From the NCBI GenBank assembly GCA_000965745.1, contig CP009479.1:568457-632456 (forward strand): a DNA stretch of 64,000 nt, in the 5' to 3' direction. Origin of the DNA: an uncultured archaeon. Lineage in GTDB: Archaea > Thermoplasmatota > Thermoplasmata > Thermoplasmatales > Thermoplasmataceae. How positions within the stretch are numbered: the stretch's first letter is position 1; every line of letters starts with the position of its first letter. The notes under the pieces were generated by a model. That model saw nothing but the letters and a program-made list of their open reading frames with translations. It had not been told where the DNA came from and searched no databases. Made by a program: the position numbers and the translations under genes. Below, in pieces: positions 1 to 64,000 of the stretch.

Positions 1-1373
1 TCACCTCCGGATAGATCCTCAACTTCATTTTCCATCATGTCGGGTATGTCCAGCGGGTGCAGAATTTCATTGTTTACAAACGGGTCCGTCACCCTTTCCT
101 TGAGAGAAGAATAAAGGAGTTCACTCACCGTGCCCTGAAAATCTGTTGATATATACTGGGGCTTGTAGGCTATTTTCGGGGAAATTTCAACTTCTCCCGA
201 ATCGGGTTTCATGACGCCCGCAAGTATCTTCATGAAGGATGTTTTCCCGAGAGCGTTTTTCCCCAGAACACCTATTATCTGGGTGGACTCTATTGAACCT
301 CCATTAATCTTGAGGTGGAAGGAGTCCAGAGTCTTTTCCATGCTCCCCCAGTCTGATACTACTACGTTATGTGTAGTCCTCTTGTGGGACCTGTCCTGGA
401 ACTTGATTTCATATGGGCGGATCCTGACATTCTCCTCCCTCAGGTATCCTGAAAGGAACGAGTTGATCGCCCTGTTGCTAGTTCTTGTTTCAGTTATTAC
501 ACCATATGCGCCGCTTTCGCCGTAGACCAGGTGCACTGAGTCCGCGAGCCAGTCAAGAATTGCCAGGTCATGCTCCACTATCATGACTGTCCTGGTTTTT
601 GACAGGTCCTGGATGATGTTTGCCACCCTGATTCTTTCGTTTATGTCCAGATATGAGGACATCTCATCAAAAAGATATATATCGGCATCCTTCAGGAGTG
701 TCGTAGCGATTGCGAGCTTCTGAAGCTCTCCCCCTGAGCAGACTGATACATCCTTGTCTAGAGAGGATCCCATTGCCAGTTTGGAAACTACCTCGTCAAA
801 TTTGCCTGAAACATCGCTGTTCCTCAGAATCTCGGAAATAGTGCCTTTGACGACCATTGGAATCTTGTCAACATACTGGTTTTTCAGAACAGCTTTTTTC
901 TTTCCGTCATAAAGATTCTTGAAATAAGTACCCATAACTGTTCCCGCGTATCTCTCCAGAACTTCTTCCTTGCCGCCGGGTTTCTCGTAGTTCCCAAAAT
1001 TTGGAACAGTAATGCCTGCAAGAATGTTCATGGTAGTTGTTTTCCCCATTCCATTCTGGCCAAGAACGGCAGTAACCTTGCCCTCTGAAAGCTTGGGGAG
1101 GGAATATATCCTGAATGCATCAAGCCCAAACTGATGTACAAGATCCTTGTTTAGCTCATCCGGAACCGTTATGATCTTGATTGCCCCGTATGGGCACCTC
1201 TTTATGCATATACCGCAGCCTATGCAGAGTGATTCTGTTATAACAGGCTGTCCATCCGGGTCCGGAAAATCAATTGTCGGGGTTCCGCTTCTGACAGGTG
1301 GACAGTAATACTGGCACTCGTGATTGCATTTTTTCGGATGGCATTTCTCCCTGTCTAGAATGGCTATATGCAA
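1..1373 (-). CDS. abce1: ABCE1/Rli1 ribosome-recycling ATPase, 3' end beyond window
   Basis: Twin-ATPase iron-sulfur protein that splits post-termination ribosomes in the archaeal cytoplasm. The conceptual translation (457 codons in the window) opens with an N-terminal ferredoxin-like region of two cysteine clusters (CHPKKCNHECQYYCPP and CIGCGICIKRCPYGAI), then the first Walker A (GQNGMGKTT), a CSGGELQK signature, a DEMSSYLD Walker B, and the second Walker A (GKNALGKTS). The window ends inside the second LSGG signature. I chose the TTG at 1371-1373, which gives the family-typical start MHIAILDREKC. It lies 9 bases after the stop of the upstream gene, so the two are probably cotranscribed. Family assignment is secure; the C-terminal portion is not visible. 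Confidence 0.96.
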   Translation of the reverse strand, partial: MHIAILDREKCHPKKCNHECQYYCPPVRSGTPTIDFPDPDGQPVITESLCIGCGICIKRCPYGAIKIITVPDELNKDLVHQFGLDAFRIYSLPKLSEGKVTAVLGQNGMGKTTTMNILAGITVPNFGNYEKPGGKEEVLERYAGTVMGTYFKNLYDGKKKAVLKNQYVDKIPMVVKGTISEILRNSDVSGKFDEVVSKLAMGSSLDKDVSVCSGGELQKLAIATTLLKDADIYLFDEMSSYLDINERIRVANIIQDLSKTRTVMIVEHDLAILDWLADSVHLVYGESGAYGVITETRTSNRAINSFLSGYLREENVRIRPYEIKFQDRSHKRTTHNVVVSDWGSMEKTLDSFHLKINGGSIESTQIIGVLGKNALGKTSFMKILAGVMKPDSGEVEISPKIAYKPQYISTDFQGTVSELLYSSLKERVTDPFVNNEILHPLDIPDMMENEVEDLSGG

Positions 1374-1382
1374 AAACTACAC

Positions 1383-1820
1383 CTATGTTGGGTTCCAGTA
1401 TTCGTCTGGTATTTCGTCATAAATCTGGGATTCCTTGTCTATATCTTTCCTCGTTTCCACAATCCTCATCTTGGACAATTCAATAATCTTGCTGACGTTG
1501 AGAATCCAGTAATGTATTCTCCATTCCCTTCCATCATATAGTGTAGTTTCCTCCCTTTCTGTCTGGAGGACACCTATATCTTCCATGGTGTAGAAAGCGT
1601 CCCGGTCCTCGGGTTCAAGCATGTTATCAATAACTCTGTCATTGTAGCCGAAGAAGTTTATCAGATGCTCTGCTGCTTCCACAGATTCTTCCTGGCTCAT
1701 CCTCCTTTGCTGGAGGCTCAAACCGGTTCCTATGGCTCTGGACAGTTCATCCAGATTAGTGAAATTCCTTGAGGCTTGTTCGGAATTCGAAGAGCCGTTG
1801 TTAGATTTCATAGTAATCAT
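1383..1820 (-). CDS. Conserved-looking hypothetical protein, 145 aa
   Basis: A soluble acidic protein with no motif I recognise. The first 25 residues are rich in Ser and Asn and look disordered; residues 25-145 are mostly helical with a central acidic stretch. It may correspond to a Thermoplasmata-restricted family of unknown function, which is a guess from its look and location. The ATG at 1818-1820 is followed by a second in-frame ATG three codons later (MKSNNG), so the exact start is open. It is the first gene of a two-gene operon with the ABCE1 gene 9 bases downstream. Confidence 0.75.
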   Translation of the reverse strand: MITMKSNNGSSNSEQASRNFTNLDELSRAIGTGLSLQQRRMSQEESVEAAEHLINFFGYNDRVIDNMLEPEDRDAFYTMEDIGVLQTEREETTLYDGREWRIHYWILNVSKIIELSKMRIVETRKDIDKESQIYDEIPDEYWNPT

Positions 1821-2023
1821 CTCGAAGCCTTCGTGGTTAGGATAACCCTAAATGCAAGGGCATTAATAAGTTTAGCTTTTTGTCTACTTTTTGGCTGGTA
1901 TTCCGATTTATTGGCTTCATTTGGTTCATTTTTCCGTACATATATACTGAATCCGAGAATAAAAACCTATTTTATATACTCATGCGAATTTAGATATCAC
2001 TATAAACCTGCACAAAATCCTGC

Positions 2024-3097
2024 TTGGTGAATGATGCAGTGATATTCCCTGCCAGAAAAGGATTGCGAATAGACGGTGGCCTGGAGCCGCGGCGGTTCCT
2101 TTTTGAGGCTTACTCCCGTGATGGGGAAGGGCCTGAGTCTTCGAGGCTGTTGAATGAAATTGTGATAGAAGGCGAAAAATGGTTTCATTTCATCACTGAC
2201 CTTGACCTGAAGGGTATCAGGGATTTTCTATTCATGAAGAGTGGATACAGCGAGAAGCACGCCGGTTATCTCTCATCAAGGCTCATTGACAGATTGGTTT
2301 CTGATGCAACCAAGCCAGGAATAATGGGAATAGTTAATGTCACCCCTGATTCATTCTATCCGGGCTCCAGAATGCAAGGGAAACCAATGAGCGGGATCGA
2401 TGCAATTCTCGACCAGAAACCCGATGTTATCGATATTGGCGGTGAGAGCACTAGGCCCGGCAGCAAGAAGCTGGATGCTGAGGCGGAAATTGACAGGATC
2501 AGGCCTGTACTGGATTATGTCTCATCAAGCTCCGACATACCTGTATCATTGGACACGAGGAATCCTGAAACAGCCGAGTTCGCGCTGAGTTACGGGATAA
2601 AATACCTCAATGATGTCACAGGGTTCGAGAACCCGGAAATGATCCGGATAGCATCAGAGAACAACCTCGATTCAATAGTCATGCACATGCGTGGAGAGCC
2701 TGAAAACATGCAGAAACTTACCGAATATGGCGACCTTCTGTTCGAGATCAGCCTTTTCCTGCAAAGAAGGACAAAGAGAATGATAGAAGGAGGAATTCAC
2801 CCATCAAGAATTATCGTGGACCCAGGCATAGGTTTTGCAAAAAACATGTCCGGAAATCTTGATATCATACGCAATGTTGAAAGCCTTAATAGAGGATTCA
2901 GGGTCCTCGTCGGAGCGTCCAGAAAAACATTCATTGGAAGGATAACGGGTGAGCCTGTTGAGAAGAGGCTCTCAGGAACTCTTGCAACTTCAATTTACCT
3001 GATGAATGGCAAATGTGACATCATAAGAGTGCACGACGTGAGGGAGAACAGGGAGGCGATTGATGTGTACAGGGCTATTGAGAACGGTTTGCCGTGA
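2024..3097 (+). CDS. folP: Dihydropteroate synthase
   Basis: Condenses a pterin pyrophosphate with an aminobenzoate-type substrate in folate or methanopterin-like cofactor synthesis. The TIM-barrel core begins near residue 98 and shows the family motifs in order: GIVNVTPDSF (pterin loop 1), DIGGESTRPGS, SLDTRNPETA, NDVTGF, MHMRGEPENMQ, VDPGIGFAKN and GASRKTFIG. About 95 residues precede the core, an N-terminal extension absent from bacterial FolP; its role is unknown. The start is TTG at 2024 or GTG at 2027; no strong Shine-Dalgarno sequence is seen, and an AT-rich TATA-like stretch (ttttatatac) lies near 1970-1979. It stands alone, convergent with the Fur-family gene. Confidence 0.93.
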   Translation: MVNDAVIFPARKGLRIDGGLEPRRFLFEAYSRDGEGPESSRLLNEIVIEGEKWFHFITDLDLKGIRDFLFMKSGYSEKHAGYLSSRLIDRLVSDATKPGIMGIVNVTPDSFYPGSRMQGKPMSGIDAILDQKPDVIDIGGESTRPGSKKLDAEAEIDRIRPVLDYVSSSSDIPVSLDTRNPETAEFALSYGIKYLNDVTGFENPEMIRIASENNLDSIVMHMRGEPENMQKLTEYGDLLFEISLFLQRRTKRMIEGGIHPSRIIVDPGIGFAKNMSGNLDIIRNVESLNRGFRVLVGASRKTFIGRITGEPVEKRLSGTLATSIYLMNGKCDIIRVHDVRENREAIDVYRAIENGLP

Positions 3098-3122
3098 GGA
3101 CCGCAAAATCACTGGAAATAAA

Positions 3123-3557
3123 TCAGTGATTTTCGATCTGTTCCGCACTGTTGCATTCAGGGCAGAGTCCACGCATGACCAGGTTTGCTCCAGTTATTTT
3201 GTAGCTTGCCTCTGAAGAAAGATCTGCAAATCTGCCAGGGTCAACCTCCACGTCTATGATCTTCCCACAGCTGTCACATACCAGGTTTCCATGGAACTGC
3301 ACGTTTGTCTCGAACCATGTCTTGCCGTTCACTTCAAACGAGTTTATGTTGCCAGACTCCTTGAGAGCCCTAAGTATGTTGTACACTGTGGCCAGTGTGA
3401 TCGTTGGTTCGCTTTCCTTAACGCTGCTGTAAACATCTTCAGCCGTGAAATGGTTGTAATTGCCTTTCTCAAGAAAGTTTATGACCTCAAGTCTCTGAGG
3501 CGTGATTTTGAAATTTGATTTTCTAAGATTTTCAACATAGGTTTCCTTCATGCTCAT
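3123..3557 (-). CDS. Fur/PerR-family metal-responsive repressor
   Basis: A 144-aa DNA-binding protein of the Fur superfamily. Residues 10-80 form the winged helix (KITPQRLEVINFL, HFTAEDVYSSV, TLATVYNILRAL). The C-terminal dimerisation domain carries a structural zinc site made of CDSC near residue 95 and CPEC near residue 134. The usual His-rich sensory segment is reduced to FHGNLVC, so which metal or oxidant it senses cannot be told. It is monocistronic and convergent with folP; likely targets are not obvious from its neighbours. Confidence 0.93.
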   Translation of the reverse strand: MSMKETYVENLRKSNFKITPQRLEVINFLEKGNYNHFTAEDVYSSVKESEPTITLATVYNILRALKESGNINSFEVNGKTWFETNVQFHGNLVCDSCGKIIDVEVDPGRFADLSSEASYKITGANLVMRGLCPECNSAEQIENH

Positions 3558-3628
3558 GATCCGTTATCACTATTCAAACTCGGTTTATAAGATTAATTAA
3601 TATTTCTAATTAAATCGTAGCAGTTGAA

Positions 3629-4945
3629 TCAATGTGTGGAATATGCGAGGATCGTTCTGTACGCTGCCCACAAATCTATTTTGGAGACTGCACTGCAGAA
3701 ATTTCTGCTAACGGAAACAACGCGAGCCATGTTGACAGCTTCAGGGATGCTCTTTGAAAATGCGGTTCCAATAGTCCCCCCACTGTGGAATTCATAGTTC
3801 TTCGGACTTTTTACGTATGGAATTCCAGCCTTCTCTAGACTGTCTTCAATTATGCCAAGCAATCGCTGAGACCTGGACGAGCCCCCGGTTGTGCCTATGA
3901 TTGTTCCCTTACCTATCGGAAGTGGTTTGGCTGGGACTTCCTGAGAAGTCTTTGACTGTTTGAGCTCGAGATCCGTGACGTTGAGTATTCTGCTGAATTC
4001 GAATATATCCTTTACTGCGTTCTCGGATACTTTCTCAACAACTTTTTTCAGTATCGACTCTGCGACCTTTTCAGTAATCTCTTTGTTGTGATTCTTCCTG
4101 CTGCATTCACCTTTTTGAGTGTGGAAAATCACAACAACAGTGTCCTCAGGCCTTGTAAGGTCGGTGAGCGTTTTTAGTGATGCATAAACCGGCAGCAGCT
4201 CCCGGGCTCCGAAACCCTGGATCAGCGATCTGTCCGACCCCATTTCATTGGGCATGGATGCTGGTACGAGTGACAGCGTGGCGGAGTTCAACTCCTTTTC
4301 AGTCATTCCTATGGAATTCAGGAAAGCCTCAGAGTAGTGTGGCTTCTTGTCTTTGCCTTCAGGGGCAGCAGATCCAACCACGAGATCGTACTGCTTCTTG
4401 ACCTTTTTGCTCTTTGCAGCCTTTTTTTCTGGAGCTGGCGCAATGAAATATCCTGGTTCCTTCCTTGACTCGCCCAGTGTGAATGATCTTCTGGAATTGT
4501 CCTTTAAGATTCTAAGTCCGTGAATGGAGACGTCTGTTGACATCCACTCATCTCTGACATCTTCGTTGAGGGGGGAGAACCTTACGGTTGAAATATCTGA
4601 TTCCGGAATTAACCCCGGACTTCTGGGGCCCAGTTCAACATTGTCCAGATCTATGGGGCACCCTATTATGCTTAGGCCCCTCTTCTGTATGTTAGAGGTG
4701 CCGAAAACACCTGCGGCAATGCATCCATCATCAAGATCTTCTATGAAGCCAAGGCCGGGTGAGGCACTGGAGATCTTCGAAAGGTCAGAAAATCTGAAGT
4801 GCAATAATTTCCTGAAAATGTAGTCCTTCACTTCCCACTCAGTCTTTGTTGTCTTGAGAAAATCCAGAAAACCTTCAGAAATTGAGTGTATCTGGGAAAC
4901 GCTGTTAAGATCAATTTGTCCCCAGAAGCTCTGAAGGTTTCCCAT
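3629..4945 (-). CDS. M18-like aminopeptidase family protein
   Basis: The 438-aa protein resembles aspartyl aminopeptidase (M18) in overall layout: an N-terminal segment like FLDFLKTTKTEWEVKDYI, a central GSDRSLIQGFGAREL region where M18 enzymes have a metal-binding aspartate, and a C-terminal HSGGTIGTAFSK segment matching the M18 GSTIGP region, followed by a final helix after the metal-ligand zone. The classical acidic EE motif is not obvious: the corresponding stretch reads FHTQKGECSRKN. Residues 165-185 are a Lys/Ala-rich linker. It could therefore be an inactive or divergent homologue. It is a single gene with an A/T-rich promoter (tatttatttaaaag) just upstream at about 4961-4974. Confidence 0.55.
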   Translation of the reverse strand: MGNLQSFWGQIDLNSVSQIHSISEGFLDFLKTTKTEWEVKDYIFRKLLHFRFSDLSKISSASPGLGFIEDLDDGCIAAGVFGTSNIQKRGLSIIGCPIDLDNVELGPRSPGLIPESDISTVRFSPLNEDVRDEWMSTDVSIHGLRILKDNSRRSFTLGESRKEPGYFIAPAPEKKAAKSKKVKKQYDLVVGSAAPEGKDKKPHYSEAFLNSIGMTEKELNSATLSLVPASMPNEMGSDRSLIQGFGARELLPVYASLKTLTDLTRPEDTVVVIFHTQKGECSRKNHNKEITEKVAESILKKVVEKVSENAVKDIFEFSRILNVTDLELKQSKTSQEVPAKPLPIGKGTIIGTTGGSSRSQRLLGIIEDSLEKAGIPYVKSPKNYEFHSGGTIGTAFSKSIPEAVNMARVVSVSRNFCSAVSKIDLWAAYRTILAYSTH

Positions 4946-5163
4946 GGGTCATTTAGGCTTTGTATTTATTTAAAAGTTTTTGGGTTATACCGGAATTTCA
5001 CCTTCGACGGAATTTGCCATCCATCCACGTTGAGCTGTTTTCAAGGGAGTCATGATATGAGGACGTTCTCTCGATACATAAGAAGAAAAGTAGCAATTCA
5101 TCTTGACAGGACTGTTTTCATTCCGAATCCATGGATCAGCTCTTAAACTGTTGGTGAGCATGA

Positions 5164-5735
5164 ATGAAAAAATCATATGATCTAGTTGTAATTGGAACCG
5201 GCTCGGCCATTATGCCAGCCACATTTTACTGCAGCTCAAATGGCATGAGTACAGCTGTGATAGATTCGAAGCGGCTCCAAAGCAACGATAATCCATTGGG
5301 GGAGAAGGGTCCTTGAGAATTTTGACGGTAACAAGAGACAAAAGGGGAGTTCGTTGCAAATGAATATATGCAGAGCATATCCAATGAATCCGTATATTCT
5401 GCAGGGGACACTCTACGGTGGGAATGAAACTTACGCCTGTTGCAAATATAGAAGGGGACGCCGCCGCCTTCAATACCGCCAATAGGAACAACAGAAAGAT
5501 TGATTACAGTGCAATACCGACGGTTGTTTTCTCCCTCCCTCCTCTGGTCATGGTGGGTGACACCGAGGAGGAAGACAGAAAGAAGGGGAGGGTGTTCATG
5601 GTAAACCCGGAGGATTCGTCCTCCTGGTACAATTCCAGGAGAAAGAGGCATAATCATTCATGAAACAAGATTCTGATTGACGAAGAGACCTCTAAAATCA
5701 TTGGTGCACACATATTCCCGGCAATTCAGAAGCAT
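5164..5735 (+). pseudogene. Decayed flavoprotein disulfide reductase (paralogue of the gene at 62417)
   Basis: Three frame-broken pieces align with the intact pyridine-nucleotide disulfide oxidoreductase at 62417-63769. The first (from ATG 5164) reads YDLVVIGTGSA followed by AVIDSKR, the FAD-binding N-terminus, and ends at a stop near 5315. A second piece reads VANEYMQSISNESVYSAGD. A third reads TPVANIEGDAAAFN, then VFSLPPLVMVGDTEE and SWYNSRRK, ending at a stop at 5661. After it come residues like KILIDEETSKIIGAHIF. The middle of the protein, including the redox cysteines, is deleted. This is a clear pseudogene, not a functional gene. Confidence 0.88.
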
Positions 5736-5736
5736 C

Positions 5737-6642
5737 CTACTGCGAAAGTATCGACTTCAATGCGGTCTCAAGTTCAGGGTATTCAAAACTGAAACCCGAG
5801 TCCTGCAGTTTTTTACTCGACACCCTCTGGCTTGTAAGCAGAAGATAGTCTGCCATTTCCCCCAGCATACCTTTGAGTATTGCTGCCGGAGCAGGCAGCC
5901 TGGCTTTTTTCCCAATAGCTCTTGCCACGGTCTGCATGAATTCCTTATTGACAACCGGTGAAGGAGCAGAGAGGTTAACAGGCCCGTGAATAGAACCTTT
6001 CAGAAGGAAACTCATTGCCCTTGAGACGTCATGACCGTGTATCCAGGACATCCACTGTTTGCCGCTTCCAAGCCTTGAGCCGATTCCCCTTCTCAAGGGC
6101 GCCACTATCTGAGGGAGCGCTCCCTCATTTGAGTCAAGGACTATGGATGTCCTTGTGGCAATTACCCGCAAGCCGTAATCCTGAGCCTTGAATGCCTCAT
6201 TCTCCCAATTTACGCAGAGCCTGGCAAAGAAGTCATCTCCGGGATCAGAGTCCTCCGTCAGGACTTCGTCTCCCCTGGACCCGTAATATCCTATTGCGGA
6301 AGCATTGATGAGTACTTCAGGTGCATCATCCATATTCCTTATTCCCTCCACAATTGACTTTGTAGAATCAATCCTGCTGTTATCTATGGCTCTCTTGACC
6401 TCCTCATTCCATTTGTCAGAAATGGATCTGCCGCTCAAGTTGAATACCGCATCAATCTTTCCGGTTCTCTTTACCCAGGACATGTCATCTTGCTTTCCAG
6501 ACCATTTTACATATGTTGCAATGTTGCCCGAATTGGAATTTTCAGACCTTGTCAGTACGACTATCTCGTTCCCGTCTTTGGACAAAGTCTCGGTCAGCCT
6601 CTTTCCGATAAGCCCGGTTCCCCCTGCAATGAGAATTCTCAT
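5737..6642 (-). CDS. TIGR01777-type NAD(P)-dependent sugar-epimerase-like protein
   Basis: An extended short-chain dehydrogenase of the YfcH/TIGR01777 type, cytoplasmic, substrate unknown. The N-terminal Rossmann motif is GGTGLIGKRL; further family marks are NLSGRSISDKWNEEVK, INASAIGYYG (active-site Tyr-containing segment), DDFFARLCVNWE and RLGSGKQWMSWIH. I place the start at ATG 6640-6642 (MRILIAGG), because the Rossmann strand starts there; an upstream ATG at 6669 would add nine residues. The 3' end abuts the pseudogene on the other strand. Length (301 aa) is normal for the family. Confidence 0.9.
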   Translation of the reverse strand: MRILIAGGTGLIGKRLTETLSKDGNEIVVLTRSENSNSGNIATYVKWSGKQDDMSWVKRTGKIDAVFNLSGRSISDKWNEEVKRAIDNSRIDSTKSIVEGIRNMDDAPEVLINASAIGYYGSRGDEVLTEDSDPGDDFFARLCVNWENEAFKAQDYGLRVIATRTSIVLDSNEGALPQIVAPLRRGIGSRLGSGKQWMSWIHGHDVSRAMSFLLKGSIHGPVNLSAPSPVVNKEFMQTVARAIGKKARLPAPAAILKGMLGEMADYLLLTSQRVSSKKLQDSGFSFEYPELETALKSILSQ

Positions 6643-7020
6643 AAAGCTTCGATCAAATATACCACACATTGCATAATAATTTTTTCCGTGGGGCTGGATA
6701 GTTATTGTGCAAGGTTATTGTGGGTGCTTGCTTCATTCAAACCAAAGCCTGTAAATCCTTGCTCCATTTCCCAATTCATCATTTTCCGTCTCCGAATTTA
6801 ATCAAACCTCCTGCCAAGCGGTTTGTTTAATAACAGCTAACATGAGTAGAGTTGAAGCGATTTTAAGAGCAGAGGACCCAGTAATTGATCGCTGTTATGT
6901 TCATGTTTCTTTTTGTACAGGATATTTTGTCAACTTTCAGAGATGTAACAAAGATTCCTGTTCTGTTATAAGAAAACGTTCACTTTTAATACAGAAAGAC
7001 TAACTTGAATGTGGTGAGAA
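6643..7020. other. 378-bp intergenic region with a possible promoter
   Basis: No convincing gene. A small open frame of 53 codons (ATG 6842 to TAA 7003) reads MSRVEAILRAEDPVI but has no recognisable relatives and was not called. A TATA-like cttttaatac lies at 6983-6992 and a Shine-Dalgarno-like ggtgag at 7013-7018 precedes the ATG at 7021, so the right end is the promoter and leader of the secreted-protein gene. Confidence 0.5.
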
Positions 7021-7773
7021 ATGAAGAAAAGAGATTTTTTGAAAAATTTGGCAGTATTTGCAAAAGGTAGAACAAGAAAATTCTGGGTTGCGATCATAGT
7101 GATACTTATGAGCGGAAGCGCTACAGCAGCTGTAATGGCATGGGAACACCCAAGCAATTTCAACTTAACGAGTTCTCATGCAAGTGTTGCTTTTGAGACA
7201 GTCGTAACCGGCATATCCACGAATGCCAATCAGACCCCGCTGTCGATTAACGGGCACAACTACAACCTTGATAACGTGATCAACTTCAACTATATCAGCC
7301 ATGGAAATGGAGGAATGGCCTCAAATGTGAACCTTCAGACAGGGAATTTCCTCCCGGGTGACTATGTGCAGTTTCAGGTAACTGTAACAAACACAGGCGG
7401 AACTACCCTGCTTCTTAATTCAACGGACAACAACTATACATACTCAAACTACTTTGTCAACTCACAGGGGCAGTACATTAACTCTCCAGATCAGCAGCTC
7501 TATGGAAACGGTTACAACAACTCAAGTTCCCCAATGAACTATACAGGTTTTGGAGATGCTCCAACCACACAGCAGGTTTTGACACTGATGGGGTCATCCG
7601 GATGGAACATTAACTGGGTGAACTGGTGGGGAAGCGCTTCCGTCATACCACATGAGCTTAAACATGGTCAATCTTTCACCTACGACCTGTATATCGGCCT
7701 TGGAGATCAAGCTGCATACAACATACCCGACCAGTATTTCAGTCTGAACGTGTTTATGCCTCCTGCCAGATAA
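7021..7773 (+). CDS. Predicted exported or membrane-anchored surface protein
   Basis: The N-terminus (KKRDFLKNLAVFAKGRTRKF, then a hydrophobic helix WVAIIVILMSGSATAAVMA, residues 22-40) is a signal peptide or signal anchor. The rest is rich in Asn, Ser, Thr, Tyr and Gly with many potential N-glycosylation sites (NLT, NST, NNSS, NYT), as expected of an archaeal cell-surface protein. A segment FLPGDYVQFQVTVTNTGGT resembles the beta-sandwich strand found in camelysin/TasA-like and other exported Ig-like domains; that link is inference. It is a single gene followed by a T-rich stretch (gattttttgg) that could end transcription. Confidence 0.7.
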   Translation: MKKRDFLKNLAVFAKGRTRKFWVAIIVILMSGSATAAVMAWEHPSNFNLTSSHASVAFETVVTGISTNANQTPLSINGHNYNLDNVINFNYISHGNGGMASNVNLQTGNFLPGDYVQFQVTVTNTGGTTLLLNSTDNNYTYSNYFVNSQGQYINSPDQQLYGNGYNNSSSPMNYTGFGDAPTTQQVLTLMGSSGWNINWVNWWGSASVIPHELKHGQSFTYDLYIGLGDQAAYNIPDQYFSLNVFMPPAR

Positions 7774-7984
7774 TCATTGATTTTTTGGGGCTTTTGCCCT
7801 CTTCCCATTTTTTGTTTGCCCTGGCGGCTGAGCAGTTCCGGGAATCCGGAAAAGATTAGTCATGATTGTTCTAGATGATTGTTACATGTATGAATTGCAG
7901 AATATTCCTCTTGCTTGCGTGAGCAGCAGCAATTAACAATGGATTGATCTCGCTGTTAATGGTGGGTTGCGATTTATGCTGCTT

Positions 7985-8719
7985 TCATAATCTCATGTGC
8001 TTTCCGTTGACGGAGTCATAATAATGCAGTTTCTCCATTATATTGCTGCCAACTTTGGTGATACGGTATACCTTCTTGTTTTCCTCGTCCCTTTTTACCT
8101 CAAGAAGTTGTTTCTTGATCATATCCCCTATTATTTCTTTGGCGTTCCTGTAGTTCAGGTTGCACTTGAAAATGATCTTGGTTATTGTCGCGCCCCCAGA
8201 GTCTGAAGTAGAGGATAGTATTTCGTGAATTATCTGGGTCCTGTCCCTGTATCTTTTCTTTGGTCCTCTTGAGAAACTGTTCTTCCTGTACTTAAGGGCG
8301 CCATTTTCCTCTGCCTCCGGCCCTCTCCCCCTGTAGGAATCTTCACCGGTCCTGCCATTCAACAAGATTTCCATCCCCAGGGATGTTGACAGCATCTTCT
8401 CTTCCATAGCTGGTGCTGACTCGAAAATTATGACTGCCCGGGTAGAATTCACGTCCTTTGAGTGGGCGAAGAATGTAGCAATTCTGCCCATCCTGTCTTT
8501 GGCGTCGCTTTTCAGAAGCATGCATACAATCCTGTCCTCTTTCTTTGCAGAACTTATGAGAAAATCAAACTGATGCATTAGCCCCGATCTTCCTTCAACC
8601 CATGCGTTTATTGAATATGTCCAGTCATTCCCTTTCAGTTTGAGCTTTTGCAAAGCAGATACTAATGATATAGCTTCATCGAACCCTGAGCCATTCTCGT
8701 AGTAGTTATGGATCTCCAT
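7985..8719 (-). CDS. Winged-helix protein with N-terminal nuclease-like fold
   Basis: A 244-aa protein with two parts. Residues 1-130 contain a pattern of strands (HQFDFLISS, DRIVCMLLK, STRAVIIFES) resembling a PD-(D/E)XK-type or CARF-like alpha/beta domain without a clear active site. After a basic linker (about residues 145-160) a winged helix follows (QIIHEILSSTSDSGGATITKI, then RNAKEIIGDMIKKQLLE and a KVYRITKVG wing), similar to archaeal HTH_45/ArnR1-like domains. A transcription-factor role is likely; ligand and targets are unknown. The gene is monocistronic. Confidence 0.7.
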   Translation of the reverse strand: MEIHNYYENGSGFDEAISLVSALQKLKLKGNDWTYSINAWVEGRSGLMHQFDFLISSAKKEDRIVCMLLKSDAKDRMGRIATFFAHSKDVNSTRAVIIFESAPAMEEKMLSTSLGMEILLNGRTGEDSYRGRGPEAEENGALKYRKNSFSRGPKKRYRDRTQIIHEILSSTSDSGGATITKIIFKCNLNYRNAKEIIGDMIKKQLLEVKRDEENKKVYRITKVGSNIMEKLHYYDSVNGKHMRL

Positions 8720-9026
8720 TGGGACACCGGCTGGCAGTAATAATTATCTAGATTAATGCATGACTTCTACGTACTTAGAATATAAATTACTTTCCAATCA
8801 AGAACGACATGACAATGTCATACACACGTCGGAAACTGGCTAAAATTATGCTTTTTCGGTTTCACATGGGTTTATAAATGCGTATTGTGCCAATGATGTT
8901 TCCTTTTGGTCTGACAAACTGAAATGCTGGTAAGTTAACCCATAGATTCTGAATCTTTACCAGAAAAGAAAAAATGGTTTTCCAGGATCAAAGCAAAATA
9001 ATTGGCCAGAAAATGAGAGGCGGGGG
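8720..9026. other. 307-bp intergenic region with a 13-bp palindrome
   Basis: No gene is supported. The left end is the promoter region of the winged-helix gene (attaatgcat near 8751-8760). A perfect palindrome atgacaatgtcat lies at 8809-8821 and could be a regulator-binding site; its distance from either neighbour (about 90 and 205 bases) makes the target uncertain. Confidence 0.35.
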
Positions 9027-9656
9027 TTACTCATATTCTACTGGCAGAGACCTTGAGAGCCATCTGGACATTCCACCAATGACGTTTCCTGCATCAAAAC
9101 CATTATCCGCCATATACAAAGCGGCAGACTGGCTTCTTGAGCCTGATGCGCAGACAAGTGCATATTTCTTGTCCTTTGATAGTTCCTGCAGTTTTGCTGG
9201 AAGTTCTTCCATGGGTATTTTCAGTGAGCCGGGTATGATCCCTGAGCTCCATTCAAATGGGTCTCTCACATCTATTACCGTATAGTCATCGCTTTTCTCG
9301 TAGAGGTCTTCCGGTGTAATCTCTTTCATCTCTGCTGTTGGCAACTGGGAGGACTCCCATCCATTCATTCCGTCTGAGATGACAGTAACAACCTTGAAGC
9401 CGTTTTTCCCGGCCTCTTCTTGTGCTGCCTTGGCGATTGTCTCGTTTGGGGCAAGAATTGCCACATCCCCAACATCATTTCCGAAATAGCTCGCTATTGC
9501 ACTGCCCCATCCCGATCTGCTGTATGGTGCGCAAACCGATCCCGGTATGTGCTTCTTAGTATACTCATTTGCCAGTCTTGTATCGATGAGGAGGACCTCA
9601 CCGTTGTTTATTCTCTTCCACAAAGCGTTGTAGTCAAAGTTTCCTTCTCCTTCCAT
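9027..9656 (-). CDS. Tandem-domain rhodanese sulfurtransferase
   Basis: Moves sulfane sulfur from a persulfide or thiosulfate donor to an acceptor. Residues 8-105 form a first rhodanese domain (LLIDTRLANEYTKKHIPGS), which lacks a catalytic Cys in the active loop (LAPNETIAK). Residues 110-205 form the active domain (VIDVRDPFEWSSGIIPGS, loop VCASGSRSQS with the catalytic Cys near residue 169). The gene follows the metallo-beta-lactamase gene with no gap (9656/9657), so the two are an operon. That pairing matches known ETHE1-rhodanese partnerships in persulfide oxidation. Confidence 0.93.
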   Translation of the reverse strand: MEGEGNFDYNALWKRINNGEVLLIDTRLANEYTKKHIPGSVCAPYSRSGWGSAIASYFGNDVGDVAILAPNETIAKAAQEEAGKNGFKVVTVISDGMNGWESSQLPTAEMKEITPEDLYEKSDDYTVIDVRDPFEWSSGIIPGSLKIPMEELPAKLQELSKDKKYALVCASGSRSQSAALYMADNGFDAGNVIGGMSRWLSRSLPVEYE

Positions 9657-10418
9657 TTAATTAACCTCCATTTCTGTTCCTGTATTCACTGCCCTAATCT
9701 CCCTAGCCTCTTCAGGCGGTGGTTTAAGGAGTTTCATCTGTCTGTCGACAAACTCGTCCACATCGGATATCTTTGCAAGAAAGTTGAATTTCTTTTCATA
9801 ACCTACTGTGGAGCTTGGTTTTTTGCTCATAAAGAGGCCTCCGCATTTTGAAGCCCCGTAATGTGCCGGATAGAGTTCCGTGTAATCAGGCAGATTCAAT
9901 ATTTTTCTTACACTTTCGAACTGCATCCTTGAAGCTTGTATGATTTCGTCATCTCCAGCATCCTGAAGATCAGGTCTTCCAACGTCTCCAACAAAAAGGG
10001 AGTCACCTGTCATAACAAGCATTGGATCGTCTCCCCTCTGGGTGTCCCTTACCACCAGAGAAATGCTTTCCGGTGTATGCCCCGGTGTTTCCAGGACTTC
10101 CACTTCCACTGATCCCAGAGAGAGTTTCTGTCCCTCTGAAAGAGGTTGAAAATCATAGCTCACAGCCGCCCTGGCCCCGAATGAGACCTTGAGGCCAAGG
10201 CTCTTGGCAAGTTCCCTTGCTCCTGACCTGTGGTCAGCATGAACGTGTGTTTCCACCACATGATTTATAGTGATTCCCAGGTCCTGGGCAGTCATTATGT
10301 ATTCTGTGGCCCCTACCGACTCCAGAGGGTCAACTACCATTCCAGTCCCGGTTACTTCGTCTCCGAGAAGGTAGGAATTGCATCCCAGGTTTTCGTCTCT
10401 CATGACTTTCCAAATCAT
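9657..10418 (-). CDS. ETHE1-like persulfide dioxygenase (metallo-beta-lactamase fold)
   Basis: Predicted to oxidise glutathione- or CoA-type persulfides with a mononuclear iron. The MBL motif HVHADHRSG gives the metal ligands, followed by LETPGHTPESIS, MTGDSLFVGDVGRPDL and YPAHYGASKCGG, a layout closer to ETHE1/Blh than to glyoxalase II. The start is set at ATG 10416-10418 because a strong GGAGGT lies 8 bases upstream; a longer reading frame would begin at 10445 with MQSKGGRKT. It is translationally adjacent to the rhodanese gene and forms a small sulfide/persulfide-handling operon. Confidence 0.9.
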   Translation of the reverse strand: MIWKVMRDENLGCNSYLLGDEVTGTGMVVDPLESVGATEYIMTAQDLGITINHVVETHVHADHRSGARELAKSLGLKVSFGARAAVSYDFQPLSEGQKLSLGSVEVEVLETPGHTPESISLVVRDTQRGDDPMLVMTGDSLFVGDVGRPDLQDAGDDEIIQASRMQFESVRKILNLPDYTELYPAHYGASKCGGLFMSKKPSSTVGYEKKFNFLAKISDVDEFVDRQMKLLKPPPEEAREIRAVNTGTEMEVN

Positions 10419-10649
10419 AGTTTTTCTACCTCCCTTACTTTGCACATATCGAAATATTATAATAGTATTACGTAAGAATCGCTGTCACATAATATGTATA
10501 ATTAATTGGGCAGAAAAGTGTTCATTTGCGGGCTGATACCCCTCTTCAGAGAATCCTTCGTCATGCCTGGTCCCTTGAAATTTGTGAAGTACACATGCCA
10601 GTCGGTGTAATGCATTAATTATTACCTTTGAATTACGGTATCTGTTCAG

Positions 10650-11606
10650 ATGATAAGCGGGAAAAAGATACTTGTTACCGGCGGTGCAGGTTTTATTGGC
10701 TCAAACATGGTTGAGCTTCTCCATAATGATAATGAGATTACGGTTGTGGATGACCTGAGTAATGTAGATGACAGGTATATCAGAAGTTTAGTTGAAAGCG
10801 GAAAGGTGATTTTCAGAAAAATCGATCTCACTGGGAAGAACAGCCTGGAGGATCTTGGCAGACAAGACCTCGTAATCCACCTTGCTGCAAATTCCGATGT
10901 GCGGGGAGGCTCTGAAAATCCAATCAAGGATCTTAACAGCAACGTAATAGGGACCATGGAGGTCCTGGAATATATGCGAAGGACTGACACTGGAGAAATA
11001 GCCTTTGCCTCAAGTTCAACAGTATACGGGGAGACTGATGTGCTTCCCACCCCTGAGACTTATGGGCCATACATGCCAATATCCTCGTACGGGGCATCAA
11101 AAATGGCGTGTGAAGGCTTCATTACAGCATACTCGCATTATTATGGCTTCAAGAGCTCTATATTCAGGTTCGCAAATATTGTTGGAAAGAACTCCACACA
11201 CGGAGTGATTTTTGACTTCATAAACAAGCTCAGAAAGAATCCTCAAGAGCTTGAGATACTGGGTGACGGTACACAGAGAAAATCATACATGCACGTTTCA
11301 GACTGTGTTGGCTCCATAATTTATGTGCATGAGAAAAGCAGCAGAACCGACATTTTCAACCTCGGCAATGACATGACAACCTCCGTGAAGAAAATTGGCG
11401 AAACTGTAATCGACAAGATGGGCCTGAAAGATGTCAGGGTCAATTTCACTGGGGGAGTTGACGGACGCGGATGGAAAGGCGACGTGAAAATAGCACAGCT
11501 TGGAATAGAGAAGCTCAAATCCACGGGCTGGAAAAATTCGTACACGAGTGATCAGGCAGTGGAAGCAGCTGTAGAAGAGACTCTGGCACAGCTGCCGCAT
11601 TCCTGA
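10650..11606 (+). CDS. NAD-dependent nucleotide-sugar epimerase (GalE-like)
   Basis: An extended SDR enzyme, probably acting on UDP-sugars for surface glycans. It shows the Rossmann motif TGGAGFIGSNM, VVDDLSN, HLAANSDVRGG, the catalytic ASSSTVYGE and YGASK (Tyr-x-x-x-Lys), FRFANIVG, and a C-terminal GDGTQRKSYMHV substrate region. Length (318 aa) is normal. ATG 10650 directly starts the Rossmann strand. The aminotransferase gene follows 22 bases later in the same direction. The exact sugar is not predictable. Confidence 0.92.
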   Translation: MISGKKILVTGGAGFIGSNMVELLHNDNEITVVDDLSNVDDRYIRSLVESGKVIFRKIDLTGKNSLEDLGRQDLVIHLAANSDVRGGSENPIKDLNSNVIGTMEVLEYMRRTDTGEIAFASSSTVYGETDVLPTPETYGPYMPISSYGASKMACEGFITAYSHYYGFKSSIFRFANIVGKNSTHGVIFDFINKLRKNPQELEILGDGTQRKSYMHVSDCVGSIIYVHEKSSRTDIFNLGNDMTTSVKKIGETVIDKMGLKDVRVNFTGGVDGRGWKGDVKIAQLGIEKLKSTGWKNSYTSDQAVEAAVEETLAQLPHS

Positions 11607-11628
11607 AGGTGTCCTGGGGCTGGAAGAA

Positions 11629-12672
11629 TTGAATTCAGAAGATATCAGAACCTTTGGGTGGATTTGGAATAACAGGGCAAAATGCAGATATGACCTGTCA
11701 AGGAATGAGCTATACGAACAGGATCTCGCGTCCCTGGGAATAAGAACATCTTATGATGACTACCTTAAGGAAAAGGACCCTGAGAGGTATTTCAAGCAGA
11801 CTGTGGCAGAATTGTATGGTGTGGACGAGGAGAATGTTATTCCAACTATTGGCGGAACGGAAGCCATATTCATTGCTTCAGGGTATCTGGGGAGCCTTTC
11901 CAGGGAAATACTCATACCAGCTCCTGAGTATGAGCCATTATTCATCGTTCCCAGAAATCTTGGAAGCAGTGTTGTCCTTAGACCCGATTTTGAAGCTGCT
12001 GAAGCATACTCCGGCGATGGATCCGCCATGCTCACTTCACCTGGAAATCCCGAAGGTGTTGAGCGAATCGAGCTCTTTGACCGGTTTTCAGAAAGGCTGG
12101 GGAAGAATTCAAGGATTTATGTGGACGAGACGTTCACTGAATTCAAGTTCAAGGACAGGCCCGATTCATTGTTCAACAGGGATCAGCGGACCATCGTGTC
12201 TGGAACCATGACAAAATTCTTCGGCCTCACGAAGATAAGAACAGGGTGGATCCTGTCGCATGAGGAAGATAGGAAAGGCATATTGAGAGTGAAATCCATG
12301 TCAAGTGCGGCGAACCCACGCTACCCTATGTGGCTGGCTGCAAATGTCCTGAGGGGCAGGAGCCGTTTTGCCGGAATCGTGAAGAGGTTGATTCAGTCAA
12401 ATCTGCCAGTGGCAGATGAATTTGTCAGCAGGTTCGACCGCCTGAGTTGGAAAAAACCTGATTCAGCCCCATTCGGTTTTGTCAGGTATGACCTCGATGT
12501 AGACTCTGTAACCCTGTGCAGCAGGATATACGAAGACACAGGAGTGCTGCTCGTGCCAGGATCTTTTTTTGGTGTAGAGCACGGATTCAGGCTGTGCTTC
12601 TTTCTTGAACCTAGCGTTCTCATAGAGGCTTTCGAAACACTCACGCAGTATTTTGAGGATCACCTGTCTTAG
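11629..12672 (+). CDS. Fold-type I PLP aminotransferase, class I/II
   Basis: A pyridoxal-phosphate enzyme of about 347 aa. Marks are TIGGTEAIFIASGYLG (cofactor phosphate-binding region), APEYEPLF, TSPGNPEGVE (NPxG-type motif), YVDETFTEFKF (Asp that pairs with the PLP nitrogen), and SGTMTKFFGLTKIRTGWI with the Schiff-base Lys. The best start is TTG at 11629, 22 bases after the epimerase stop. The substrate, perhaps an amino acid or sugar precursor, is unknown. Its 3' end overlaps that of the S9 peptidase gene on the other strand by 32 bases. Confidence 0.88.
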   Translation: MNSEDIRTFGWIWNNRAKCRYDLSRNELYEQDLASLGIRTSYDDYLKEKDPERYFKQTVAELYGVDEENVIPTIGGTEAIFIASGYLGSLSREILIPAPEYEPLFIVPRNLGSSVVLRPDFEAAEAYSGDGSAMLTSPGNPEGVERIELFDRFSERLGKNSRIYVDETFTEFKFKDRPDSLFNRDQRTIVSGTMTKFFGLTKIRTGWILSHEEDRKGILRVKSMSSAANPRYPMWLAANVLRGRSRFAGIVKRLIQSNLPVADEFVSRFDRLSWKKPDSAPFGFVRYDLDVDSVTLCSRIYEDTGVLLVPGSFFGVEHGFRLCFFLEPSVLIEAFETLTQYFEDHLS

Positions 12673-14500
12673 ATGGGAAAGAATTGAACCATCTGATCAT
12701 TTCTGTGATATACATCTCAAAATGCTTTTTCTCCCTGAAGCCGTGGCCTTCCCTCGGAAAGAGAAGCAGCCTGGCCTCTTTTCCCTTATCTTTCAAGGCC
12801 CTGTAGAACTGGTAATACTGCCCAACTGGAACGTACGGGTCTTCAATGCCGTGCATCAAAAGGATAGGTGTCTTAACATTTTCCACATACCTTATTGCAG
12901 AGAATTTCAGGAACCTGTCAAACGCATATGGGTCCTGATCATAGTGAATGCTGTCCCATGTTGCAAGGCTGGAAACTCCATGGAAACTTATCCAGTCAAC
13001 GATTCCAAAGAGTGATGCTGAAGCAGCAAAACGGTCCGTTTGCGTGACCGCCCACGCGGAAATGAACCCGCCATAAGATCCTCCTGTGATGAATATCCTG
13101 TCCCTGTCCACCGGCTCATTTTCAAGAACGTAGTCGAGGCCCTCCATTATGTCCTTGAAATCCATTCCGCCCATGTCACCTCTGTTCAGTTCCGCATATT
13201 TTCTGCCCTTTCCCGTGCTTCCCCGGTAATTGGGGAGAAACACTGAAAAACCTGCTCCCATAAGGAGCGTTGAATAATCCATGAAGTTCTCGGTGCTGGC
13301 GGAAGTCGGCCCCCCATGGACTACTACCACTAATGGGGCACCTTCTCCGGCATTCCTGAAGAGTCCGTACGGTTCAACGCCATCAGTGGATTTCCACTTC
13401 ACCATTTTTGAGTCATAGCTCCTGAGGCCTGAAAGATGGGAATTAACATCCGTGAGTTTTTTTGCTTCTCCATTGCCGTCAACCAGGTACACTTCCTGCG
13501 GCCTGTCTTTGGCTGTGAAGGCAAAAGCGAAAAGGCCGCCTTCGCTGGAGAACTTGGGTGAAAAAGCTGGAAGAACTGCCCCGAATGAAGACCATATGAT
13601 CCTCCCCTCCCCAATGGACTGGATCTCGAATGTCCCCATATTGTTTCCAAGGGCGTAAATCACGCCGTTCGCCGTTTCCTTGAAGCAGCTGAATGATTTT
13701 TCAGCGTTTTCAGTCATATTCACTGCCTTGCCATTCTCAATGCTGCATGATATGATGTCCCCGGATTCTACTCCATTGTCGCTCATCAGGCTTTCAATAA
13801 AGAAGACCTTTGATCCGTCCTTTGAAAATGACGGAGATGAAAGCTGCCTTTTCTCCGGGGTGTACAGAGTTCGCTGTTCTCCGGTTTCAAGGTCAATCAG
13901 AGCAATCCTGGGTTCATACCATGACCAGTTATAGGGATACTCTGACACAACAGCGGCAGCCCTGTTTCCAAGTGATGAAAAGTCCCAAACCTGAAAACCT
14001 GATGTGAGTCTTCTCATCCCGTGTCCGGGGGTGTATTTCCATAGCGAGTGGAACTTGTGGTCTTCCTCGAAGAAGTAGCCGTCGTTTCCCTCCTTCTTCT
14101 TTTTCTTCTCTTCTTTGTGGTAGTCCTCAACAAGAGCTACCATGGAAGTGTCATCATGCCATTTAAGTGAGTCTATCTTTCCATTGACCATGGAGCTTTC
14201 CTGTCCGTTGGAGTCCACGTCCCGGATGACAATATAATTTCTCTCCTTCTCGGAGCTCACATAGGCAAGCCTGGATGAATCCGGAGAAAATGAAAGAGAG
14301 GAGTTTGCTCTGCCTTCATCGGAAATGATCTCCTCTTTCCCTTCCGCGAGCTTCATGAGAATGACCCTGTTTTCAATGAGCCCCTTGAATTCCTTGTATG
14401 TATCTGATGATATGAACGCCACATATTTTCCGTCTGGTGAGAGAGTCACGTTGTTGAGTGTCTGCATTCGGAAAAAATCCTCTACTCCATGGTCTTTCAT
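12641..14500 (-). CDS. S9-family prolyl oligopeptidase/acylaminoacyl peptidase
   Basis: A cytoplasmic serine peptidase that trims peptides. Residues 1-350 are a beta-propeller with repeated SPDGKYVAFIS-like and SPDSSRLAYVS blades. The C-terminal 260 residues are an alpha/beta hydrolase: HGGP (oxyanion region), PNYRGSTGKG, the nucleophile elbow GGSYGGF, DPYVP (Asp) and GHGF (His). The 619-aa length fits acylaminoacyl peptidase. The start ATG 14498-14500 overlaps the divergent gene's longest reading frame by 12 bases; an ataaatatat TATA-like element near 14518-14530 lies where a promoter for this gene would be expected. Confidence 0.94.
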   Translation of the reverse strand: MKDHGVEDFFRMQTLNNVTLSPDGKYVAFISSDTYKEFKGLIENRVILMKLAEGKEEIISDEGRANSSLSFSPDSSRLAYVSSEKERNYIVIRDVDSNGQESSMVNGKIDSLKWHDDTSMVALVEDYHKEEKKKKKEGNDGYFFEEDHKFHSLWKYTPGHGMRRLTSGFQVWDFSSLGNRAAAVVSEYPYNWSWYEPRIALIDLETGEQRTLYTPEKRQLSSPSFSKDGSKVFFIESLMSDNGVESGDIISCSIENGKAVNMTENAEKSFSCFKETANGVIYALGNNMGTFEIQSIGEGRIIWSSFGAVLPAFSPKFSSEGGLFAFAFTAKDRPQEVYLVDGNGEAKKLTDVNSHLSGLRSYDSKMVKWKSTDGVEPYGLFRNAGEGAPLVVVVHGGPTSASTENFMDYSTLLMGAGFSVFLPNYRGSTGKGRKYAELNRGDMGGMDFKDIMEGLDYVLENEPVDRDRIFITGGSYGGFISAWAVTQTDRFAASASLFGIVDWISFHGVSSLATWDSIHYDQDPYAFDRFLKFSAIRYVENVKTPILLMHGIEDPYVPVGQYYQFYRALKDKGKEARLLLFPREGHGFREKKHFEMYITEMIRWFNSFPSKTGDPQNTA

Positions 14501-15190
14501 GCAAGAGTATCTGAGGAATATATTTATGGTTGCCCAAAATTCAGGGGCACTTTGGAATACCGCTGGGGAAAGCTTAATTTTAAAGGACCGTCGGTAAACA
14601 CGGATCTGCTGCTCTATAAAGAGAAGTCATACCTGATCCTGCCTTCCGAAGGCGAGGAAAACAGATTCTTCGTCAGTGCTGATGAATCAGGAGTTGATTT
14701 CTTTATAGCGAGTTCGTCTGTGAGAAACTTTCAGGCGATGCGGGGATTCTTCACAAAGATGTATGACTGTTATGCCTCTGAGGAAGAGCCGGAACGAATT
14801 CAGTCTGGCGGGAGATTTGTAATGACCAACAGGAATATTATGAAGAAGTCGGCTTTCAGTTATTTCCCTGAGTTCCTGAGAAACATGATATATCTTCCTT
14901 CATCTGTGGAAGACTTAAAACTGCAGTATGAAGTGATAATCAGGTCCTCTCACAACTTCAGGAAGAGGAAGCTTTACAATTTCTGTGTCTACGTCAGGTT
15001 TGAGACAGAAGGATGGAACCCTGATGAGATGATGGTTTACGTGCGAAACGAAGTTGCACGCCTCAATAGCGAGAGAAAATGGAAAATGGGCATATCCACC
15101 AAGGGAAGAGTCAGGTTCAGGACTGATAAGTTCGATGATCCCATGAAACTGTGTAATTTTGTCAGGATACCGATAGATGAGAAGGCATAA
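14489..15190 (+). CDS. Hypothetical protein, 233 aa
   Basis: No family recognised. It looks like a soluble alpha/beta protein with several aromatic-rich strands (LLLYKEKSYLILPSE, VDFFIASSSV, YEVIIRSSHNF, NFCVYVRFETEG) and a basic C-terminal part (KRKLYNF, SERKWKMG). The longest frame starts at ATG 14489, inside the start of the divergent S9 gene. A TTG in frame at 14552, about 30 bases after the AT element at 14518-14526, would give a leaderless start with MEYRWGKLNF and is a realistic alternative. Both genes may share a divergent promoter. Confidence 0.7.
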   Translation: MVFHARVSEEYIYGCPKFRGTLEYRWGKLNFKGPSVNTDLLLYKEKSYLILPSEGEENRFFVSADESGVDFFIASSSVRNFQAMRGFFTKMYDCYASEEEPERIQSGGRFVMTNRNIMKKSAFSYFPEFLRNMIYLPSSVEDLKLQYEVIIRSSHNFRKRKLYNFCVYVRFETEGWNPDEMMVYVRNEVARLNSERKWKMGISTKGRVRFRTDKFDDPMKLCNFVRIPIDEKA

Positions 15191-15364
15191 CGTTTGCAGG
15201 GGAGTCATGCCTGTATACTTGGTTCTTACTGCCATGGCAAACAGATAACATTGCCTTCGAGAAAATTAATATATATTTGACAAAAGCATTTTGAATGCCC
15301 AAGTTTTCTTCTTGAACGCTCAAGCACCGTATCTTTTAATATTTTTAACCAATACCCCTGAAGT

Positions 15365-16810
15365 ATGTCCCAGAGATTTGAACCAGAAGGTTTATGGTCT
15401 GGAAAGGAGCTTAAAAACTGGGAGAAGGATTCATTTAACTTCTTTCGTCTCTGGGGTCCCCTGATACTTGTGTCCGGAGTTGCCGGCGGTCTCGGAGCTT
15501 ACGTTTTTCGCGCTCTCATCATACTTAACCAGGACATTTTCTTTGGATTCATTGGAGGGCATGGTGTTCCAGTGATCTTCCTTCCTGTTATTGGCGGCCT
15601 CATAGTTGGGCCTATCATTTACAAATATGCTTCTGAGGCCTGGGGGCATGGTGTCCCTGAGGTCATGGAATCTTTGAGGACCAGGGGAGGGAAGATAAGA
15701 AGCCGTGTAGCCATTGTCAAGATCCTAGCCTCTTCAGTAACCATAGGGTCAGGAGGAAGCGCCGGAAGGGAAGGTCCTATTGCACAGATTGGAGCATCCG
15801 TTGCTTCTGTTGTGGGTTCTGTCTTTCACCTTGACGAGAGGTCCCTCAAGCTTATGGTAATGGCAGGCGCATCAGCCGGAATCAGCGGTACATTCAAGGC
15901 TCCCATAGGTGGTGCACTTTTCGGGCTTGAGGTCCTCAACAAAGAGATAAGGACGACGGACCTGATCGTAATGGCACTTTCATCCCTAGTTGGATATGGC
16001 GTTTCTGTAGCCCTCCTTGGACCGGGTCCGATTTTCCTTGCCCAGGATCTTCAGTTTAACGACGCGGATCTTCCATTTTATCTCCTGCTCGGGGTAATAG
16101 GAGGATTTGCATCCTACCTCTGGACAAGGAGCCTTTACGGTGTTGAAGATCTCTTTGCAAAATTCAGAATTCAGAGGAAATGGTATTCCCCGTTTCTTGG
16201 AGCATGGGTTGTTGGAGCGGTTGGCCTGATGTTCCCGGAGTCTCTGGGGCTTGGCTACAGTGTTATCAATTCTTTCTTCAAGCAGGATCTTCCTGTCCAT
16301 CTTGTTACCGGCCTGGCTTTATTCATCTTTCTTCTTCTTCTTGCAAAGCTTGCAACTTCGGCATTCACCATCGGTTCCGGCGGAAGTGGAGGCATATTTT
16401 CACCTTCCCTTTTCATGGGAGCTATGCTTGGCGCTCTGTTCGGCATGGGTGTAGACGCCCTTTTCCCCAGCATATCGCCTGGATACCTTTCATATGCGCT
16501 GGTAGGAATGTGCGTGATTTTTGCTGGATCTGCCAAGGCACCTTTCATGGCCACAATAATAGTGGCGGAAATGGCAAGGAACTTCACGATGCTGCCTGCC
16601 CTCTTTCTGGCAAGTGTGGTAAGCTACCTGATCAGCGGCCCGGGATCAATATACATGTTCAAGGTTGAAAGGACGGTAGGGCAGAACATACCCGACAAAT
16701 ACCTCGGAACCCCGCAGCCCCCTGCTATGGCACTGATGATTTACAAAGCACTCAGATCCAGGAAGGCTACAAAAACAAAGGATATCAAGCAGGTTTACAA
16801 GAACAAGTAA
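15365..16810 (+). CDS. ClC-family chloride channel or transporter
   Basis: A polytopic membrane protein of 481 aa that moves chloride, either as a channel or in exchange for protons. Family signatures are GSGGSAGREGPIAQIG (helix F, with the gating glutamate in GREGP), ASAGISGTFKAPIGGALFGLEV, and GSGGSGGIFSPSLFMGAMLGA (the GGIFxP anion-binding motif). About ten hydrophobic segments are visible. No cytoplasmic CBS domains follow; the C-terminus is a short basic tail. In an acidophile the role could be charge balance against proton entry, which is inference. It starts with ATG 15365. Confidence 0.95.
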   Translation: MSQRFEPEGLWSGKELKNWEKDSFNFFRLWGPLILVSGVAGGLGAYVFRALIILNQDIFFGFIGGHGVPVIFLPVIGGLIVGPIIYKYASEAWGHGVPEVMESLRTRGGKIRSRVAIVKILASSVTIGSGGSAGREGPIAQIGASVASVVGSVFHLDERSLKLMVMAGASAGISGTFKAPIGGALFGLEVLNKEIRTTDLIVMALSSLVGYGVSVALLGPGPIFLAQDLQFNDADLPFYLLLGVIGGFASYLWTRSLYGVEDLFAKFRIQRKWYSPFLGAWVVGAVGLMFPESLGLGYSVINSFFKQDLPVHLVTGLALFIFLLLLAKLATSAFTIGSGGSGGIFSPSLFMGAMLGALFGMGVDALFPSISPGYLSYALVGMCVIFAGSAKAPFMATIIVAEMARNFTMLPALFLASVVSYLISGPGSIYMFKVERTVGQNIPDKYLGTPQPPAMALMIYKALRSRKATKTKDIKQVYKNK

Positions 16811-16895
16811 GCTCTTCTTGCATTATTTTGCAGATTATTTTGATGTTATGAGTATATCCTCTTCATGTATCACCTTTTTATCCGGAGGAAAAACA

Positions 16896-17504
16896 TTGAA
16901 AAATTATGACAGAGTATACAGCAGGAGGGGGCTCTATTGGAGGAATGATCCGAACAGCCTGTGCAGGGAGGTTGTGGAAATTCTCTCCCAGGAAGATCCA
17001 AGAAGAAAAAAGGTTATTGATCTTGGTTCCGGTGAGGGGAGGGACCTGATGCACTTTTCCCGTAATGGATTTTCTGCCACAGGAGTGGAAATATCGCTCC
17101 CTGGCATCAACAAGTCCCTAGAATGGGCGAAAGGTGAAGAGGTCGAGATTGATCTTGTACAGTCCGATCTTAACGACTTCAAGCTTGAAAGTGAGTATGG
17201 TGTTATCTACTCAAGCGGTAGCCTCACTTTCATCAGGCCGGAAAATAGGGGCGATGCTTTTGCGGATTACAAGTCCCACACATCTCCCGGAGGGCTTAAT
17301 GCATTCAACGTATTCGTTGTGAAGCCTTTCATGGGAACTGTGCCCGACTGGGGGGACAATGAGTATTTCTACAGGGAGGGCGAGCTGGCTTCCTATTATT
17401 TTGACTGGAAAATAATAAAGTCAGAAAGTGAAACTTTCAGCTGCAATTCAGGGGGACTGCGGCACACCCACGCAATGGAAACCCTTATGGCAAGAAAAAT
17501 GTGA
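16896..17504 (+). CDS. Class I SAM-dependent methyltransferase
   Basis: A 202-aa Rossmann methyltransferase similar in pattern to TehB/UbiE-type enzymes: motif I VIDLGSGEGRDLMHF, then VEISLPGINKS (acidic post-I loop), DLVQSDLNDF and VIYSSGSLTFI. The start is TTG 16896, because a clear GGAGG lies at 16884-16888, 7 bases before it, and the protein then begins KNYDRVYSRRG. An in-frame start at 16818 would add 26 residues unlike the family. It follows the ClC gene by 85 bases. Substrate unknown. Confidence 0.82.
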   Translation: MKNYDRVYSRRGLYWRNDPNSLCREVVEILSQEDPRRKKVIDLGSGEGRDLMHFSRNGFSATGVEISLPGINKSLEWAKGEEVEIDLVQSDLNDFKLESEYGVIYSSGSLTFIRPENRGDAFADYKSHTSPGGLNAFNVFVVKPFMGTVPDWGDNEYFYREGELASYYFDWKIIKSESETFSCNSGGLRHTHAMETLMARKM

Positions 17505-17530
17505 GAATTTATGGGAGCTTCACCAGGCTC

Positions 17531-18763
17531 TCAGAATTTCAGCTGAGCGGGGTAAGTCCCTTCTCCGGATTCCCACTTCAGACCTCCGCCTTCAATCTTC
17601 ATTACGTTTGAAGCGTCGTGTGTGGACAGGGTTACCTTGTTTCCAGAAAGTTTGAGGCCGAGGATGCCGTAATTCATGGAGTCCATGAGGACCTCATCTC
17701 CTCTAACTATCTCGGGGTAAACAACCTTGCCATTGTACCTGCTGTATCCAAGCGTGCTCCAGTAATCGGGGGAAAAGGTAGTTGTATCGGTGAAAACCCT
17801 CAGGTAAGCTTCATGGTCTCGGTTCATGGCAGAGTGCGCTTTTGCAGACCTGATGAGGCTTATCAGCTCATCCCTTATCATGAATCCATCATTCCTGTGC
17901 ATGTGGCTTCCCGAATATGTTACGTTTGCTGTGTAATACCCGGTCTTGTTGATTTTCCTGAATGTAAGAAAACTCATTATGTTCTCATAAACTACCTGAT
18001 TGCCCTTCTTTTTGAGAACCTCCTTAAGAGCATCTTTCATCTGCTCCTGAGATTTCCAGCTTATTCCAAATCTGGATGGAAACTCCCAGGTGAACCATTC
18101 CGGAATTGCCTCACATTCCGATGATGCGGCTTCGTCGAATACATCCCGGTATCTCTGGGACCAGTAGTCCCTCGGAAGGAATGACTGCGGTATTTTCCTG
18201 AATTCCTGGAAATCTATCTGGCATTCCCCGTACTTGAACTTGCTGGATGTAGCGTCGTATCTTATTGCCCTTTCATTTGGCCCGGCAAAGAATATTTTGT
18301 TGTCTATCATTCCGAGGCCTATGATCGACCTTGATATCAGATCATAGAGCAGTCTCTTTCCAGATTCGATCCTGAGCCCTACTGAGTTCTCAGCTAGCTT
18401 CCTGGTTATCTCTTCAAGCCTTTCCTGCTGAGGCTGGTCCCATTCAGACGGGTCAGATGTTGTTACAAGCCTGGCTGAGACAACGTGTTTCTCGCTGTCA
18501 AAATCCCTGAATCGTGAGTTGAGCGTTATGATGGAGTCTTCGAAAAGATTGAGCTTGTCCATGCTTATGCCGTCCTGGCCGACACATTCACAGAAAACGT
18601 ACCCCTCGTTCTCCTCTAGAAGGACATCATGGATAACTCCCAGGGTCTCATAACGTGGCACGACATTTTCTCCCCTGGACACACAAAGCGCTGCATAGGC
18701 CATTTCAAGAAGCCAGCCTTCCAGAGTAAGGTTGCCAGCCCAGTCTTCTTCAGTCTTCTCCAT
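17531..18763 (-). CDS. Hypothetical protein, 410 aa
   Basis: I do not recognise the family. The sequence is soluble, Trp- and Tyr-rich, with an alternating strand pattern through residues 30-110 (VFCECVGQDGISMDKL) and a helical centre (EQMKDALKEVLKKKGN). The final 60 residues (YGILGLKLSGNKVTLSTHD) look like beta hairpins. It is transcribed alone on the minus strand. No catalytic motif can be claimed. Confidence 0.7.
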   Translation of the reverse strand: MEKTEEDWAGNLTLEGWLLEMAYAALCVSRGENVVPRYETLGVIHDVLLEENEGYVFCECVGQDGISMDKLNLFEDSIITLNSRFRDFDSEKHVVSARLVTTSDPSEWDQPQQERLEEITRKLAENSVGLRIESGKRLLYDLISRSIIGLGMIDNKIFFAGPNERAIRYDATSSKFKYGECQIDFQEFRKIPQSFLPRDYWSQRYRDVFDEAASSECEAIPEWFTWEFPSRFGISWKSQEQMKDALKEVLKKKGNQVVYENIMSFLTFRKINKTGYYTANVTYSGSHMHRNDGFMIRDELISLIRSAKAHSAMNRDHEAYLRVFTDTTTFSPDYWSTLGYSRYNGKVVYPEIVRGDEVLMDSMNYGILGLKLSGNKVTLSTHDASNVMKIEGGGLKWESGEGTYPAQLKF

Positions 18764-18846
18764 ACGGTTTCAGATTCCGTTTATAACGTATAAACTTTTC
18801 TTCACGCAGAGCTGGATTTTAAGCTTAAATTCTAGAATAGCAGGGA

Positions 18847-19200
18847 TCAGTGCCTGAATGATTTGAGGATGTTCGAGAAATACACTTTTTCACTCCCGAG
18901 CCTGGAGCTGACCCCTTTTCCCATAGAGAATATCTTCCTGCCCTCAATTTCAAGGTCCAGCCGCCTTGAAGATCTGTTGAGTGCCTCAGCAATGCGGCTT
19001 ATGTTCCCGAGTTCAGAGAATCTGTGCTTTATCCCCTCGAACATTATGTTTGAAAGGTGTTTCTCTGTGATTCTTACTGTAATGACTCCCCCAGAGGCTT
19101 CGATCTCGACCGGATCTTCCTGGTTGAATCTTATTCCTACTTTTCCGGATATAAGTGAGGAGAGTGCACAGGCTGCAAGTGTCTCCGCCAGATCATTCAT
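18847..19200 (-). CDS. Hypothetical protein, 117 aa
   Basis: A small soluble protein with a possible beta-strand core (GVITVRITEKHLSNIM, LDLEIEGRKIFSMG). It starts at ATG 19198-19200, which lies inside the end of the 58-aa gene upstream, so the two are translationally coupled. Their adjacency suggests they work together, but neither matches a known family. Confidence 0.65.
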   Translation of the reverse strand: MNDLAETLAACALSSLISGKVGIRFNQEDPVEIEASGGVITVRITEKHLSNIMFEGIKHRFSELGNISRIAEALNRSSRRLDLEIEGRKIFSMGKGVSSRLGSEKVYFSNILKSFRH

Positions 19201-19369
19201 GCATCGGCCTTACAACAATGCTGATCCTGCCTGTTACATTGATCTTGGTCTGAATTGATGATATGCCAATCTCAAGGTTTTCAAAACTAAGCTCTGTTGT
19301 GCTCTTTGTGTTTTCCACAGCTCTCAGGAAGCTCTCTATAATTGTTTCGTCTTTTTTCTCATCTGCCAT
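19193..19369 (-). CDS. Small hypothetical protein, 58 aa
   Basis: Read from the minus strand: ATG 19367-19369, beginning MADEKKDETIIESF and ending VVRPMHE before TGA at 19193-19195. The sequence alternates polar and hydrophobic residues (ELSFENLEIGISSIQTKIN, then VTGRISIVV), consistent with a small beta-sheet protein. It overlaps the start of the following 117-aa gene by 8 bases, a strong sign that both are translated. No family recognised. Confidence 0.6.
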   Translation of the reverse strand: MADEKKDETIIESFLRAVENTKSTTELSFENLEIGISSIQTKINVTGRISIVVRPMHE

Positions 19370-19441
19370 AATCGTCTAGCTGGATCTGAATAATATATGT
19401 TGCTGTATGTGAAAAGATAATTATTTTAATGACTGTGGGCG

Positions 19442-21505
19442 CTACTGGTTCTGCTTTGCTGCCGCTCCCCTTTTCCCTGAATTCCTTCCGGATTCCCTTG
19501 GAGCCTCGAGCTCAAATGTCCTTTCCGTGAACGTCCTTCTCGTGCCGAAGGGCCTGAAAAGCTTTCCGTTCCCGGTGAAGAACTTGGAGAAGAACTCCAC
19601 GTAAATAAGCCTCGCTCCCTGAATTCCAGGTTCAAACACCGCTATTACAAGGTTGAAAAGCTGGCCAAATACGAGAATTATCACCCCGACCACGGCCAAT
19701 TCCGGGGATTTGTTTACTCCCTTCAGGAATATCAGGTCGATGATCTGCGACAGGATGACCGAAGCCAGGAGGATTCCCAGGATCCTTGTATACGAAAGAA
19801 TATGGCTGATGATTGATGGTATCTCCATGCCTCCCTGTGCCTTTTCCGTTGCGATGATCAGGCCCAGCCCCACTACAAGCATGATTACATAGATTAGAGT
19901 TGCAGGGCTCTGCGAGAAATTGAAGGAAGCCTGCCCATGAATTAGCGCAAGGCCAAGAAGTGCAATTCCCCAGGCGAAAACAAGCCATCCTAGCTTGCCC
20001 ACTGCCTCCTTTGTCTGTTTGAACCTGATCCTGTTTACCATTCCGAAGACAAGGCCGAGAGATACCATGCCCAATCCTATATAACCGGAGAATAACAGCA
20101 GTTTCCTCACCATGAAGTCAACGCTGAACAGTTCCGTGGCGGTTGGCGGGAAACCGTATACAGTAGTGCCGCCAAATCCAGTGCTTACAGCAAAGACAGT
20201 GTATGGAAGAAGCGGGAATCCGAAGAAGTTGTTGAATAGCAGCCCTACCGCTATTGCAACTATCGCACCGGGAATAAGGGCTTTACCGAGTGTCTTGAGA
20301 GACTCCGGGCCCATTATGGTGAGGACGAACCTTGACAGGAGCTTTGGAATATGGCTTTTCCTAACCGGATTGTTGATTCTGTGAATCATCCAAAGTGAGA
20401 TCCCAAGAATGGTCAGGCCGTATCCCCAGTCTCCAACCATGAGGCCGAAGAATACCGGAAACACAATGGCAAAGATCATTGTAGGGTCTATTTCCCCGTG
20501 CTGGGGCAGAGAGTAAAACCTTACGAAGAATTCAAACACTTTGAACCTTCCTGGATTGCTCATTACAGTCGGGGGCATTTCGTTCGTATCGACCTTTCTG
20601 AAAATCATCCTTCCTTCAGTCAGTTCATGAAGCTTCTGCTTAAGTGGAGAGAAGTATTTTTCAGGGATCCAGCCCTCCATGGCGAAGGTGTCCCTTGTCG
20701 AGGAAAGCTTCTCTGATGCTTCCATCTTCTTAACCTCTATTTCAAGGGCCTCCCTCAGCTGTGCAATTATAGCGTAGACCCGGTCTGCAAGCTCATTGAT
20801 GTCTGTCCTTAACTGGTTCAGTGATCTTCGATTCTCACTGAGCTTCACGTTAAGAAAATCATGGTACTCACTAGGCCTGCCGGTCATCATTGGAACATGT
20901 ATAAGCTTGAAGTTCTGCCTGCTGGCAATCTGGGCTAGATCAGAATCCTTCTCCTCAGGCACAGCTATCAGAACATAGTCATTCCCGAGGTCAAGAACCT
21001 TGGAATTTGCAAGAGAGGATTCAACGATTTCCTTGAAATTCCTGTTTTTCTCCTTCTTGACAATGAAAGATGCAACGTATTTGTTGTTGAAAACCGACAG
21101 ATCATAGTCCAGGTGCTTCAGTAAGTTCACTGCCGAAAGCCTCTGCTCTATCTCCCTGATCTCAGTGAGTATGTCCCCCTCCTCTTCTCTCAGCATCCTG
21201 ATGTCGTTTTCAACCTTCACGGTGGATGCTTCTTTAAGGAGTTCTTCGATTGATTCGAACTGTTTCTTGCCCGAGACCTTTCTCCTTGGCAGTTGAGTCT
21301 CCATGCCCCTGAATTTCTGGAGAAGGCTGTTCAGTTCCTTGTAATAATGATTTGTTGCTCCCTGCTGCAGAAGTTTTGAAATCTCCTCAGAAACGGGCTC
21401 AAGCTGTATTATTCCATAATCGTGAAGTGCTGACACTATGGTGTCCTTGACAGAATTTGCCGCTATTATCCTTACCCGTGCCATTTTTTCAGGGAACAGT
21501 GCCAT
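19442..21505 (-). CDS. atpI: A/V-type ATP synthase subunit I (a-subunit)
   Basis: Membrane stator subunit that provides the proton half-channels next to the K ring. The N-terminal ~330 residues are cytoplasmic, helical and coiled-coil-like; the C-terminal part holds about seven or eight transmembrane segments (AIVFPVFFGLMVGDWGYG near residue 345, then IPGAIVAIAVGLLFNNFFGF and further helices). ISHILSYTRILGI matches the conserved arginine-bearing helix. The start is ATG 21503-21505, one base after the stop of subunit H; a longer frame would start at 21535 and overlap it. It is the last gene of the operon. Confidence 0.95.
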   Translation of the reverse strand: MALFPEKMARVRIIAANSVKDTIVSALHDYGIIQLEPVSEEISKLLQQGATNHYYKELNSLLQKFRGMETQLPRRKVSGKKQFESIEELLKEASTVKVENDIRMLREEEGDILTEIREIEQRLSAVNLLKHLDYDLSVFNNKYVASFIVKKEKNRNFKEIVESSLANSKVLDLGNDYVLIAVPEEKDSDLAQIASRQNFKLIHVPMMTGRPSEYHDFLNVKLSENRRSLNQLRTDINELADRVYAIIAQLREALEIEVKKMEASEKLSSTRDTFAMEGWIPEKYFSPLKQKLHELTEGRMIFRKVDTNEMPPTVMSNPGRFKVFEFFVRFYSLPQHGEIDPTMIFAIVFPVFFGLMVGDWGYGLTILGISLWMIHRINNPVRKSHIPKLLSRFVLTIMGPESLKTLGKALIPGAIVAIAVGLLFNNFFGFPLLPYTVFAVSTGFGGTTVYGFPPTATELFSVDFMVRKLLLFSGYIGLGMVSLGLVFGMVNRIRFKQTKEAVGKLGWLVFAWGIALLGLALIHGQASFNFSQSPATLIYVIMLVVGLGLIIATEKAQGGMEIPSIISHILSYTRILGILLASVILSQIIDLIFLKGVNKSPELAVVGVIILVFGQLFNLVIAVFEPGIQGARLIYVEFFSKFFTGNGKLFRPFGTRRTFTERTFELEAPRESGRNSGKRGAAAKQNQ

Positions 21506-21506
21506 A

Positions 21507-21830
21507 TCAATCTTCCAGGTATTGGTTGAGTGCATCCAGCACTATTTTTTCAATGTCCTTGTCAGAGATGCTCAGCCTGATAGTAGTGGCCTTTGCCTCC
21601 CCTTCCTCAATAATTTCAAGCCTCTTGGTCTCAAGCTCCCTCTTCAGCTCTTCCATCTTCCGGTTGTACTGATTCTCAAGCTCTTCCCTTTTGCGTTCTA
21701 CTTGTGAAGTGCCGCGCGTTCTGGCATCTTCATATTTCTTCTTCTGCGACTGGAGAAATTCTTCAACCTCTTCATCGGCCGACTTCTCCTTGTCGCGAAT
21801 TACCTTAAGTGTTTCAAAATCCTCAGTCAT
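21507..21830 (-). CDS. atpH: A/V-type ATP synthase subunit H (peripheral stalk)
   Basis: A 107-aa protein that is almost entirely charged coiled coil (EEVEEFLQSQKKKYEDAR, REELENQYNRKMEELKRELE), as in AhaH/NtpF-type peripheral-stalk subunits that pair with subunit E. It starts directly after the stop of the 57-aa membrane peptide (TAA then ATG without gap). The assignment rests on coiled-coil character, size and operon position, not on a catalytic motif. Confidence 0.85.
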   Translation of the reverse strand: MTEDFETLKVIRDKEKSADEEVEEFLQSQKKKYEDARTRGTSQVERKREELENQYNRKMEELKRELETKRLEIIEEGEAKATTIRLSISDKDIEKIVLDALNQYLED

Positions 21831-22004
21831 TTAGAGCACCCCTGCCAAAATAAAAGCCAGGACAATAGCAGACACTACGATGTTGAACATGAATATTGTT
21901 TTTCGTATCCTTAGGAACTTCCTGAGATTCCGGTTGCTCTTGAGCGTTTCCGAAGGGATGTTCTGCTGCTGGACCTTCCATTTGGGCTTGTAGTACCTGT
22001 TCAA
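21831..22004 (-). CDS. 57-aa single-span membrane peptide within the ATPase operon
   Basis: Start TTG at 22002-22004, preceded by a GGAGGCTGAGGAGAG purine run; stop TAA at 21831-21833. The TTGA overlap places its start on the stop codon of subunit D, and subunit H begins with the next base, so the gene fits the operon exactly. The N-terminal 34 residues are basic (MNRYYKPKWKVQQQ, LKSNRNLRKFLRIRK) and the last 23 form one hydrophobic helix (IFMFNIVVSAIVLAFILAGVL). It probably sits in the membrane with its N-terminus inside, next to the ATPase. No family recognised. Confidence 0.75.
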   Translation of the reverse strand: MNRYYKPKWKVQQQNIPSETLKSNRNLRKFLRIRKTIFMFNIVVSAIVLAFILAGVL

Positions 22005-22645
22005 CTCTCCTCAGCCTCCGCCCTTTCAGTAATCTTCCTTTTAATGATCTTGAGAGTGGTGAAAGTGTCCCTCTCCAGTTCATCCAGCCTCATCCTTATC
22101 CTTTTCTGGGTCTGGACAAGATCCGGTATCAGTATGTTTTCAATCGCGTTCGATCTCCTCTTGGTCCTGTCTATTTCATAGAGGAGTTTTCTCATAGAGT
22201 TTTCCTTCTCTGCAATCTCAACAATAAACCTGAATATTTTTTCAAATTTCTTTATTGCATCGTTCACCGGTGCGGGCACCGATACGACGCGATACATCTC
22301 CGAAAGAATTGTCTGCGCATAATTGACGGTGAGCTCTGGAATCCTGACGCCCATGATGTTCTTCGAGCCTATTCCGACACTTGAATCCGCTGACATGAAT
22401 GCAATGCGCTCAACAGTCATGGTGCCTTCCAGGACCTCAGCCATTTTCAGTGTGCTTATGGCCTCCCCAACATCCTTCCTCAGGTCCTCCCTCATTCCCT
22501 TGACCTGCCTGCTGATGTTGAAGAATTCCATCACAAGGGATGATCTCTTCATCTTGAGCAGATCAAGGCCTTTTCTGGCAAGCTTTACCCTCCTGCCAGT
22601 TCGAATGAGTTCAATCCTTGTTGGTCTTACATCCTGCGACGGCAT
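22001..22645 (-). CDS. atpD: A/V-type ATP synthase subunit D (central stalk)
   Basis: The rotating central shaft. The protein begins PSQDVRPTRIELIRTGRRVK and continues LARKGLDLLKMKRSSLVMEF, the diagnostic N-terminus of archaeal subunit D, with long coiled-coil helices at both ends. I prefer ATG 22643-22645 as start, two bases after the stop of subunit B, over an upstream in-frame ATG at 22663 that would overlap it. The stop overlaps the TTG of the small membrane peptide. Confidence 0.95.
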   Translation of the reverse strand: MPSQDVRPTRIELIRTGRRVKLARKGLDLLKMKRSSLVMEFFNISRQVKGMREDLRKDVGEAISTLKMAEVLEGTMTVERIAFMSADSSVGIGSKNIMGVRIPELTVNYAQTILSEMYRVVSVPAPVNDAIKKFEKIFRFIVEIAEKENSMRKLLYEIDRTKRRSNAIENILIPDLVQTQKRIRMRLDELERDTFTTLKIIKRKITERAEAEES

Positions 22646-22647
22646 TC

Positions 22648-24030
22648 TTAATCCTTTTTCCACTTCCCGTACTTTTCTATGTGATCCCTCTTGACCCTCT
22701 TCATTTCATCTTCCGGGAGCTCAGAAAGAAGTTCCCAGCCGAGATCAAGAGTCTGATCTATTGTCCTGTCCTCGTATATGTCCTGGTTAACATATTTCAG
22801 CTCGAAATCGTCTGCAAACTTCAGGTACTTCCTGTCGTTTGCGCCAAGTGCCTCCTCGCCTACAATCGCGCTTAGAGATCTCAGGTCTTTTCCACTTGCG
22901 TATGCTGAATATAGCTGGTCAGCAACTCCTCTGTGATCCTCTCGTGTTCTGCCCTTTCCTATTCCCTGGTTCATCAACCTGGAAAGTGAGGGGAGAACAT
23001 CTATTCCGGGATATATTCCCTTCCTCTGCAGGTCTCTTGATAGCACTGTCTGGCCTTCGGTAATGTATCCAGTAAGATCCGGGATCGGGTTCGTGATATC
23101 ATCGCCCGGCATCGTCAGTATCGGGAGCTGTGTTATCGAGCCGTTCTTTCCCTTTATCTTTCCTGCTCTTTCGTAAATCGTGCTGAGGTCGGTATACATA
23201 TAACCGGGATAGCCCCTCCTTCCGGGGACTTCTTCCCTTGCGGATGATATTTCCCTCAACGCTTCACAGTAATTTGTCATATCCGTCAGAATGACTAGAA
23301 TATGCATTCCCTCCTCGTATGCCAGATATTCGGCTGTTGTGAGTGCTACCCGTGGAAGCACGATTCTTTCCATGGACGGGTCTGATGAGAGATTCAGGAA
23401 CATTACTGACCTGGCAATGGCCCCTGTGCTCCTGAACTCATTGATGAAATAGTTTGCCTCTTCGCTGGTTATACCCATGGCACCGAATATGACAGCAAAT
23501 CCCTCTTCTTTCCCAATCACCTTCGCCTGTCTTGCAATTTGTGCGGCAAGCTGGTTATGGGCGAGTCCTGAGGCTGAAAAGATTGGAAGCTTCTGCCCCC
23601 TTACCAGGGTGTTCATACCATCTATTGTTGATATTCCTGTCTGAATGAACTCTGAGGGTTCTTCCCTTGAGTACGGATTTATTGAGTCCCCCACAATTTC
23701 GATTTTCTCTTTGCTGACTATCTCAGGACCGTTGTCTATAGGCTCACCGAGGCCGTTAAAGATCCTGCCCATCATGTCTCCCGAGATAGAAACTCTGGCA
23801 GTGCTGCCTGAAAACCTTATTCTTGTGTTCGTTGTGTCCATTCCGGAAGTTTGGCCAAATACCTGAACGATGGCCATTCCTTTCCTTGTGTCAAGAACCT
23901 GGCCTGTCCTCTTCTCACCGTTGCCCAGTGTTATTTCTACAAGCTCGTTGTAGGCGGCATTCGGCACACCTTCAACGAAGATAAGCGGCCCGCTTATTTC
24001 TGCAATTGACTTATAGCTGACTGACGGCAT
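22648..24030 (-). CDS. atpB: A/V-type ATP synthase subunit B
   Basis: Non-catalytic nucleotide-binding subunit alternating with A in the A1 head. It carries [20 protein letters not shown] in place of a full P-loop, and [34 protein letters not shown]-like ([16 protein letters not shown]) and [26 protein letters not shown] eight bases upstream supports ATG 24028-24030; a GTG at 24036 is the alternative. The length of 460 residues is normal. No intein is present here. Confidence 0.97.
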
Positions 24031-24032
24031 TT

Positions 24033-27000
24033 TCACTGCACCTCCAGAAGGCTGCTGAACTGGTTCTTGATGTCTGCCTGTATCTCGTTGTAGTAATCTT
24101 CAAAATTGTCATCCTTAATTTCCTTCATTCTCGAGATCTTTTGCCTGACGGGCAGGCTTTGAATTGCGTTCATTGAAAGACCCCTGTCTACAGATTCGGA
24201 TTGTTTCCTTCCCAGTTTCAGTATTGAGTCAAGCATGAGGTACTGCTTCTTCATTGAGCAGTATGTGTCAACTTCATCGAAGGCGCTCTGCTGCAGGAAA
24301 TCCTCCCTGATTGTCCTTGCAACATCAAGGACAGCTTTCTCCTTTTCCGGAAGTGCATCATACCCTACCAGCTGAACTACTTCCTGCAGTTCGGATTCTT
24401 TCTGCAGGATTCCCATAGCTTCAGAATAAAGATCATTCCAGTCCTTTGAGATGTTCTTCCCATACCATTCCTTCAGTGTGTCAAGATAGAGTGAGTAACT
24501 GTTCAGCCAGTTTATCGAGGGGAAATGCCTCCTTGAAGCCAGGGAGGAGTCAAGCGCCCAGAAAACCCTGGTAACACGGAGAGTGTTCTGCGAAACTGGC
24601 TCAGATATATCCCCTCCCGGAGGCGATACTGCACCTACGATAGTGATGGACCCCTGCCTTTCTCCTTCTGAAACAACAAGGGCGTTTCCAGATCTTTCAT
24701 AGAACTCAGAAAGCCTTCGCCCGAGATAAGCAGGGTAGCCTTCTTCTCCGGGCATTTCTTCGAGCCTGCCTGAGATTTCCCTCAATGCCTCTGCCCATCT
24801 TGATGTGCTGTCTGCCATAAGGGCCACATCATAACCCATATCCCTGTAATACTCAGCTATCGTTATTCCTGTATAGATACTTGCTTCCCTGGCGGCTACA
24901 GGCATGTTTGATGTGTTTGCTATGAGAACTGTCCTCTCCATAAGCGGTCTTCCGCTCCTAGGGTCCTCAAGCTCTGGGAAAGTTGTAAGAATTTCAGTCA
25001 TTTCGTTTCCTCTTTCCCCGCAACCAACGTAAACGACGATGTCACTATCTGCCCACTTGGACAATTGATGCTGGACAACTGTGTTATGAAGAATAATTCC
25101 ACCGTAGCCGCCGACAAAATTCATTCCATAATCCGGAAGCGAGACATCGTAAACATCAAACGGGCCTGATATCTCTTCAATTTCAGCTATCCTGTCAAAA
25201 AATACATAGTCTAGGGAGCTAGCAAGGTTTTCAGGACTTTCTTCTTGAAGAAGATTTCCGGAGGATCTGCTGATCGCTTTTGAGGAACTCCTGAAGGTAC
25301 CTGCCCCCATCTGTTCGACATTTCCGATGTAGTCTGATATCTCTATGCCCTCACTGAGGTGTTCTGAGTATGCTGCATTTCGGTGAAGCTCACTGGTGAC
25401 CTCTCCGGAAATAGGCACGATGTCTATGGAATCGTACGCGGAATTTTTTCCTTTGACATAATCCGAAATTTTCTCCACCTTTATATGGTCTGTATTGAAC
25501 AAGCTCAGCAGCTTACCAAGATTTGCGATTCCCCTGACACATATACTGTGGTAAACCCTGTCATTGTCATTCCTGGTTGCCATCGTATTCATTATTCCGT
25601 ATCTGGAAAGGATGTAAGATAGCTGAGCTGATAGCCACTTACTTGCAGTGCCGAACTCTACCGTGCTATTGCTGAACGAGCCGCCACCCATGAAGTATGA
25701 TATCATGAAAGAGGATATGCTGGAGTTGCCTGACCTCATAAGTACGTCTGGGACCTTCCTGGAATATGCATTGTTTCCTGTTCCAAGAATTTCCAGGAAA
25801 CCTACCAGAATTTTGCTGTGCAGGAGAACTTTCGGTATCTTTCCTTCCTGGCATTCCATCAAACCGATTATGCCGAAAAGATCGAATGCAAGTTTTTTGA
25901 ACCTTTCGAGGAGTTTTTCGTCCCTGTTCGTAAATACTACTGTTTCGTTCCCGCGCACATAGCCTTGAGATATGTAGTATCCGAGGAATTCAGCCAGCCC
26001 ATCGTTCATCTTTTCTGGAATCCGAACTGGAGTGCTTTTCCCATCTCCGATGAGAAGCTTCGGGTGAGGTAGAGGTCTTGCCATCTTGGTGCATATCTCT
26101 TTGATCCAGGAGAGTTTTGGGTGCACGCTTTTTTCATTTCTGCCCAGGCTATGCTTTGTTATTGGAGGCAGATCTATAGTTATTCCTTTTGAATAGGATT
26201 CTTTCAGAAGTTGCCCTATGTATGTTTTGATGTCAGCGTCGAATACTCTGGCATTTCCCATTTCATAGATATCTATCGGCTGGTCCTTGGATTCTATCTC
26301 AGTATTCTTTGCAGAAACTATGTAATCTCCTACTGACAGATCTTTCGCCTGTGTTTCGACAATCTCTCCATCTCCATTCAATTTGAAAAGTTTATGGACT
26401 GGTGTCACCCTGGCCTCTCTTCCCGTCCTTGTCCTTACCCTCACAACTGAATCGCTTTTTCCCTTGTAGAGAAGGGATGATTTGCTTTTCTTTATCTTGC
26501 CTTCAGTGAAAGAGAGCATTTCTATTGGTTTCTTGAGCCTAACAATCTCTTCGTTACCTGATGTGGACCTCATTCCTCTGCTTTCATACCTTTCATAAAG
26601 CTCCTTTATCGGAATTACAGAACCATCACCCATAAGTAAAGGTGTATCTCCTGTTACGCACTTTCCACTTCCGAAAGGTCCCGGAACTGCCACCGTCCCT
26701 CCCTTTGCAACCGGGAAGAACGTGTCAATTACTCTCTGCCCTGTAATCAGTGGCGTCTCAGGCGGGAATTTCCTCAGCACTCTTCTGGCGCTTCTGACTG
26801 GCCATTCCTGTTTCAGCTTCAGTGGCACATCAGAGCCATTGTTTTCTGAAAGAGTGCCAAAGACATCACTCAGGGTGTAGTCTCCATCCTTTATCTCCTT
26901 AATCTTGCCGAATTTTCCGAATGGAACCATAACCTTGTGGGTTATGATCCCGGTTTCCTGAACTTCACCTATTATCTGGCCTTCTTTGACTTCATCGCCA

Positions 27001-27368
27001 GGCTTGGCTGTCGCAGTGAAGTGCCATTTCTTTTTCTCATCCAGTGGTGGAGCTGTGTAACCTCTCCTGATGAAGTCTCCTGTCTGCTCTCTGATAACGT
27101 CAAGAGGCCTCTGAATACCATCATAGATGGACTTGAGAAGGCCTGGCCCCAATTCCACAGAGAGTGGTCTCCCTGTGGTTTCTATTTTCTCCCCTGGCCT
27201 CATGCCACTCGTGTCTTCATACACCTGAACAGTAACTTTTCCTCCGGATATCTTGATTATCTCGCCAACAAGTTCGAGGTCTCCTACTCTTACGACATCG
27301 TACATTCTGGCATTCTCTAGGTCTTCCGCGATTACGACTGGACCTGAAACACGAATTATCTTTCCCAT
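24033..27368 (-). CDS. atpA: A/V-type ATP synthase catalytic subunit A, intein-containing precursor
   Basis: Catalytic subunit. The 1111-residue precursor is interrupted after the P-loop lysine (GPFGSGK, residue 236) by a 526-aa intein; the exteins join as GPFGSGK-TVVQHQ to give a 585-aa subunit of normal length. Further extein motifs are [46 protein letters not shown] and [20 protein letters not shown]. The insertion point is that of VMA-b-type inteins known from Thermoplasma and Pyrococcus. Splicing is therefore required before the enzyme can bind nucleotide. The neighbouring genes are F upstream and B downstream, with a 4-base spacing and a short overlap. Confidence 0.97.
25083..26660 (-). 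other. VMA-b-type intein with degenerate LAGLIDADG endonuclease domain
   Basis: It spans Cys237 to Asn762 of the precursor. Splicing blocks look intact: N-terminal [13 protein letters not shown], block [10 protein letters not shown] (Thr and His), and C-terminal GGIILHN followed by Thr as the +1 nucleophile. The central part matches a DOD homing endonuclease in layout, but the block C motif reads LGYYISQG (Gln468 where Asp/Glu is catalytic) and block E reads YFMGGGS (Gly562 where Asp is expected). Both catalytic acids are thus missing, so DNA cleavage is probably lost while splicing is kept. Thermoplasma VMA inteins described in the literature are small and lack this domain. Confidence 0.92.
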
Positions 27369-27372
27369 TTTT

Positions 27373-27696
27373 TCACCCGCTGATATCTACTCCAAGAATT
27401 CTCTTTGCAAGCTCCGAGACCGATTCCTCCTCCTTTCCGCCTGGAAGGGGAATAAAAACCACTAGTGGGTTCGTGGAAGTCTCTATTGTATCCAACATCT
27501 TTCTGTCCATATCACTTTTTATGTTTTCTGAAGCCATAATAAGTGAGTATTTTTTTGATTTGTAAAGTTCAAGGAGCTTCTCAACTCCCTTCTTTCCTTC
27601 AGCCATGAAGGAATTCTCGACACCTATGAGCCTGAATCCTAGAACCAAGGCACGCTCGCCCACTACAGCTATGTTTCCAACCTGCTCTTTTGCCAT
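27373..27696 (-). CDS. atpF: A/V-type ATP synthase subunit F
   Basis: Small central-stalk subunit (107 aa) with the Rossmann-like pattern of the family: IAVVGERALVLGFRLIGVEN, then a KYSLIMASENI strand and a PLVVFIPLPGG segment. It lies four bases upstream of subunit A. Start ATG 27694-27696. Confidence 0.93.
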   Translation of the reverse strand: MAKEQVGNIAVVGERALVLGFRLIGVENSFMAEGKKGVEKLLELYKSKKYSLIMASENIKSDMDRKMLDTIETSTNPLVVFIPLPGGKEEESVSELAKRILGVDISG

Positions 27697-27703
27697 TAAG
27701 CAC

Positions 27704-28765
27704 CTACCTCAGAATTATTATGTTGCCCAGTTTTTCAGGGTCAAGCTTGTACGTCTTTGCATACACAATTGAATGTAAATTCTCCCTTTCTATTTCAGCC
27801 CTCAGGAGAAGTGAGAAGATCGAACCTATCGAGAGGGATTGTGATTCGAAGGTTGGAAGGTATTTTTCAAGCCTTTCCTTTTTCATTCTGGTGTCGAACT
27901 GCCCCAGAGTTCCCTCTAGGTTGTAGACCCTGAGTTCCTCTTCAAAATTATACCTGTCCTTAAGCCTTGCAAGAACATCTTCAACAGTCGGAAGTGAGAA
28001 CAGTTCCTTCAGATCGTCCATTGACAATGTGCCTCCAGGTATCACAAAGCTGGAGATCCGGTCAACCCCCACATCAAGGTCCTTTGCCTTAAGCAGCACC
28101 ATTATGTTATTGCTGTCAATTTCCTCCCTGAAGAATCTGATCAGTGGGCCCTCATCCCCATTGTAGAACTTGAGCAGGGACATGAGCCTGGAATAATAGA
28201 ATGCGTCAAGGGATGAATAAAGCATTGAAACATCTTTTGTCTTTCTGTAAATCTCCAGATGCTGAAGAATAGGCTGGTACCCGAATTTAAGAAGATAGTT
28301 TATCATGTCTTCTATTGAGCCCATTGAGAGCATGATCCTGAAGTCCTCATGGCTCATTGTTCCACCAAAAATGCCCATGGGAACATCCCTGAAGCTTATG
28401 AGGAAAGCCTCGGACTCTTTTATTGTATACCCGAGGTATTTCGAAGACATTATTGACTTTATATTCTGGATGTCCCATTTTGAGAGGTACGCCTTGATGA
28501 GGTCTTTTGATGCTGGTGGGGGCGCAAAAAGGGCAACCTTGTTTTTTGTTATCAGATGCCTGTTTATTGCCATCTCTAGAAGCACAGGGTTCTTGTAGAG
28601 GGCAGAAAGGGCATCAATGTCCTCCCTGTATGAAGTGTTGTACAACTGCCTTGTTATCTCCTCCAGATCGTCGATGTGCTTAAGGTCCTCGACGAAAGAA
28701 GGTCTAAGAAAATCGGTTGTGTAAGCCTTTATACGGCCATACGCTCCTGCATAGGTAGGGTCCAT
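27704..28765 (-). CDS. atpC: A/V-type ATP synthase subunit C
   Basis: Funnel-shaped subunit that joins the central stalk to the membrane ring. It is an all-helical protein of 353 aa with the threefold internal repeat of the family, for example YAGAYGRIKAYTTDFL at the N-terminus and repeated LLKFYNGDEGPLIRFFREEID-like helices. Its ATG overlaps the stop of subunit E by one base and it precedes F by 7 bases. Confidence 0.93.
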   Translation of the reverse strand: MDPTYAGAYGRIKAYTTDFLRPSFVEDLKHIDDLEEITRQLYNTSYREDIDALSALYKNPVLLEMAINRHLITKNKVALFAPPPASKDLIKAYLSKWDIQNIKSIMSSKYLGYTIKESEAFLISFRDVPMGIFGGTMSHEDFRIMLSMGSIEDMINYLLKFGYQPILQHLEIYRKTKDVSMLYSSLDAFYYSRLMSLLKFYNGDEGPLIRFFREEIDSNNIMVLLKAKDLDVGVDRISSFVIPGGTLSMDDLKELFSLPTVEDVLARLKDRYNFEEELRVYNLEGTLGQFDTRMKKERLEKYLPTFESQSLSIGSIFSLLLRAEIERENLHSIVYAKTYKLDPEKLGNIIILR

Positions 28766-29331
28766 TAATCCTCTCCCAGATGTTTTACAAATTCAAGGGA
28801 TATTTTCTCCCTAAGATCGTCCATAACAGTTCCGATGGTCAGATCAAGCTCTCTATTTCCATCTGAAGATTCTGCTATTATCCCGGGCTCCTTGATATGA
28901 TCCTTGGCGATCCTTATCCTGTTCATGTCCTGAAGAAATGATAGGTCTGCCTTTCTTGCATGAACAATACAGTTTTCGCCAAGTATCTCCATGCTGAGAT
29001 TGACCATCTTCCTGAGTATCTGAGAATATTCCCTGGTGTCTGCAATATTTCTAAGGAAAAAATCTGCTCGTTGCAGTGCATTATTCATAAGCTGAGAAAT
29101 CTTTTCTCTTTCCAGGCCTTTGGCCTCCATTTTGGCGAGTTCCACCTCCCTCCCCCTTAGGGCCCTGGAATCCTCTTCCAATTTCCTGGAGTAATACGCC
29201 TCAAGCCTCTGAAGCTCTTCTTCAACCTCTGAGTTCACACTGCCGATCTTGGTTTCGTACTCTTCGGAGATCTTCTTGATCTCCTGGTCCTTCCTTTTTT
29301 CCACTTCCTGTAGAATGTCCTCAAGAGGCAT
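28765..29331 (-). CDS. atpE: A/V-type ATP synthase subunit E (peripheral stalk)
   Basis: Stator subunit pairing with H. The N-terminal half is coiled coil (ILQEVEKRKDQEIKKISEEY, EEELQRLEAYYSRKLEEDSR); the C-terminal half is the globular alpha/beta head (NCIVHARKADLSF, EPGIIAESSDGNRELDLTIG). The start ATG 29329-29331 lies 11 bases after the subunit K stop; a longer in-frame start at 29394 would run into subunit K and give a non-family N-terminus. Confidence 0.93.
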   Translation of the reverse strand: MPLEDILQEVEKRKDQEIKKISEEYETKIGSVNSEVEEELQRLEAYYSRKLEEDSRALRGREVELAKMEAKGLEREKISQLMNNALQRADFFLRNIADTREYSQILRKMVNLSMEILGENCIVHARKADLSFLQDMNRIRIAKDHIKEPGIIAESSDGNRELDLTIGTVMDDLREKISLEFVKHLGED

Positions 29332-29342
29332 TGTCCGAACCT

Positions 29343-29573
29343 CTAGAAAATTCTCAACAGCAGAATTATACCCAGAATAAATCCAATTATCCAAAGCGTC
29401 TCCGGAATAACGAAAAAGAACAGAACCTGGCCGAACTTCTCCGGCTTTTCTGCAATGATTCCCATTCCGGCAGCTCCGATTCCCTGCTGAGCCATTCCAG
29501 TTCCGATCAGACCGCCGGCTATTGAAATGGATGCAGCTATAGCGAGTAAAGCTGACGTGTAATCAACTGCCAT
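29343..29573 (-). CDS. atpK: A/V-type ATP synthase proteolipid subunit K (c-ring)
   Basis: Rotor-ring subunit of 76 aa with two transmembrane helices: residues 7-30 (glycine-rich LLAIAASISIAGGLIGTGMA) and 48-75 (VLFFFVIPETLWIIGFILGI). The Glu in PETLW, in the middle of helix 2, is the proton carrier. It is the first gene of the operon and, unlike the duplicated K subunits of some archaea, has a single hairpin. Confidence 0.96.
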   Translation of the reverse strand: MAVDYTSALLAIAASISIAGGLIGTGMAQQGIGAAGMGIIAEKPEKFGQVLFFFVIPETLWIIGFILGIILLLRIF

Positions 29574-29604
29574 TTAATTTTCACCGAACTATCATTGAAG
29601 TGGG

Positions 29605-29615
29605 TTATATAAAAG
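29605..29615 (-). promoter_or_regulatory. TATA box of the ATPase operon
   Basis: The minus-strand sequence cttttatataa is a good archaeal TATA element, 32-42 bases upstream of the subunit K start, which leaves a leader of only a few bases to about 15. A ggtga motif lies about 8 bases before the ATG. No other promoter of this quality is seen inside the operon. Confidence 0.6.
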
Positions 29616-29907
29616 TGATCTGCATATACGCAAAATTAGCTCATATTCAGGACCCCAACAACTATCCATAAAGGTATAGATACCTTATCAGTAAGGGATG
29701 AAAAAAAGGATGTATTTAACAATTATAAATTTAGAAGAATTTCTATTGTTTAAACCCTGAAACGCGGGTTACTCGTAACATTCTCCAGATCATTCCCAAT
29801 TTCAAATCTCATTAAAATATTGATTGGAATCGGTAATGAATTCCGACAAATGTTAAATAAACCAGAAGTGTTTAGCCAGATATTACCCCTGGCAGGTGCT
29901 AAAAATC
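29616..29907. other. Intergenic region upstream of the ATPase operon
   Basis: Together with the promoter this makes a 334-bp gene-free interval. It is AT-rich with several homopolymer runs; a short inverted element aacgcgggtt lies near 29761-29770. A possible promoter for the small plus-strand gene (gttaaataaacc near 29851-29862) is seen. Nothing else can be supported. Confidence 0.4.
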
Positions 29908-30147
29908 ATGAATAGCAGCATTGAATCGCTTAAATCAGGCGTTCTGACATTTCTCACTCAGAACAACAGGAGCGGCTTTACAGAGAATCAGATTCTTACG
30001 GCATTCTTCGGGAGTCCGGAAAAAGCTTCAGATGAGGACAGGAATGAAATAAGTTCCATACTGGAATCCCTAGTAGAAGGAAAAGCTATCTCCAAGAGTA
30101 CATTAAGCACGAAGTCCGGGATGAAAACATACTACAAAGGATTTTGA
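29908..30147 (+). CDS. Small winged-helix-like hypothetical protein, 79 aa
   Basis: The sequence (SSIESLKSGVLTFLTQNN, then FTENQILTAFFG and ISSILESLVEGKAISKST ending in a MKTYYKGF hairpin) has the helix-helix-helix-wing pattern of a winged helix, including the typical aromatic wing end. ATG 29908 is preceded by ggcaggtg, 9 bases upstream; a GTG at 29896 would add four residues. It is a lone gene whose end faces the ZPR1-like gene. Regulation targets are unknown. Confidence 0.65.
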   Translation: MNSSIESLKSGVLTFLTQNNRSGFTENQILTAFFGSPEKASDEDRNEISSILESLVEGKAISKSTLSTKSGMKTYYKGF

Positions 30148-30151
30148 ACAA

Positions 30152-30688
30152 TCAGGGCCCGAGCTTTACCCTGCTAGCCCTTGAACTGTTTATCCTGCTT
30201 TTTCCTGACGGGTCTTCAATGATCATTGTCATTTCGGGTGCGTTCCCGTTCAGGATCCCCTCCAGGACATTTCTTATTTTTTCCATTTTCTCAGGATCTT
30301 CCGCGTCTTCACCTATGATATCCAGTTTCTCAAGGATCCTGCTAAGTATCCCCTCGACCGTTGTGATCTCGCCTGTGGCTGACTTACCGGGAAGCACTTC
30401 TGCTTCTATCTCCGGAATCTGCAAAACGGCCTCTGTCGATCTGTAGACAACAACGCGGAGGTCGTCCTGGCTCCTCAGCTTAAGGGTTGTCCTCACCGGA
30501 TCTCGCCGCTCCATAGGTGCTACAGCACTCTGTTTGAAAAGGCATGACTTGCAGTAATAGGTCTCGATACTCACACCTTCCTCGTATGCTATCTGAGTGT
30601 TGTAGAATATCAGGTAAAGGTCTTCCCCGCAAGACGGGCATTTGAGATTTGTCTGAAATTCCTGGGGAATCTCCTCGTCTTCATCCAT
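30152..30688 (-). CDS. ZPR1-like zinc-finger protein
   Basis: Residues 10-60 form the archaeal ZPR1 zinc finger with cysteine pairs CPSC and CKSC separated by a strand-rich segment (EDLYLIFYNTQIAYEEGVSI), followed by the family's MERRDPVRTTLKL segment and a beta-rich A-domain (VVYRSTEAVLQIPEIEAEV). Eukaryotic ZPR1 acts as an eEF1A-folding factor; an analogous role in archaea is inference. I use ATG 30686-30688 (MDEDEEIPQ), which avoids overlap with idi2 whose stop is at 30694; an upstream ATG at 30718 is possible. Confidence 0.88.
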   Translation of the reverse strand: MDEDEEIPQEFQTNLKCPSCGEDLYLIFYNTQIAYEEGVSIETYYCKSCLFKQSAVAPMERRDPVRTTLKLRSQDDLRVVVYRSTEAVLQIPEIEAEVLPGKSATGEITTVEGILSRILEKLDIIGEDAEDPEKMEKIRNVLEGILNGNAPEMTMIIEDPSGKSRINSSRASRVKLGP

Positions 30689-30693
30689 CTTGC

Positions 30694-31746
30694 TCACTTC
30701 CGATAATAGTTGAACCATGACTTAAGCGGTTCAGTGATGAAGAGCCTGGCATTCCTCAAATCCTCAACATTTTTTGAAGCAGTGAGGAACATTGCAATCT
30801 TGAAATCACGGATTAGAAATGATATCTGTTTTTTCAGTTCGTCGAAAGATGTGTCTGCATTCTTCAGTAGATGCCTTGCAAAGCCTCCAGCAGTGGCGCC
30901 TACCATTACAGCCTTGGCAAGATCAAGGCCATTTCTCAAGCCTCCGCTACCTATAACGGGCAACCCCAGAAGACAGTGGTTTATTGCTGCAGGTGAAGGA
31001 ATGCCCCAGTTCCAGAAGGATAGACCGGTGTGCATTTTCTCTTCGTCGTTTGAGCTTTTGGCCCTGTAATACTCTATTGCTGCAAATGATGTCCCGCCAA
31101 GGCCTCCCACATCTATGGCCTTCACACCTGCGTCCTTAAGCTGAATGGCAGCTTCCCTGGATATGCCGTTCCCGGTCTCCTTTGCTATGACTGGGTAGCT
31201 TTGCGCTATCTCCGAAACCCTTTTCAGTATTCCCTCAGAATTTCTGTCTCCCTCAGGCTGCACCATTTCCTGAAGGAAGTTGAAGTGAACAATAAGAAAA
31301 TCCGCATTTATCAGGTTGAAAACGTATTCTATATCCTTGTCTGTGAATGCCGGTTTCCCCTGCTTGATAAGCTGGGGGGCACCTATGTTTGCTATTCTTG
31401 CCCTCATCTTGTAATCATTTATCACCGAGAAGGTGTCCGCAAGCTCCTTTTTCTCCACTGCGGCCCTCATGCTTCCCACTCCCATGGCAAGGCCGAACTC
31501 TTCTGCTGCAGCCGCGAGGTTTGAGTTTATCTTCTTGGCCAGCTGTGTCCCACCGGTCATAGAAGATATTATGATGGGATAGTCAAGTTTCTTTCCAAGC
31601 AGGCCTACGGAGGTGTCAATATTGTCAAAATCCACCTCGGGGAGGGGCTGATGAATAACGTGGATGTCATCCCAGTAATTATGGTCAGAAGTGACAGTCT
31701 CATTTTCCGCGATTCTTATGTGTTCCGTCTTTCTGTTTTCTATCAT
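30694..31746 (-). CDS. fni: Type 2 isopentenyl-diphosphate delta-isomerase
   Basis: FMN- and NADPH-dependent enzyme that interconverts IPP and DMAPP for archaeal lipids. Motifs seen: RKTEHIRIA at the N-terminus, ISSMTGGT, MGVGSMRAA, IANIGAPQL, VKAIDVGGLGGTSFAAIE and VIGSGGLRNGLDLAKA (flavin phosphate site). Length (350 aa) is typical. It overlaps the kinase gene upstream by four bases, so IPP made by the kinase is handed to the next enzyme from one operon. Confidence 0.96.
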   Translation of the reverse strand: MIENRKTEHIRIAENETVTSDHNYWDDIHVIHQPLPEVDFDNIDTSVGLLGKKLDYPIIISSMTGGTQLAKKINSNLAAAAEEFGLAMGVGSMRAAVEKKELADTFSVINDYKMRARIANIGAPQLIKQGKPAFTDKDIEYVFNLINADFLIVHFNFLQEMVQPEGDRNSEGILKRVSEIAQSYPVIAKETGNGISREAAIQLKDAGVKAIDVGGLGGTSFAAIEYYRAKSSNDEEKMHTGLSFWNWGIPSPAAINHCLLGLPVIGSGGLRNGLDLAKAVMVGATAGGFARHLLKNADTSFDELKKQISFLIRDFKIAMFLTASKNVEDLRNARLFITEPLKSWFNYYRK

Positions 31747-32477
31747 GATATCATTGTTCCCAGGAAGTCTTTGGTTCCTATTTCCCTGAGCCTTTCCGGC
31801 TTAGCCCCGTTCAACATATATATTTCGGGTACAAATTCTTTCATCTTTTTCATTGTCTCAATTTTCCTCTTGATTCCACCGGTAACATCTGCGGCACTCA
31901 ATTCGAACGTTGCATCGTCATATATGCTCCTGAGGAGCCTGGCATCCTTGTGCAGCTTAGGGTTCTTATCATAGAGGCCGTCTACATCACTCACAAAAAT
32001 CGCCCGCTCAGGCCTCAGCCTTTCCGATAGATCAAGCATAATCTGATCTCCCGAATATATGCCGAACTCATTCCCTCCCATCAGGTATACATCTCCGAAA
32101 CTGACTGGAGTCATGCCAGCATCAAGGTAGGCGTCGAATATGTCGTAATCTCTTCTGTTTCCAAGGATATATGAGGATGGAGGTATGGAGACTGCACTTA
32201 TTCCGTTCTCGATAAGAATGGAAGTTACCATCTGGTTCAGTTCCACCATGTCATTATGTATGATAGCTGCTCCAATTCTTCTTTTTTCAGTTATCCCTCC
32301 GGGGAGCTCATACTCTCTTGCCATTATGTGTCCAAAGGAACCGCCGCCGTGAACGACAATCATTGTTTCGTCCATGTCTGCGAGTTCTTTTATTATGTGC
32401 TCAGTAATTCTTTTCCTGAACGTCTTGTATCTAGATTTGTCTGTTATGATGCTTCCTCCGAGCTTTATTATGATCAT
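31743..32477 (-). CDS. ipk: Isopentenyl phosphate kinase
   Basis: Amino-acid-kinase-fold enzyme that phosphorylates isopentenyl phosphate to IPP in the archaeal mevalonate pathway variants. Seen are IIKLGGSIITDK (nucleotide phosphate site), VVHGGGSFGH with the conserved His, GDVYLMGGNEFGIYSGDQ, and FVSDVDGLYDKNPK. The 244-aa length matches Thermoplasma IPK. It is the first gene of the two- to three-gene operon with idi2 and perhaps the ZPR1-like gene. Confidence 0.95.
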   Translation of the reverse strand: MIIIKLGGSIITDKSRYKTFRKRITEHIIKELADMDETMIVVHGGGSFGHIMAREYELPGGITEKRRIGAAIIHNDMVELNQMVTSILIENGISAVSIPPSSYILGNRRDYDIFDAYLDAGMTPVSFGDVYLMGGNEFGIYSGDQIMLDLSERLRPERAIFVSDVDGLYDKNPKLHKDARLLRSIYDDATFELSAADVTGGIKRKIETMKKMKEFVPEIYMLNGAKPERLREIGTKDFLGTMIS

Positions 32478-32549
32478 TTGCTGCCACTATCGTATAAATT
32501 CAACATATTTATTGTTTGGATTGCGATCTTGCGTGAGATGGGGACAGGC

Positions 32550-33782
32550 TCATGCTGCGCTACCCTGTTTACCGGTTCTTTTGAGGCTTCTTATGAATTC
32601 ACCTTTCATGTTGCCGCTTATGATGATATAAGATGTGAAAAACAGAGCTGCGGATGGCAATCCGGCTACTGCACCAAGGAGCCAGTTTCCATTTCCGACA
32701 TAGAACACCGCCAATGGCGGGTACTGCGTAGAAAACTGTGCGACATGAATCGCTGAAATGCTAGGCATTAGCTCCAAAAAAACTGTGGAAAGAGCGGCAG
32801 AGAAATAGATTATTGGCAGTGATGCAAGAAAAGCAAGTGTGAGTATTTTCCGCCCTCTTCCATTCGTGAAGCCCATTGGTAGAATGGCTATAGATGCGAT
32901 CTTCATGAGTGTCGGGGTGATCACAATGATGGGGCTGATGTCCCCCAAATTCCCTGTGATATGCAGATTGATTGGTAATGTAGTTACACGCGGAATCCCC
33001 ATGGGTATTGGAATGAGCATCTGAGCCGCCACGATATCTGCCAGAATGAAAAGTGATAGGGCGATGGCTATAGGTGCTGTATTCTTTCTAGACAGTAGTT
33101 TCCTAGAAGAAATTATGAGCACTAGTGCGTAAATGAATAGCGCCAATGCTATTGATCCTGCATCATTTACCGCACTTCCTCCCCCTATCGGTATCTGCAT
33201 GTATGGAAAGTTGAAGAACGGCGTCATCAAGGCCACAATTCCAAGCAATACAAAGGCTCTGCTGATTGGGTTCTGAGGATAGGCAACAATTGGGGAATCC
33301 TCTTCCCGTATGAAAAATTCAGAGTACATACTGGGAACTGACAGCACAACAGGCATATCCCTTATCCGTCTCTTTCCAAGACTTAGAATGATCTTTTGGA
33401 TTTCTTTTTCAGAAATCTGCCCCCCTTCAATATAATTAATGAAGATGAAGGGTCTTCCTGTTTCCCCAGTTTTACGTCTTCTCGCGCCCACTTTGAGACC
33501 TCTGGCATTTCTGACCAGTAATACATCCTCTTTTTCAGATTTCAGTTTGAGTGCTATGAAGGCAGCCGCAGTGCTCCTCTTGGATTCCTTGTAGGAATCT
33601 ATCAGGAAGATGTTCTTTTTGTCATTGTTTTGTTCCCATTCCAGTATATCTTTGCATATCGAATCAAGAGATGTTGATTCCCTGAATGCTAGGCTGCGAA
33701 TGCTGTCTACGTTTACTGAGAAATAATCGTAAAGATTCTCATTCATACTATTATCGAGCGTGTCAAGAAAATCTATTTCCAA
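32550..33782 (-). CDS. Polytopic membrane protein with cytosolic N-terminal domain
   Basis: Residues 1-170 are soluble and alpha/beta in pattern (KKNIFLIDSYKES, RPFIFINYIEGG, DMPVVLSVPSMY). Residues 175-390 hold about six or seven hydrophobic helices, beginning FVLLGIVALMTPFFNFPYM. A Pro- and Gly-rich hairpin (PIPMGIPRVTTLP) breaks the membrane part. No family recognised. The gene is 155 bases upstream of the tRNA-Ala on the other strand and is the last clearly chromosomal gene before the integrated region. Confidence 0.7.
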   Translation of the reverse strand: MEIDFLDTLDNSMNENLYDYFSVNVDSIRSLAFRESTSLDSICKDILEWEQNNDKKNIFLIDSYKESKRSTAAAFIALKLKSEKEDVLLVRNARGLKVGARRRKTGETGRPFIFINYIEGGQISEKEIQKIILSLGKRRIRDMPVVLSVPSMYSEFFIREEDSPIVAYPQNPISRAFVLLGIVALMTPFFNFPYMQIPIGGGSAVNDAGSIALALFIYALVLIISSRKLLSRKNTAPIAIALSLFILADIVAAQMLIPIPMGIPRVTTLPINLHITGNLGDISPIIVITPTLMKIASIAILPMGFTNGRGRKILTLAFLASLPIIYFSAALSTVFLELMPSISAIHVAQFSTQYPPLAVFYVGNGNWLLGAVAGLPSAALFFTSYIIISGNMKGEFIRSLKRTGKQGSAA

Positions 33783-33936
33783 AACCTGGTCTCCCCATGC
33801 CTTTGTAGTGTCATAACATATTTAGGTATAAACACCTGACGAGGGTCTACGGGCAGATGAGACAAAAGGATAATGCATTCTATTCCGAACAAATTTATAA
33901 TGGACCTTCTAATAACGTTCTTACTGCAATTTGCAG

Positions 33937-34008
33937 GGGCCGGTAGATCAGCGGTAGATCGCCTGCTTTGCAAGCAGGAGGTCTCGGGTTCAAATCCCGA
34001 CCGGTCCA
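33937..34008 (+). tRNA. tRNA-Ala (anticodon TGC)
   Basis: A complete 72-nt cloverleaf can be folded: acceptor GGGCCGG with CCGGTCC, containing the G3-U70 wobble that identifies alanine tRNAs; D stem GATC/GATC; anticodon stem CCTGC/GCAGG with loop TTTGCAA; T stem TCGGG/CCCGA with loop TTCAAAT; discriminator A. CCA is not encoded. A TATA-like aatttataat lies about 36-45 bases upstream. Its 3' end is the attachment site of the integrated elements downstream. Confidence 0.97.
33990..34008 (+). repeat. attL core: 3' end of tRNA-Ala
   Basis: The 19-base sequence tcaaatcccgaccggtcca from the T loop to the discriminator base recurs at 55331 (identical), 57296 (18 identical), 58314 (one mismatch) and, cut to 14 bases, at 63856. 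This copy restores a full tRNA gene next to the integrase, as expected for attL of a pNOB8-type archaeal element. Confidence 0.9.
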
Positions 34009-34057
34009 TTTAATCTATTAATCGAATACTTTTTATCTCGCCACTCGTTATGTTCTC

Positions 34058-35347
34058 ATGACCATGCAGCCGAAGTATCAGGAACTGCTTCTTGATGATG
34101 ATTTACGAAGATGGTACGAGAACCTCAGGGCAAAGTCAGTTCTCACGGCAACAGTGGCATTGAGAAATCTGGGCCACTATTGCGAGCTTACAAACACGAA
34201 TCCAAAAGAAATACTGGTCAAAGCAAAAGGCAACGAGAAAGATTTCCGTTATGAATTCACAGATTTTGTAAGGATGATGGAGAAGGAAGGCAAAGCAGGA
34301 TCATACATAGCGAGATTCAAGAAGGTCATTCTCTCCTGGCTGAAGTTTAACGGTATCGGTTTGCAGTTAACCGTTAACATATCTGGGGAAAACGAAACAC
34401 CGACGATAGTTAACGAAAGAGTGCCTAGCAAGGAAGAATTAGCCAGAATCCTCAGGAAAGCCACTTCGAGAGGGAGGGTTGCCGTTGCCATTATGGCATT
34501 CTCCGGTCTCAGGCCTGAGTCCTTAGGAGACTATGAGGGCACCGATGGCTTAAGGCTTGGAGATATCAAGGACCTGAGGATATCGGAGGAAATCCAGTTC
34601 GATAAGACACCTGCAATGATTGTGGTCAAGAACAAGCTGAGCAAGGCAAGACACCAATATTTCTCTTTCATAGAAGAGGAAGGCGCCACTTATATCAAGG
34701 AATATCTGGAAGAACGTAGAAAGCAGGGGGAGGAGCTAACTTATGAGTCTCCATTACTGCAATTCGATGTTCGCGGAGTGAAAAAGAACGATTTCCTCCG
34801 AACCACTCTCGTTACAAGAGATATACGAGAAGCGATAGAGAACTCAGGCCTGAAGATGCGCCCATATGTCCTGAGAGCATATTTCAGTACGGCTCTTGAC
34901 ATTGCAGAAGCCAAGGGCCTCATATCTCATCCCTGGAGGCAGTTCATAATGGGCCACAAAGGAGACATTGAGGCTAGATACAGCACCAACAAGCGCCTGC
35001 CTCCAGATGTCATAGAGGAAATGAGGGAGGCATACAGGAAGAGCACCAAGTTCCTTGAGACCAGATACAGCGAACTTGAGGAGGACAAGGCCAGAATGTA
35101 CCTGCAGCAGCAGTTGCTATCAGCAGTGGGCTACAAACCGGAAGAAATTGACAAGATGGATCTCACTAAGATAAGCAACGATGATTTCCAGAAGCTCCTC
35201 CGGGACAAGGTGGCAGGAGCCATGGCAAGCAACGGCTCGAAGCAGAGGCTCGTTCCAATGAACGAGATTGAGAAGCTCCTGAGCGAAGGGTACGAGTTCC
35301 AGGCAGTCCTGCCCAACGGAAAGGCAGTTATGAAATTACCTTTTTAG
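34058..35347 (+). CDS. Tyrosine recombinase (integrase)
   Basis: Site-specific recombinase of 429 aa, placed 50 bases after the tRNA. An N-terminal SAM-like core-binding domain (residues 1-110) precedes the catalytic domain with the Arg of SGLRPESLGDY, the beta-hairpin Lys of KNKLSKARHQY, the second Arg in RPYVLRAYFST (His of HxxR is Tyr here), GHKGDIEAR and the nucleophilic Tyr in RYSTNKR. A C-terminal ~90-residue tail is helical. The TATA-like actttttat at 34028-34036 puts transcription start near the ATG. The gene is intact and not split by attachment, as in pNOB8-type rather than SSV-type elements. Confidence 0.94.
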   Translation: MTMQPKYQELLLDDDLRRWYENLRAKSVLTATVALRNLGHYCELTNTNPKEILVKAKGNEKDFRYEFTDFVRMMEKEGKAGSYIARFKKVILSWLKFNGIGLQLTVNISGENETPTIVNERVPSKEELARILRKATSRGRVAVAIMAFSGLRPESLGDYEGTDGLRLGDIKDLRISEEIQFDKTPAMIVVKNKLSKARHQYFSFIEEEGATYIKEYLEERRKQGEELTYESPLLQFDVRGVKKNDFLRTTLVTRDIREAIENSGLKMRPYVLRAYFSTALDIAEAKGLISHPWRQFIMGHKGDIEARYSTNKRLPPDVIEEMREAYRKSTKFLETRYSELEEDKARMYLQQQLLSAVGYKPEEIDKMDLTKISNDDFQKLLRDKVAGAMASNGSKQRLVPMNEIEKLLSEGYEFQAVLPNGKAVMKLPF

Positions 35348-35370
35348 AGCAATAAAGCATCCGATGATAA

Positions 35371-35919
35371 GTGGACCTTAACGACGCCCCGTATAAGTTC
35401 ATTATTCCCAGTTGCCCTGGCTGCGAGATGGTTTCAAACCGGATAAGGGAACAGCAGGCACCAGTGATGGTGAAAGACCTCTACGCATACTTCGAGAACG
35501 GGGAAAGAAGACATTCGCCCGAATACATGACCCATAAGGCAGTGAATACGCATCTCACCCATCTTAAGAGGTCCGGATACCTCAAACGGGCATACGATGA
35601 GGAGAAGAAAGGTGTTGTGCTATCAATCTACGAGGCAAAGGTCTATCTCGACATGTATCGCAGGGGTATACATTTTAAGGATGAAGCCGAAAACACAGAC
35701 TTTGAGGAGGATATGAAATTCATATCCAACAGCCTCAAACAATCGGACAAGATCATTTTTGACAAAGCGAGAAAATGCGTGTGCGGAAAAGTCTACAAAC
35801 CAAAGATGGACGTGATAGAGCCCATCAACGCAGGCAAGCAGGTCATTCTGTTATTCTCGTTCAAATGCCCTGACTGCGGCCATGAAAGGTCATTTTCACT
35901 AATAGTATATAAACCCTAA
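35371..35919 (+). CDS. Winged-helix and zinc-ribbon protein
   Basis: GTG start at 35371, 23 bases after the integrase stop. Residues 15-85 form a DNA-binding helical domain (MVKDLYAYFENG, HKAVNTHLTHLKRSGYLKRA), with a cysteine pair PSCPGC near the N-terminus. Residues 130-180 form a zinc ribbon with CVCGKVY and CPDCGH. A role in controlling the integrase or in element maintenance is plausible, but no family is recognised. Confidence 0.7.
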   Translation: MDLNDAPYKFIIPSCPGCEMVSNRIREQQAPVMVKDLYAYFENGERRHSPEYMTHKAVNTHLTHLKRSGYLKRAYDEEKKGVVLSIYEAKVYLDMYRRGIHFKDEAENTDFEEDMKFISNSLKQSDKIIFDKARKCVCGKVYKPKMDVIEPINAGKQVILLFSFKCPDCGHERSFSLIVYKP

Positions 35920-35926
35920 ACGATAC

Positions 35927-35949
35927 AAGTATACTCCCTGCATATACTT
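35927..35949. promoter_or_regulatory. Inverted repeat upstream of small-gene operon
   Basis: The arms aagtata and tatactt (7 bp each) are separated by 9 bases and lie 6 bases before the ATG at 35955. The spot matches an operator that overlaps the promoter of the following operon. Regulator unknown; the neighbouring winged-helix protein is a candidate. Confidence 0.4.
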
Positions 35950-35954
35950 ATTTG

Positions 35955-36146
35955 ATGTCTACCCAACAGGACGGTAAGATCGACTTGTCCAACCTGAAGA
36001 GAGATTTTGCAAGTCGTTTTCCGGATAGTCCGCTTACGCCTGTACTTCTGTCGGAACCGGATACGCTTAGTTTCGGGGACATGTTGGCAAAAGCCGGTAC
36101 ATGGCTGGTTCTGCTGGGGAACGACAAAAGGAGTAAAGAAATATGA
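35955..36146 (+). CDS. Small hypothetical protein, 63 aa
   Basis: Starts at ATG 35955 (MSTQQDGKIDLSNLKRDF) or the TTG three bases upstream. Polar first half, then a hydrophobic segment (MLAKAGTWLVLLG) that could be a short amphipathic helix. Its TGA overlaps the next ATG (ATGA), so it is translationally coupled to the 117-aa protein. No family recognised. Confidence 0.65.
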   Translation: MSTQQDGKIDLSNLKRDFASRFPDSPLTPVLLSEPDTLSFGDMLAKAGTWLVLLGNDKRSKEI

Positions 36147-36496
36147 GGAGAGTAAGAGTGAGACCGATTTCGGAAGAGGCAGAATATGTTGGCTCACAGC
36201 CTGAGATTGTGCAATACGAGATTGAAAATCCACAGAAGAAAGGCACCATAGAGAGATTGCAGGAAACGGTTATCGATAACACGGTTAACCGTTACGAGCT
36301 TGAAGACCGGAGGCAAATAGCAGCCATACGAGAGTTTATGGAGCGGAATCCCGACATAAGCTACGTGGAATACGAATCAAATCCGGTTCTGAGGATGGAC
36401 CTAGTGATAACGAGGCGCGGCCTGATCTTCAAGCGCGAAGAAGCATCAATATCCGCAACGCTGACTCCGAACAGAAGATTCAGGGCACAGAGGTGA
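36143..36496 (+). CDS. Hypothetical protein, 117 aa
   Basis: A basic, soluble protein (MRRVRVRPISEEAEYVGS) with an acidic helical centre (RYELEDRRQIAAIREFME) and a basic end (LTPNRRFRAQR). A palindromic cggttaaccg element lies inside its coding sequence at 36282-36291. The neighbours are a coupled 63-aa gene and a membrane protein 3 bases downstream. No family recognised. Confidence 0.65.
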   Translation: MRRVRVRPISEEAEYVGSQPEIVQYEIENPQKKGTIERLQETVIDNTVNRYELEDRRQIAAIREFMERNPDISYVEYESNPVLRMDLVITRRGLIFKREEASISATLTPNRRFRAQR

Positions 36497-36499
36497 ATC

Positions 36500-36904
36500 A
36501 TGGACGAGGATGTTCTGACATTTGGATTCCTGATCACCTCATTAGCGGTGTTCATAACCGGTCTGGTATGGCAGGGCCTCTGGCCCTTCTTGTTTGCCAT
36601 GACAATGTCAGGAAACTTGCTCTATGAGATAATAGGAGTGTCAGGCTTTTTTCTGACATTCATCGGAGCTCTTGTCCTGCTATATTGCGCGCTTATCCTT
36701 ATCGTGTACGTCATATTTTTTGCAGTCATATTCGGCATACCTGCGTACCTGGTATATCTTGCCCTTGGCATTGAGAACAGCATAATTCTCGCTGTAATTG
36801 TTGGCGTTATCATCCTCATTTACCTGATAGAAACCCGCACAGTAAAGGTGGAACACTACACAGTAACGCTGAACCTTCACAAACGATATGTTGTAAAAAG
36901 GTAG
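36500..36904 (+). CDS. Small integral membrane protein, 134 aa
   Basis: Three or four predicted transmembrane helices: LTFGFLITSLAVFITGLVW, then FFLTFIGALVLLYCALILIV, YVIFFAVIFGIPAYLVYLAL and SIILAVIVGVIILIYLI, followed by a charged tail. It directly precedes the HerA-like ATPase (6 bases), an arrangement like that of membrane partners of archaeal DNA-transfer ATPases. The partnership is inference. Confidence 0.75.
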   Translation: MDEDVLTFGFLITSLAVFITGLVWQGLWPFLFAMTMSGNLLYEIIGVSGFFLTFIGALVLLYCALILIVYVIFFAVIFGIPAYLVYLALGIENSIILAVIVGVIILIYLIETRTVKVEHYTVTLNLHKRYVVKR

Positions 36905-36910
36905 CGGGAT

Positions 36911-38689
36911 ATGAATAAATATTTGGAAAGCCAGAATACGATTATGAGGGAATATGGCTTTTCTGAGCTCATAAACGCAAGGCGCGTATTATCGAAGCCA
37001 CTCATAGAGCTACCTCTTAGGAATGAGCAGAGGCTATTCTATGACCTCTCAAGAAGGCTGAGAAGATTTGCAGGCCACACAGCCCTTGCATACAACATCA
37101 TACCCGATGTGGAAAGAGGAAAGTTCAGGAGAGAAGAATGCTCGCCCAAAGCAGCATCCCTCAGAGACTATGTGCTTCATAAGGGAAACAGAAATGTATC
37201 AATTACCGGTGTGTCGGGTCAGGGGAAGAGCTATCTGACCACTCACCTGATTTCGATTTTCAAGGACAAGGAGATAATCATATTCTCCTTCAAGCCCAAT
37301 GACCATGAATTGCATCTTGGAATCCCAGTAGTGGATGCAAAGGAGTGCCTGCCCAATCCCTTCAAGGATGTGAACGCCTTCTCCGAGGCTTATATGACCG
37401 CCTTCTTCGGCGAGAAGACCTCATCCGGCATACAGCTTCAACAGACTCCGGGATTCTTGCAGGAGATCGCCTCAGAGAGCAGCAGCTGGAAGGATTTTAT
37501 GCTGAAACTGAGCGAGAGAAAGAGATCCGCATCCAAGAATCAGGTGGAGGCTCTGAACGCAATTGAGCAGAACGTAAAGAGCCTGATCATTGCCGATATG
37601 GGGAGCGTGGTCCTGGATAATGGAAGCATTGTCTTTGACTTCTCATCTCTCCCGACTAAACAGGCCCAGAATTTCTATGCTGAACTGATGCTGAGGCAGA
37701 TATACAGGGAAATGGAGGAGCGCAAGAGAAACGGCGTTCTTATCCTGATAGACGAAGCCCATCGACTGACTAAGTCCTACCATACAATCCTCGATGTCAT
37801 GTCCAGGGAGATAAGGGACAAGGGAATGCTCTGGATAATCACACAGAACCTCATTGACATATTGCCGGAAATGAGAGCGAATTTCGGTACAAAGTTCACC
37901 TTCAGGCTTGGTGATGCCGATCTTAACCTTCTATCGTATAACCCCCTTATGAGATATGCCGTTGAGATACTACAGCCAAGGCAGTTCATAGACATAGAGT
38001 TCCCAGAAGGCTCATCGTTCTCCCCCGTGTTCACATACGTTTCAAACGGTTTGGAGCACAAGGAAACACAAAAGGTCGCCGCGGCGGTATCTGAACCAAA
38101 GAGGGAAGTGGGAGTCGGAGGGAGAGGGGAGGAGATAGACTACAGGAGGGAGGCCCTGGAGATACTCAACGAGAGGATGTCCTATGCAACGGAAATGGGA
38201 AAGATAATCGCTGAGAAGTATGGAATTACGAAGGATCAGGCAAAGCTGAAGCTCAAATCCGTACTGGAAGAGCTGAAGAATAACAACGAAGTCGGCAGGG
38301 TGAAGTATCTCAGAAATGGAAAGCCAATAGTGATGTATTACTCAAAGAGCCCTAACCTCACCAACCTGCACACAGGAATGCAGAGCCAGGCTGTCGACAT
38401 GCTCATGGACCTTGGTGTCAGCATCAACAGAATATCGACAACGGGCGAGAGAAACGCCTTCGACATAGAGACAGACTTCTTCATGGTGGAGATTGAAACA
38501 GGCCTCAAGCACAGTATGGAGGACTTGAAGGATAGGATAGAAAGCACGAACCTTAGAGTCATAGTAATCGTCCCCAATAGGGAGCTTATGGACAGGTATC
38601 ACGATCTCGGAGAAAGAGTAGTCGTCACGACAATTGACTCCCTTGGAGAGGTGCTAACAGAGTCTGAGAAGGACCTCAATCCTGAATGA
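36911..38689 (+). CDS. HerA/VirB4-like DNA-pumping ATPase with C-terminal nuclease-like domain
   Basis: A 592-aa ATPase. The P-loop GVSGQGKSYLT is near residue 100, Walker B VLILIDEAHRL near residue 280, and ITQNL forms a sensor-like segment. A winged helix follows near residue 430 (ATEMGKIIAEKYGITKDQAK). The last ~110 residues contain AFDIETDFFMVEIETGLK, resembling a PD-(D/E)XK nuclease core. Such proteins drive DNA transfer or packaging in archaeal plasmids; whether this element conjugates is unknown, as no full type IV secretion set is seen. The gene ends a five-gene operon from 35371 or 35955. Confidence 0.82.
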   Translation: MNKYLESQNTIMREYGFSELINARRVLSKPLIELPLRNEQRLFYDLSRRLRRFAGHTALAYNIIPDVERGKFRREECSPKAASLRDYVLHKGNRNVSITGVSGQGKSYLTTHLISIFKDKEIIIFSFKPNDHELHLGIPVVDAKECLPNPFKDVNAFSEAYMTAFFGEKTSSGIQLQQTPGFLQEIASESSSWKDFMLKLSERKRSASKNQVEALNAIEQNVKSLIIADMGSVVLDNGSIVFDFSSLPTKQAQNFYAELMLRQIYREMEERKRNGVLILIDEAHRLTKSYHTILDVMSREIRDKGMLWIITQNLIDILPEMRANFGTKFTFRLGDADLNLLSYNPLMRYAVEILQPRQFIDIEFPEGSSFSPVFTYVSNGLEHKETQKVAAAVSEPKREVGVGGRGEEIDYRREALEILNERMSYATEMGKIIAEKYGITKDQAKLKLKSVLEELKNNNEVGRVKYLRNGKPIVMYYSKSPNLTNLHTGMQSQAVDMLMDLGVSINRISTTGERNAFDIETDFFMVEIETGLKHSMEDLKDRIESTNLRVIVIVPNRELMDRYHDLGERVVVTTIDSLGEVLTESEKDLNPE

Positions 38690-38896
38690 ACATTGATAAA
38701 AGGCGTATATAGAAACGTTTTTAATACCTACCAGAGCACTCTGAGTGGGTGTATAACAATGGAAGGCGGAGGTTACAGCGGTTGAAAATAAGAATTCCGA
38801 GTTGACGAATTGCCAGGAAGGCGGAGGCATATCAGGATAGAAACACCAGGCTTGATGTCAACGCTTGGCTACAATTTTTGCTTTATATTGCCAGCG
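38690..38896. other. Intergenic stretch with direct repeat ggaaggcggagg
   Basis: Two copies of the 12-base ggaaggcggagg at 38761-38772 and 38816-38827. A TATA-like gcgtatatag at 38704-38713 and a tttttaatacc follow, with a tiny open frame of 8 codons starting at ATG 38759. This could be a small RNA or a leader-peptide gene; no transcript can be proven from sequence. Confidence 0.3.
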
Positions 38897-40546
38897 CTAG
38901 TTAATCACCTCTGACAACTCTGTGCTCGATCTCTCTCCCCTAAAGCCTACATTTTCACTTTCCTTCTTATTGTCATATATCACTTTCTCAACCCATTCTT
39001 CCTTGTATTCTTCAACTAACAGTTTATACTGATTCGTGTAAGTGTAGTCGAACAGCCTGTAAGGTATAGTTCCAACGAGCACCTCTTCAATCTTGAGCGG
39101 TTTGATTTCGTAGCCGGAAAGATTCTCTTCCATTGTGTTAGCAATTTCCCCAATTCCACCGTCGCGGCTAATTATGTTGTAGTTATATGCCGGCACAATG
39201 TAGAAAATACCGACAGGAGAGGCGATATCACCGATTAAGGTGTACTTTGATGTCGGATTATCGGAGCCTCCAAGGATGTCTCTCAATAGACGATCTCTCT
39301 TTGCTCTGATTTCTTCCTGGTTAACCACTGTTGAGAAAAGGATATCGGAATGCAGCGGCAGATCCTGAATTGCTGTAATGCGCTTTATTACACCTCTATC
39401 GTGTAGCCTGGTGTACGCGTAATCAGACAGACCGTTATCAAATCCGTATTTCTTATCTATCTCGGACAGGTTGATGCTTCCGTCGATGCACAATTCCTTC
39501 AGTACTGCCCATTCTCTCTTGAATATCTGGTCCTCGTCGGGCCTTTGCTGTCCTTTCTTGCGCTTCCAAACTCTCTCATCTAGTATTTCGAAGAACTTAT
39601 CTCTGATTGGCATAAAACCATAGGTAGTGAAGAACGGAGCAATGTTCCAAACAGAATCGAACGAAGGAGTCAGTGCCTCTCTCAGCTTGTAAATGTCGCT
39701 TCTTATCTCGTCATCGTTTCTAGCCAGGATGTGCATTACAAGATCTATATCTCCTTCCGTCGCAGCGGCAAACTGCACCATCGGTTGCTTTTCCAAGGTC
39801 TCTTTCATCTCGTCTCTATTTGGTCTGTGAGGATAGTCTTCCGTGAACTTTACAAACGCAATGTAGCTCAGGTATCCAAGCTTGTTTATGTCAAGTTCTG
39901 CGGTGTATCTCAGCCTGAACTTTTTATCGACATCGTTTAGAAGCTTTCGTGCATTCTTCATGCTTGTACCTGCAATCTCTGCGAAGTGTTTTGTCGTGAT
40001 CCGCCCGTTCATGGAGAGTGCCATCAAGGCTTTTCTCTCTTTATCAGAAGGAATCGGCAACTCAGGAAACCACTTTTCCCTGAGTCTTTCATACTTTCTC
40101 CCTTTGTATTGCGAAAGAAGCTTCTTCGCAAGGGCATATCCCGCTTCGTAGCACTCTGGATCGAAGTCTCCCACTCTTGAAACAATCTGTCCTATCGCTT
40201 CGTCTATATTCGCACCTCGATCAATCAGAACTTTCGCTGAATTTTCGTGCTCAAAGCACAAGGCCTCCGTGAGATACAATGTTCCATCATTCTCCTTGCC
40301 ATTCGGGTCCATAGCGTAATGCGCAATCAGCCTGTCGACCGCCGCACTCTCATCATTCATTAAAGCATCTTCCAACAGATCTTTCTTGGATTTCCAGTCT
40401 TCCCCATAGTACGCATCCTTCGCCTCGTCCAGTTCATGGTCAAGACTTGCAGTGTCCCTGAAGACCGCCTTTACAAGATCAAGAAGCTGGCACCCCTCAA
40501 TCGGCTCATCGGGTTCAAAATGCCTTATTTTCCCCAAGCTCCGCAC
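38897..40546 (-). CDS. Ankyrin-repeat and tandem Lrp-like DNA-binding protein
   Basis: A 549-aa multidomain protein. Residues 70-140 contain ankyrin-like repeats (TLYLTEALCFEHENSAKVLI, DRGANIDEAIGQ). Residues 170-300 have an Lrp/AsnC-like helix-turn-helix (LMALSMNGRITTKHFAEIAG) and RAM-like strands. A second helix-turn-helix follows near residue 365 (LKELCIDGSINLSEIDKKYG) with another RAM-like part. The fusion is unusual; a regulatory or phage-sensing role is speculation. It is divergent from parA with 130 bases between them. Confidence 0.7.
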   Translation of the reverse strand: MRSLGKIRHFEPDEPIEGCQLLDLVKAVFRDTASLDHELDEAKDAYYGEDWKSKKDLLEDALMNDESAAVDRLIAHYAMDPNGKENDGTLYLTEALCFEHENSAKVLIDRGANIDEAIGQIVSRVGDFDPECYEAGYALAKKLLSQYKGRKYERLREKWFPELPIPSDKERKALMALSMNGRITTKHFAEIAGTSMKNARKLLNDVDKKFRLRYTAELDINKLGYLSYIAFVKFTEDYPHRPNRDEMKETLEKQPMVQFAAATEGDIDLVMHILARNDDEIRSDIYKLREALTPSFDSVWNIAPFFTTYGFMPIRDKFFEILDERVWKRKKGQQRPDEDQIFKREWAVLKELCIDGSINLSEIDKKYGFDNGLSDYAYTRLHDRGVIKRITAIQDLPLHSDILFSTVVNQEEIRAKRDRLLRDILGGSDNPTSKYTLIGDIASPVGIFYIVPAYNYNIISRDGGIGEIANTMEENLSGYEIKPLKIEEVLVGTIPYRLFDYTYTNQYKLLVEEYKEEWVEKVIYDNKKESENVGFRGERSSTELSEVIN

Positions 40547-40610
40547 CCTTCTATTATAGCCCTGCCTTCCAAATATTTATAACGTGCTATTTTTTCATTC
40601 CCCGGACACT

Positions 40611-40648
40611 GGTTAACCGCTAACCGTTATTCCAAGTGGGTTAACCAT
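40611..40648. repeat. Candidate parS/iteron cluster upstream of parA
   Basis: The sequence ggttaaccgc-taaccgtta-ttccaagtg-ggttaacc contains three related motifs built on the palindrome ggttaacc, starting 31 bases before the parA ATG. A single copy of the perfect 10-bp palindrome cggttaaccg also sits right after the partner gene (41707-41716) and inside the 117-aa gene at 36282-36291. This arrangement fits a centromere or autoregulatory operator. Confidence 0.5.
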
Positions 40649-40678
40649 AAACTTATAACTCTTCGCTTACAAGCCTAA

Positions 40679-41434
40679 ATGATGATCATTTCAATCGCCA
40701 ACCAGAAGGGAGGTTGCGGAAAGACGACGACCGCAGCGAACCTGGGAGCGTTGCTTGCGCAGAAGCACAAGGTTCTCCTGGTAGACGTCGATCCGCAGGG
40801 AAACCTGACCACACATTTTGGCATTAACAAAGCTGACCAGAAGCATACGATATACGATGTGATGCTCAATGGCAGGATTGAGGAAGCAATCATTCGAAAG
40901 GACGGTGTGGACATCGTGCCCAGCACTATTGACCTTGCAGGCGCAGAGGTAGAGCTTTCAGGAAAAATAGGAAGAGAGTACATTCTAGACAACGAACTCA
41001 AGAGGATTGCTAGGAAATATGACTATGTTATCATAGATACGCCGCCCAGTCTGGGAATATTCACCATCAACTCGCTTGTTGCGTCAGATTATGTTCTGAT
41101 ACCAGTGCAGGCCGAGTTCTTCGCTTTAGAAGGATTGACACAACTCATGAGAGTCGTAGAACTCGTGAACTCAAGGCTCTCAAGAAACCTGAAATTGCTT
41201 GGAATGCTCATAACGATGTTCAATTCCAGAACAAGATCGTCAAAGGAGATTCTTGAGGATGTCAGGAAACATTACTCGAAGAGCCTGCTTAAGACAGTTA
41301 TACCCAGGAACGTGACCGTAACGGATTCCACCATGGCAGGTTCTCCTGTAGTGAGATATCGGAAAACCGCCCCCGCATCAAAGTCTTACGTTGCACTTGC
41401 AAAAGAAATTGAAAGAATGCTCAAGGTGAAATGA
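40679..41434 (+). CDS. parA: ParA-family partition ATPase
   Basis: Deviant Walker A KGGCGKTTTAANLG at the N-terminus, VDVDPQGNLT (A'), IIDTPPSLGIF (Walker B) and PVQAEFFALEG are classic. It partitions the element or an episomal form by moving on the nucleoid. The start is ATG 40679 or 40682. It overlaps its small partner by four bases and lies next to repeats suited to be parS. Length (251 aa) is typical of the short ParA type with no own DNA-binding domain. Confidence 0.93.
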   Translation: MMIISIANQKGGCGKTTTAANLGALLAQKHKVLLVDVDPQGNLTTHFGINKADQKHTIYDVMLNGRIEEAIIRKDGVDIVPSTIDLAGAEVELSGKIGREYILDNELKRIARKYDYVIIDTPPSLGIFTINSLVASDYVLIPVQAEFFALEGLTQLMRVVELVNSRLSRNLKLLGMLITMFNSRTRSSKEILEDVRKHYSKSLLKTVIPRNVTVTDSTMAGSPVVRYRKTAPASKSYVALAKEIERMLKVK

Positions 41435-41706
41435 TGGCAGATATCAAGAAGAGAGGTTTGGACAGCCTGATATCACAGAACTCACACTCTGATGCCGAGA
41501 CGAATAGGCCAGAGGAGAGATTCATAAAGACGGTGGGCTTCAAAGTAACCGAGAAGCAGTACGAGACCTACAAAAGATACTCAAAGTACTTTGGTTCTGA
41601 CGACCTTATTAAGAAATGGCGTTCTGATCTTGACAAGATAGAACGGGAGAGGGGCAAGGACCTAGAAAGCGTGGAAACTGAAATCAGGAAACGGCTAACA
41701 AAGTAA
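41431..41706 (+). CDS. ParA partner, putative centromere-binding protein
   Basis: A 91-aa basic/acidic helical protein (FIKTVGFKVTEKQYETYKRY, then DLIKKWRSDLDKIERER) with no classical ParB ParBc/KorB domains. Its overlap with parA by four bases and the ggttaacc repeats on both sides of the pair make it the likely DNA-binding partner, in the manner of small ribbon-helix-helix or helix-turn-helix partition proteins. The fold is not certain. Confidence 0.65.
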   Translation: MMADIKKRGLDSLISQNSHSDAETNRPEERFIKTVGFKVTEKQYETYKRYSKYFGSDDLIKKWRSDLDKIERERGKDLESVETEIRKRLTK

Positions 41707-41716
41707 CGGTTAACCG
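41704..41716. repeat. Single copy of the par-associated palindrome
   Basis: The sequence taacggttaaccg contains the perfect palindrome cggttaaccg and overlaps the stop codon (TAA 41704-41706) of the parA partner gene. Together with the upstream cluster it brackets the par pair. Confidence 0.4.
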
Positions 41717-41749
41717 AAAACCCCCTAAGTTCATAAAACTCAAACTTGG

Positions 41750-42472
41750 TCATTTCATTAATGCACTTTGCCATCTCTTAAGAGCTTGTTCGAGTCGAAG
41801 TCTAAGAGCCTTATCATTCGTTTTTCTTGCTATATTCGTGACGACCTGTTCAACGTCAGACTCGGTCGTGATAACACTACCTATGAGATTTCTTGTATTT
41901 GCTGACTTTGCCAACTCAACAAGTAATAGAAATTCTCTTTTGTTTTTTGCGATGACCTGGATTTCCGGGATCATGATTCTCACCTGACCGGGTAAGCTTG
42001 GAAAGGTAGCTTGAAGAGACAGACCCTCAGGTGTGTTCCAGAAGGCTCTTCTGAATTCCCTTTCCAAGTTGTAATTGGCTCTGGTACCCTTAAGAGTTCC
42101 TTCTAGACGGCTTTTCTCAATGATTTTTCTGCGTAAAAGACGTATCTGCATGGGTAGAAGTGGATTGTTTGCGACTGGATCACCATGAACAGGTAAGTTA
42201 TCAATCTGGAAATTTATTGTTTTAGCGAAATCTCGCAATGGCATGGACCCCTTCAGTTGATTACATGCTAGACATGATGTCACATAGTTGATCATTTCGT
42301 CAGTGCCGTTTTCAGCTAAGGGTATCAGGTGATCTACTGTGATCTCCTCACGCGAAATCTTTTTTCCACAATATTGACAGGTAAAGTTATCTCTTGCGTA
42401 TACTTCTTTTCTGACTTTCCACGGTATTCTATGCCTTCCAACTTTGTTTTTGTGCGTGAACCTGTCTTGCAT
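41750..42472 (-). CDS. HNH endonuclease family protein
   Basis: An HNH nuclease of 240 aa. Near residues 15-75 the cysteine pair CQYC, the DHLIPL His, NYVTSC and CNQL form the ββα-metal/zinc core (CxxC-DH-N-CxxC). The C-terminal part is basic and helical (LRRKIIEKSR). Homing, restriction or mobile-element roles are all possible. It lies between the par operon and the serine recombinase on the opposite strand and is probably monocistronic. Confidence 0.88.
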   Translation of the reverse strand: MQDRFTHKNKVGRHRIPWKVRKEVYARDNFTCQYCGKKISREEITVDHLIPLAENGTDEMINYVTSCLACNQLKGSMPLRDFAKTINFQIDNLPVHGDPVANNPLLPMQIRLLRRKIIEKSRLEGTLKGTRANYNLEREFRRAFWNTPEGLSLQATFPSLPGQVRIMIPEIQVIAKNKREFLLLVELAKSANTRNLIGSVITTESDVEQVVTNIARKTNDKALRLRLEQALKRWQSALMK

Positions 42473-42555
42473 TTCCTGTACCCAAAACGAATCTGTCTTT
42501 TCACTTAAACCTTCATTTCACGTTTCTTTGGTAGCATAAGCATCTTGGTTTCCGT

Positions 42556-42588
42556 CACTAAACTTGTAATTTTAGTAACGCCACTAAA
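42556..42588. repeat. Repeated cactaaa/tttagta motifs upstream of serine recombinase
   Basis: Copies cactaaa at 42556-42562 and 42582-42588 and the inverse tttagta at 42571-42577 lie 46-78 bases before the recombinase ATG. Such spaced inverted motifs are typical of resolvase-binding (res) sites or operators. Function inferred. Confidence 0.4.
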
Positions 42589-42633
42589 CACTGGATTTTA
42601 ATAACATATGCGTCCCTAAATTCTATGACTTAA

Positions 42634-43239
42634 ATGACGCTCGCTTTTGCCTATGTTAGAGCCAGCACGCAGGAGGAGGTCAGGCAGGGCTCCAATGAGA
42701 GGCAGAAGGATGTAATCCGGCAGTACGCGGAACCCAGAAGATTTGAACTCGAATTCTTCGAAGACAGGGCAAAGTCAGGGAAGAACACCCAGAGACCGGA
42801 CTTCGAGAGGATGCTGAAATCCCTTGATAAGAAACCCAAGGTGGTCATTGTGGCAAAGATAGACAGGTTTGCGCGATCACTTTCCGATCTCCTTAGAATG
42901 CTTGAGTTTCTGGGCCAGAATGGCATAGGATTCGTGAGCGTCAATGACCCAGGCATTGATACCACCACACCCAATGGAAGGCTCCTGCTGCAAATTCTGG
43001 GCGCTTTCGCCGAATTTGAGAGGAATATGATCAATTCACGCACAAAGGCAGGAAGGGAACAAGCCATGAACAGGGGAGTCAAGTTCGGAAGACCTGCGCT
43101 AAAAACAAGGAATGGCAGCTTCATTGACAGACGAAAAGTTATCGAAATGAGACAGAAAGGCCTGTCCGCCAGAGCCATTGCAAAGTCCATGGAATGCTCT
43201 GTAACACCAATACTCAAAATACTAAAAGAAAATCTCTAA
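42634..43239 (+). CDS. Serine recombinase (resolvase/invertase family)
   Basis: A 201-aa serine recombinase. The catalytic Ser is in AFAYVRASTQEE near residue 11; other family marks are AKIDRFARSLSDL, ILGAFAEFERNMI and the arginine-rich region RTKAGREQAMNRG. The C-terminus (KGLSARAIAKSMECSVTPIL) is a helix-turn-helix of Hin type. It could resolve element multimers or invert a segment. No transposase partner is adjacent. Confidence 0.94.
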   Translation: MTLAFAYVRASTQEEVRQGSNERQKDVIRQYAEPRRFELEFFEDRAKSGKNTQRPDFERMLKSLDKKPKVVIVAKIDRFARSLSDLLRMLEFLGQNGIGFVSVNDPGIDTTTPNGRLLLQILGAFAEFERNMINSRTKAGREQAMNRGVKFGRPALKTRNGSFIDRRKVIEMRQKGLSARAIAKSMECSVTPILKILKENL

Positions 43240-43265
43240 TTCCACGGGAAAGAGAGAGAGTCGCC

Positions 43266-43281
43266 GAACGCGTCAGCGTTC
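43266..43281. terminator. Hairpin after serine recombinase
   Basis: gaacgc-gtca-gcgttc forms a 6-bp stem with a 4-base loop, 27 bases after the stop and followed by ttcttatataa. It is a fair terminator or operator candidate between the recombinase and the next operon. Confidence 0.35.
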
Positions 43282-43499
43282 TTCTTATATAATATATACC
43301 TGATACAATGAACATTACATATTAAAAAAATGGAATTTTCCCTAATTTTTAAAGCTTGAAACGAACAGAGAACTGGCCACTCGTTTTCTGACACTCTCTC
43401 TCAAAAGTCAATAACGACTGTTCTGCCACACTCAATGATTCGACTCGTTCGTTACTTTTAATAATCTTACCAGTGAAGCATGATTGTGCAGGTGATCCA

Positions 43500-44585
43500 A
43501 TGGCAATGAAAGATCCCTATGCATTCTTCGACACCAAGGTAAAGCAGAGGGCAAAGGAGACCAGCAACATAAAGAATGCAATGCTCTTTGACATGGACTT
43601 CAAGCCAAACCAGATTCTAATCAGAAAGGAACTCGACAAGGTAACGGATGACCTAGCTGATTATGTTAACCTGCACCTGCCGAGGCACATAATCATATAC
43701 GGCTCCAAGGGCTCGGGCAAGACGCTCAGCGCCTTGATTATGGCCAGGGCCCTGAAAGAGAGCAAATCCGTGCCATATTACTACATAAACGTGAGGGAAA
43801 ACCCAACCTCCATCAAAATATACCGCTATTTGACGAGGATTTCCAGCAGAGGTCATGACATCGACGAGGTGAAGAACAAATTCGACTCCCTGTTATCTGG
43901 AAAATCCATTGTCATACTGGACGAGGTTGATTTCCTGCAGGACTATGACATCCTGTATCACATCACGAGACACACGAAAGCCAATCTTATCCTCTTGACT
44001 CAGAAAGTCTACTGGTACAAGGACATGAACGATGAGAGTGTTAAGAGTTCGCTTCAGCCGGACCACATAGTATTCCACGAGTACAACGCCGAAGAAATGC
44101 GAGAGATCCTGAAGATGAGGGCAGAGGAGGGCCTTAACAGATTTGACAAGGATGCCCTGGGGCTTCTCTCTGCCATGCTGGTAAGAGAATACAGAAGCGA
44201 TGCAAGAATTGGAATCAAGGCGCTGGAAATCCTCGGAAGGATCAATAAATGGACTGATGAAGCTGTGAGAGCAGCACTGAGACAGGCATATGTTGAAGTG
44301 GAAGGAGAAACCCTGAGGAATCTGGGTGACAGGGATTTAATCATTCTCGCCTCCTTGATCAAGAATCAGGACACAAACAAGGCGTATACGGAAGTTACCA
44401 ATGTCAATAACTTCCTGGTAAATGGGATGAGCAAGTCCACATTTTTCCAGAGCGTCAATTACCTTCAGAACCTTGGTCTTGTCACGCTGATAAAGAAGAA
44501 GATTGGTCGGTACTATACAATGGAATCGCAAATTTTATTATCCGATGCGTCGATTGTATCTGTCGAGCTGAAAAAGAGGCTATAG
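43500..44585 (+). CDS. Orc1/Cdc6-like AAA+ ATPase
   Basis: AAA+ protein of 361 aa. Walker A is YGSKGSGKTLSA, Walker B is SIVILDEVDFL, followed by sensor-like LTQ and the YNAEEMREILKMRAEEGL helix typical of Orc1/Cdc6. A C-terminal winged helix (TEVTNVNNFLVNGMSKST) completes the family layout. The start is ATG 43500, preceded by aggtgat; a GTG at 43473 would add nine residues. It lies one base before the methyltransferase gene. It may start replication of the element or act as a regulator of the operon; the tight linkage to defence genes makes the second option worth testing. Confidence 0.88.
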   Translation: MAMKDPYAFFDTKVKQRAKETSNIKNAMLFDMDFKPNQILIRKELDKVTDDLADYVNLHLPRHIIIYGSKGSGKTLSALIMARALKESKSVPYYYINVRENPTSIKIYRYLTRISSRGHDIDEVKNKFDSLLSGKSIVILDEVDFLQDYDILYHITRHTKANLILLTQKVYWYKDMNDESVKSSLQPDHIVFHEYNAEEMREILKMRAEEGLNRFDKDALGLLSAMLVREYRSDARIGIKALEILGRINKWTDEAVRAALRQAYVEVEGETLRNLGDRDLIILASLIKNQDTNKAYTEVTNVNNFLVNGMSKSTFFQSVNYLQNLGLVTLIKKKIGRYYTMESQILLSDASIVSVELKKRL

Positions 44586-44586
44586 A

Positions 44587-47500
44587 ATGGAAAATGAGAT
44601 TATCTTACGGGAAAATGTATATAAAAAAATTCTTACAATTGACGAAGCCAAAGGTGTTTACGAGCTATTCGGCACTTTGGGATTTCCCAAATCCGCAATA
44701 CTGGACGCCTCTTCCAAAAGAAAAAAGTCCACATTCGAATTCAAGAAGGAAGATAATGAGAGGATTAAAGAAATATTCTCTGTGCTGAATCTGGATGAAA
44801 AACTCCCGGTTTTCCTTCTGGAAACAACTACATTGACGCCGTCTTTTATAAGGTCTGTCACAAATACATTTGACAAGCAGTATATTCAATACCTTCTTAT
44901 TTTCACAGTTAAATACGATGATATCGTCTTTGTTTTCCCAGATAAGGAGAAGGTAGAGGCCGGGAAACACAAACTCAAACTGATCAAACTCAACGTTGAC
45001 AAAGAAGACATAAAAACTAAGAAAATTTATTACAGCGTCATTGAGACTCTAGTGAATCTTAGATATGAAGATAAAGCAACTTGGAGAGACGTTTGGAGAA
45101 ATTGGAAGAAAGCCTTCAGTGTAGAACGAGTGACAGAAGCCTTTTTTGACGATTACAAAGAGGTTTTCTTCAAATTAAGGAGCGAATTGCAGAAACAAAG
45201 GATTACCAGCAAAGAATCCCATGAATTTACCCTGCAATTCCTTAACAGGATCATGTTTATTTATTTCATAACCAAGAAAGATTGGTTGGAAAAACCAAAG
45301 TTTGTTGATTGGTTATGGTCTACTTACAGGGGACTAGGCAAGTACAACTCTAACGAATTTTATGAAAAATGGATCAAACAGGTATTCTTAAAAGCCTTCA
45401 ATAATAGGGCGAATGAGATTGAGGGTTTGCCGGACGACGTGGTAAGGGTGATGTCCAGTGCACCCTACCTCAATGGTGGACTCTTCAGAGAAAACGGATT
45501 AGACAGCCTTAAGGTACTTATTACGGACAAGATGTTCCAGAAGATTCTTGAATTCTTTGAATCGTACAATTTCACAATTAAAGAGGATATGCCATTAGAG
45601 TCAGAAGTTGCTGTAGACCCTCAGATGATCGGTTATGTATATGAGTCCCTAGCTAATGTTGCGGAGGAAATCTATGATAGGAACGATCTTGGTATCTTTT
45701 ACACCCCCAGAGTTGAAGTAGATTTCATGTGCAGGAGGAGTATAGTTGAATTTTTGTCCAAAAACCTGTCAGAACTGCCAAAGGAAAAATTCTATCATCT
45801 CGTTTTTGACCCGGTTGAAGAGAGGGAAAGGATAGAAGGGTGGTTCACGAAGAATGAGCATTGGGGGAAACTTGAAGACACCCTGAATAATCTGTCAGTG
45901 GTTGACCCAGCATGTGGCTCAGGTGCCTTTTTAGTGGGTATGCTAAATGTTGTTTCTGACCTTTACAGGATGACCTACAAACACACTGGGAACAACAGTC
46001 TATCTGACTTTGCATTGAAGAACAGAGTGATTCAATATTCCTTGTATGGCGTGGACGTCATGCCCTGGGCAATTCATGCCGCCGAATTAAGACTCTGGCT
46101 TCAACTTATAGTAGAAACTGAGTTCAAAAAAGAAGATTTGAGACAACACCCACTTTTGCCCAACTTGAATCTCAATTTGAGAGTCGGAGACTCTCTAGTT
46201 CAAGAGATAGGCGGTATTAGTTTCAATTTAAGAACTAACAACCTAAAGAATCACTTGAAGAGGAAGTTGGAGGACCTAAAACAGGAGAAAAGAAAGTACT
46301 TCGAAAACTCACCAACTGCGAAGTTTAAGACCCCGGAAGAGGTTAAGGAAGAAGAAGTCAGATTATTTGAAGAAATCATAGATGAAAGAGTTGAGAGTCT
46401 CGCAACCGACATACAAGTCTACGAACATAACATAAAAATGGCAAGGTCTCAGAAAACGCTTGCCGGAGAGCAAATAATAGATGAAAAGAAAGTTAAGGAG
46501 AACCAGGTTAGAATTGATTCAAATAATGATGAGATAAGAAAACTAATGGGTGTCAAAAGCCATTTAAGTGATCCTGAGAAGAAACCCTTTGTATGGGACA
46601 TAGACTTTGCAGAGATTTTTGCAGACAAGGAAGGATTCGATATTGTCATCGGTAATCCACCCTACGTAACTAGAACTTATATCTCCCCCCCTAACAGATT
46701 GAAAAAGACGGTTACTAAAGAAGAAAGAGATGAATATAAGGACAAATTACTATTTTCTGTAAAGACGAGATTCCCAGTAGTTGACAATATAAGCAAGCAG
46801 AGTGACTATTATGTGTATTTCTATTTTCACGGATTAAGCCTCCTCAATGAAAATGGCACTTTTTGTTTTATAACTTCAAGTTCTTGGCTTGACGTACAGT
46901 ACGGGAAAAATATGCAAGAGTTTCTGTGCAAGTTTGTTCCTATTTTGGCAATTTATGATAATCCTAAGAGAAGTTTTGCTCATGCTGATATAAACACCAT
47001 AATAGCTCTTTTTGGGTCTCCCGTAATCACACAGAGATCATTGAATGAGTGGATACCGGGAATGTCTGGAGGGAATAAGACTACTTGGCCAAGTATCAAA
47101 AATACTTGCAAATTTGTTATGTTTAAGAAACCTTTTGAGGAAGTACTTTCATCTGAAAATCTCATAAGCATAGAGAAAGTTCAAGCAAGCCATTCGGGAA
47201 TGGAGATGAGTCAATTAGCGAATGACGTAGTTAGTACCAACGAATATAGGATATTTCCCATTAAACAAGAGGATCTCCTAAAAGATGGGTGGGAATATCC
47301 AGAGGATACTAAGAAAGATGTGTTCAAATCTGGCAATTATGAAGGCAATAAATGGGGTGGAAAATTCCTTAGGGCTCCTGACGTATTTTATCACAAGATA
47401 ATAACAAAACTCAACTCTAGAATAAACGACAAAGCAAGAGTAACCTTAGGCCTTACGTCAGGTTATAACCCGTTCTTTTACATAAAAAAGAACGAAATAT

Positions 47501-48261
47501 CCAAGTTTGGGATTGAGCCAGAATTTCTAGAAGAATTAATTAAATCTCCGAAAGACTGTAAAACCTTTGTTTTGAGTAAAAACTCATCTTTATGGTATGT
47601 ATTGAATATTGAAAAGAGTAAAAATGAGCTCGCAGGAACAAATGTTCTTAAATACATCCTTGAAGGGGAAAAGGAGAGAATACATAAGAGGCCGTATTTC
47701 GATAACAAGGGCAAGGATAAATGGTACAAACTCAACATGATAAGTGCGACTTTGGTACAACCATACGATGTTAACATAAGGCATTTTACTGCGTTCAACA
47801 GCACTGGTGCTTGTGTTGACAAAAGACTAGTTTGTATTAATCCCGAAAAGAAATACGAGAAGGTTTTTTGGGCATATTTAAACTCGATAATTGGGATGTT
47901 GATGAAGGAGCTTTTTGGTAAGTCTTCCTTAGGAGAAGGGGCGCTGGATAACTCTGTAAAGGACGTTGAAAGAATTCCATTTTTCTCCAACAGTTTATTC
48001 AATAAGAGCGAATTGAAAATAGACGAGCTAATTAAGTCCTTAGGCAGAAGACAAATTATGACTGTTTTTGAAGAAGTAGGTATAGATCAATCAAAACCAA
48101 TAAGAGAGCAAGAACCTAACCCTCTCCCCGATAGGGCAGAGCTTGACAACATTATATTCGATGAATTGGGACTGACTCAGGATGAGAGGAAGGAAGTGTA
48201 CTGGTCAGTTTGCGAGTTAGTGAAGCAGAGAATAGACAAAGCCAGAAGCCTGAGGGATTAG
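44587..48261 (+). CDS. Large gamma-class DNA N6-adenine methyltransferase (Eco57I/PglX-like)
   Basis: A 1224-residue protein. Motif I is VVDPACGSGAFLVG near residue 439 and motif IV is DIVIGNPPYV near residue 688, giving an N6-adenine methylase. Between them lies SLYGVDVMPWAIHAAELRLWL, a typical linker of this class; a coiled segment (residues 560-650) follows. The N-terminal ~300 residues have no clear nuclease motif, and the C-terminal ~350 residues look like a target-recognition domain. It is in a class with type IIG and BREX PglX enzymes, but no BREX partner genes are nearby. The following genes lie within 2 bases and overlapping, so cotranscription is highly probable. Confidence 0.93.
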   Translation: MENEIILRENVYKKILTIDEAKGVYELFGTLGFPKSAILDASSKRKKSTFEFKKEDNERIKEIFSVLNLDEKLPVFLLETTTLTPSFIRSVTNTFDKQYIQYLLIFTVKYDDIVFVFPDKEKVEAGKHKLKLIKLNVDKEDIKTKKIYYSVIETLVNLRYEDKATWRDVWRNWKKAFSVERVTEAFFDDYKEVFFKLRSELQKQRITSKESHEFTLQFLNRIMFIYFITKKDWLEKPKFVDWLWSTYRGLGKYNSNEFYEKWIKQVFLKAFNNRANEIEGLPDDVVRVMSSAPYLNGGLFRENGLDSLKVLITDKMFQKILEFFESYNFTIKEDMPLESEVAVDPQMIGYVYESLANVAEEIYDRNDLGIFYTPRVEVDFMCRRSIVEFLSKNLSELPKEKFYHLVFDPVEERERIEGWFTKNEHWGKLEDTLNNLSVVDPACGSGAFLVGMLNVVSDLYRMTYKHTGNNSLSDFALKNRVIQYSLYGVDVMPWAIHAAELRLWLQLIVETEFKKEDLRQHPLLPNLNLNLRVGDSLVQEIGGISFNLRTNNLKNHLKRKLEDLKQEKRKYFENSPTAKFKTPEEVKEEEVRLFEEIIDERVESLATDIQVYEHNIKMARSQKTLAGEQIIDEKKVKENQVRIDSNNDEIRKLMGVKSHLSDPEKKPFVWDIDFAEIFADKEGFDIVIGNPPYVTRTYISPPNRLKKTVTKEERDEYKDKLLFSVKTRFPVVDNISKQSDYYVYFYFHGLSLLNENGTFCFITSSSWLDVQYGKNMQEFLCKFVPILAIYDNPKRSFAHADINTIIALFGSPVITQRSLNEWIPGMSGGNKTTWPSIKNTCKFVMFKKPFEEVLSSENLISIEKVQASHSGMEMSQLANDVVSTNEYRIFPIKQEDLLKDGWEYPEDTKKDVFKSGNYEGNKWGGKFLRAPDVFYHKIITKLNSRINDKARVTLGLTSGYNPFFYIKKNEISKFGIEPEFLEELIKSPKDCKTFVLSKNSSLWYVLNIEKSKNELAGTNVLKYILEGEKERIHKRPYFDNKGKDKWYKLNMISATLVQPYDVNIRHFTAFNSTGACVDKRLVCINPEKKYEKVFWAYLNSIIGMLMKELFGKSSLGEGALDNSVKDVERIPFFSNSLFNKSELKIDELIKSLGRRQIMTVFEEVGIDQSKPIREQEPNPLPDRAELDNIIFDELGLTQDERKEVYWSVCELVKQRIDKARSLRD

Positions 48262-48262
48262 A

Positions 48263-49411
48263 GTGGCCAAAACATTTACCGTTGAGGTGGTTCCCCTGGT
48301 CTTAACCTGGTTGAGAACCAGTGCGGGTTGGGAAGTAGAGGAAGTTGCCAAGAAACTCCGCACATCTGTAGAAGTGGTAAAAGATCTGGAATCTGGAAAA
48401 AGGAATCCGACTATGGGCCAATTGAATATCCTTTCAGAAACCTACAAAAGGCCAATTGCATCATTCTTTCTGTCAAAACCAAAGCAAGAGAGGCCGATGC
48501 CCAAAGATTACAGATTCCTACCCAACAAGACTAACATATTCGACCGCAAAACCATCCTTGCCATCCGAAGAACCAGGAGTCTTCAGAATCTGAGCAAAGA
48601 ACTGTCCCTTAATATCAATTATGCCACGGAGACTGAAATCAAAAAGTCAAGAATAACCGATAATCCAGAACTCATTGCTTCAGAGTACCGGGAGATATTG
48701 AATTTTGACATTGAAAAGCAAAGGAAGTTCAGAGACGCGTACAAGATGATGGGCCATCTAAGAGACGTGCTTGAAGACCTTAATATTCTGGTTTTTCAGT
48801 TCTCCATGCCGATTGAGGATGCAAGAGGATTTGCCTTAGCAGATGAAACTCCAAACATTATAGTGATAAACTCGAAGGATAGCATCGAAGCTCGGTTGTT
48901 CACTTTAATGCATGAATTTGGACACATAATCCTAGGAGAGACCGTAATAGACCTCCCAGAAGAGTCTTTGCAGGCTAGAAGCAACATTGAGGCCTGGTGC
49001 AACTCTTTCTCATCGGCTTTCCTGTTGCCAAAGGAGGTTTCAATTGATTTATTCAACAAAAGCAAGCATAATCTCACTGAGACGGACACCCTGAATACTC
49101 TGTCTAAGAGATATAAGGCAAGTAAGGCAGTTCTTCTGGTGAAGATGGTAAATCTAAATTACATTTCAAGGCAAGAATTTGAGTCAGTGCTTGCCAGATA
49201 CACTCCAAAGGAAACAAAAGTGGAGAAGAAAGAGAAGCAGGTTATGGGAATGGCATCCGATCAGAGGTGCCTTTCAGAGGTGGGTAATAAATTCGTATCT
49301 CTCGTTGCCAATAACTTCGACAGGGAGTTCATAACTTACAATGATGCCCTCAGCTTCTTATCCATAAAATCGAGAAACTTTGATAAAGTCCTGGCAAGAG
49401 CGAGAAAATGA
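48263..49411 (+). CDS. XRE-family HTH and ImmA/IrrE metallopeptidase
   Basis: A 382-aa protein with an N-terminal helix-turn-helix (residues 8-65: GWEVEEVAKKLRTSVEVVKDL, ESGKRNPTMGQL) and an ImmA/IrrE zinc-peptidase domain near residues 150-270, with LMHEFGHIILGE (HExxH) and EAWCNSFSSAFLLP. Such proteins act as regulators that cleave or sense a partner. They were predicted as partners of DUF4411 proteins in toxin-antitoxin pairs (Makarova and colleagues' 2009 survey of type II-like pairs). It starts at GTG 48263, right after the methyltransferase stop, and overlaps the DUF4411 gene by four bases. Confidence 0.93.
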   Translation: MAKTFTVEVVPLVLTWLRTSAGWEVEEVAKKLRTSVEVVKDLESGKRNPTMGQLNILSETYKRPIASFFLSKPKQERPMPKDYRFLPNKTNIFDRKTILAIRRTRSLQNLSKELSLNINYATETEIKKSRITDNPELIASEYREILNFDIEKQRKFRDAYKMMGHLRDVLEDLNILVFQFSMPIEDARGFALADETPNIIVINSKDSIEARLFTLMHEFGHIILGETVIDLPEESLQARSNIEAWCNSFSSAFLLPKEVSIDLFNKSKHNLTETDTLNTLSKRYKASKAVLLVKMVNLNYISRQEFESVLARYTPKETKVEKKEKQVMGMASDQRCLSEVGNKFVSLVANNFDREFITYNDALSFLSIKSRNFDKVLARARK

Positions 49412-49899
49412 CTTCCAATAACTACATAATGGACACATCTTCGTTGGTAGAACTCAATAGACATAATCCAATAGATGTGTTTCCAAGTGTATGGAATAAT
49501 TTGGAATCACTTTCAAAGAAAGGTCTCCTAGTGGCCCCGGCAGAGGTACTCTCAGAGGTTAAGGAAAGGGACGATGAGCTTGCATCCTGGGCAAAGAGGA
49601 ATAACAGTATATTCCAACCGCCAACGAAGAAACAGATTGAAATATTGAAGGACATATTAAAAAATTATCCGGCGTTAGTTAAAGAAGACAGAAAATACGA
49701 TGCTGATGCCTGGGTGGTAGCACTTGCGGTAGAAATGGCTACGGGCTCTCAACAAACTCTGATCCAGATAAAAAGAATAGTTGTCACGGAAGAAAAGTTT
49801 CGTGGAGACAAAATAAGGATACCATATGTGTGCCAGAAGTACAGTATTGAATCCATCGGCATAATCGAGATGTTCAGGATAGAAGGGTGGAAATTCTAG
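49408..49899 (+). CDS. DUF4411 PIN-like domain protein
   Basis: A 163-aa protein beginning NNYIMDTSSLVELNRHNP, with FPSVWNNLESLSKKGLLVAP, the EVLSEVKERDDELASWAK segment and KYDADAWVVALAVEMA. Conserved Asp and Glu residues resemble a PIN RNase active site. Its family is usually adjacent to ImmA-type regulators, as here. A toxin or guard role is likely; the target is unknown. The next gene starts 9 bases after its stop. Confidence 0.88.
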   Translation: MTSNNYIMDTSSLVELNRHNPIDVFPSVWNNLESLSKKGLLVAPAEVLSEVKERDDELASWAKRNNSIFQPPTKKQIEILKDILKNYPALVKEDRKYDADAWVVALAVEMATGSQQTLIQIKRIVVTEEKFRGDKIRIPYVCQKYSIESIGIIEMFRIEGWKF

Positions 49900-49908
49900 G
49901 GTGATGTT

Positions 49909-52900
49909 ATGGCGCTGCACAAAGAGATAATAGACAACAGTGATGGCAATAAACTGGTCAGCTTCTTAAATGACGCACTGAAAGAAAATGGCAAAGGCAA
50001 CTTTGACATTGCAACCGCTTTTTTTAACATAGGTGGTTTTGCCATGATCAAGGATAGCCTTGACCAATCAGTAAAATTTAGACTCTTATTGGGCAAGGCA
50101 CCAGAGATCCAGAACGATACAACCTTAGGAGATGTCTTACTTGAGGAGATAAAGAAAGAAGTGGAGGGATTTGACCTTTCAAAGGACTCCGATACAACTG
50201 TAAGGCTTTTTATCGAGTTCCTGAAACGAGACAACGTACAAGTGAGACTTTTTGAGAAATTTCTTCATGGAAAGGCCTATATTTTCGATGATCGGATAGT
50301 CATAGGCTCTTCCAATTTCACCGGTGCTGGACTTACTAGATATGGTGAGCTGAACACCTGGAGGCAGGAATCCCAGGCCATCTACGCCAGAAAAGAATGG
50401 TTTGACAAGTTTTGGGCTGAATCGATAGATTTCAAGAAGGATTTGATAGAGCTCCTCGAAAACTCAAGATTTGGCAGTAAAGAGTATTCCCCCTATGAAA
50501 TTTACATAAAAACACTCTATGAAATGCAGAAAGAAGACATAAAGGAGGGACAAAAGGAAGAAAAGCCAAGTGGGATGCCTGAGACTAAAGTAAATTTAGC
50601 ACAATTCCAAGAAGACGCCATAGCCAGAATATGGACCAGGATGAAGAAATATGGTGGATGCATAGTAGCGGACTCAGTAGGATTAGGTAAAACGTGGATC
50701 GCAAAGAAGGTCCTAGAGCAAATAGGTTACTATGAACGGAAAAACATACTGGTTGTCTGCCCGGCTCAGCTTCGAGAGATGTGGAGAGGTGAGCTCAAGA
50801 AAATAGATACTAAAGAGAACATACTTTCACAGGAAGACCTTGCATCGGAAAACTACCTAGAGAAAGCAAAAAGAACTCTTGGCGGACGCCTGGATAACGT
50901 AGAGTTAATTGTTGTCGACGAAAGCCATAACTTCAGGAATCCTTTGTCAAATAGATGGGAGAACTTTTTCTCTCTCGTGAACGATAACGTTTCAAGTTCG
51001 GGTAACAAGCCCTATATTTTGTTTCTTACAGCAACCCCAATCAATAACACTCCTTGGGACCTTTATTGGCAAATTATGCTTCTCGTATTGATGGATAGAT
51101 CCGCCTTTATCAAAGAGAACATACCAGATCTGTTCAAATACTTCAGAGAGGCCAAAGACAACCCTTCGCTGCTAAATGACCTCTTAAATGAGATATCTAT
51201 CCGAAGAACCAGGGACTATATCATTGAAAACTATCCTGACGCATATATAGTCGTCGAGATGCCCAATGGTGAGTCTGAAGAGCGCAAGATTACATTCCCT
51301 AAACGAGTTCTTGAAAATGTCAATTACAAACTGGACACCGCGTACAAGGGAATGTACAAGGAAATATCAGACACGCTTACCGAAAAACTTACCATGGCAT
51401 ATTACCGTATACTGGAATATAGGAAAGAAGGCGTCAAGACAGAGGAAGAGAGACTGGCTCTGGGAAGAATGATTGCTATAGGCGGCATCTTTAGGACGAT
51501 ATTGCTAAAGAGGTTGGAAAGCAGCGTAGATTCATTCAGAAAAAGTATATCCAACCACATTCAATTTCTTGAAAAGTTGAAACTCTACCTCAAAGTTGGA
51601 AAACTGCTGACCAAAGAGAGTTACATAAAGTACATGCTCAGGTCTTACGACGAATTGGAAGACGGAGATATAAGGGAGATTCTTGATGATTTCAAACTCG
51701 CTGAATATCGTATTGACGACCTGTTCCATGACATTGATATTGATATAGACTTGCTAAACAACATTTTGGGGAAGGTTAAGAAAATAAAACCTGCTGATGA
51801 TTCAAAACTCAACGTACTAAAGGAAAAGCTCCTTGAGCTATCCAAAGATAAAGATGGACAGATTGTTCTTTTTACATATTATGCAGACACCCTCAACTAC
51901 ATTTATGAAGAAATTGCCAACGATAAACGGTTCTCAAAACTCAAAATAGAGGCCATATCTAGCTCTGGAACAACAAGCAAGAGCCCTGTTCAGCGCGAAG
52001 AGATAATTAAGAGATTTTTTGAGAAGAATGTCGACATCATACTCAGTACAGACGTTCTTTCTGAGGGCCAGAATCTTCAGACAGCAAAGTACCTGATCAA
52101 TTACGACCTGCACTGGAACCCCACGAGAATGATACAAAGGGCAGGTAGGATTGACAGAATTGGCTCTCCATACATGGAGATATATGTTTACAATTTCTTC
52201 CCGGAAGATGAACTTGAAGAGCTCCTTAAGTTGGTGCAAGCTCTGCAAAGCAAGATTATCGATATAGATGATTCCGTGGGCCTCGATCAGACAGTTCTAG
52301 GGGAGGAGATACATCCAAAGGTTTTTGGCATAATTAGACGCATTAGAGGAAAGGATGAAAGACTGTTCACGGAATTAGAAGCAGACCTATTCGGTGGAGG
52401 AGAGCTTTTTTACCAACCCCTGAAAGATTTCCTGAAGGACAAGGGCGTAGAGGAGCTAGAAAAGATTCCATTCGGCGTATTTAGTGGGCTAAAGAAGGAA
52501 AGAATTTCTGGCATATTCTTCTACTACGAGTATGAGAACGACTTTCATTTCTGGTATTTGTATGATATCAAGACGGGTAGCACTCTGACAAGTAAGACTG
52601 ACATTTTGGACTATATAAAATGCAAGAGGGATGAAGAACGCGAGATTCCGTCTTTCTTTGAGAAGGTCTACGATACAAACAAGCTTATCCTGGAGGAGAT
52701 TGAAAGAACATACAAAGAGATAGAGCTTAGCAACACGCAGGATTCACAGCTAAAGGAACTCAATAGGTCTAACAGTACTAAATTTATCAAGAAAATGATA
52801 GATGAAATTGAGATACAGTTAACTGAATACCTGTATGAGTATCCCAATGATACTTCAGTTGAGCATGTATGGGAACAGATCAAGTCAAAATTACTCTCCC

Positions 52901-53091
52901 TGCCACCCACAAAGAAAAGGCTTCAGGCCCTCAGACAAATATGGAAATCCTACAAGAAGGACAACGACTGGAAGAAGATGGTAGAAGAATTGGGCAACTT
53001 CATGACTGAAAAGGGCATTTTCAAGAAGACAGAGATAGAGCCATTCGACGCTTCCAGGCTCAGATTGGTGACCATGGACTTCATCTCATAA
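49909..53091 (+). CDS. PLD-nuclease and SNF2-type helicase fusion
   Basis: A 1060-aa protein. The N-terminal ~200 residues are a phospholipase-D-like nuclease with one HKD motif (LHGKAYIFDD, HxKxxxxD) plus GSSNFTGAGL, so it likely works as a dimer. From residue 230 follows a SNF2/SF2 helicase: GCIVADSVGLGKTW, LVVCPAQLREMW, VVDESHNFRN (DESH box), LFLTATPINN, then ILSTDVLSEGQNL and RAGRIDRIGS in the second RecA lobe. The fusion could translocate on and cut unmethylated DNA. It closes the defence-like operon; the next gene is convergent. Confidence 0.93.
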   Translation: MALHKEIIDNSDGNKLVSFLNDALKENGKGNFDIATAFFNIGGFAMIKDSLDQSVKFRLLLGKAPEIQNDTTLGDVLLEEIKKEVEGFDLSKDSDTTVRLFIEFLKRDNVQVRLFEKFLHGKAYIFDDRIVIGSSNFTGAGLTRYGELNTWRQESQAIYARKEWFDKFWAESIDFKKDLIELLENSRFGSKEYSPYEIYIKTLYEMQKEDIKEGQKEEKPSGMPETKVNLAQFQEDAIARIWTRMKKYGGCIVADSVGLGKTWIAKKVLEQIGYYERKNILVVCPAQLREMWRGELKKIDTKENILSQEDLASENYLEKAKRTLGGRLDNVELIVVDESHNFRNPLSNRWENFFSLVNDNVSSSGNKPYILFLTATPINNTPWDLYWQIMLLVLMDRSAFIKENIPDLFKYFREAKDNPSLLNDLLNEISIRRTRDYIIENYPDAYIVVEMPNGESEERKITFPKRVLENVNYKLDTAYKGMYKEISDTLTEKLTMAYYRILEYRKEGVKTEEERLALGRMIAIGGIFRTILLKRLESSVDSFRKSISNHIQFLEKLKLYLKVGKLLTKESYIKYMLRSYDELEDGDIREILDDFKLAEYRIDDLFHDIDIDIDLLNNILGKVKKIKPADDSKLNVLKEKLLELSKDKDGQIVLFTYYADTLNYIYEEIANDKRFSKLKIEAISSSGTTSKSPVQREEIIKRFFEKNVDIILSTDVLSEGQNLQTAKYLINYDLHWNPTRMIQRAGRIDRIGSPYMEIYVYNFFPEDELEELLKLVQALQSKIIDIDDSVGLDQTVLGEEIHPKVFGIIRRIRGKDERLFTELEADLFGGGELFYQPLKDFLKDKGVEELEKIPFGVFSGLKKERISGIFFYYEYENDFHFWYLYDIKTGSTLTSKTDILDYIKCKRDEEREIPSFFEKVYDTNKLILEEIERTYKEIELSNTQDSQLKELNRSNSTKFIKKMIDEIEIQLTEYLYEYPNDTSVEHVWEQIKSKLLSLPPTKKRLQALRQIWKSYKKDNDWKKMVEELGNFMTEKGIFKKTEIEPFDASRLRLVTMDFIS

Positions 53092-53126
53092 CTGCTTAAT
53101 GCCGACGATCGTGTGAGGGTCCAATT

Positions 53127-53288
53127 CTATTGGCCCTTTGGGATAGTATAGGTTTTATGCTCGCTCACATAGACATTAAAGTTGTTCCCGCACGATGAGC
53201 ATTTATAGCGAGAAACCTCGAATACATTGAAAGACCATTTCTTCTTTGGAGAACTGTTATTTTCTTTTTCACACACCGGACACTTCAT
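53127..53288 (-). CDS. Small zinc-ribbon protein, 53 aa
   Basis: Starting at ATG 53286-53288 the protein reads MKCPVCEKENN, then KKKWSFNVFEVSRYKCSSCGNNFNV, with two CxxC pairs. It looks like a single zinc-ribbon or chromatin-associated small protein, of a kind frequent in Thermoplasmata. A longer frame from 53333 adds 15 residues unlike the family. Lone gene, convergent with the helicase. Confidence 0.65.
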   Translation of the reverse strand: MKCPVCEKENNSSPKKKWSFNVFEVSRYKCSSCGNNFNVYVSEHKTYTIPKGQ

Positions 53289-53389
53289 TATTACGCTAGC
53301 TACCTTCACAACTAAAATCTTTCGATCTCGCAAACTGAGTCAATTCAGGCTCATTGATATCCTCAATAATAGCTAAATTAGAGTTCTTT

Positions 53390-53551
53390 TAAAAATTCCC
53401 TTGCTTTCCTGATCCTACCATTGTTGATGTCAGCCTCACTTCGCTCTAGCTGTTCCATCACATACTCATTGCTTAAGGTCTGAATAGTGGCCGCAAGGCC
53501 ATTCAACCGGGATTTAGCTATGTTACCAAGCCTGAATCTGGGTGTTGCCAT
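53390..53551 (-). CDS. Antitoxin-like small protein, 53 aa
   Basis: Read from the minus strand: MATPRFRLGNIAKSRLNG, then LSNEYVMEQLERSEADINNG and RIRKARNF before TAA. The ending resembles antitoxin tails of the ribbon-helix-helix or Phd type. One base more would turn the end into AREFLKEL, a still better match to such tails, so a recent frameshift at the 3' end is possible. No toxin gene lies beside it. It may be an orphan or decayed antitoxin. Confidence 0.4.
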
Positions 53552-53601
53552 TACAATTCTTATATGATTTTAGATTTAAATCGTTTTTCGTGCTCAGTCT
53601 C

Positions 53602-54002
53602 AAATTCACCCCTATCCCCTCTTTTAGCCTTCGCCCATTACCATGTGCCCTTCGCTCGCCTTCACGCCGAGCACAGGACCCCATGCTTCAACTCCAATCA
53701 AAATTCACCCCCTATCCCCTCTTTTGATTTCCGTCTCGCACTCTTCTTTGAAGAGCCCCTCATTCGCCTTGCTCATTCAGGGTAGTGTCCTGTGCTCGCC
53801 GCTCGTGGTGTATGTGTGGTGTTACACACCTTCGCTTCGCTTGGTGTTCCACACCACCCACCGCTAACGCTTACACCACTCGGTCTTGCTACGCAAGACT
53901 TCCGGCTCGCTTCGGGCACATTAGTCTCTCCTGCAGAGTGCAATTTGAGGGGGACAGGGGAGGGGGATTTTAGACCGCACAATCTCGCTGCGCTCAGTGC
54001 GG
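53602..54002. other. Hairpin-rich, GC-richer non-coding stretch with direct repeats
   Basis: No gene is supported in this stretch (53552-54062 is gene-free). It holds a near-identical 24/25-base direct repeat (53602-53625 and 53701-53725, one-base indel), a 7-bp stem/3-base loop hairpin at 53883-53899 (gtcttgc/gcaagac), a ccgcac...gtgcgg stem at 53975-54002, and alternating ggtgt/acacc arms at 53818-53855 that can pair in more than one way. Composition and repeats suggest a structured RNA or a decayed insertion; the reading frames through it carry no family signal. Confidence 0.45.
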
Positions 54003-54062
54003 GATAAAGACAGATACCAAATCAAAAAGAAGGTTTTTTAAGGACTCATATGATTAAAGTTT

Positions 54063-54284
54063 ATGTATCCCCAAAGTGTAAAAGATGCTGTCAAGAAAAT
54101 GCCACTAAACCGGAAAATCGATCTTGCTAATGCATTGCTCGACGCAGTGTTGAAGAAGAGAATCCAGGAGAAGGGAGAAGAACTAAGGAGCAGATTGGAT
54201 ATTCTTGAAAAAGAGCTTAATGAGAGATTCAACAAACAACTTGACGACATGTTGGAGTCGTTGTTAGACAATCTGTCTGAATGA
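54063..54284 (+). CDS. Coiled-coil hypothetical protein, 73 aa
   Basis: Nearly all helix, with heptad character (LLDAVLKKRIQEKGEELRS, LDILEKELNERFNKQLDDML). Start ATG 54063; no family recognised. It lies 72 bases before the TIR gene with a hairpin between them. The size and charge pattern would suit an antitoxin or a structural partner, which is inference. Confidence 0.55.
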   Translation: MYPQSVKDAVKKMPLNRKIDLANALLDAVLKKRIQEKGEELRSRLDILEKELNERFNKQLDDMLESLLDNLSE

Positions 54285-54302
54285 ATCAAGACTACAAACC
54301 AG

Positions 54303-54316
54303 ACCCGATTTCGGGT
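54303..54316 (+). terminator. Hairpin between coiled-coil and TIR genes
   Basis: acccga-tt-tcgggt forms a 6-bp stem, 19 bases after the coiled-coil gene's stop. It would be a short terminator or operator. No T-run follows, so the role is uncertain. Confidence 0.3.
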
Positions 54317-54355
54317 TAACGAAAGTGATTTAAGCTCTCAAAGGGTAGCTTCTTT

Positions 54356-54994
54356 ATGGAGATTTTCCTGAGTCATTCAAGAAAAGACCTGAATCTCGTT
54401 AATACCGTGAAGAAGGCTCTTGGGCTCTTGGATTATCACACCATCGTCTACGAAGATTTACCTGAAAACCTGAGACCAGGGAAAGACTTAGACAATATTA
54501 GAAATCTCATAAGTCAAAGTCAATTGGTTTTTTTGTTCTTGACAAGTAATGTAATTTCTTTAAAACACACCCTGACCTGGGTTCAGTATGAGGACCACGT
54601 TGCATCAATGTCTAACAAACCGGTGATAGTGTTCCAAGAACAACTCCCTGTTTCAACAACCAGCTTTCCAATTTTGTACTTTACAGATGTAATTTCTTGG
54701 GTGGGGCCCTCAGCAGATCCTATGAAAATACAGGAAATTGCCAAATCATTTAGATCGTCTGGAGCAGTGGTTAGAGCGGTAGCTGGAGGGGCTATCGGAG
54801 CAATTTTTGGGCCAATAGGTGCTCTACTTGGGGCACTAGTTGGTTTGGCGTCAACTCCTCAAAACCCATTGCAAAACATACCAACAGTCAAGTGCCCAAA
54901 TTGCAAATATACGTTCAGGTATTGGGGCAATGAAAATACCTTGTTTTACTGTCCAAATTGCCTTAAAGAATGGTTATACAAAGGTAGGAGTTAA
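54356..54994 (+). CDS. TIR-domain protein with glycine-zipper membrane segment and zinc ribbon
   Basis: A 212-aa protein in three parts. Residues 1-130 form a TIR-like domain (MEIFLSHSRKDLNLVNTV, then VVYEDLP-like YEDLPENL, and WVQYEDHVAS where many TIRs have the catalytic Glu). Residues 138-167 form a glycine-zipper hydrophobic stretch (GGAIGAIFGPIGALLGALVG). Residues 178-205 form a zinc ribbon with CPNC twice (KCPNCKYTFRYWG, FYCPNC). TIR domains commonly cleave NAD+ in antiviral defence; a membrane-pore or anchor role for the zipper is inference. Confidence 0.8.
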   Translation: MEIFLSHSRKDLNLVNTVKKALGLLDYHTIVYEDLPENLRPGKDLDNIRNLISQSQLVFLFLTSNVISLKHTLTWVQYEDHVASMSNKPVIVFQEQLPVSTTSFPILYFTDVISWVGPSADPMKIQEIAKSFRSSGAVVRAVAGGAIGAIFGPIGALLGALVGLASTPQNPLQNIPTVKCPNCKYTFRYWGNENTLFYCPNCLKEWLYKGRS

Positions 54995-54995
54995 C

Positions 54996-55298
54996 ATGGT
55001 TGTTAGGGAATCTGTGGAAATAAAGGCACCGCCAGAGGAAGTTTACAGTTTCTTGGCCAGCCTGAGCCTTAATGGATTGAAAGTATCACGTAAGATTCCG
55101 GAGATGAAAACTGTCATTATTTCTTCAGGATTATCACTATTCTCTTGGGGAGAAAGTATAGAGGCATCAGTTCAGTCGAGTCAAGCCGGATCGCTTGTTA
55201 TATTAAGAGCCCAAGGGAAATCCCAACTAAACATTACTGCAGATCCTAAAGCATTGTCTCAGAGAGTGAAAGATGCTTTGAAAGGGAGATTTGGCTAA
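54996..55298 (+). CDS. SRPBCC-like small protein, 100 aa
   Basis: Starting at ATG 54996, right after the TIR stop and preceded by taggag, it reads MVVRESVEIKAPPEEVYSFL, the opening of START/SRPBCC lipid- or ligand-binding domains. The rest is a beta-rich stretch (MKTVIISSGLSLFSWGE, SLVILRAQGKSQLNI) with a C-terminal helix (ALSQRVKDALKGRF). A longer frame begins inside the TIR gene and is not used. It is coupled to the TIR gene and may modulate it. Confidence 0.6.
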   Translation: MVVRESVEIKAPPEEVYSFLASLSLNGLKVSRKIPEMKTVIISSGLSLFSWGESIEASVQSSQAGSLVILRAQGKSQLNITADPKALSQRVKDALKGRFG

Positions 55299-55310
55299 GG
55301 TTAGTTTTTG

Positions 55311-55349
55311 GTATTCGCTTAAAACTTTAATCAAATCCCGACCGGTCCA
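55311..55349 (+). repeat. attR-like repeat A (39 bp)
   Basis: The last 19 bases equal the 3' end of tRNA-Ala (tcaaatcccgaccggtcca). The preceding 20 bases (gtattcgcttaaaacttta and a) match repeats B and C but not the tRNA, so they come from the element side. It marks the right end of the 21-kb element and the left border of cassette 2. Confidence 0.88.
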
Positions 55350-55372
55350 CTAGTTTTTATTCATTGAGTTTT

Positions 55373-55445
55373 TATCACTGATAGATATTTAAGATATCTC
55401 TGTTAACGGATAATTATCAGTGATACATTAATAAAGTATCACTGA
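55373..55445. promoter_or_regulatory. Operator region of the AbiE-like operon
   Basis: Two 11-base arms that are exact reverse complements, tatcactgata (55373-55383) and tatcagtgata (55415-55425), are followed by a third partial copy tatcactga (55437-55445), ending 14 bases before the ATG. Between the first two sits the palindrome agatat-ttaag-atatct (55383-55399). Antitoxins of AbiE systems bind such inverted repeats to repress their own operon. Confidence 0.6.
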
Positions 55446-55459
55446 ATACAGATACAAAA

Positions 55460-56491
55460 ATGGATGAAGATCTAGAACCAATTTATCAGTTTATACTTGA
55501 GAAACTCCGTATTTCACCTGATGCAAAAATAGACAGGTCGTATCCGATATCTATTGGAGAAAGAGAATTACTGATAGACTTAGCAATTAAGTCCAGAGGC
55601 ACTTTGACGCTTGTTGAAATTAAGTCTAGAATAAATGAAGACACTATATACAGAATATATGCTCTTTCGCACTTAATAAGCAAACAGTTGATGGGTAAGA
55701 AAGAGATAAGATTGGTTTGTGCTGGAAAATCACTGAAGTACAGCACCCAGGAACTTGCCGCCAGGCTTGGTGTAGAAACCCTGCTCATCCCTCCAATATT
55801 GTATCAGTACTTGTCACCTATGGTAACTGCATCTAAGGTGAATGCTCCTTTCGAACACTTAAGAGCTAGTCCGTCAAAAATTACTTCCGAAAAGGCATGG
55901 AAAATTGTCTGTTCCCTACTGACTGATAAATCATCCAACATCCTTGCTATTTCTAAGAAAACCGGTGTTTCATATGGCTGGACAAACACTGTAATTCATA
56001 AACTTGAAGAATCTGGGATAGTAACGGTCAATTACAGCTTTAGAATCAAAGACATAGATAAGCTTTTGAATTTGGTCTCGTGGGAAAGAGCCCTTGACGA
56101 CCTGCTCTTGGAGACTGTAAACACAAATTTCAGCACTGCAACCCAGTGTATAAATGAAGTCGCGTTGAATCTAAACAGGCTCGGAATAGATTATGCTTTC
56201 ACGGCCCATTCGTCTGCCGTTTCATATGGTTCTTCTATAATGAAGGAAGATACAGCATATATCTACCTCCCGAACCCATCCGACAAAGAAGTTATTAGGT
56301 CCTTTTCTGAAAGAGAAGCAGTTGGAATTCGCCTGAAGGTATACGTACCCGAAAGAGATATCATGAAATCTTCCACCATGTTTAATGGCGTTCGGATTGT
56401 TGACGTGTGCCAGAACATACTGGACCTTGCAGGATTAGGTATGGATGGACGGATTGCCGCAAAGGATCTGGTGAATAAGTGTGGTAAATGA
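55460..56491 (+). CDS. AbiEi-like antitoxin with N-terminal PD-(D/E)XK domain
   Basis: A 343-aa protein. Residues 1-110 resemble a PD-(D/E)XK nuclease fold: Asp40 in LLIDLAIK and Glu53-x-Lys55 in LVEIKSR. Residues 140-200 form a winged helix (NILAISKKTGVSYGWTNTVI, then HKLEESGIVTVNYS). The remainder (FSTATQCINEVALNLNRL, DYAFTAHSSAVSYGS) resembles the AbiEi C-terminal domain that contacts the toxin. It overlaps the nucleotidyltransferase gene by 11 bases. The nuclease-like addition to AbiEi is unusual. Confidence 0.75.
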   Translation: MDEDLEPIYQFILEKLRISPDAKIDRSYPISIGERELLIDLAIKSRGTLTLVEIKSRINEDTIYRIYALSHLISKQLMGKKEIRLVCAGKSLKYSTQELAARLGVETLLIPPILYQYLSPMVTASKVNAPFEHLRASPSKITSEKAWKIVCSLLTDKSSNILAISKKTGVSYGWTNTVIHKLEESGIVTVNYSFRIKDIDKLLNLVSWERALDDLLLETVNTNFSTATQCINEVALNLNRLGIDYAFTAHSSAVSYGSSIMKEDTAYIYLPNPSDKEVIRSFSEREAVGIRLKVYVPERDIMKSSTMFNGVRIVDVCQNILDLAGLGMDGRIAAKDLVNKCGK

Positions 56492-57227
56492 AGAAGGTGG
56501 AGAGACCACTTTGGCCCGGGATTCATTCGAAGAGCTCAGGTACATTTTCGACTGGAGCTCCGCTAACAGAAATTATAGGCCAGGTGATATCGTTCTCATA
56601 GGCGGATGGGCAGTCCACTCATTTAATCCTTGGAAATATTCACTCGATATCGATTTGATCGCAACTGGTCGTTTCAAGGATTCATTAAAAAGACATCTAT
56701 ACTCGACCCGGGATTACAGTAGAGAAAGGGATTCTGCAGGAAATACCTTGTTTCTAAAAAGTATAGACTCTGGAGATATTTATCTTGACTTTCTACCGAA
56801 AAAAGATCAATTCCACGGAACGGGCAAATTTCTCAATTTGATGAAAATAGAATACGAGACTGTTCCCAAAAATATTTCCCATTCCATTGAGCCTGAGTTC
56901 CAAGTCATAGTCCCAGAGATCTCAATGCTCCTCTTGCTAAAGTTAAAAGCGGCATGGGACAGATACTATGATTTATCGCTTGAAACTGCTCTGGACAAGG
57001 ATCATTTGAACGAGAAGTTTACCAAGGATTGTGGCGACATCATTGCTTTACTTCAGAGTGATGCATTTCAGTTCGCCAGATTTGATTGGCTGTCTTCAAT
57101 CATATCCAGATTTGATTTCTTGCGGACTTTCCTGGGGCAGGGAATTATAGCGGATAATTCGGCTTTTGACCGTATTTCTCATAAGGAAGGCAAAGCGCTA
57201 ATCAAAAGGTTATTGTCTCTTATTTGA
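56481..57227 (+). CDS. AbiEii-like nucleotidyltransferase toxin
   Basis: A 248-aa protein with the nucleotidyltransferase signature LIGGWAVHSFNPWKYSLDIDLI (GG then DxD), and the AbiEii/MNT-type downstream strand DIYLDFLPKK with a third acidic residue. The C-terminal half is helical. Starts at GTG 56481. AbiEii-type toxins transfer nucleotides to tRNA or proteins; the target here is unknown. Pairing with the preceding gene makes a type IV-like toxin-antitoxin pair. Confidence 0.8.
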   Translation: MVNEEGGETTLARDSFEELRYIFDWSSANRNYRPGDIVLIGGWAVHSFNPWKYSLDIDLIATGRFKDSLKRHLYSTRDYSRERDSAGNTLFLKSIDSGDIYLDFLPKKDQFHGTGKFLNLMKIEYETVPKNISHSIEPEFQVIVPEISMLLLLKLKAAWDRYYDLSLETALDKDHLNEKFTKDCGDIIALLQSDAFQFARFDWLSSIISRFDFLRTFLGQGIIADNSAFDRISHKEGKALIKRLLSLI

Positions 57228-57275
57228 TGAAACTCTAAATGGAATGGTTGCAAGAGTTATCATAGAGACCTAAAA

Positions 57276-57314
57276 GTATTCGCTTAAAACATTAAACAAA
57301 TCCCGACCGGTCCA
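57276..57314 (+). repeat. attR-like repeat B (39 bp)
   Basis: Differs from repeat A by two bases (a for t at positions 16 and 21 of the 39) and contains the same tRNA-Ala end in its last 18 bases (caaatcccgaccggtcca). It is followed by ttt as in the tRNA flank. It forms the right border of cassette 2. Confidence 0.87.
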
Positions 57315-57364
57315 TTTCATGTGCATAATTAGTATGCTTGTGATAAATAGGATTATCATGGAGG

Positions 57365-57548
57365 TTAAGGGTCTTCAGTTTCCTTGTTTGTTTCATTTTG
57401 TCCAGCCTTTCTAACAGAATTGCGCGTCTCCCTGGTCCACAGGTAAACAAGTACGAACACAGTTATTGAGGGCACTATTAAGCCAATAATCCCTGTTTAA
57501 TTGATCATAATTCAGGTCGAATTCATGCCCGCATTTTTGGCACTTCAA
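57365..57548 (-). pseudogene. Frameshifted zinc-ribbon and single-span membrane protein
   Basis: From TTG 57546-57548 (preceded by taggag) the frame reads MKCQKCGHEFDLNYDQ, then leaves the family-like path. A second frame resumes GIIGLIVPSITVFVLVYL and WTRETRNSVRKAGQ to TAA 57365. Joined across a frameshift they give a protein of roughly 60 residues with a zinc ribbon and one transmembrane helix. Either the gene is broken or the reading needs recoding. Confidence 0.6.
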
Positions 57549-57804
57549 ATGATGCTCCTAGCCCATGCTAATTCCTCTGGTGGATCATATGAAATAAGAA
57601 TATATATCTCAACAGAAGATCCATAGGCTCCCTACACCATTTTAAGATTATTCTCCTTTCTATGGGGTACTGACCTCTTCAAGGTACCATCGGGTTTATG
57701 CCATGGAAATAGACCGTTATCTTGAGGATTCAGCAATTTTGGAGTGGGGTGAGCATAAGCTTCTATATAAAAAAACTTTATACTATCGTTTACCATAGAT
57801 AACT
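57549..57804. other. Gap before the RelBE-like pair
   Basis: No gene is supported. Near the right end actttatact at 57775-57784 is a TATA-like element 20-30 bases before the antitoxin GTG, with ctat...atag arms (57784-57799) close to the start that may be an operator. Confidence 0.35.
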
Positions 57805-58026
57805 GTGACAATTACAACAATACAGATAAAGGAAGAGACCAAGAAGACATTGCAGTCCATGAAATTACATCCAAGAGAGACTTACGAGGAAGTGATAGAA
57901 AGGATGCTGGAGGACCTTCGCGAACTTAATGAAGAAACCATAGCAGATATCGAGGAAGCTAGAAAGGAAATTGAATCCGGTAAATTCGTCACGCATGAGC
58001 AATTGAAAAAGGACCTTGGCCTCTGA
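57805..58026 (+). CDS. Antitoxin of RelB/ribbon-helix-helix type, 73 aa
   Basis: Reads MTITTIQIKEETKKTLQSMK, an N-terminal DNA-binding ribbon-helix-helix-like motif, then EEVIERMLEDLREL and the toxin-wrapping helix IEEARKEIESGKFVTHEQL. GTG start at 57805; its stop codon overlaps the toxin ATG by one base. Typical of archaeal antitoxins next to RelE. Confidence 0.85.
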   Translation: MTITTIQIKEETKKTLQSMKLHPRETYEEVIERMLEDLRELNEETIADIEEARKEIESGKFVTHEQLKKDLGL

Positions 58027-58280
58027 TGGAATACGAAATAATCTGGTCAATCAAGGCAGCAGGTCAGATGAGAAGTCTTGATAGGTCCGTTGCCAAAAGA
58101 ATTCATGAAAAAGTGGACCAGCTTTATCAAAACCCGGAAAGATTTGTTGAGAAACTCGTCAGGTATCCTTATTACAGGCTTAGGGTGGGAGATTATCGTG
58201 TGATTCTTGACATCAAACATGAATCTGTTAGAATATTGATCCTAAAGGTAGGACCCAGAAGTAAAATATACGAGCGATAG
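58026..58280 (+). CDS. RelE/ParE-family toxin, 84 aa
   Basis: Reads MEYEIIWSIKAAGQMRSLDR, then YPYYRLRVGDYRVILDI and the strand ILILKVGPRSKIYER, the standard RelE fold order. Archaeal RelE cleaves mRNA at the ribosome; activity here is inferred from the family. It is coupled to the antitoxin gene. Confidence 0.92.
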   Translation: MEYEIIWSIKAAGQMRSLDRSVAKRIHEKVDQLYQNPERFVEKLVRYPYYRLRVGDYRVILDIKHESVRILILKVGPRSKIYER

Positions 58281-58293
58281 TAGAATCAGAATG

Positions 58294-58332
58294 GTATTCC
58301 CTTAAAACATTAATCAAATCCTGACCGGTCCA
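58294..58332 (+). repeat. attR-like repeat C (39 bp)
   Basis: Shares the element-side 20 bases with A and B (gtattcccttaaaacattaa, one or two changes) and ends in tcaaatcctgaccggtcca, with one change from the tRNA. It forms the right border of cassette 3. Confidence 0.85.
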
Positions 58333-58433
58333 TAATCCTATGAGCCCGAGTCTCAAGCATATGTTGACATAAATCCACAGATTAAGTTGAAAAGATTTAA
58401 AATATCCTCTTTTTCTAATCCCACTAGAGTTGG

Positions 58434-58904
58434 ATGGACCATCTGAATAAGATTATAGAGGAAGCTTGGAATCAACGGGACACCCCTGAAGTGTTTCTAA
58501 AGAAATTCCAGGAAGTATTCGAAGATTACAGCGAAAATGCTGTGTACTTGTTCGAATATGCAAGTGCTTTGGATTTCCTGGGGAAGGAGACTGAGGCAAT
58601 TCCTCTATATCAAAGGGCCATAAAGATAGGGCTTTCAGGAAAAATGAAAACTCAGGCTGAAATACAGTTGGGAAGTTCACTCAGTGTCACGGGCGAAAAT
58701 GAAAGTGCCATATCTATCCTGAGCAGAGTACAGAAGGAAACGGGGGATCCTGCCGCCCTGTCATTCCTGTGCATTGCTCTGATCAGATCTGGAGAAACTA
58801 AGAAGTCGCTCAAGACTGCTCTCAATTTTATTCTGTCAAGCAATCAGGGTCTATTGCCTGAATATGAGAGACCCCTTTCACAGTACCTTGATGAAATCGG
58901 TTGA
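58434..58904 (+). CDS. TPR-repeat protein, 156 aa
   Basis: Tetratricopeptide-type helices cover most of the chain, for example NAVYLFEYASALDFLGKETE, AIPLYQRAIKIG and ALSFLCIALIRSGETKKSL. ATG 58434 lies about 30 bases after a TATA-like gatttaaaatat, which implies a leaderless mRNA. A scaffold role is likely; partner unknown. Confidence 0.8.
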   Translation: MDHLNKIIEEAWNQRDTPEVFLKKFQEVFEDYSENAVYLFEYASALDFLGKETEAIPLYQRAIKIGLSGKMKTQAEIQLGSSLSVTGENESAISILSRVQKETGDPAALSFLCIALIRSGETKKSLKTALNFILSSNQGLLPEYERPLSQYLDEIG

Positions 58905-58991
58905 TTTCTGATTCCGTCCGCCCATTCTGGCATATTGTAGCCATTCATTTAGAGAAGTGCCAACAAATGACTTGTAAGACCGACGCAAAAA

Positions 58992-59894
58992 TCATCCTCT
59001 ACCCTTTACTTCGCGATAAAGGTTTATGGATGCCGGGCTTGTTTTCCACATTTTGTTCAAGCGTATTCCTGGAAGTTCTCCCTGTTTAATTCTCAGTGCC
59101 AGGTATTTCGACGAGTAATCTGTACCGGAGGCTTCTCTTGCCTCTTTCAGGGTCAATAGGTTATCCTCTTCGGAACCCACCTTGTCGAGAACAAAGACAA
59201 GTGATCTTGCCATATTTGTTTCCAGAAACTCTGTTAATTTGCTCACACCTTTACCATGAGCAGCCTCAAGCGCATCCAGATAAGAACCTCTGTCGTTAGG
59301 GAGAATGTGAATCAACGGCCAGTTGTGATTGAGGAAGTGTATATTCAGCAGCAGTCTTCCGACTCTTCCATTTCCATCTGAAAAGGGATGGATTGACTCG
59401 AAACCGATGTGCATCTCTGCAGCCTGTGCGAAGATATCTTCACGCCCCATATCCATTGCCGCATAGTGCTTTTCCCATTCCCGAAGCAGTGAAATGAGCT
59501 TTTCAACTCTTGGGGGTGAATATCTTGAACCTGATATTCTGACATTGACTTTCCTCCACTGACCTGCGTCAATAAGTATCCCATAAAAAATATGTCGGTG
59601 CAAATCCAATGCACTTTTCATGCTAACTTCACATATTCTTCCACTTACAATTTCTGCCAAAGCGGATCGATGCTGGATAGTTTCAAGCAGATCTCTCACT
59701 GGGCGATCAGGAATAGTCATTCCACTTTCAATTACTCTGGTCACTTCATCCAGGGTTAGAGTGTTACCCTCTATGGCATTAGTTCCCCAGGTATTGAGTA
59801 TGAACGATTCTTGAAGGGTCTTCTCTGGCATATTGCGTAATGAGCCTCGATCCAACATCCTTTCCCTGAGTCTATTTAGTATGTGTCTATCCAT
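58992..59894 (-). CDS. Fic-family AMPylation protein
   Basis: Contains HPFSDGNGRVGRLL, the Fic catalytic motif, which transfers AMP from ATP to a protein target. The N-terminal TNAIEGN segment matches the (S/T)xxxE(G/N) inhibitory helix of class II Fic proteins, so the enzyme is probably autoinhibited. A C-terminal helix-turn-helix-like part (LTLKEAREASGTDY) follows. I start at ATG 59892-59894 (MDRHILNRL); an upstream ATG at 59945 adds 17 hydrophobic residues. Confidence 0.93.
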   Translation of the reverse strand: MDRHILNRLRERMLDRGSLRNMPEKTLQESFILNTWGTNAIEGNTLTLDEVTRVIESGMTIPDRPVRDLLETIQHRSALAEIVSGRICEVSMKSALDLHRHIFYGILIDAGQWRKVNVRISGSRYSPPRVEKLISLLREWEKHYAAMDMGREDIFAQAAEMHIGFESIHPFSDGNGRVGRLLLNIHFLNHNWPLIHILPNDRGSYLDALEAAHGKGVSKLTEFLETNMARSLVFVLDKVGSEEDNLLTLKEAREASGTDYSSKYLALRIKQGELPGIRLNKMWKTSPASINLYREVKGRG

Positions 59895-59990
59895 TATCGA
59901 TACAAATATACATATTAGATATTTAAACATATATGGAAAACTCAAATAATCTTATTAACTCCATATTAACCATCATTTTAACAAAATTGA

Positions 59991-60250
59991 GCGGGAAATC
60001 CCCTTCCGAAAGGGAGGGAATGAAAGTGAACCTATCTGTATCACAAACAGATGTAATTCCTGTTCGCTGGCAGACAGAAGTGAAAGTGGTCGGATAGCAT
60101 ATTGCTCCATGCATGCCTGCGTCCGTAAAGTCAGGTGGCTGAGCATGGAGGACATAGTACCTTCGGGCCAAGGGGAATTCAAGCCTGTGGAGATTCCGCC
60201 AGCAACCTTTGAAGCAGGAAGCTCCCTGTGAAAGCTGGGAGAGGAGGTCA
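59991..60250 (+). mobile_element. Remnant of an IS200/IS605-like element (tnpB 3' end)
   Basis: The stretch ends in a frame reading PVEIPPATFEAGSSL, resembling the C-terminal tail of TnpB, followed by gaagcaggaagctccc and gctgggagaggaggtcac, a hairpin-bearing right end typical of IS605 elements. An older hairpin cccttccgaaaggg lies at 60001-60014, perhaps from a second copy. No intact transposase or TnpB remains. The reverse strand has an open frame that carries no family signal. Confidence 0.42.
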
Positions 60251-60264
60251 CATAGTTTCAAAGC

Positions 60265-60771
60265 TCAATCCAATGAAATCCTTTCCATCTCGTTTCCATT
60301 TACTGTTAGAAGCCCCTTAACCTCACAGGCTTTCGACAGTGTGTTGGTAACATAGCAGTCGGAGGCAGAAACTGATGCCAATTCCCTGATTTTCTCGACG
60401 TTTTCAGGCGATCTGATGTCAACGAAATATACTATCTCAGAGAAAGATCTTGGCCTGCTTACGCTGAATTTTCCCTCAACCCCTATGGTGAGGTGATCGA
60501 TTACCAGATCTTTGGAGCCCGCGTGTTCTCCGTAGTGTATCATCTGGCACATGGCAAGGCTTGATACAAAATAAGCGAGAGGACTGGGCCCATTTTCATC
60601 TGATACCCAGGAAAATTCCTGATTGCCAGGACTGGCTCTGGAAAATAGATTGTTACCCTTGCTCACTGTGACACTGACATTTGAAAAAACATCTCCTTTC
60701 TTATCAAATTTTGAGAATTTTTCCATCCTTTCCTTCATTCTCTGTTTGAAGTCTCCGTCAAACTGTACCAT
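60265..60771 (-). CDS. OsmC-family protein
   Basis: A 168-aa OsmC/Ohr-like fold. Marks are PSPLAYFVSSLAMCQMIHYG (first active Cys) and SVSASDCYVTNTLSKACEV (second Cys). Such proteins reduce organic hydroperoxides using thiols; the substrate is not predictable. It is transcribed in the same direction as the CARF-like regulator, 70 bases downstream of it, with its own palindrome and promoter region between them. Confidence 0.9.
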   Translation of the reverse strand: MVQFDGDFKQRMKERMEKFSKFDKKGDVFSNVSVTVSKGNNLFSRASPGNQEFSWVSDENGPSPLAYFVSSLAMCQMIHYGEHAGSKDLVIDHLTIGVEGKFSVSRPRSFSEIVYFVDIRSPENVEKIRELASVSASDCYVTNTLSKACEVKGLLTVNGNEMERISLD

Positions 60772-60807
60772 GCCACTGAAATTTGGATTGGTTCTTAATT
60801 CCTCACC

Positions 60808-60820
60808 GTCAACCGTTGAC
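60808..60820. promoter_or_regulatory. CAACCGTTG operator copy 1
   Basis: Palindrome gtcaaccgttgac, 37-49 bases upstream of the OsmC start. The 9-base core recurs upstream of the regulator (61599-61607) and of the zinc-finger membrane gene (61712-61720). Confidence 0.5.
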
Positions 60821-60840
60821 GCAAGCCGGCCTTTTTGGTC

Positions 60841-61560
60841 TCAAACAGTAACAATCCTGCCAAGGGCTGTTATCTCTACTTCCATTCTTCCCCTGGCCTT
60901 TCTGTTTACGGACACAAGCCCAAGATCGATGAGACCCTGAGAATCGTCAGTGCCATTCATGTGCCTGCTGATAAGGGATTTTTCAAGCCCCGTTAATTCC
61001 GAGAGCTGCTCAAGGCTATCCACCTTGCCTTTCATCCTTGACAGTGCACTTAATATAGAAAGCTTGGTCTCAGACAATATCTTCTGGTATCCCAGCTTCA
61101 TGATGGGCAGCATATGCACACCCGATTGATCCACCCAGAAAGCTCTTATGCCAAAAATAAAAGCAGAGGAAATGGCGGTGCACGACAGGAGTTTCCCTCC
61201 TTCGGTAACATTCATGAAAATGTCCTCATACTCCTGGCTATGCTCCTTATACACTGATTTTACGGCGTCGAGGACCTCATTGAGTTCCCCCGATTCTATC
61301 ATCACCTCATCAACCTGGGCCATAAGGGCTCCTGAGACCTGCTCCATAAAACCATTGAACGGAACGTCATTCACGGGGATGCTTTTCCCATGGACCCGTT
61401 CGTGAATTATTACAATCTTGTCCAGAGGAAGATGCCTTATTCCGGATCTTATCCCTGTATAAGACTGCCCGTCTGTATATATGGCGATCTGAAGGGTCTT
61501 TTTCTGTAAGCCGGCCTCATCTGCCATGGTTCTTAGGAAGCAATCAGTGTTTATAGACAT
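60841..61560 (-). CDS. CARF-like/winged-helix regulator
   Basis: A 239-aa protein. Residues 20-160 form an alpha/beta domain (LQIAIYTDGQSYTGI, DKIVIIHERV, DIFMNVTEGGKLLSCTAISS) similar to CARF or DUF6293-type ligand sensors, and residues 175-235 form a winged helix (LSILSALSRMKGKVDSLEQL, then LTGLEKSLISRHM). It likely senses a small molecule and regulates nearby genes through the CAACCGTTG motif. ATG 61560 or MADEAG at 61527 are both possible starts. Confidence 0.8.
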   Translation of the reverse strand: MSINTDCFLRTMADEAGLQKKTLQIAIYTDGQSYTGIRSGIRHLPLDKIVIIHERVHGKSIPVNDVPFNGFMEQVSGALMAQVDEVMIESGELNEVLDAVKSVYKEHSQEYEDIFMNVTEGGKLLSCTAISSAFIFGIRAFWVDQSGVHMLPIMKLGYQKILSETKLSILSALSRMKGKVDSLEQLSELTGLEKSLISRHMNGTDDSQGLIDLGLVSVNRKARGRMEVEITALGRIVTV

Positions 61561-61598
61561 GTGTTCGCATCAAGGGAGGTAATACTAACTTTCCCCAG

Positions 61599-61607
61599 CA
61601 ACCGTTG
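61599..61607. promoter_or_regulatory. CAACCGTTG operator copy 2
   Basis: caaccgttg lies 39-47 bases upstream of the regulator's start on the minus strand, suggesting autoregulation. Confidence 0.5.
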
Positions 61608-61711
61608 GTGGGTAATTTATTCTATCTTAGGTATGCATATCCAGCGTGTATTGACAAGAGAAGTCTTCCGGCTTAACACTTATTTTGAATCCCGTTACGA
61701 CTTCATATTAG

Positions 61712-61722
61712 CAACCGTTGAC
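61712..61722. promoter_or_regulatory. CAACCGTTG operator copy 3
   Basis: caaccgttgac lies nine bases before the TATA box ttatatata (61732-61740) of the zinc-finger membrane gene, in the place of an activator site or BRE-adjacent repressor site. Confidence 0.5.
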
Positions 61723-61731
61723 GGAATTGGC

Positions 61732-61740
61732 TTATATATA
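61732..61740 (+). promoter_or_regulatory. TATA box of the zinc-finger membrane gene
   Basis: ttatatata is 28-36 bases upstream of ATG 61768, so the mRNA is probably leaderless. Confidence 0.6.
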
Positions 61741-61767
61741 CTTCCAAAATCTGAAAATCAGATAAAA

Positions 61768-62364
61768 ATGACAGAAAACAGATGTGATGTGTGCGGTATG
61801 TCCTTTGGCTCGAAAGAGAGCCTGATGGAACATGCAAAAATGCACATGGGATCGGGAAATACAAGAACGGGACCAGGGAAGCTGACAACAAGGGGTGTAA
61901 TAACCTCATCCGTGGTTGGAGGAATTCTTGGTGGAATAGTAATGCTCATAGTCCTAATGGTTGGTGCAATGGGAATGGGGCTTTCGGCCACAACTTTTGC
62001 AATGGTTATGGGCATGGGCCTTGGCGCTTCAATGGGAGCGGCGACGGCTGTTGGAGTAGTCAGCCATTTTGTTGTTGCAATAGTGGCAGGAGGCATATTT
62101 GGGGCAATCGTTTCATTTGTGAAACCTCTTGGCCTTAAAACAGCAGGTAGAGCACCTATTCTGGGTTTAGTGTTTGGCATAGTAATGTTCCTGGTGTTCT
62201 TCCTTCCAATGGCGATGGCGGTATTTGCACCTGTAATGATGCACCTGATGGATCCAAAGGCTGCAATGATGCTACCAGATGTACTGGTGACAGGATTCAT
62301 AGGTCACATCCTGTTCGGTCTCGTACTTGGAACAGTGGCATTTTACTTTGGAAGAAAATTTTAA
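61768..62364 (+). CDS. Zinc-finger plus multispan membrane protein, 198 aa
   Basis: An N-terminal C2H2-type finger (NRCDVCGMSFGSKESLMEHA and KMHMG) is followed by about four to five transmembrane helices rich in Gly, Met and Val (VVGGILGGIVMLIVLMVGAM, VVSHFVVAIVAGGIFGAIV). The ATG at 61768 is supported by the TATA spacing; a longer frame starting at 61561 would run through the promoter. Function unknown; the fused layout suggests a membrane-tethered protein interacting through the finger. Confidence 0.75.
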   Translation: MTENRCDVCGMSFGSKESLMEHAKMHMGSGNTRTGPGKLTTRGVITSSVVGGILGGIVMLIVLMVGAMGMGLSATTFAMVMGMGLGASMGAATAVGVVSHFVVAIVAGGIFGAIVSFVKPLGLKTAGRAPILGLVFGIVMFLVFFLPMAMAVFAPVMMHLMDPKAAMMLPDVLVTGFIGHILFGLVLGTVAFYFGRKF

Positions 62365-62416
62365 ATTATCAAACATAATTTTTTAATATTTAAAATAAAG
62401 ATCATGAGTGATTGAA

Positions 62417-63769
62417 ATGACAGCAAAATACGACTTAATAATCATAGGATCAGGATCAGCTTCCACTACCACAGCGTTCAGGGCACTGAAAGCAGGAAAG
62501 AAAATTGCAGTGATAGACCAGAAGCCAATCGGAGGAACATGCGCCCTCAGGGGATGTGATCCCAAAAAGGTCATGGTAGGTGTTACCGATTCCCTGGAGC
62601 ATGCAAAACGACTCCAGGGATACGGCATATCTGATTTTAAGGGAGAACTCAACTGGGACGAGCTCATGAAGTTCAAGAGCTCCTTTACCGAGCCAATGTC
62701 CAAGAAAATAGAGGAAAGCCTCGTTAAAAGTGGTATTGATGTGCACAGAGGGAGGGCGAAATTTATCAAGCCTGATACGCTCGAAGTTGAAGGAAAACCA
62801 CTGGAAGCCGAAAAATTCCTGATATCCTCAGGAGTGAAGGCAGCAACTCTCAATTTTCCTGGTTCAGAGTACCTGATAGATAATGAGGAGTTTCTGAACC
62901 TTCCCTCACTGCCGAAGAACCTGGTGTTCATCGGCGGGGGATACATTTCGGTTGAATTCGCCAGTATAGCAAGAAAAGCTGGCTCGGAGGCAACTATAAT
63001 ACAGCACTCAGACAGGATACTGGTCAACTTTGACAAAGAAGTTGCTGAAGTCCTTTCCAAGCAGTTGAAAGATTCGGGTATAAGGACTCTGACAAGCAGC
63101 TCAGTGAAGGAGATACAGAAGTCAGGGGGCAAATATGAAATACGCCTTGCAAAGGACGGAAAGGAGCATTCCATTACAGCAGATCTTGTTGTTCATGGTG
63201 CGGGCAGAGAATTTGATTCAGACATGGGACTTGAAGTTGGACAGGTGAAATGGTCCAGAAAAGGAGTGGCAGTAAATGAATATCTCCAGAGTGTGTCGAA
63301 TCCCAGGGTTTATGCTGCTGGAGATTCCGCTGATACTTCAGGACCAAAGCTGACACCGATTGCGGTTATGGAAGGCAACATAGCAGCAGAGAACATCATA
63401 AACGGAAATTCCGTGAAGGCAAATTACACAGGGATTCCTACGTCCGTCTTCTCCTCTCCGCCATTGGCAATGGTTGGAATCACTGAGGAGGGTGCTTCCA
63501 GGAAAGGTATTAAGACAACTGTGAAAAAAGGGGAGATGACATCCTGGTATAATTCCAGGAGGAGAATGGTGCCAAGTTCATTCTATAAGATCATCATGAA
63601 TGAGGACTCCAGCAAAATTCTGGGTGCACACATTCTTGGTGAAAATTCAGAGGAAACCATTAATATCTTCGCCCTTGCAATAAGGCTTGGCATCGATGTG
63701 AAAACACTACTCTCGATACCTTACACCTATCCATCGGATACGAACGACATTAGATACATGATCGGGTAA
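62417..63769 (+). CDS. Pyridine-nucleotide disulfide oxidoreductase (dihydrolipoamide/mercuric reductase-like)
   Basis: A 450-aa flavoprotein. FAD motif IIIGSGSASTTTAFRA, redox Cys pair GGTCALRGCDPKK (CxxxxC), NAD motif FIGGGYISVEFASIA, and VYAAGDSADTSGP. The C-terminal dimerisation domain is present, but the catalytic His-Glu dyad normally found near the end is replaced by SIPYTYPSDTNDIRY. The usual substrate (lipoamide, glutathione, Hg2+) is thus uncertain. Start ATG 62417; an in-frame GTG at 62408 exists. A decayed paralogue lies at 5164. Confidence 0.9.
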   Translation: MTAKYDLIIIGSGSASTTTAFRALKAGKKIAVIDQKPIGGTCALRGCDPKKVMVGVTDSLEHAKRLQGYGISDFKGELNWDELMKFKSSFTEPMSKKIEESLVKSGIDVHRGRAKFIKPDTLEVEGKPLEAEKFLISSGVKAATLNFPGSEYLIDNEEFLNLPSLPKNLVFIGGGYISVEFASIARKAGSEATIIQHSDRILVNFDKEVAEVLSKQLKDSGIRTLTSSSVKEIQKSGGKYEIRLAKDGKEHSITADLVVHGAGREFDSDMGLEVGQVKWSRKGVAVNEYLQSVSNPRVYAAGDSADTSGPKLTPIAVMEGNIAAENIINGNSVKANYTGIPTSVFSSPPLAMVGITEEGASRKGIKTTVKKGEMTSWYNSRRRMVPSSFYKIIMNEDSSKILGAHILGENSEETINIFALAIRLGIDVKTLLSIPYTYPSDTNDIRYMIG

Positions 63770-63835
63770 ATCCTGCATTCAATATCTATTGCCGAACAAC
63801 TCCATTTTTTTTGTATTGCGGGAAGTGTGTATTTG

Positions 63836-63869
63836 ATAATAGATTAAAATTTTGATCAAATCCCGACCG
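63836..63869 (+). repeat. Truncated att-like repeat D
   Basis: tcaaatcccgaccg (63856-63869) equals the first 14 of the 19 tRNA-end bases; the upstream bases ttaaaattttga resemble the element side of repeats A-C. The last five tRNA bases are missing. It may be a degenerate att site and the right boundary of the array. Confidence 0.5.
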
Positions 63870-64000
63870 CCTCTGAATGTGATTTATTGCAAAGGGGGAA
63901 AACCGTACGGGTGTGATTCTCCGTCAGGATATGAAGCGCCCAGTTTTCTGAAAGCGCCCATTCTGGCTGGAAGTCTGCCCGGATGGCCAAACTGGCACCA

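What the first reader, a model, noticed from the sequence alone, without database searches (positions are those of the whole stretch)
60808..61722. CAACCGTTG palindrome upstream of three transcription units
The 9-base core occurs at 60808-60820 (extended to gtcaaccgttgac), 61599-61607 and 61712-61722, at 37-55 bases from the starts of the OsmC-like gene, the CARF-like regulator and the zinc-finger membrane gene. Equal placement upstream of expected TATA positions points to a shared regulator, most simply the CARF-like protein itself.
Basis: partly seen in the sequence, partly recalled or inferred. Interest (0 to 1): 0.6.

Follow-up and report, generated by a model that had tools for sequence, protein, structure and literature searches.

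The report
Conserved operator of a CARF-regulated redox cassette
Three copies of a short mirror-image DNA sequence in an acid-loving archaeon are very likely the switches through which a CRISPR-type sensor protein, here far from any CRISPR genes, controls its own gene and a small set of neighbouring thiol/peroxide- and metal-stress genes.

Summary
CAACCGTTG occurs at 60810-60818, 61599-61607 and 61712-61720. Only 9 further copies exist in the 2.23-Mb genome, mostly inside ORFs. In 13 genomes of the order carrying the gene set or its remnants, all 30 first-gene promoters examined hold CAAC-N-GTTG or a close variant. It is centred 42-44 nt from the ATG (carf, osmC, hpp) or 50-52 nt (zinc-finger membrane gene). 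The TATA box starts at about +16 in every case, and a G at +8, outside the palindrome, is invariant. The core is 90-100% identical where flanking DNA is about 30% identical. A promoter model finds only these three sites in this genome. The regulator is a CARF-winged-helix protein, structurally closest to Csa3 but below every curated Csa3/HFX_2341 cut-off. No Cas10 was detected in its nine intact carriers, so it is probably not a type III CRISPR relay. Best reading: an autoregulated local regulon in which the CARF protein binds just upstream of BRE/TATA, most likely as an activator of osmC, a C2H2/DUF6789 membrane protein and probably a MerA/glutathione-reductase-like flavoenzyme. Binding, direction and ligand are inferred; one genome (G014) keeps the motif but no detectable regulator.

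The parts
60265..60771 (-). OsmC-like gene (168 aa)
   Evidence: Pfam OsmC E 3.9e-14; NCBIfam OsmC_like_Se E 2.9e-20 below cut-off; two invariant Cys, C75 and C139, in 6 orthologues
60791..60798 (-). TATA-like element of osmC (TTAAGAAC), +16 from motif centre
   Evidence: column conservation
60808..60820 (.). operator 1: GTCAACCGTTGAC (core 60810-60818), centre 43 nt before the osmC ATG
   Evidence: conserved before osmC in 8 genomes
60841..61560 (-). CARF + winged-helix regulator (239 aa), candidate binder
   Evidence: AlphaFold model pLDDT 82; Foldseek best hit Csa3 6wxq E 2e-8; HFX_2341_N 25.9 bits and Csa3_N 16.4 bits, both below cut-off
61580..61588 (-). weak TATA-like element of the regulator gene (TTAGTATTA), +15 from motif centre
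61599..61607 (.). operator 2: CAACCGTTG, centre 43 nt before the regulator ATG
61712..61720 (.). operator 3: CAACCGTTG, centre 52 nt before the zinc-finger membrane gene ATG
61732..61739 (+). consensus TATA box (TTATATAT) of the zinc-finger membrane gene, +16 from motif centre
61768..62364 (+). C2H2 zinc finger + DUF6789-like membrane protein (198 aa)
   Evidence: zf-C2H2 E 1e-3 and DUF6789 E 6e-4, sub-threshold; C6, C9, H22, H26 invariant in 6 orthologues
62417..63769 (+). FAD disulfide reductase, MerA/glutathione-reductase-like, possibly co-expressed with the gene before it
   Evidence: Pyr_redox_2 E 3.7e-59; MerA and glutathione reductase models E about 1e-95, below cut-offs; starts 52 nt after the zfm stop, with its own AT-rich upstream region and no palindrome

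Best explanation
The palindrome (gene-oriented consensus TCAAC-N-GTTGAC-N-G-N-AAA, then TATA at +16) is the operator of a small autoregulated regulon. A dimer of the CARF-winged-helix protein encoded at 60841-61560 binds it, one recognition helix per half-site, directly upstream of BRE/TATA. It most likely activates (helps TBP/TFB onto) the promoters of its own gene, osmC and the zinc-finger membrane gene, with the disulfide reductase possibly expressed downstream of the latter. The CARF domain senses a cytosolic signal. With no Cas10 found and a cassette of thiol/peroxide and metal-type genes, the signal is more likely a redox, thiol or nucleotide-type metabolite than CRISPR cyclic oligoadenylate. 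Shown: the sites, their rarity, conservation, fixed spacing and the predicted fold of the regulator. Inferred: binder identity (about 0.8), activation rather than repression (about 0.6), redox/metal signal (about 0.55).
For: All 30 first-gene promoters of carf, osmC, zfm and hpp in 13 genomes carry the site, nearly all as exact CAACNGTTG and the rest as close variants. The only two cases without it (osmC of G056 and G064) sit directly behind zfm in an apparent operon. Motif to TATA is about +16 whether the ATG is 43 or 52 nt away, so the site is anchored to the promoter, not to the coding start. G at +8 is invariant 30/30 although the sites were not picked on it. Core 0.90-1.00 identical against 0.27-0.32 in flanking -50..-7; the motif block is the most conserved 9-mer upstream of each gene. 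A 38-position promoter model gives exactly the three cassette sites in G000, and mainly cassette sites in G010, G109, G056 and G064. The wHTH protein is the only predicted DNA-binding regulator in the cassette; R199 in its predicted recognition helix is present in 9/9 regulators with the palindrome and is Tyr in 9/9 relatives without it. No Cas10 palm domain in the 9 intact carriers. The archaeal regulators CopR and OxsR use (semi)palindromes at this very position upstream of BRE (PMC7830388; PMC9426492).
Against: No binding or expression data. G014 (96% complete) has osmC with the site but no CARF gene at E <= 10; G005 and G107 keep the site with a broken CARF gene, which could mean another binder or recent loss. 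Binder and motif co-occurrence is confounded by common descent, as is R199. Position upstream of BRE favours activation, but CopR is reported to repress its own promoter. The stress assignment rests on gene families only. PF22335 may miss divergent Cas10, and several carriers are drafts.
Confidence: 0.75

Rival explanations
1. The palindrome is the binding site of a different, chromosomally encoded transcription factor, and the CARF gene is just another member of its regulon.
For: G014 has the site without a detectable CARF gene, and G005/G107 keep the site beside a broken CARF gene.
Against: A general factor would be expected to have sites elsewhere; the promoter model and the full census of 39 CAACNGTTG show no other clear promoter in G000 (the first look scored 150 of 648 candidates). 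Genomes of the order without the cassette show only low, chance-like numbers of the palindrome.
Confidence: 0.17
2. The site works as a repressor operator: the CARF protein blocks TFB/TBP loading until a ligand releases it.
For: Negative autoregulation is common (general knowledge); HFX_2341, the nearest described relative type, lowers cas transcripts (PMC11434293); the site abuts BRE. zfm has a consensus TATA that may need no activator.
Against: The site is upstream of, not overlapping, TATA or the expected start site; the osmC and carf TATA elements are weak, as expected for activator-dependent promoters.
Confidence: 0.35
3. The regulator is a true Csa3-type CRISPR factor that answers cyclic oligoadenylate and turns on protective genes during infection.
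For: Best structural match is Csa3; the CARF loop NxTxGxK is present; the broken copy in G005 lies beside a csx1 gene; G000 has cas1.
Against: No Cas10 palm domain in the 9 genomes with an intact regulator; no Csa3-specific GF(N/D)xxF motif (PMC8844856 definition; sequence); no cas genes seen next to it; cas1 copies lie more than 600 kb away.
Confidence: 0.1
4. Chance repeat, or similarity left from recent duplication of the promoter segments.
For: The core is short (9 bp).
Against: Flanks of the three sites are unrelated, and flanks are about 30% identical between orthologues while the core is kept; Poisson P 8e-9.
Confidence: 0.01

Closest known systems
Csa3 (CRISPR-associated CARF-wHTH transcription factor; PDB 2wte, 6wxq, 6w11)
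   Same: Two-domain CARF + winged helix, best Foldseek hits E 2e-8; reported to act through a pseudopalindrome in promoters (PMC8844856).
   Different: Only about 15% identical; TIGR01884 16.9 bits against cut-off 60.2 and Csa3_N 16.4 against 27; lacks the Csa3 cA4 motif 1; sits with a thiol/metal-type cassette, not cas genes; no Cas10 found in intact carriers.
HFX_2341-type haloarchaeal regulators (PF19810)
   Same: Weak sequence match E 1.4e-5 over the N-terminal domain; also not linked to CRISPR loci (PMC11434293).
   Different: Below the curated cut-off (25.9 against 30); no operator was found described there and its reported effect is on cas transcripts.
MM_0565 of Methanosarcina mazei (CARF-wHTH)
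   Same: Binds its own promoter including BRE/TATA, autoregulation, targets outside the adjacent cas operon (PMC7465815).
   Different: No short palindromic operator was defined in the passages read; the gene is linked to a type I-B locus.
CopR (Pyrococcus) and OxsR (Haloferax) promoter logic
   Same: (Semi)palindrome directly upstream of BRE/TATA at metal- or oxidant-response promoters (PMC7830388, PMC9426492).
   Different: Unrelated sensor domains, other operator sequences, larger regulons.

Membership tests
CARF-wHTH transcription regulators | Rossmann-like CARF domain followed by a winged helix | tested here: met
   AlphaFold model pLDDT 82 with alternating strands and helices 22-150, helices 164-175, 183-190, 194-202 and wing strands 216-230; top PDB hits Csa3 and other CARF proteins
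CARF-wHTH transcription regulators | CARF ligand-loop motif NxTxGxK | tested here: met
   N117, T119, G121, K123 invariant in 9 orthologues
Csa3 | Score above the curated Csa3 models | tested here: not met
   TIGR01884 16.9/60.2 bits; PF22662 16.4/27 bits
Csa3 | Linked to cas genes or to a cOA-making Cas10 | tested here: not met
   No cas genes seen at the locus; no PF22335 match in the 9 intact carriers; sensitivity of the single model is a limit
Csa3 | cA4 binding motif 1 GF(N/D)xxF | tested here: not met
   Equivalent stretch reads AIYTDGQSYTG against the PMC8844856 definition
HFX_2341 family (PF19810) | Score above gathering cut-off | tested here: not met
   25.9 against 30 bits
Archaeal promoter-proximal operator | Palindrome at fixed spacing upstream of BRE/TATA, conserved between species | tested here: met
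Archaeal promoter-proximal operator | Bound by the cognate regulator in vitro and needed in vivo | not testable with these tools
   needs EMSA, footprint, mutants

The most novel reading that the evidence does not exclude
A CARF transcription factor recruited away from CRISPR as a thiol/electrophile (or metal) sensor of a mobile detoxification cassette, sensing through the clade-specific Cys next to the CARF ligand loop (C127, kept in 16 of 18 relatives) or through a non-CRISPR nucleotide ligand.
Probability: 0.35. Interest if true: 0.75.

Novelty: new variant of a known kind. Interest (0 to 1): 0.55.

Why it matters
CARF domains are known mainly as receptors of CRISPR cyclic oligoadenylates. 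Here is a CARF regulator with a precisely defined operator, conserved over 30 promoters, and a compact non-CRISPR target set. That makes the question of what CARF proteins sense outside type III CRISPR directly testable, and gives Thermoplasmatales a candidate stress regulator with a ready reporter element.

Tried and rejected
Global regulon: palindrome counts in 117 genomes of the order are not clearly enriched in carriers beyond the cassette sites; the census of 39 own-genome sites gave no other convincing promoter. The thiolase site (L154, centre 57 nt from ATG) is a weak candidate only. Sequence search of PDB with the regulator or its profile gave nothing significant; only fold comparison worked. 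The first structure model (9 sequences) was poor, pLDDT 66.7; the 18-sequence alignment raised it to 82. Looked for the same palindrome at the distant family f14 loci (L112-L114): absent; a different palindrome, CTCCATGTAaaTACATGGAG, stands before osmC and the reductase there, but it overlaps duplicated zinc-finger gene tails, so it is not counted as evidence. The L007 and L009 copies of the 9-mer lie in a dispersed repeat. No paper holding CARF, OsmC and Thermoplasma together was found. No Rfam match at 57000-64000.

Full report
Observation. The 9-mer CAACCGTTG is present exactly at 60810-60818, 61599-61607 and 61712-61720, the first inside the 13-bp palindrome GTCAACCGTTGAC. The window lies in a 2,226,687-bp single-contig genome; close relatives are deposited as Thermoplasmata MAGs. 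The genome holds 12 CAACCGTTG and 39 CAACNGTTG, with no global excess over the reversed pattern. With the cluster left out, three in 915 bp has P 8e-9, about 2e-5 over all windows of that size. Of the other 36 free-centre sites about 31 lie in ORFs, a few of those ORFs being short and uncertain.

Genes. On the minus strand lie osmC (60265-60771) and a CARF-wHTH regulator (60841-61560); on the plus strand a C2H2 + DUF6789-like membrane protein (61768-62364, 'zfm') and an FAD disulfide reductase (62417-63769) that scores about equally on MerA and glutathione-reductase models, below both cut-offs. Operator 1 lies in the 69-bp carf-osmC gap; operators 2 and 3 in the 207-bp divergent carf/zfm gap.

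Footprint. Orthologous loci were fetched from relatives found with the regulator, osmC and zfm. Every first-gene promoter examined, 30 in 13 genomes, has the palindrome: nearly all exact CAACNGTTG, the rest close variants such as CAACCCTTG, CAACTGTTA, CAACCATTG. Centre-to-ATG is 42-44 for osmC, 43-44 for carf, 43 for the HPP-like gene, 52 (50 in family f3) for zfm; one broken carf (G005) has no defined start. The TATA element starts at about +16 in all, so the palindrome is tied to the promoter and not to the ATG. G at +8 is invariant. Because the sites were picked by the core, core conservation alone would be circular; the fixed position, the G at +8 and the TATA register are not. Pairwise identity between orthologous promoters is 0.27-0.32 in the upstream flank and 0.90-1.00 in the core without its centre base, and the motif is the best-conserved block upstream of each gene. 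A sequence-only promoter model finds exactly the three cassette sites in G000 at E <= 1 and mainly cassette sites in the other carriers (the first look scored 150 of 648 candidates, and the model was trained on these sites, so only the absence of others is informative).

Regulon extent. In family f3 the same site also precedes an HPP-like membrane gene and a tiny C2H2 protein (MPEEFRCNACNMNFKTKAELEEHGKKYHMH, G056; near-identical in G064), and in G014 a similar tiny C2H2 gene divergent from osmC. MerP-like (HMA) and MerA-like genes neighbour the cassette in G085 and G064, and a MerA-like gene in G056. The cassette is patchy: regulator matches in 12 of 117 genomes of the order, in 8 of 33 genera, two of them broken and one a contig-end fragment, with a TnpB-like gene inserted in G019 (named by eye), which points to mobility or frequent loss.

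The regulator. AlphaFold with 18 relatives gives pLDDT 82; the nearest solved structures are Csa3 and other CARF proteins. Curated Csa3 and HFX_2341 models score below cut-off. Cas10 was not detected in any of the 9 intact carriers, although cas1 is present in several, including G000 far from this locus. The Csa3-specific cA4 motif is missing. C127, next to the ligand loop, is kept in 16 of 18 relatives, and R199 of the predicted recognition helix separates the 9 regulators with the palindrome (Arg) from 9 relatives without it (Tyr); both are correlations confounded by descent.

Mechanism. The most likely scheme is a dimeric CARF-wHTH activator seated directly upstream of BRE, as for CopR and OxsR, autoregulating and switching on OsmC, zfm and perhaps the reductase when its CARF domain meets a signal. 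Repression from the same site cannot be excluded. Exceptions are G014 (site, no detectable regulator) and G005/G107 (site, broken regulator).

Verdict. Real operator (0.97), CARF protein as binder (0.8), activator (0.6), redox/metal stress signal (0.55). Filed as a new variant of CARF-wHTH regulators, not as a Csa3 or HFX_2341 member.

Noticed in passing
window 60065-60251: Dispersed repeat about 180 nt long downstream of osmC; about 80% identical copies elsewhere in the genome (L007, L009) and between carf and osmC in G076 (L034 5319-5498). No Rfam match.
   Followed up: partly
window 57805-58280: Two small overlapping ORFs that look like a toxin-antitoxin pair (second resembles RelE/ParE, by eye).
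   Followed up: no
window 58992-59894: Fic/DOC domain protein (Pfam E 9e-20) beside the cassette.
   Followed up: no
L020 1-2392, L040 1793-4318: Broken relatives of the regulator with an intact palindrome, next to a gene that in L020 is csx1 (CARF-HEPN); a possible evolutionary bridge to CRISPR signalling.
   Followed up: partly
L038 6918-7010, L039 1-193, L074 4250-4380: Very short C2H2 zinc-finger protein genes (about 30-40 aa) that carry the same operator.
   Followed up: partly
L112-L114 (family f14): Same gene set with a distant CARF regulator (29-31% identical) but a different palindrome, CTCCATGTAaaTACATGGAG, before the TATA of osmC and the reductase.
   Followed up: partly
L154 1501-1562 (genome 294836): CAACTGTTG 57 nt before a thiolase-like gene with a T-rich TATA-like stretch; possible extra target in this genome only.
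   Followed up: no
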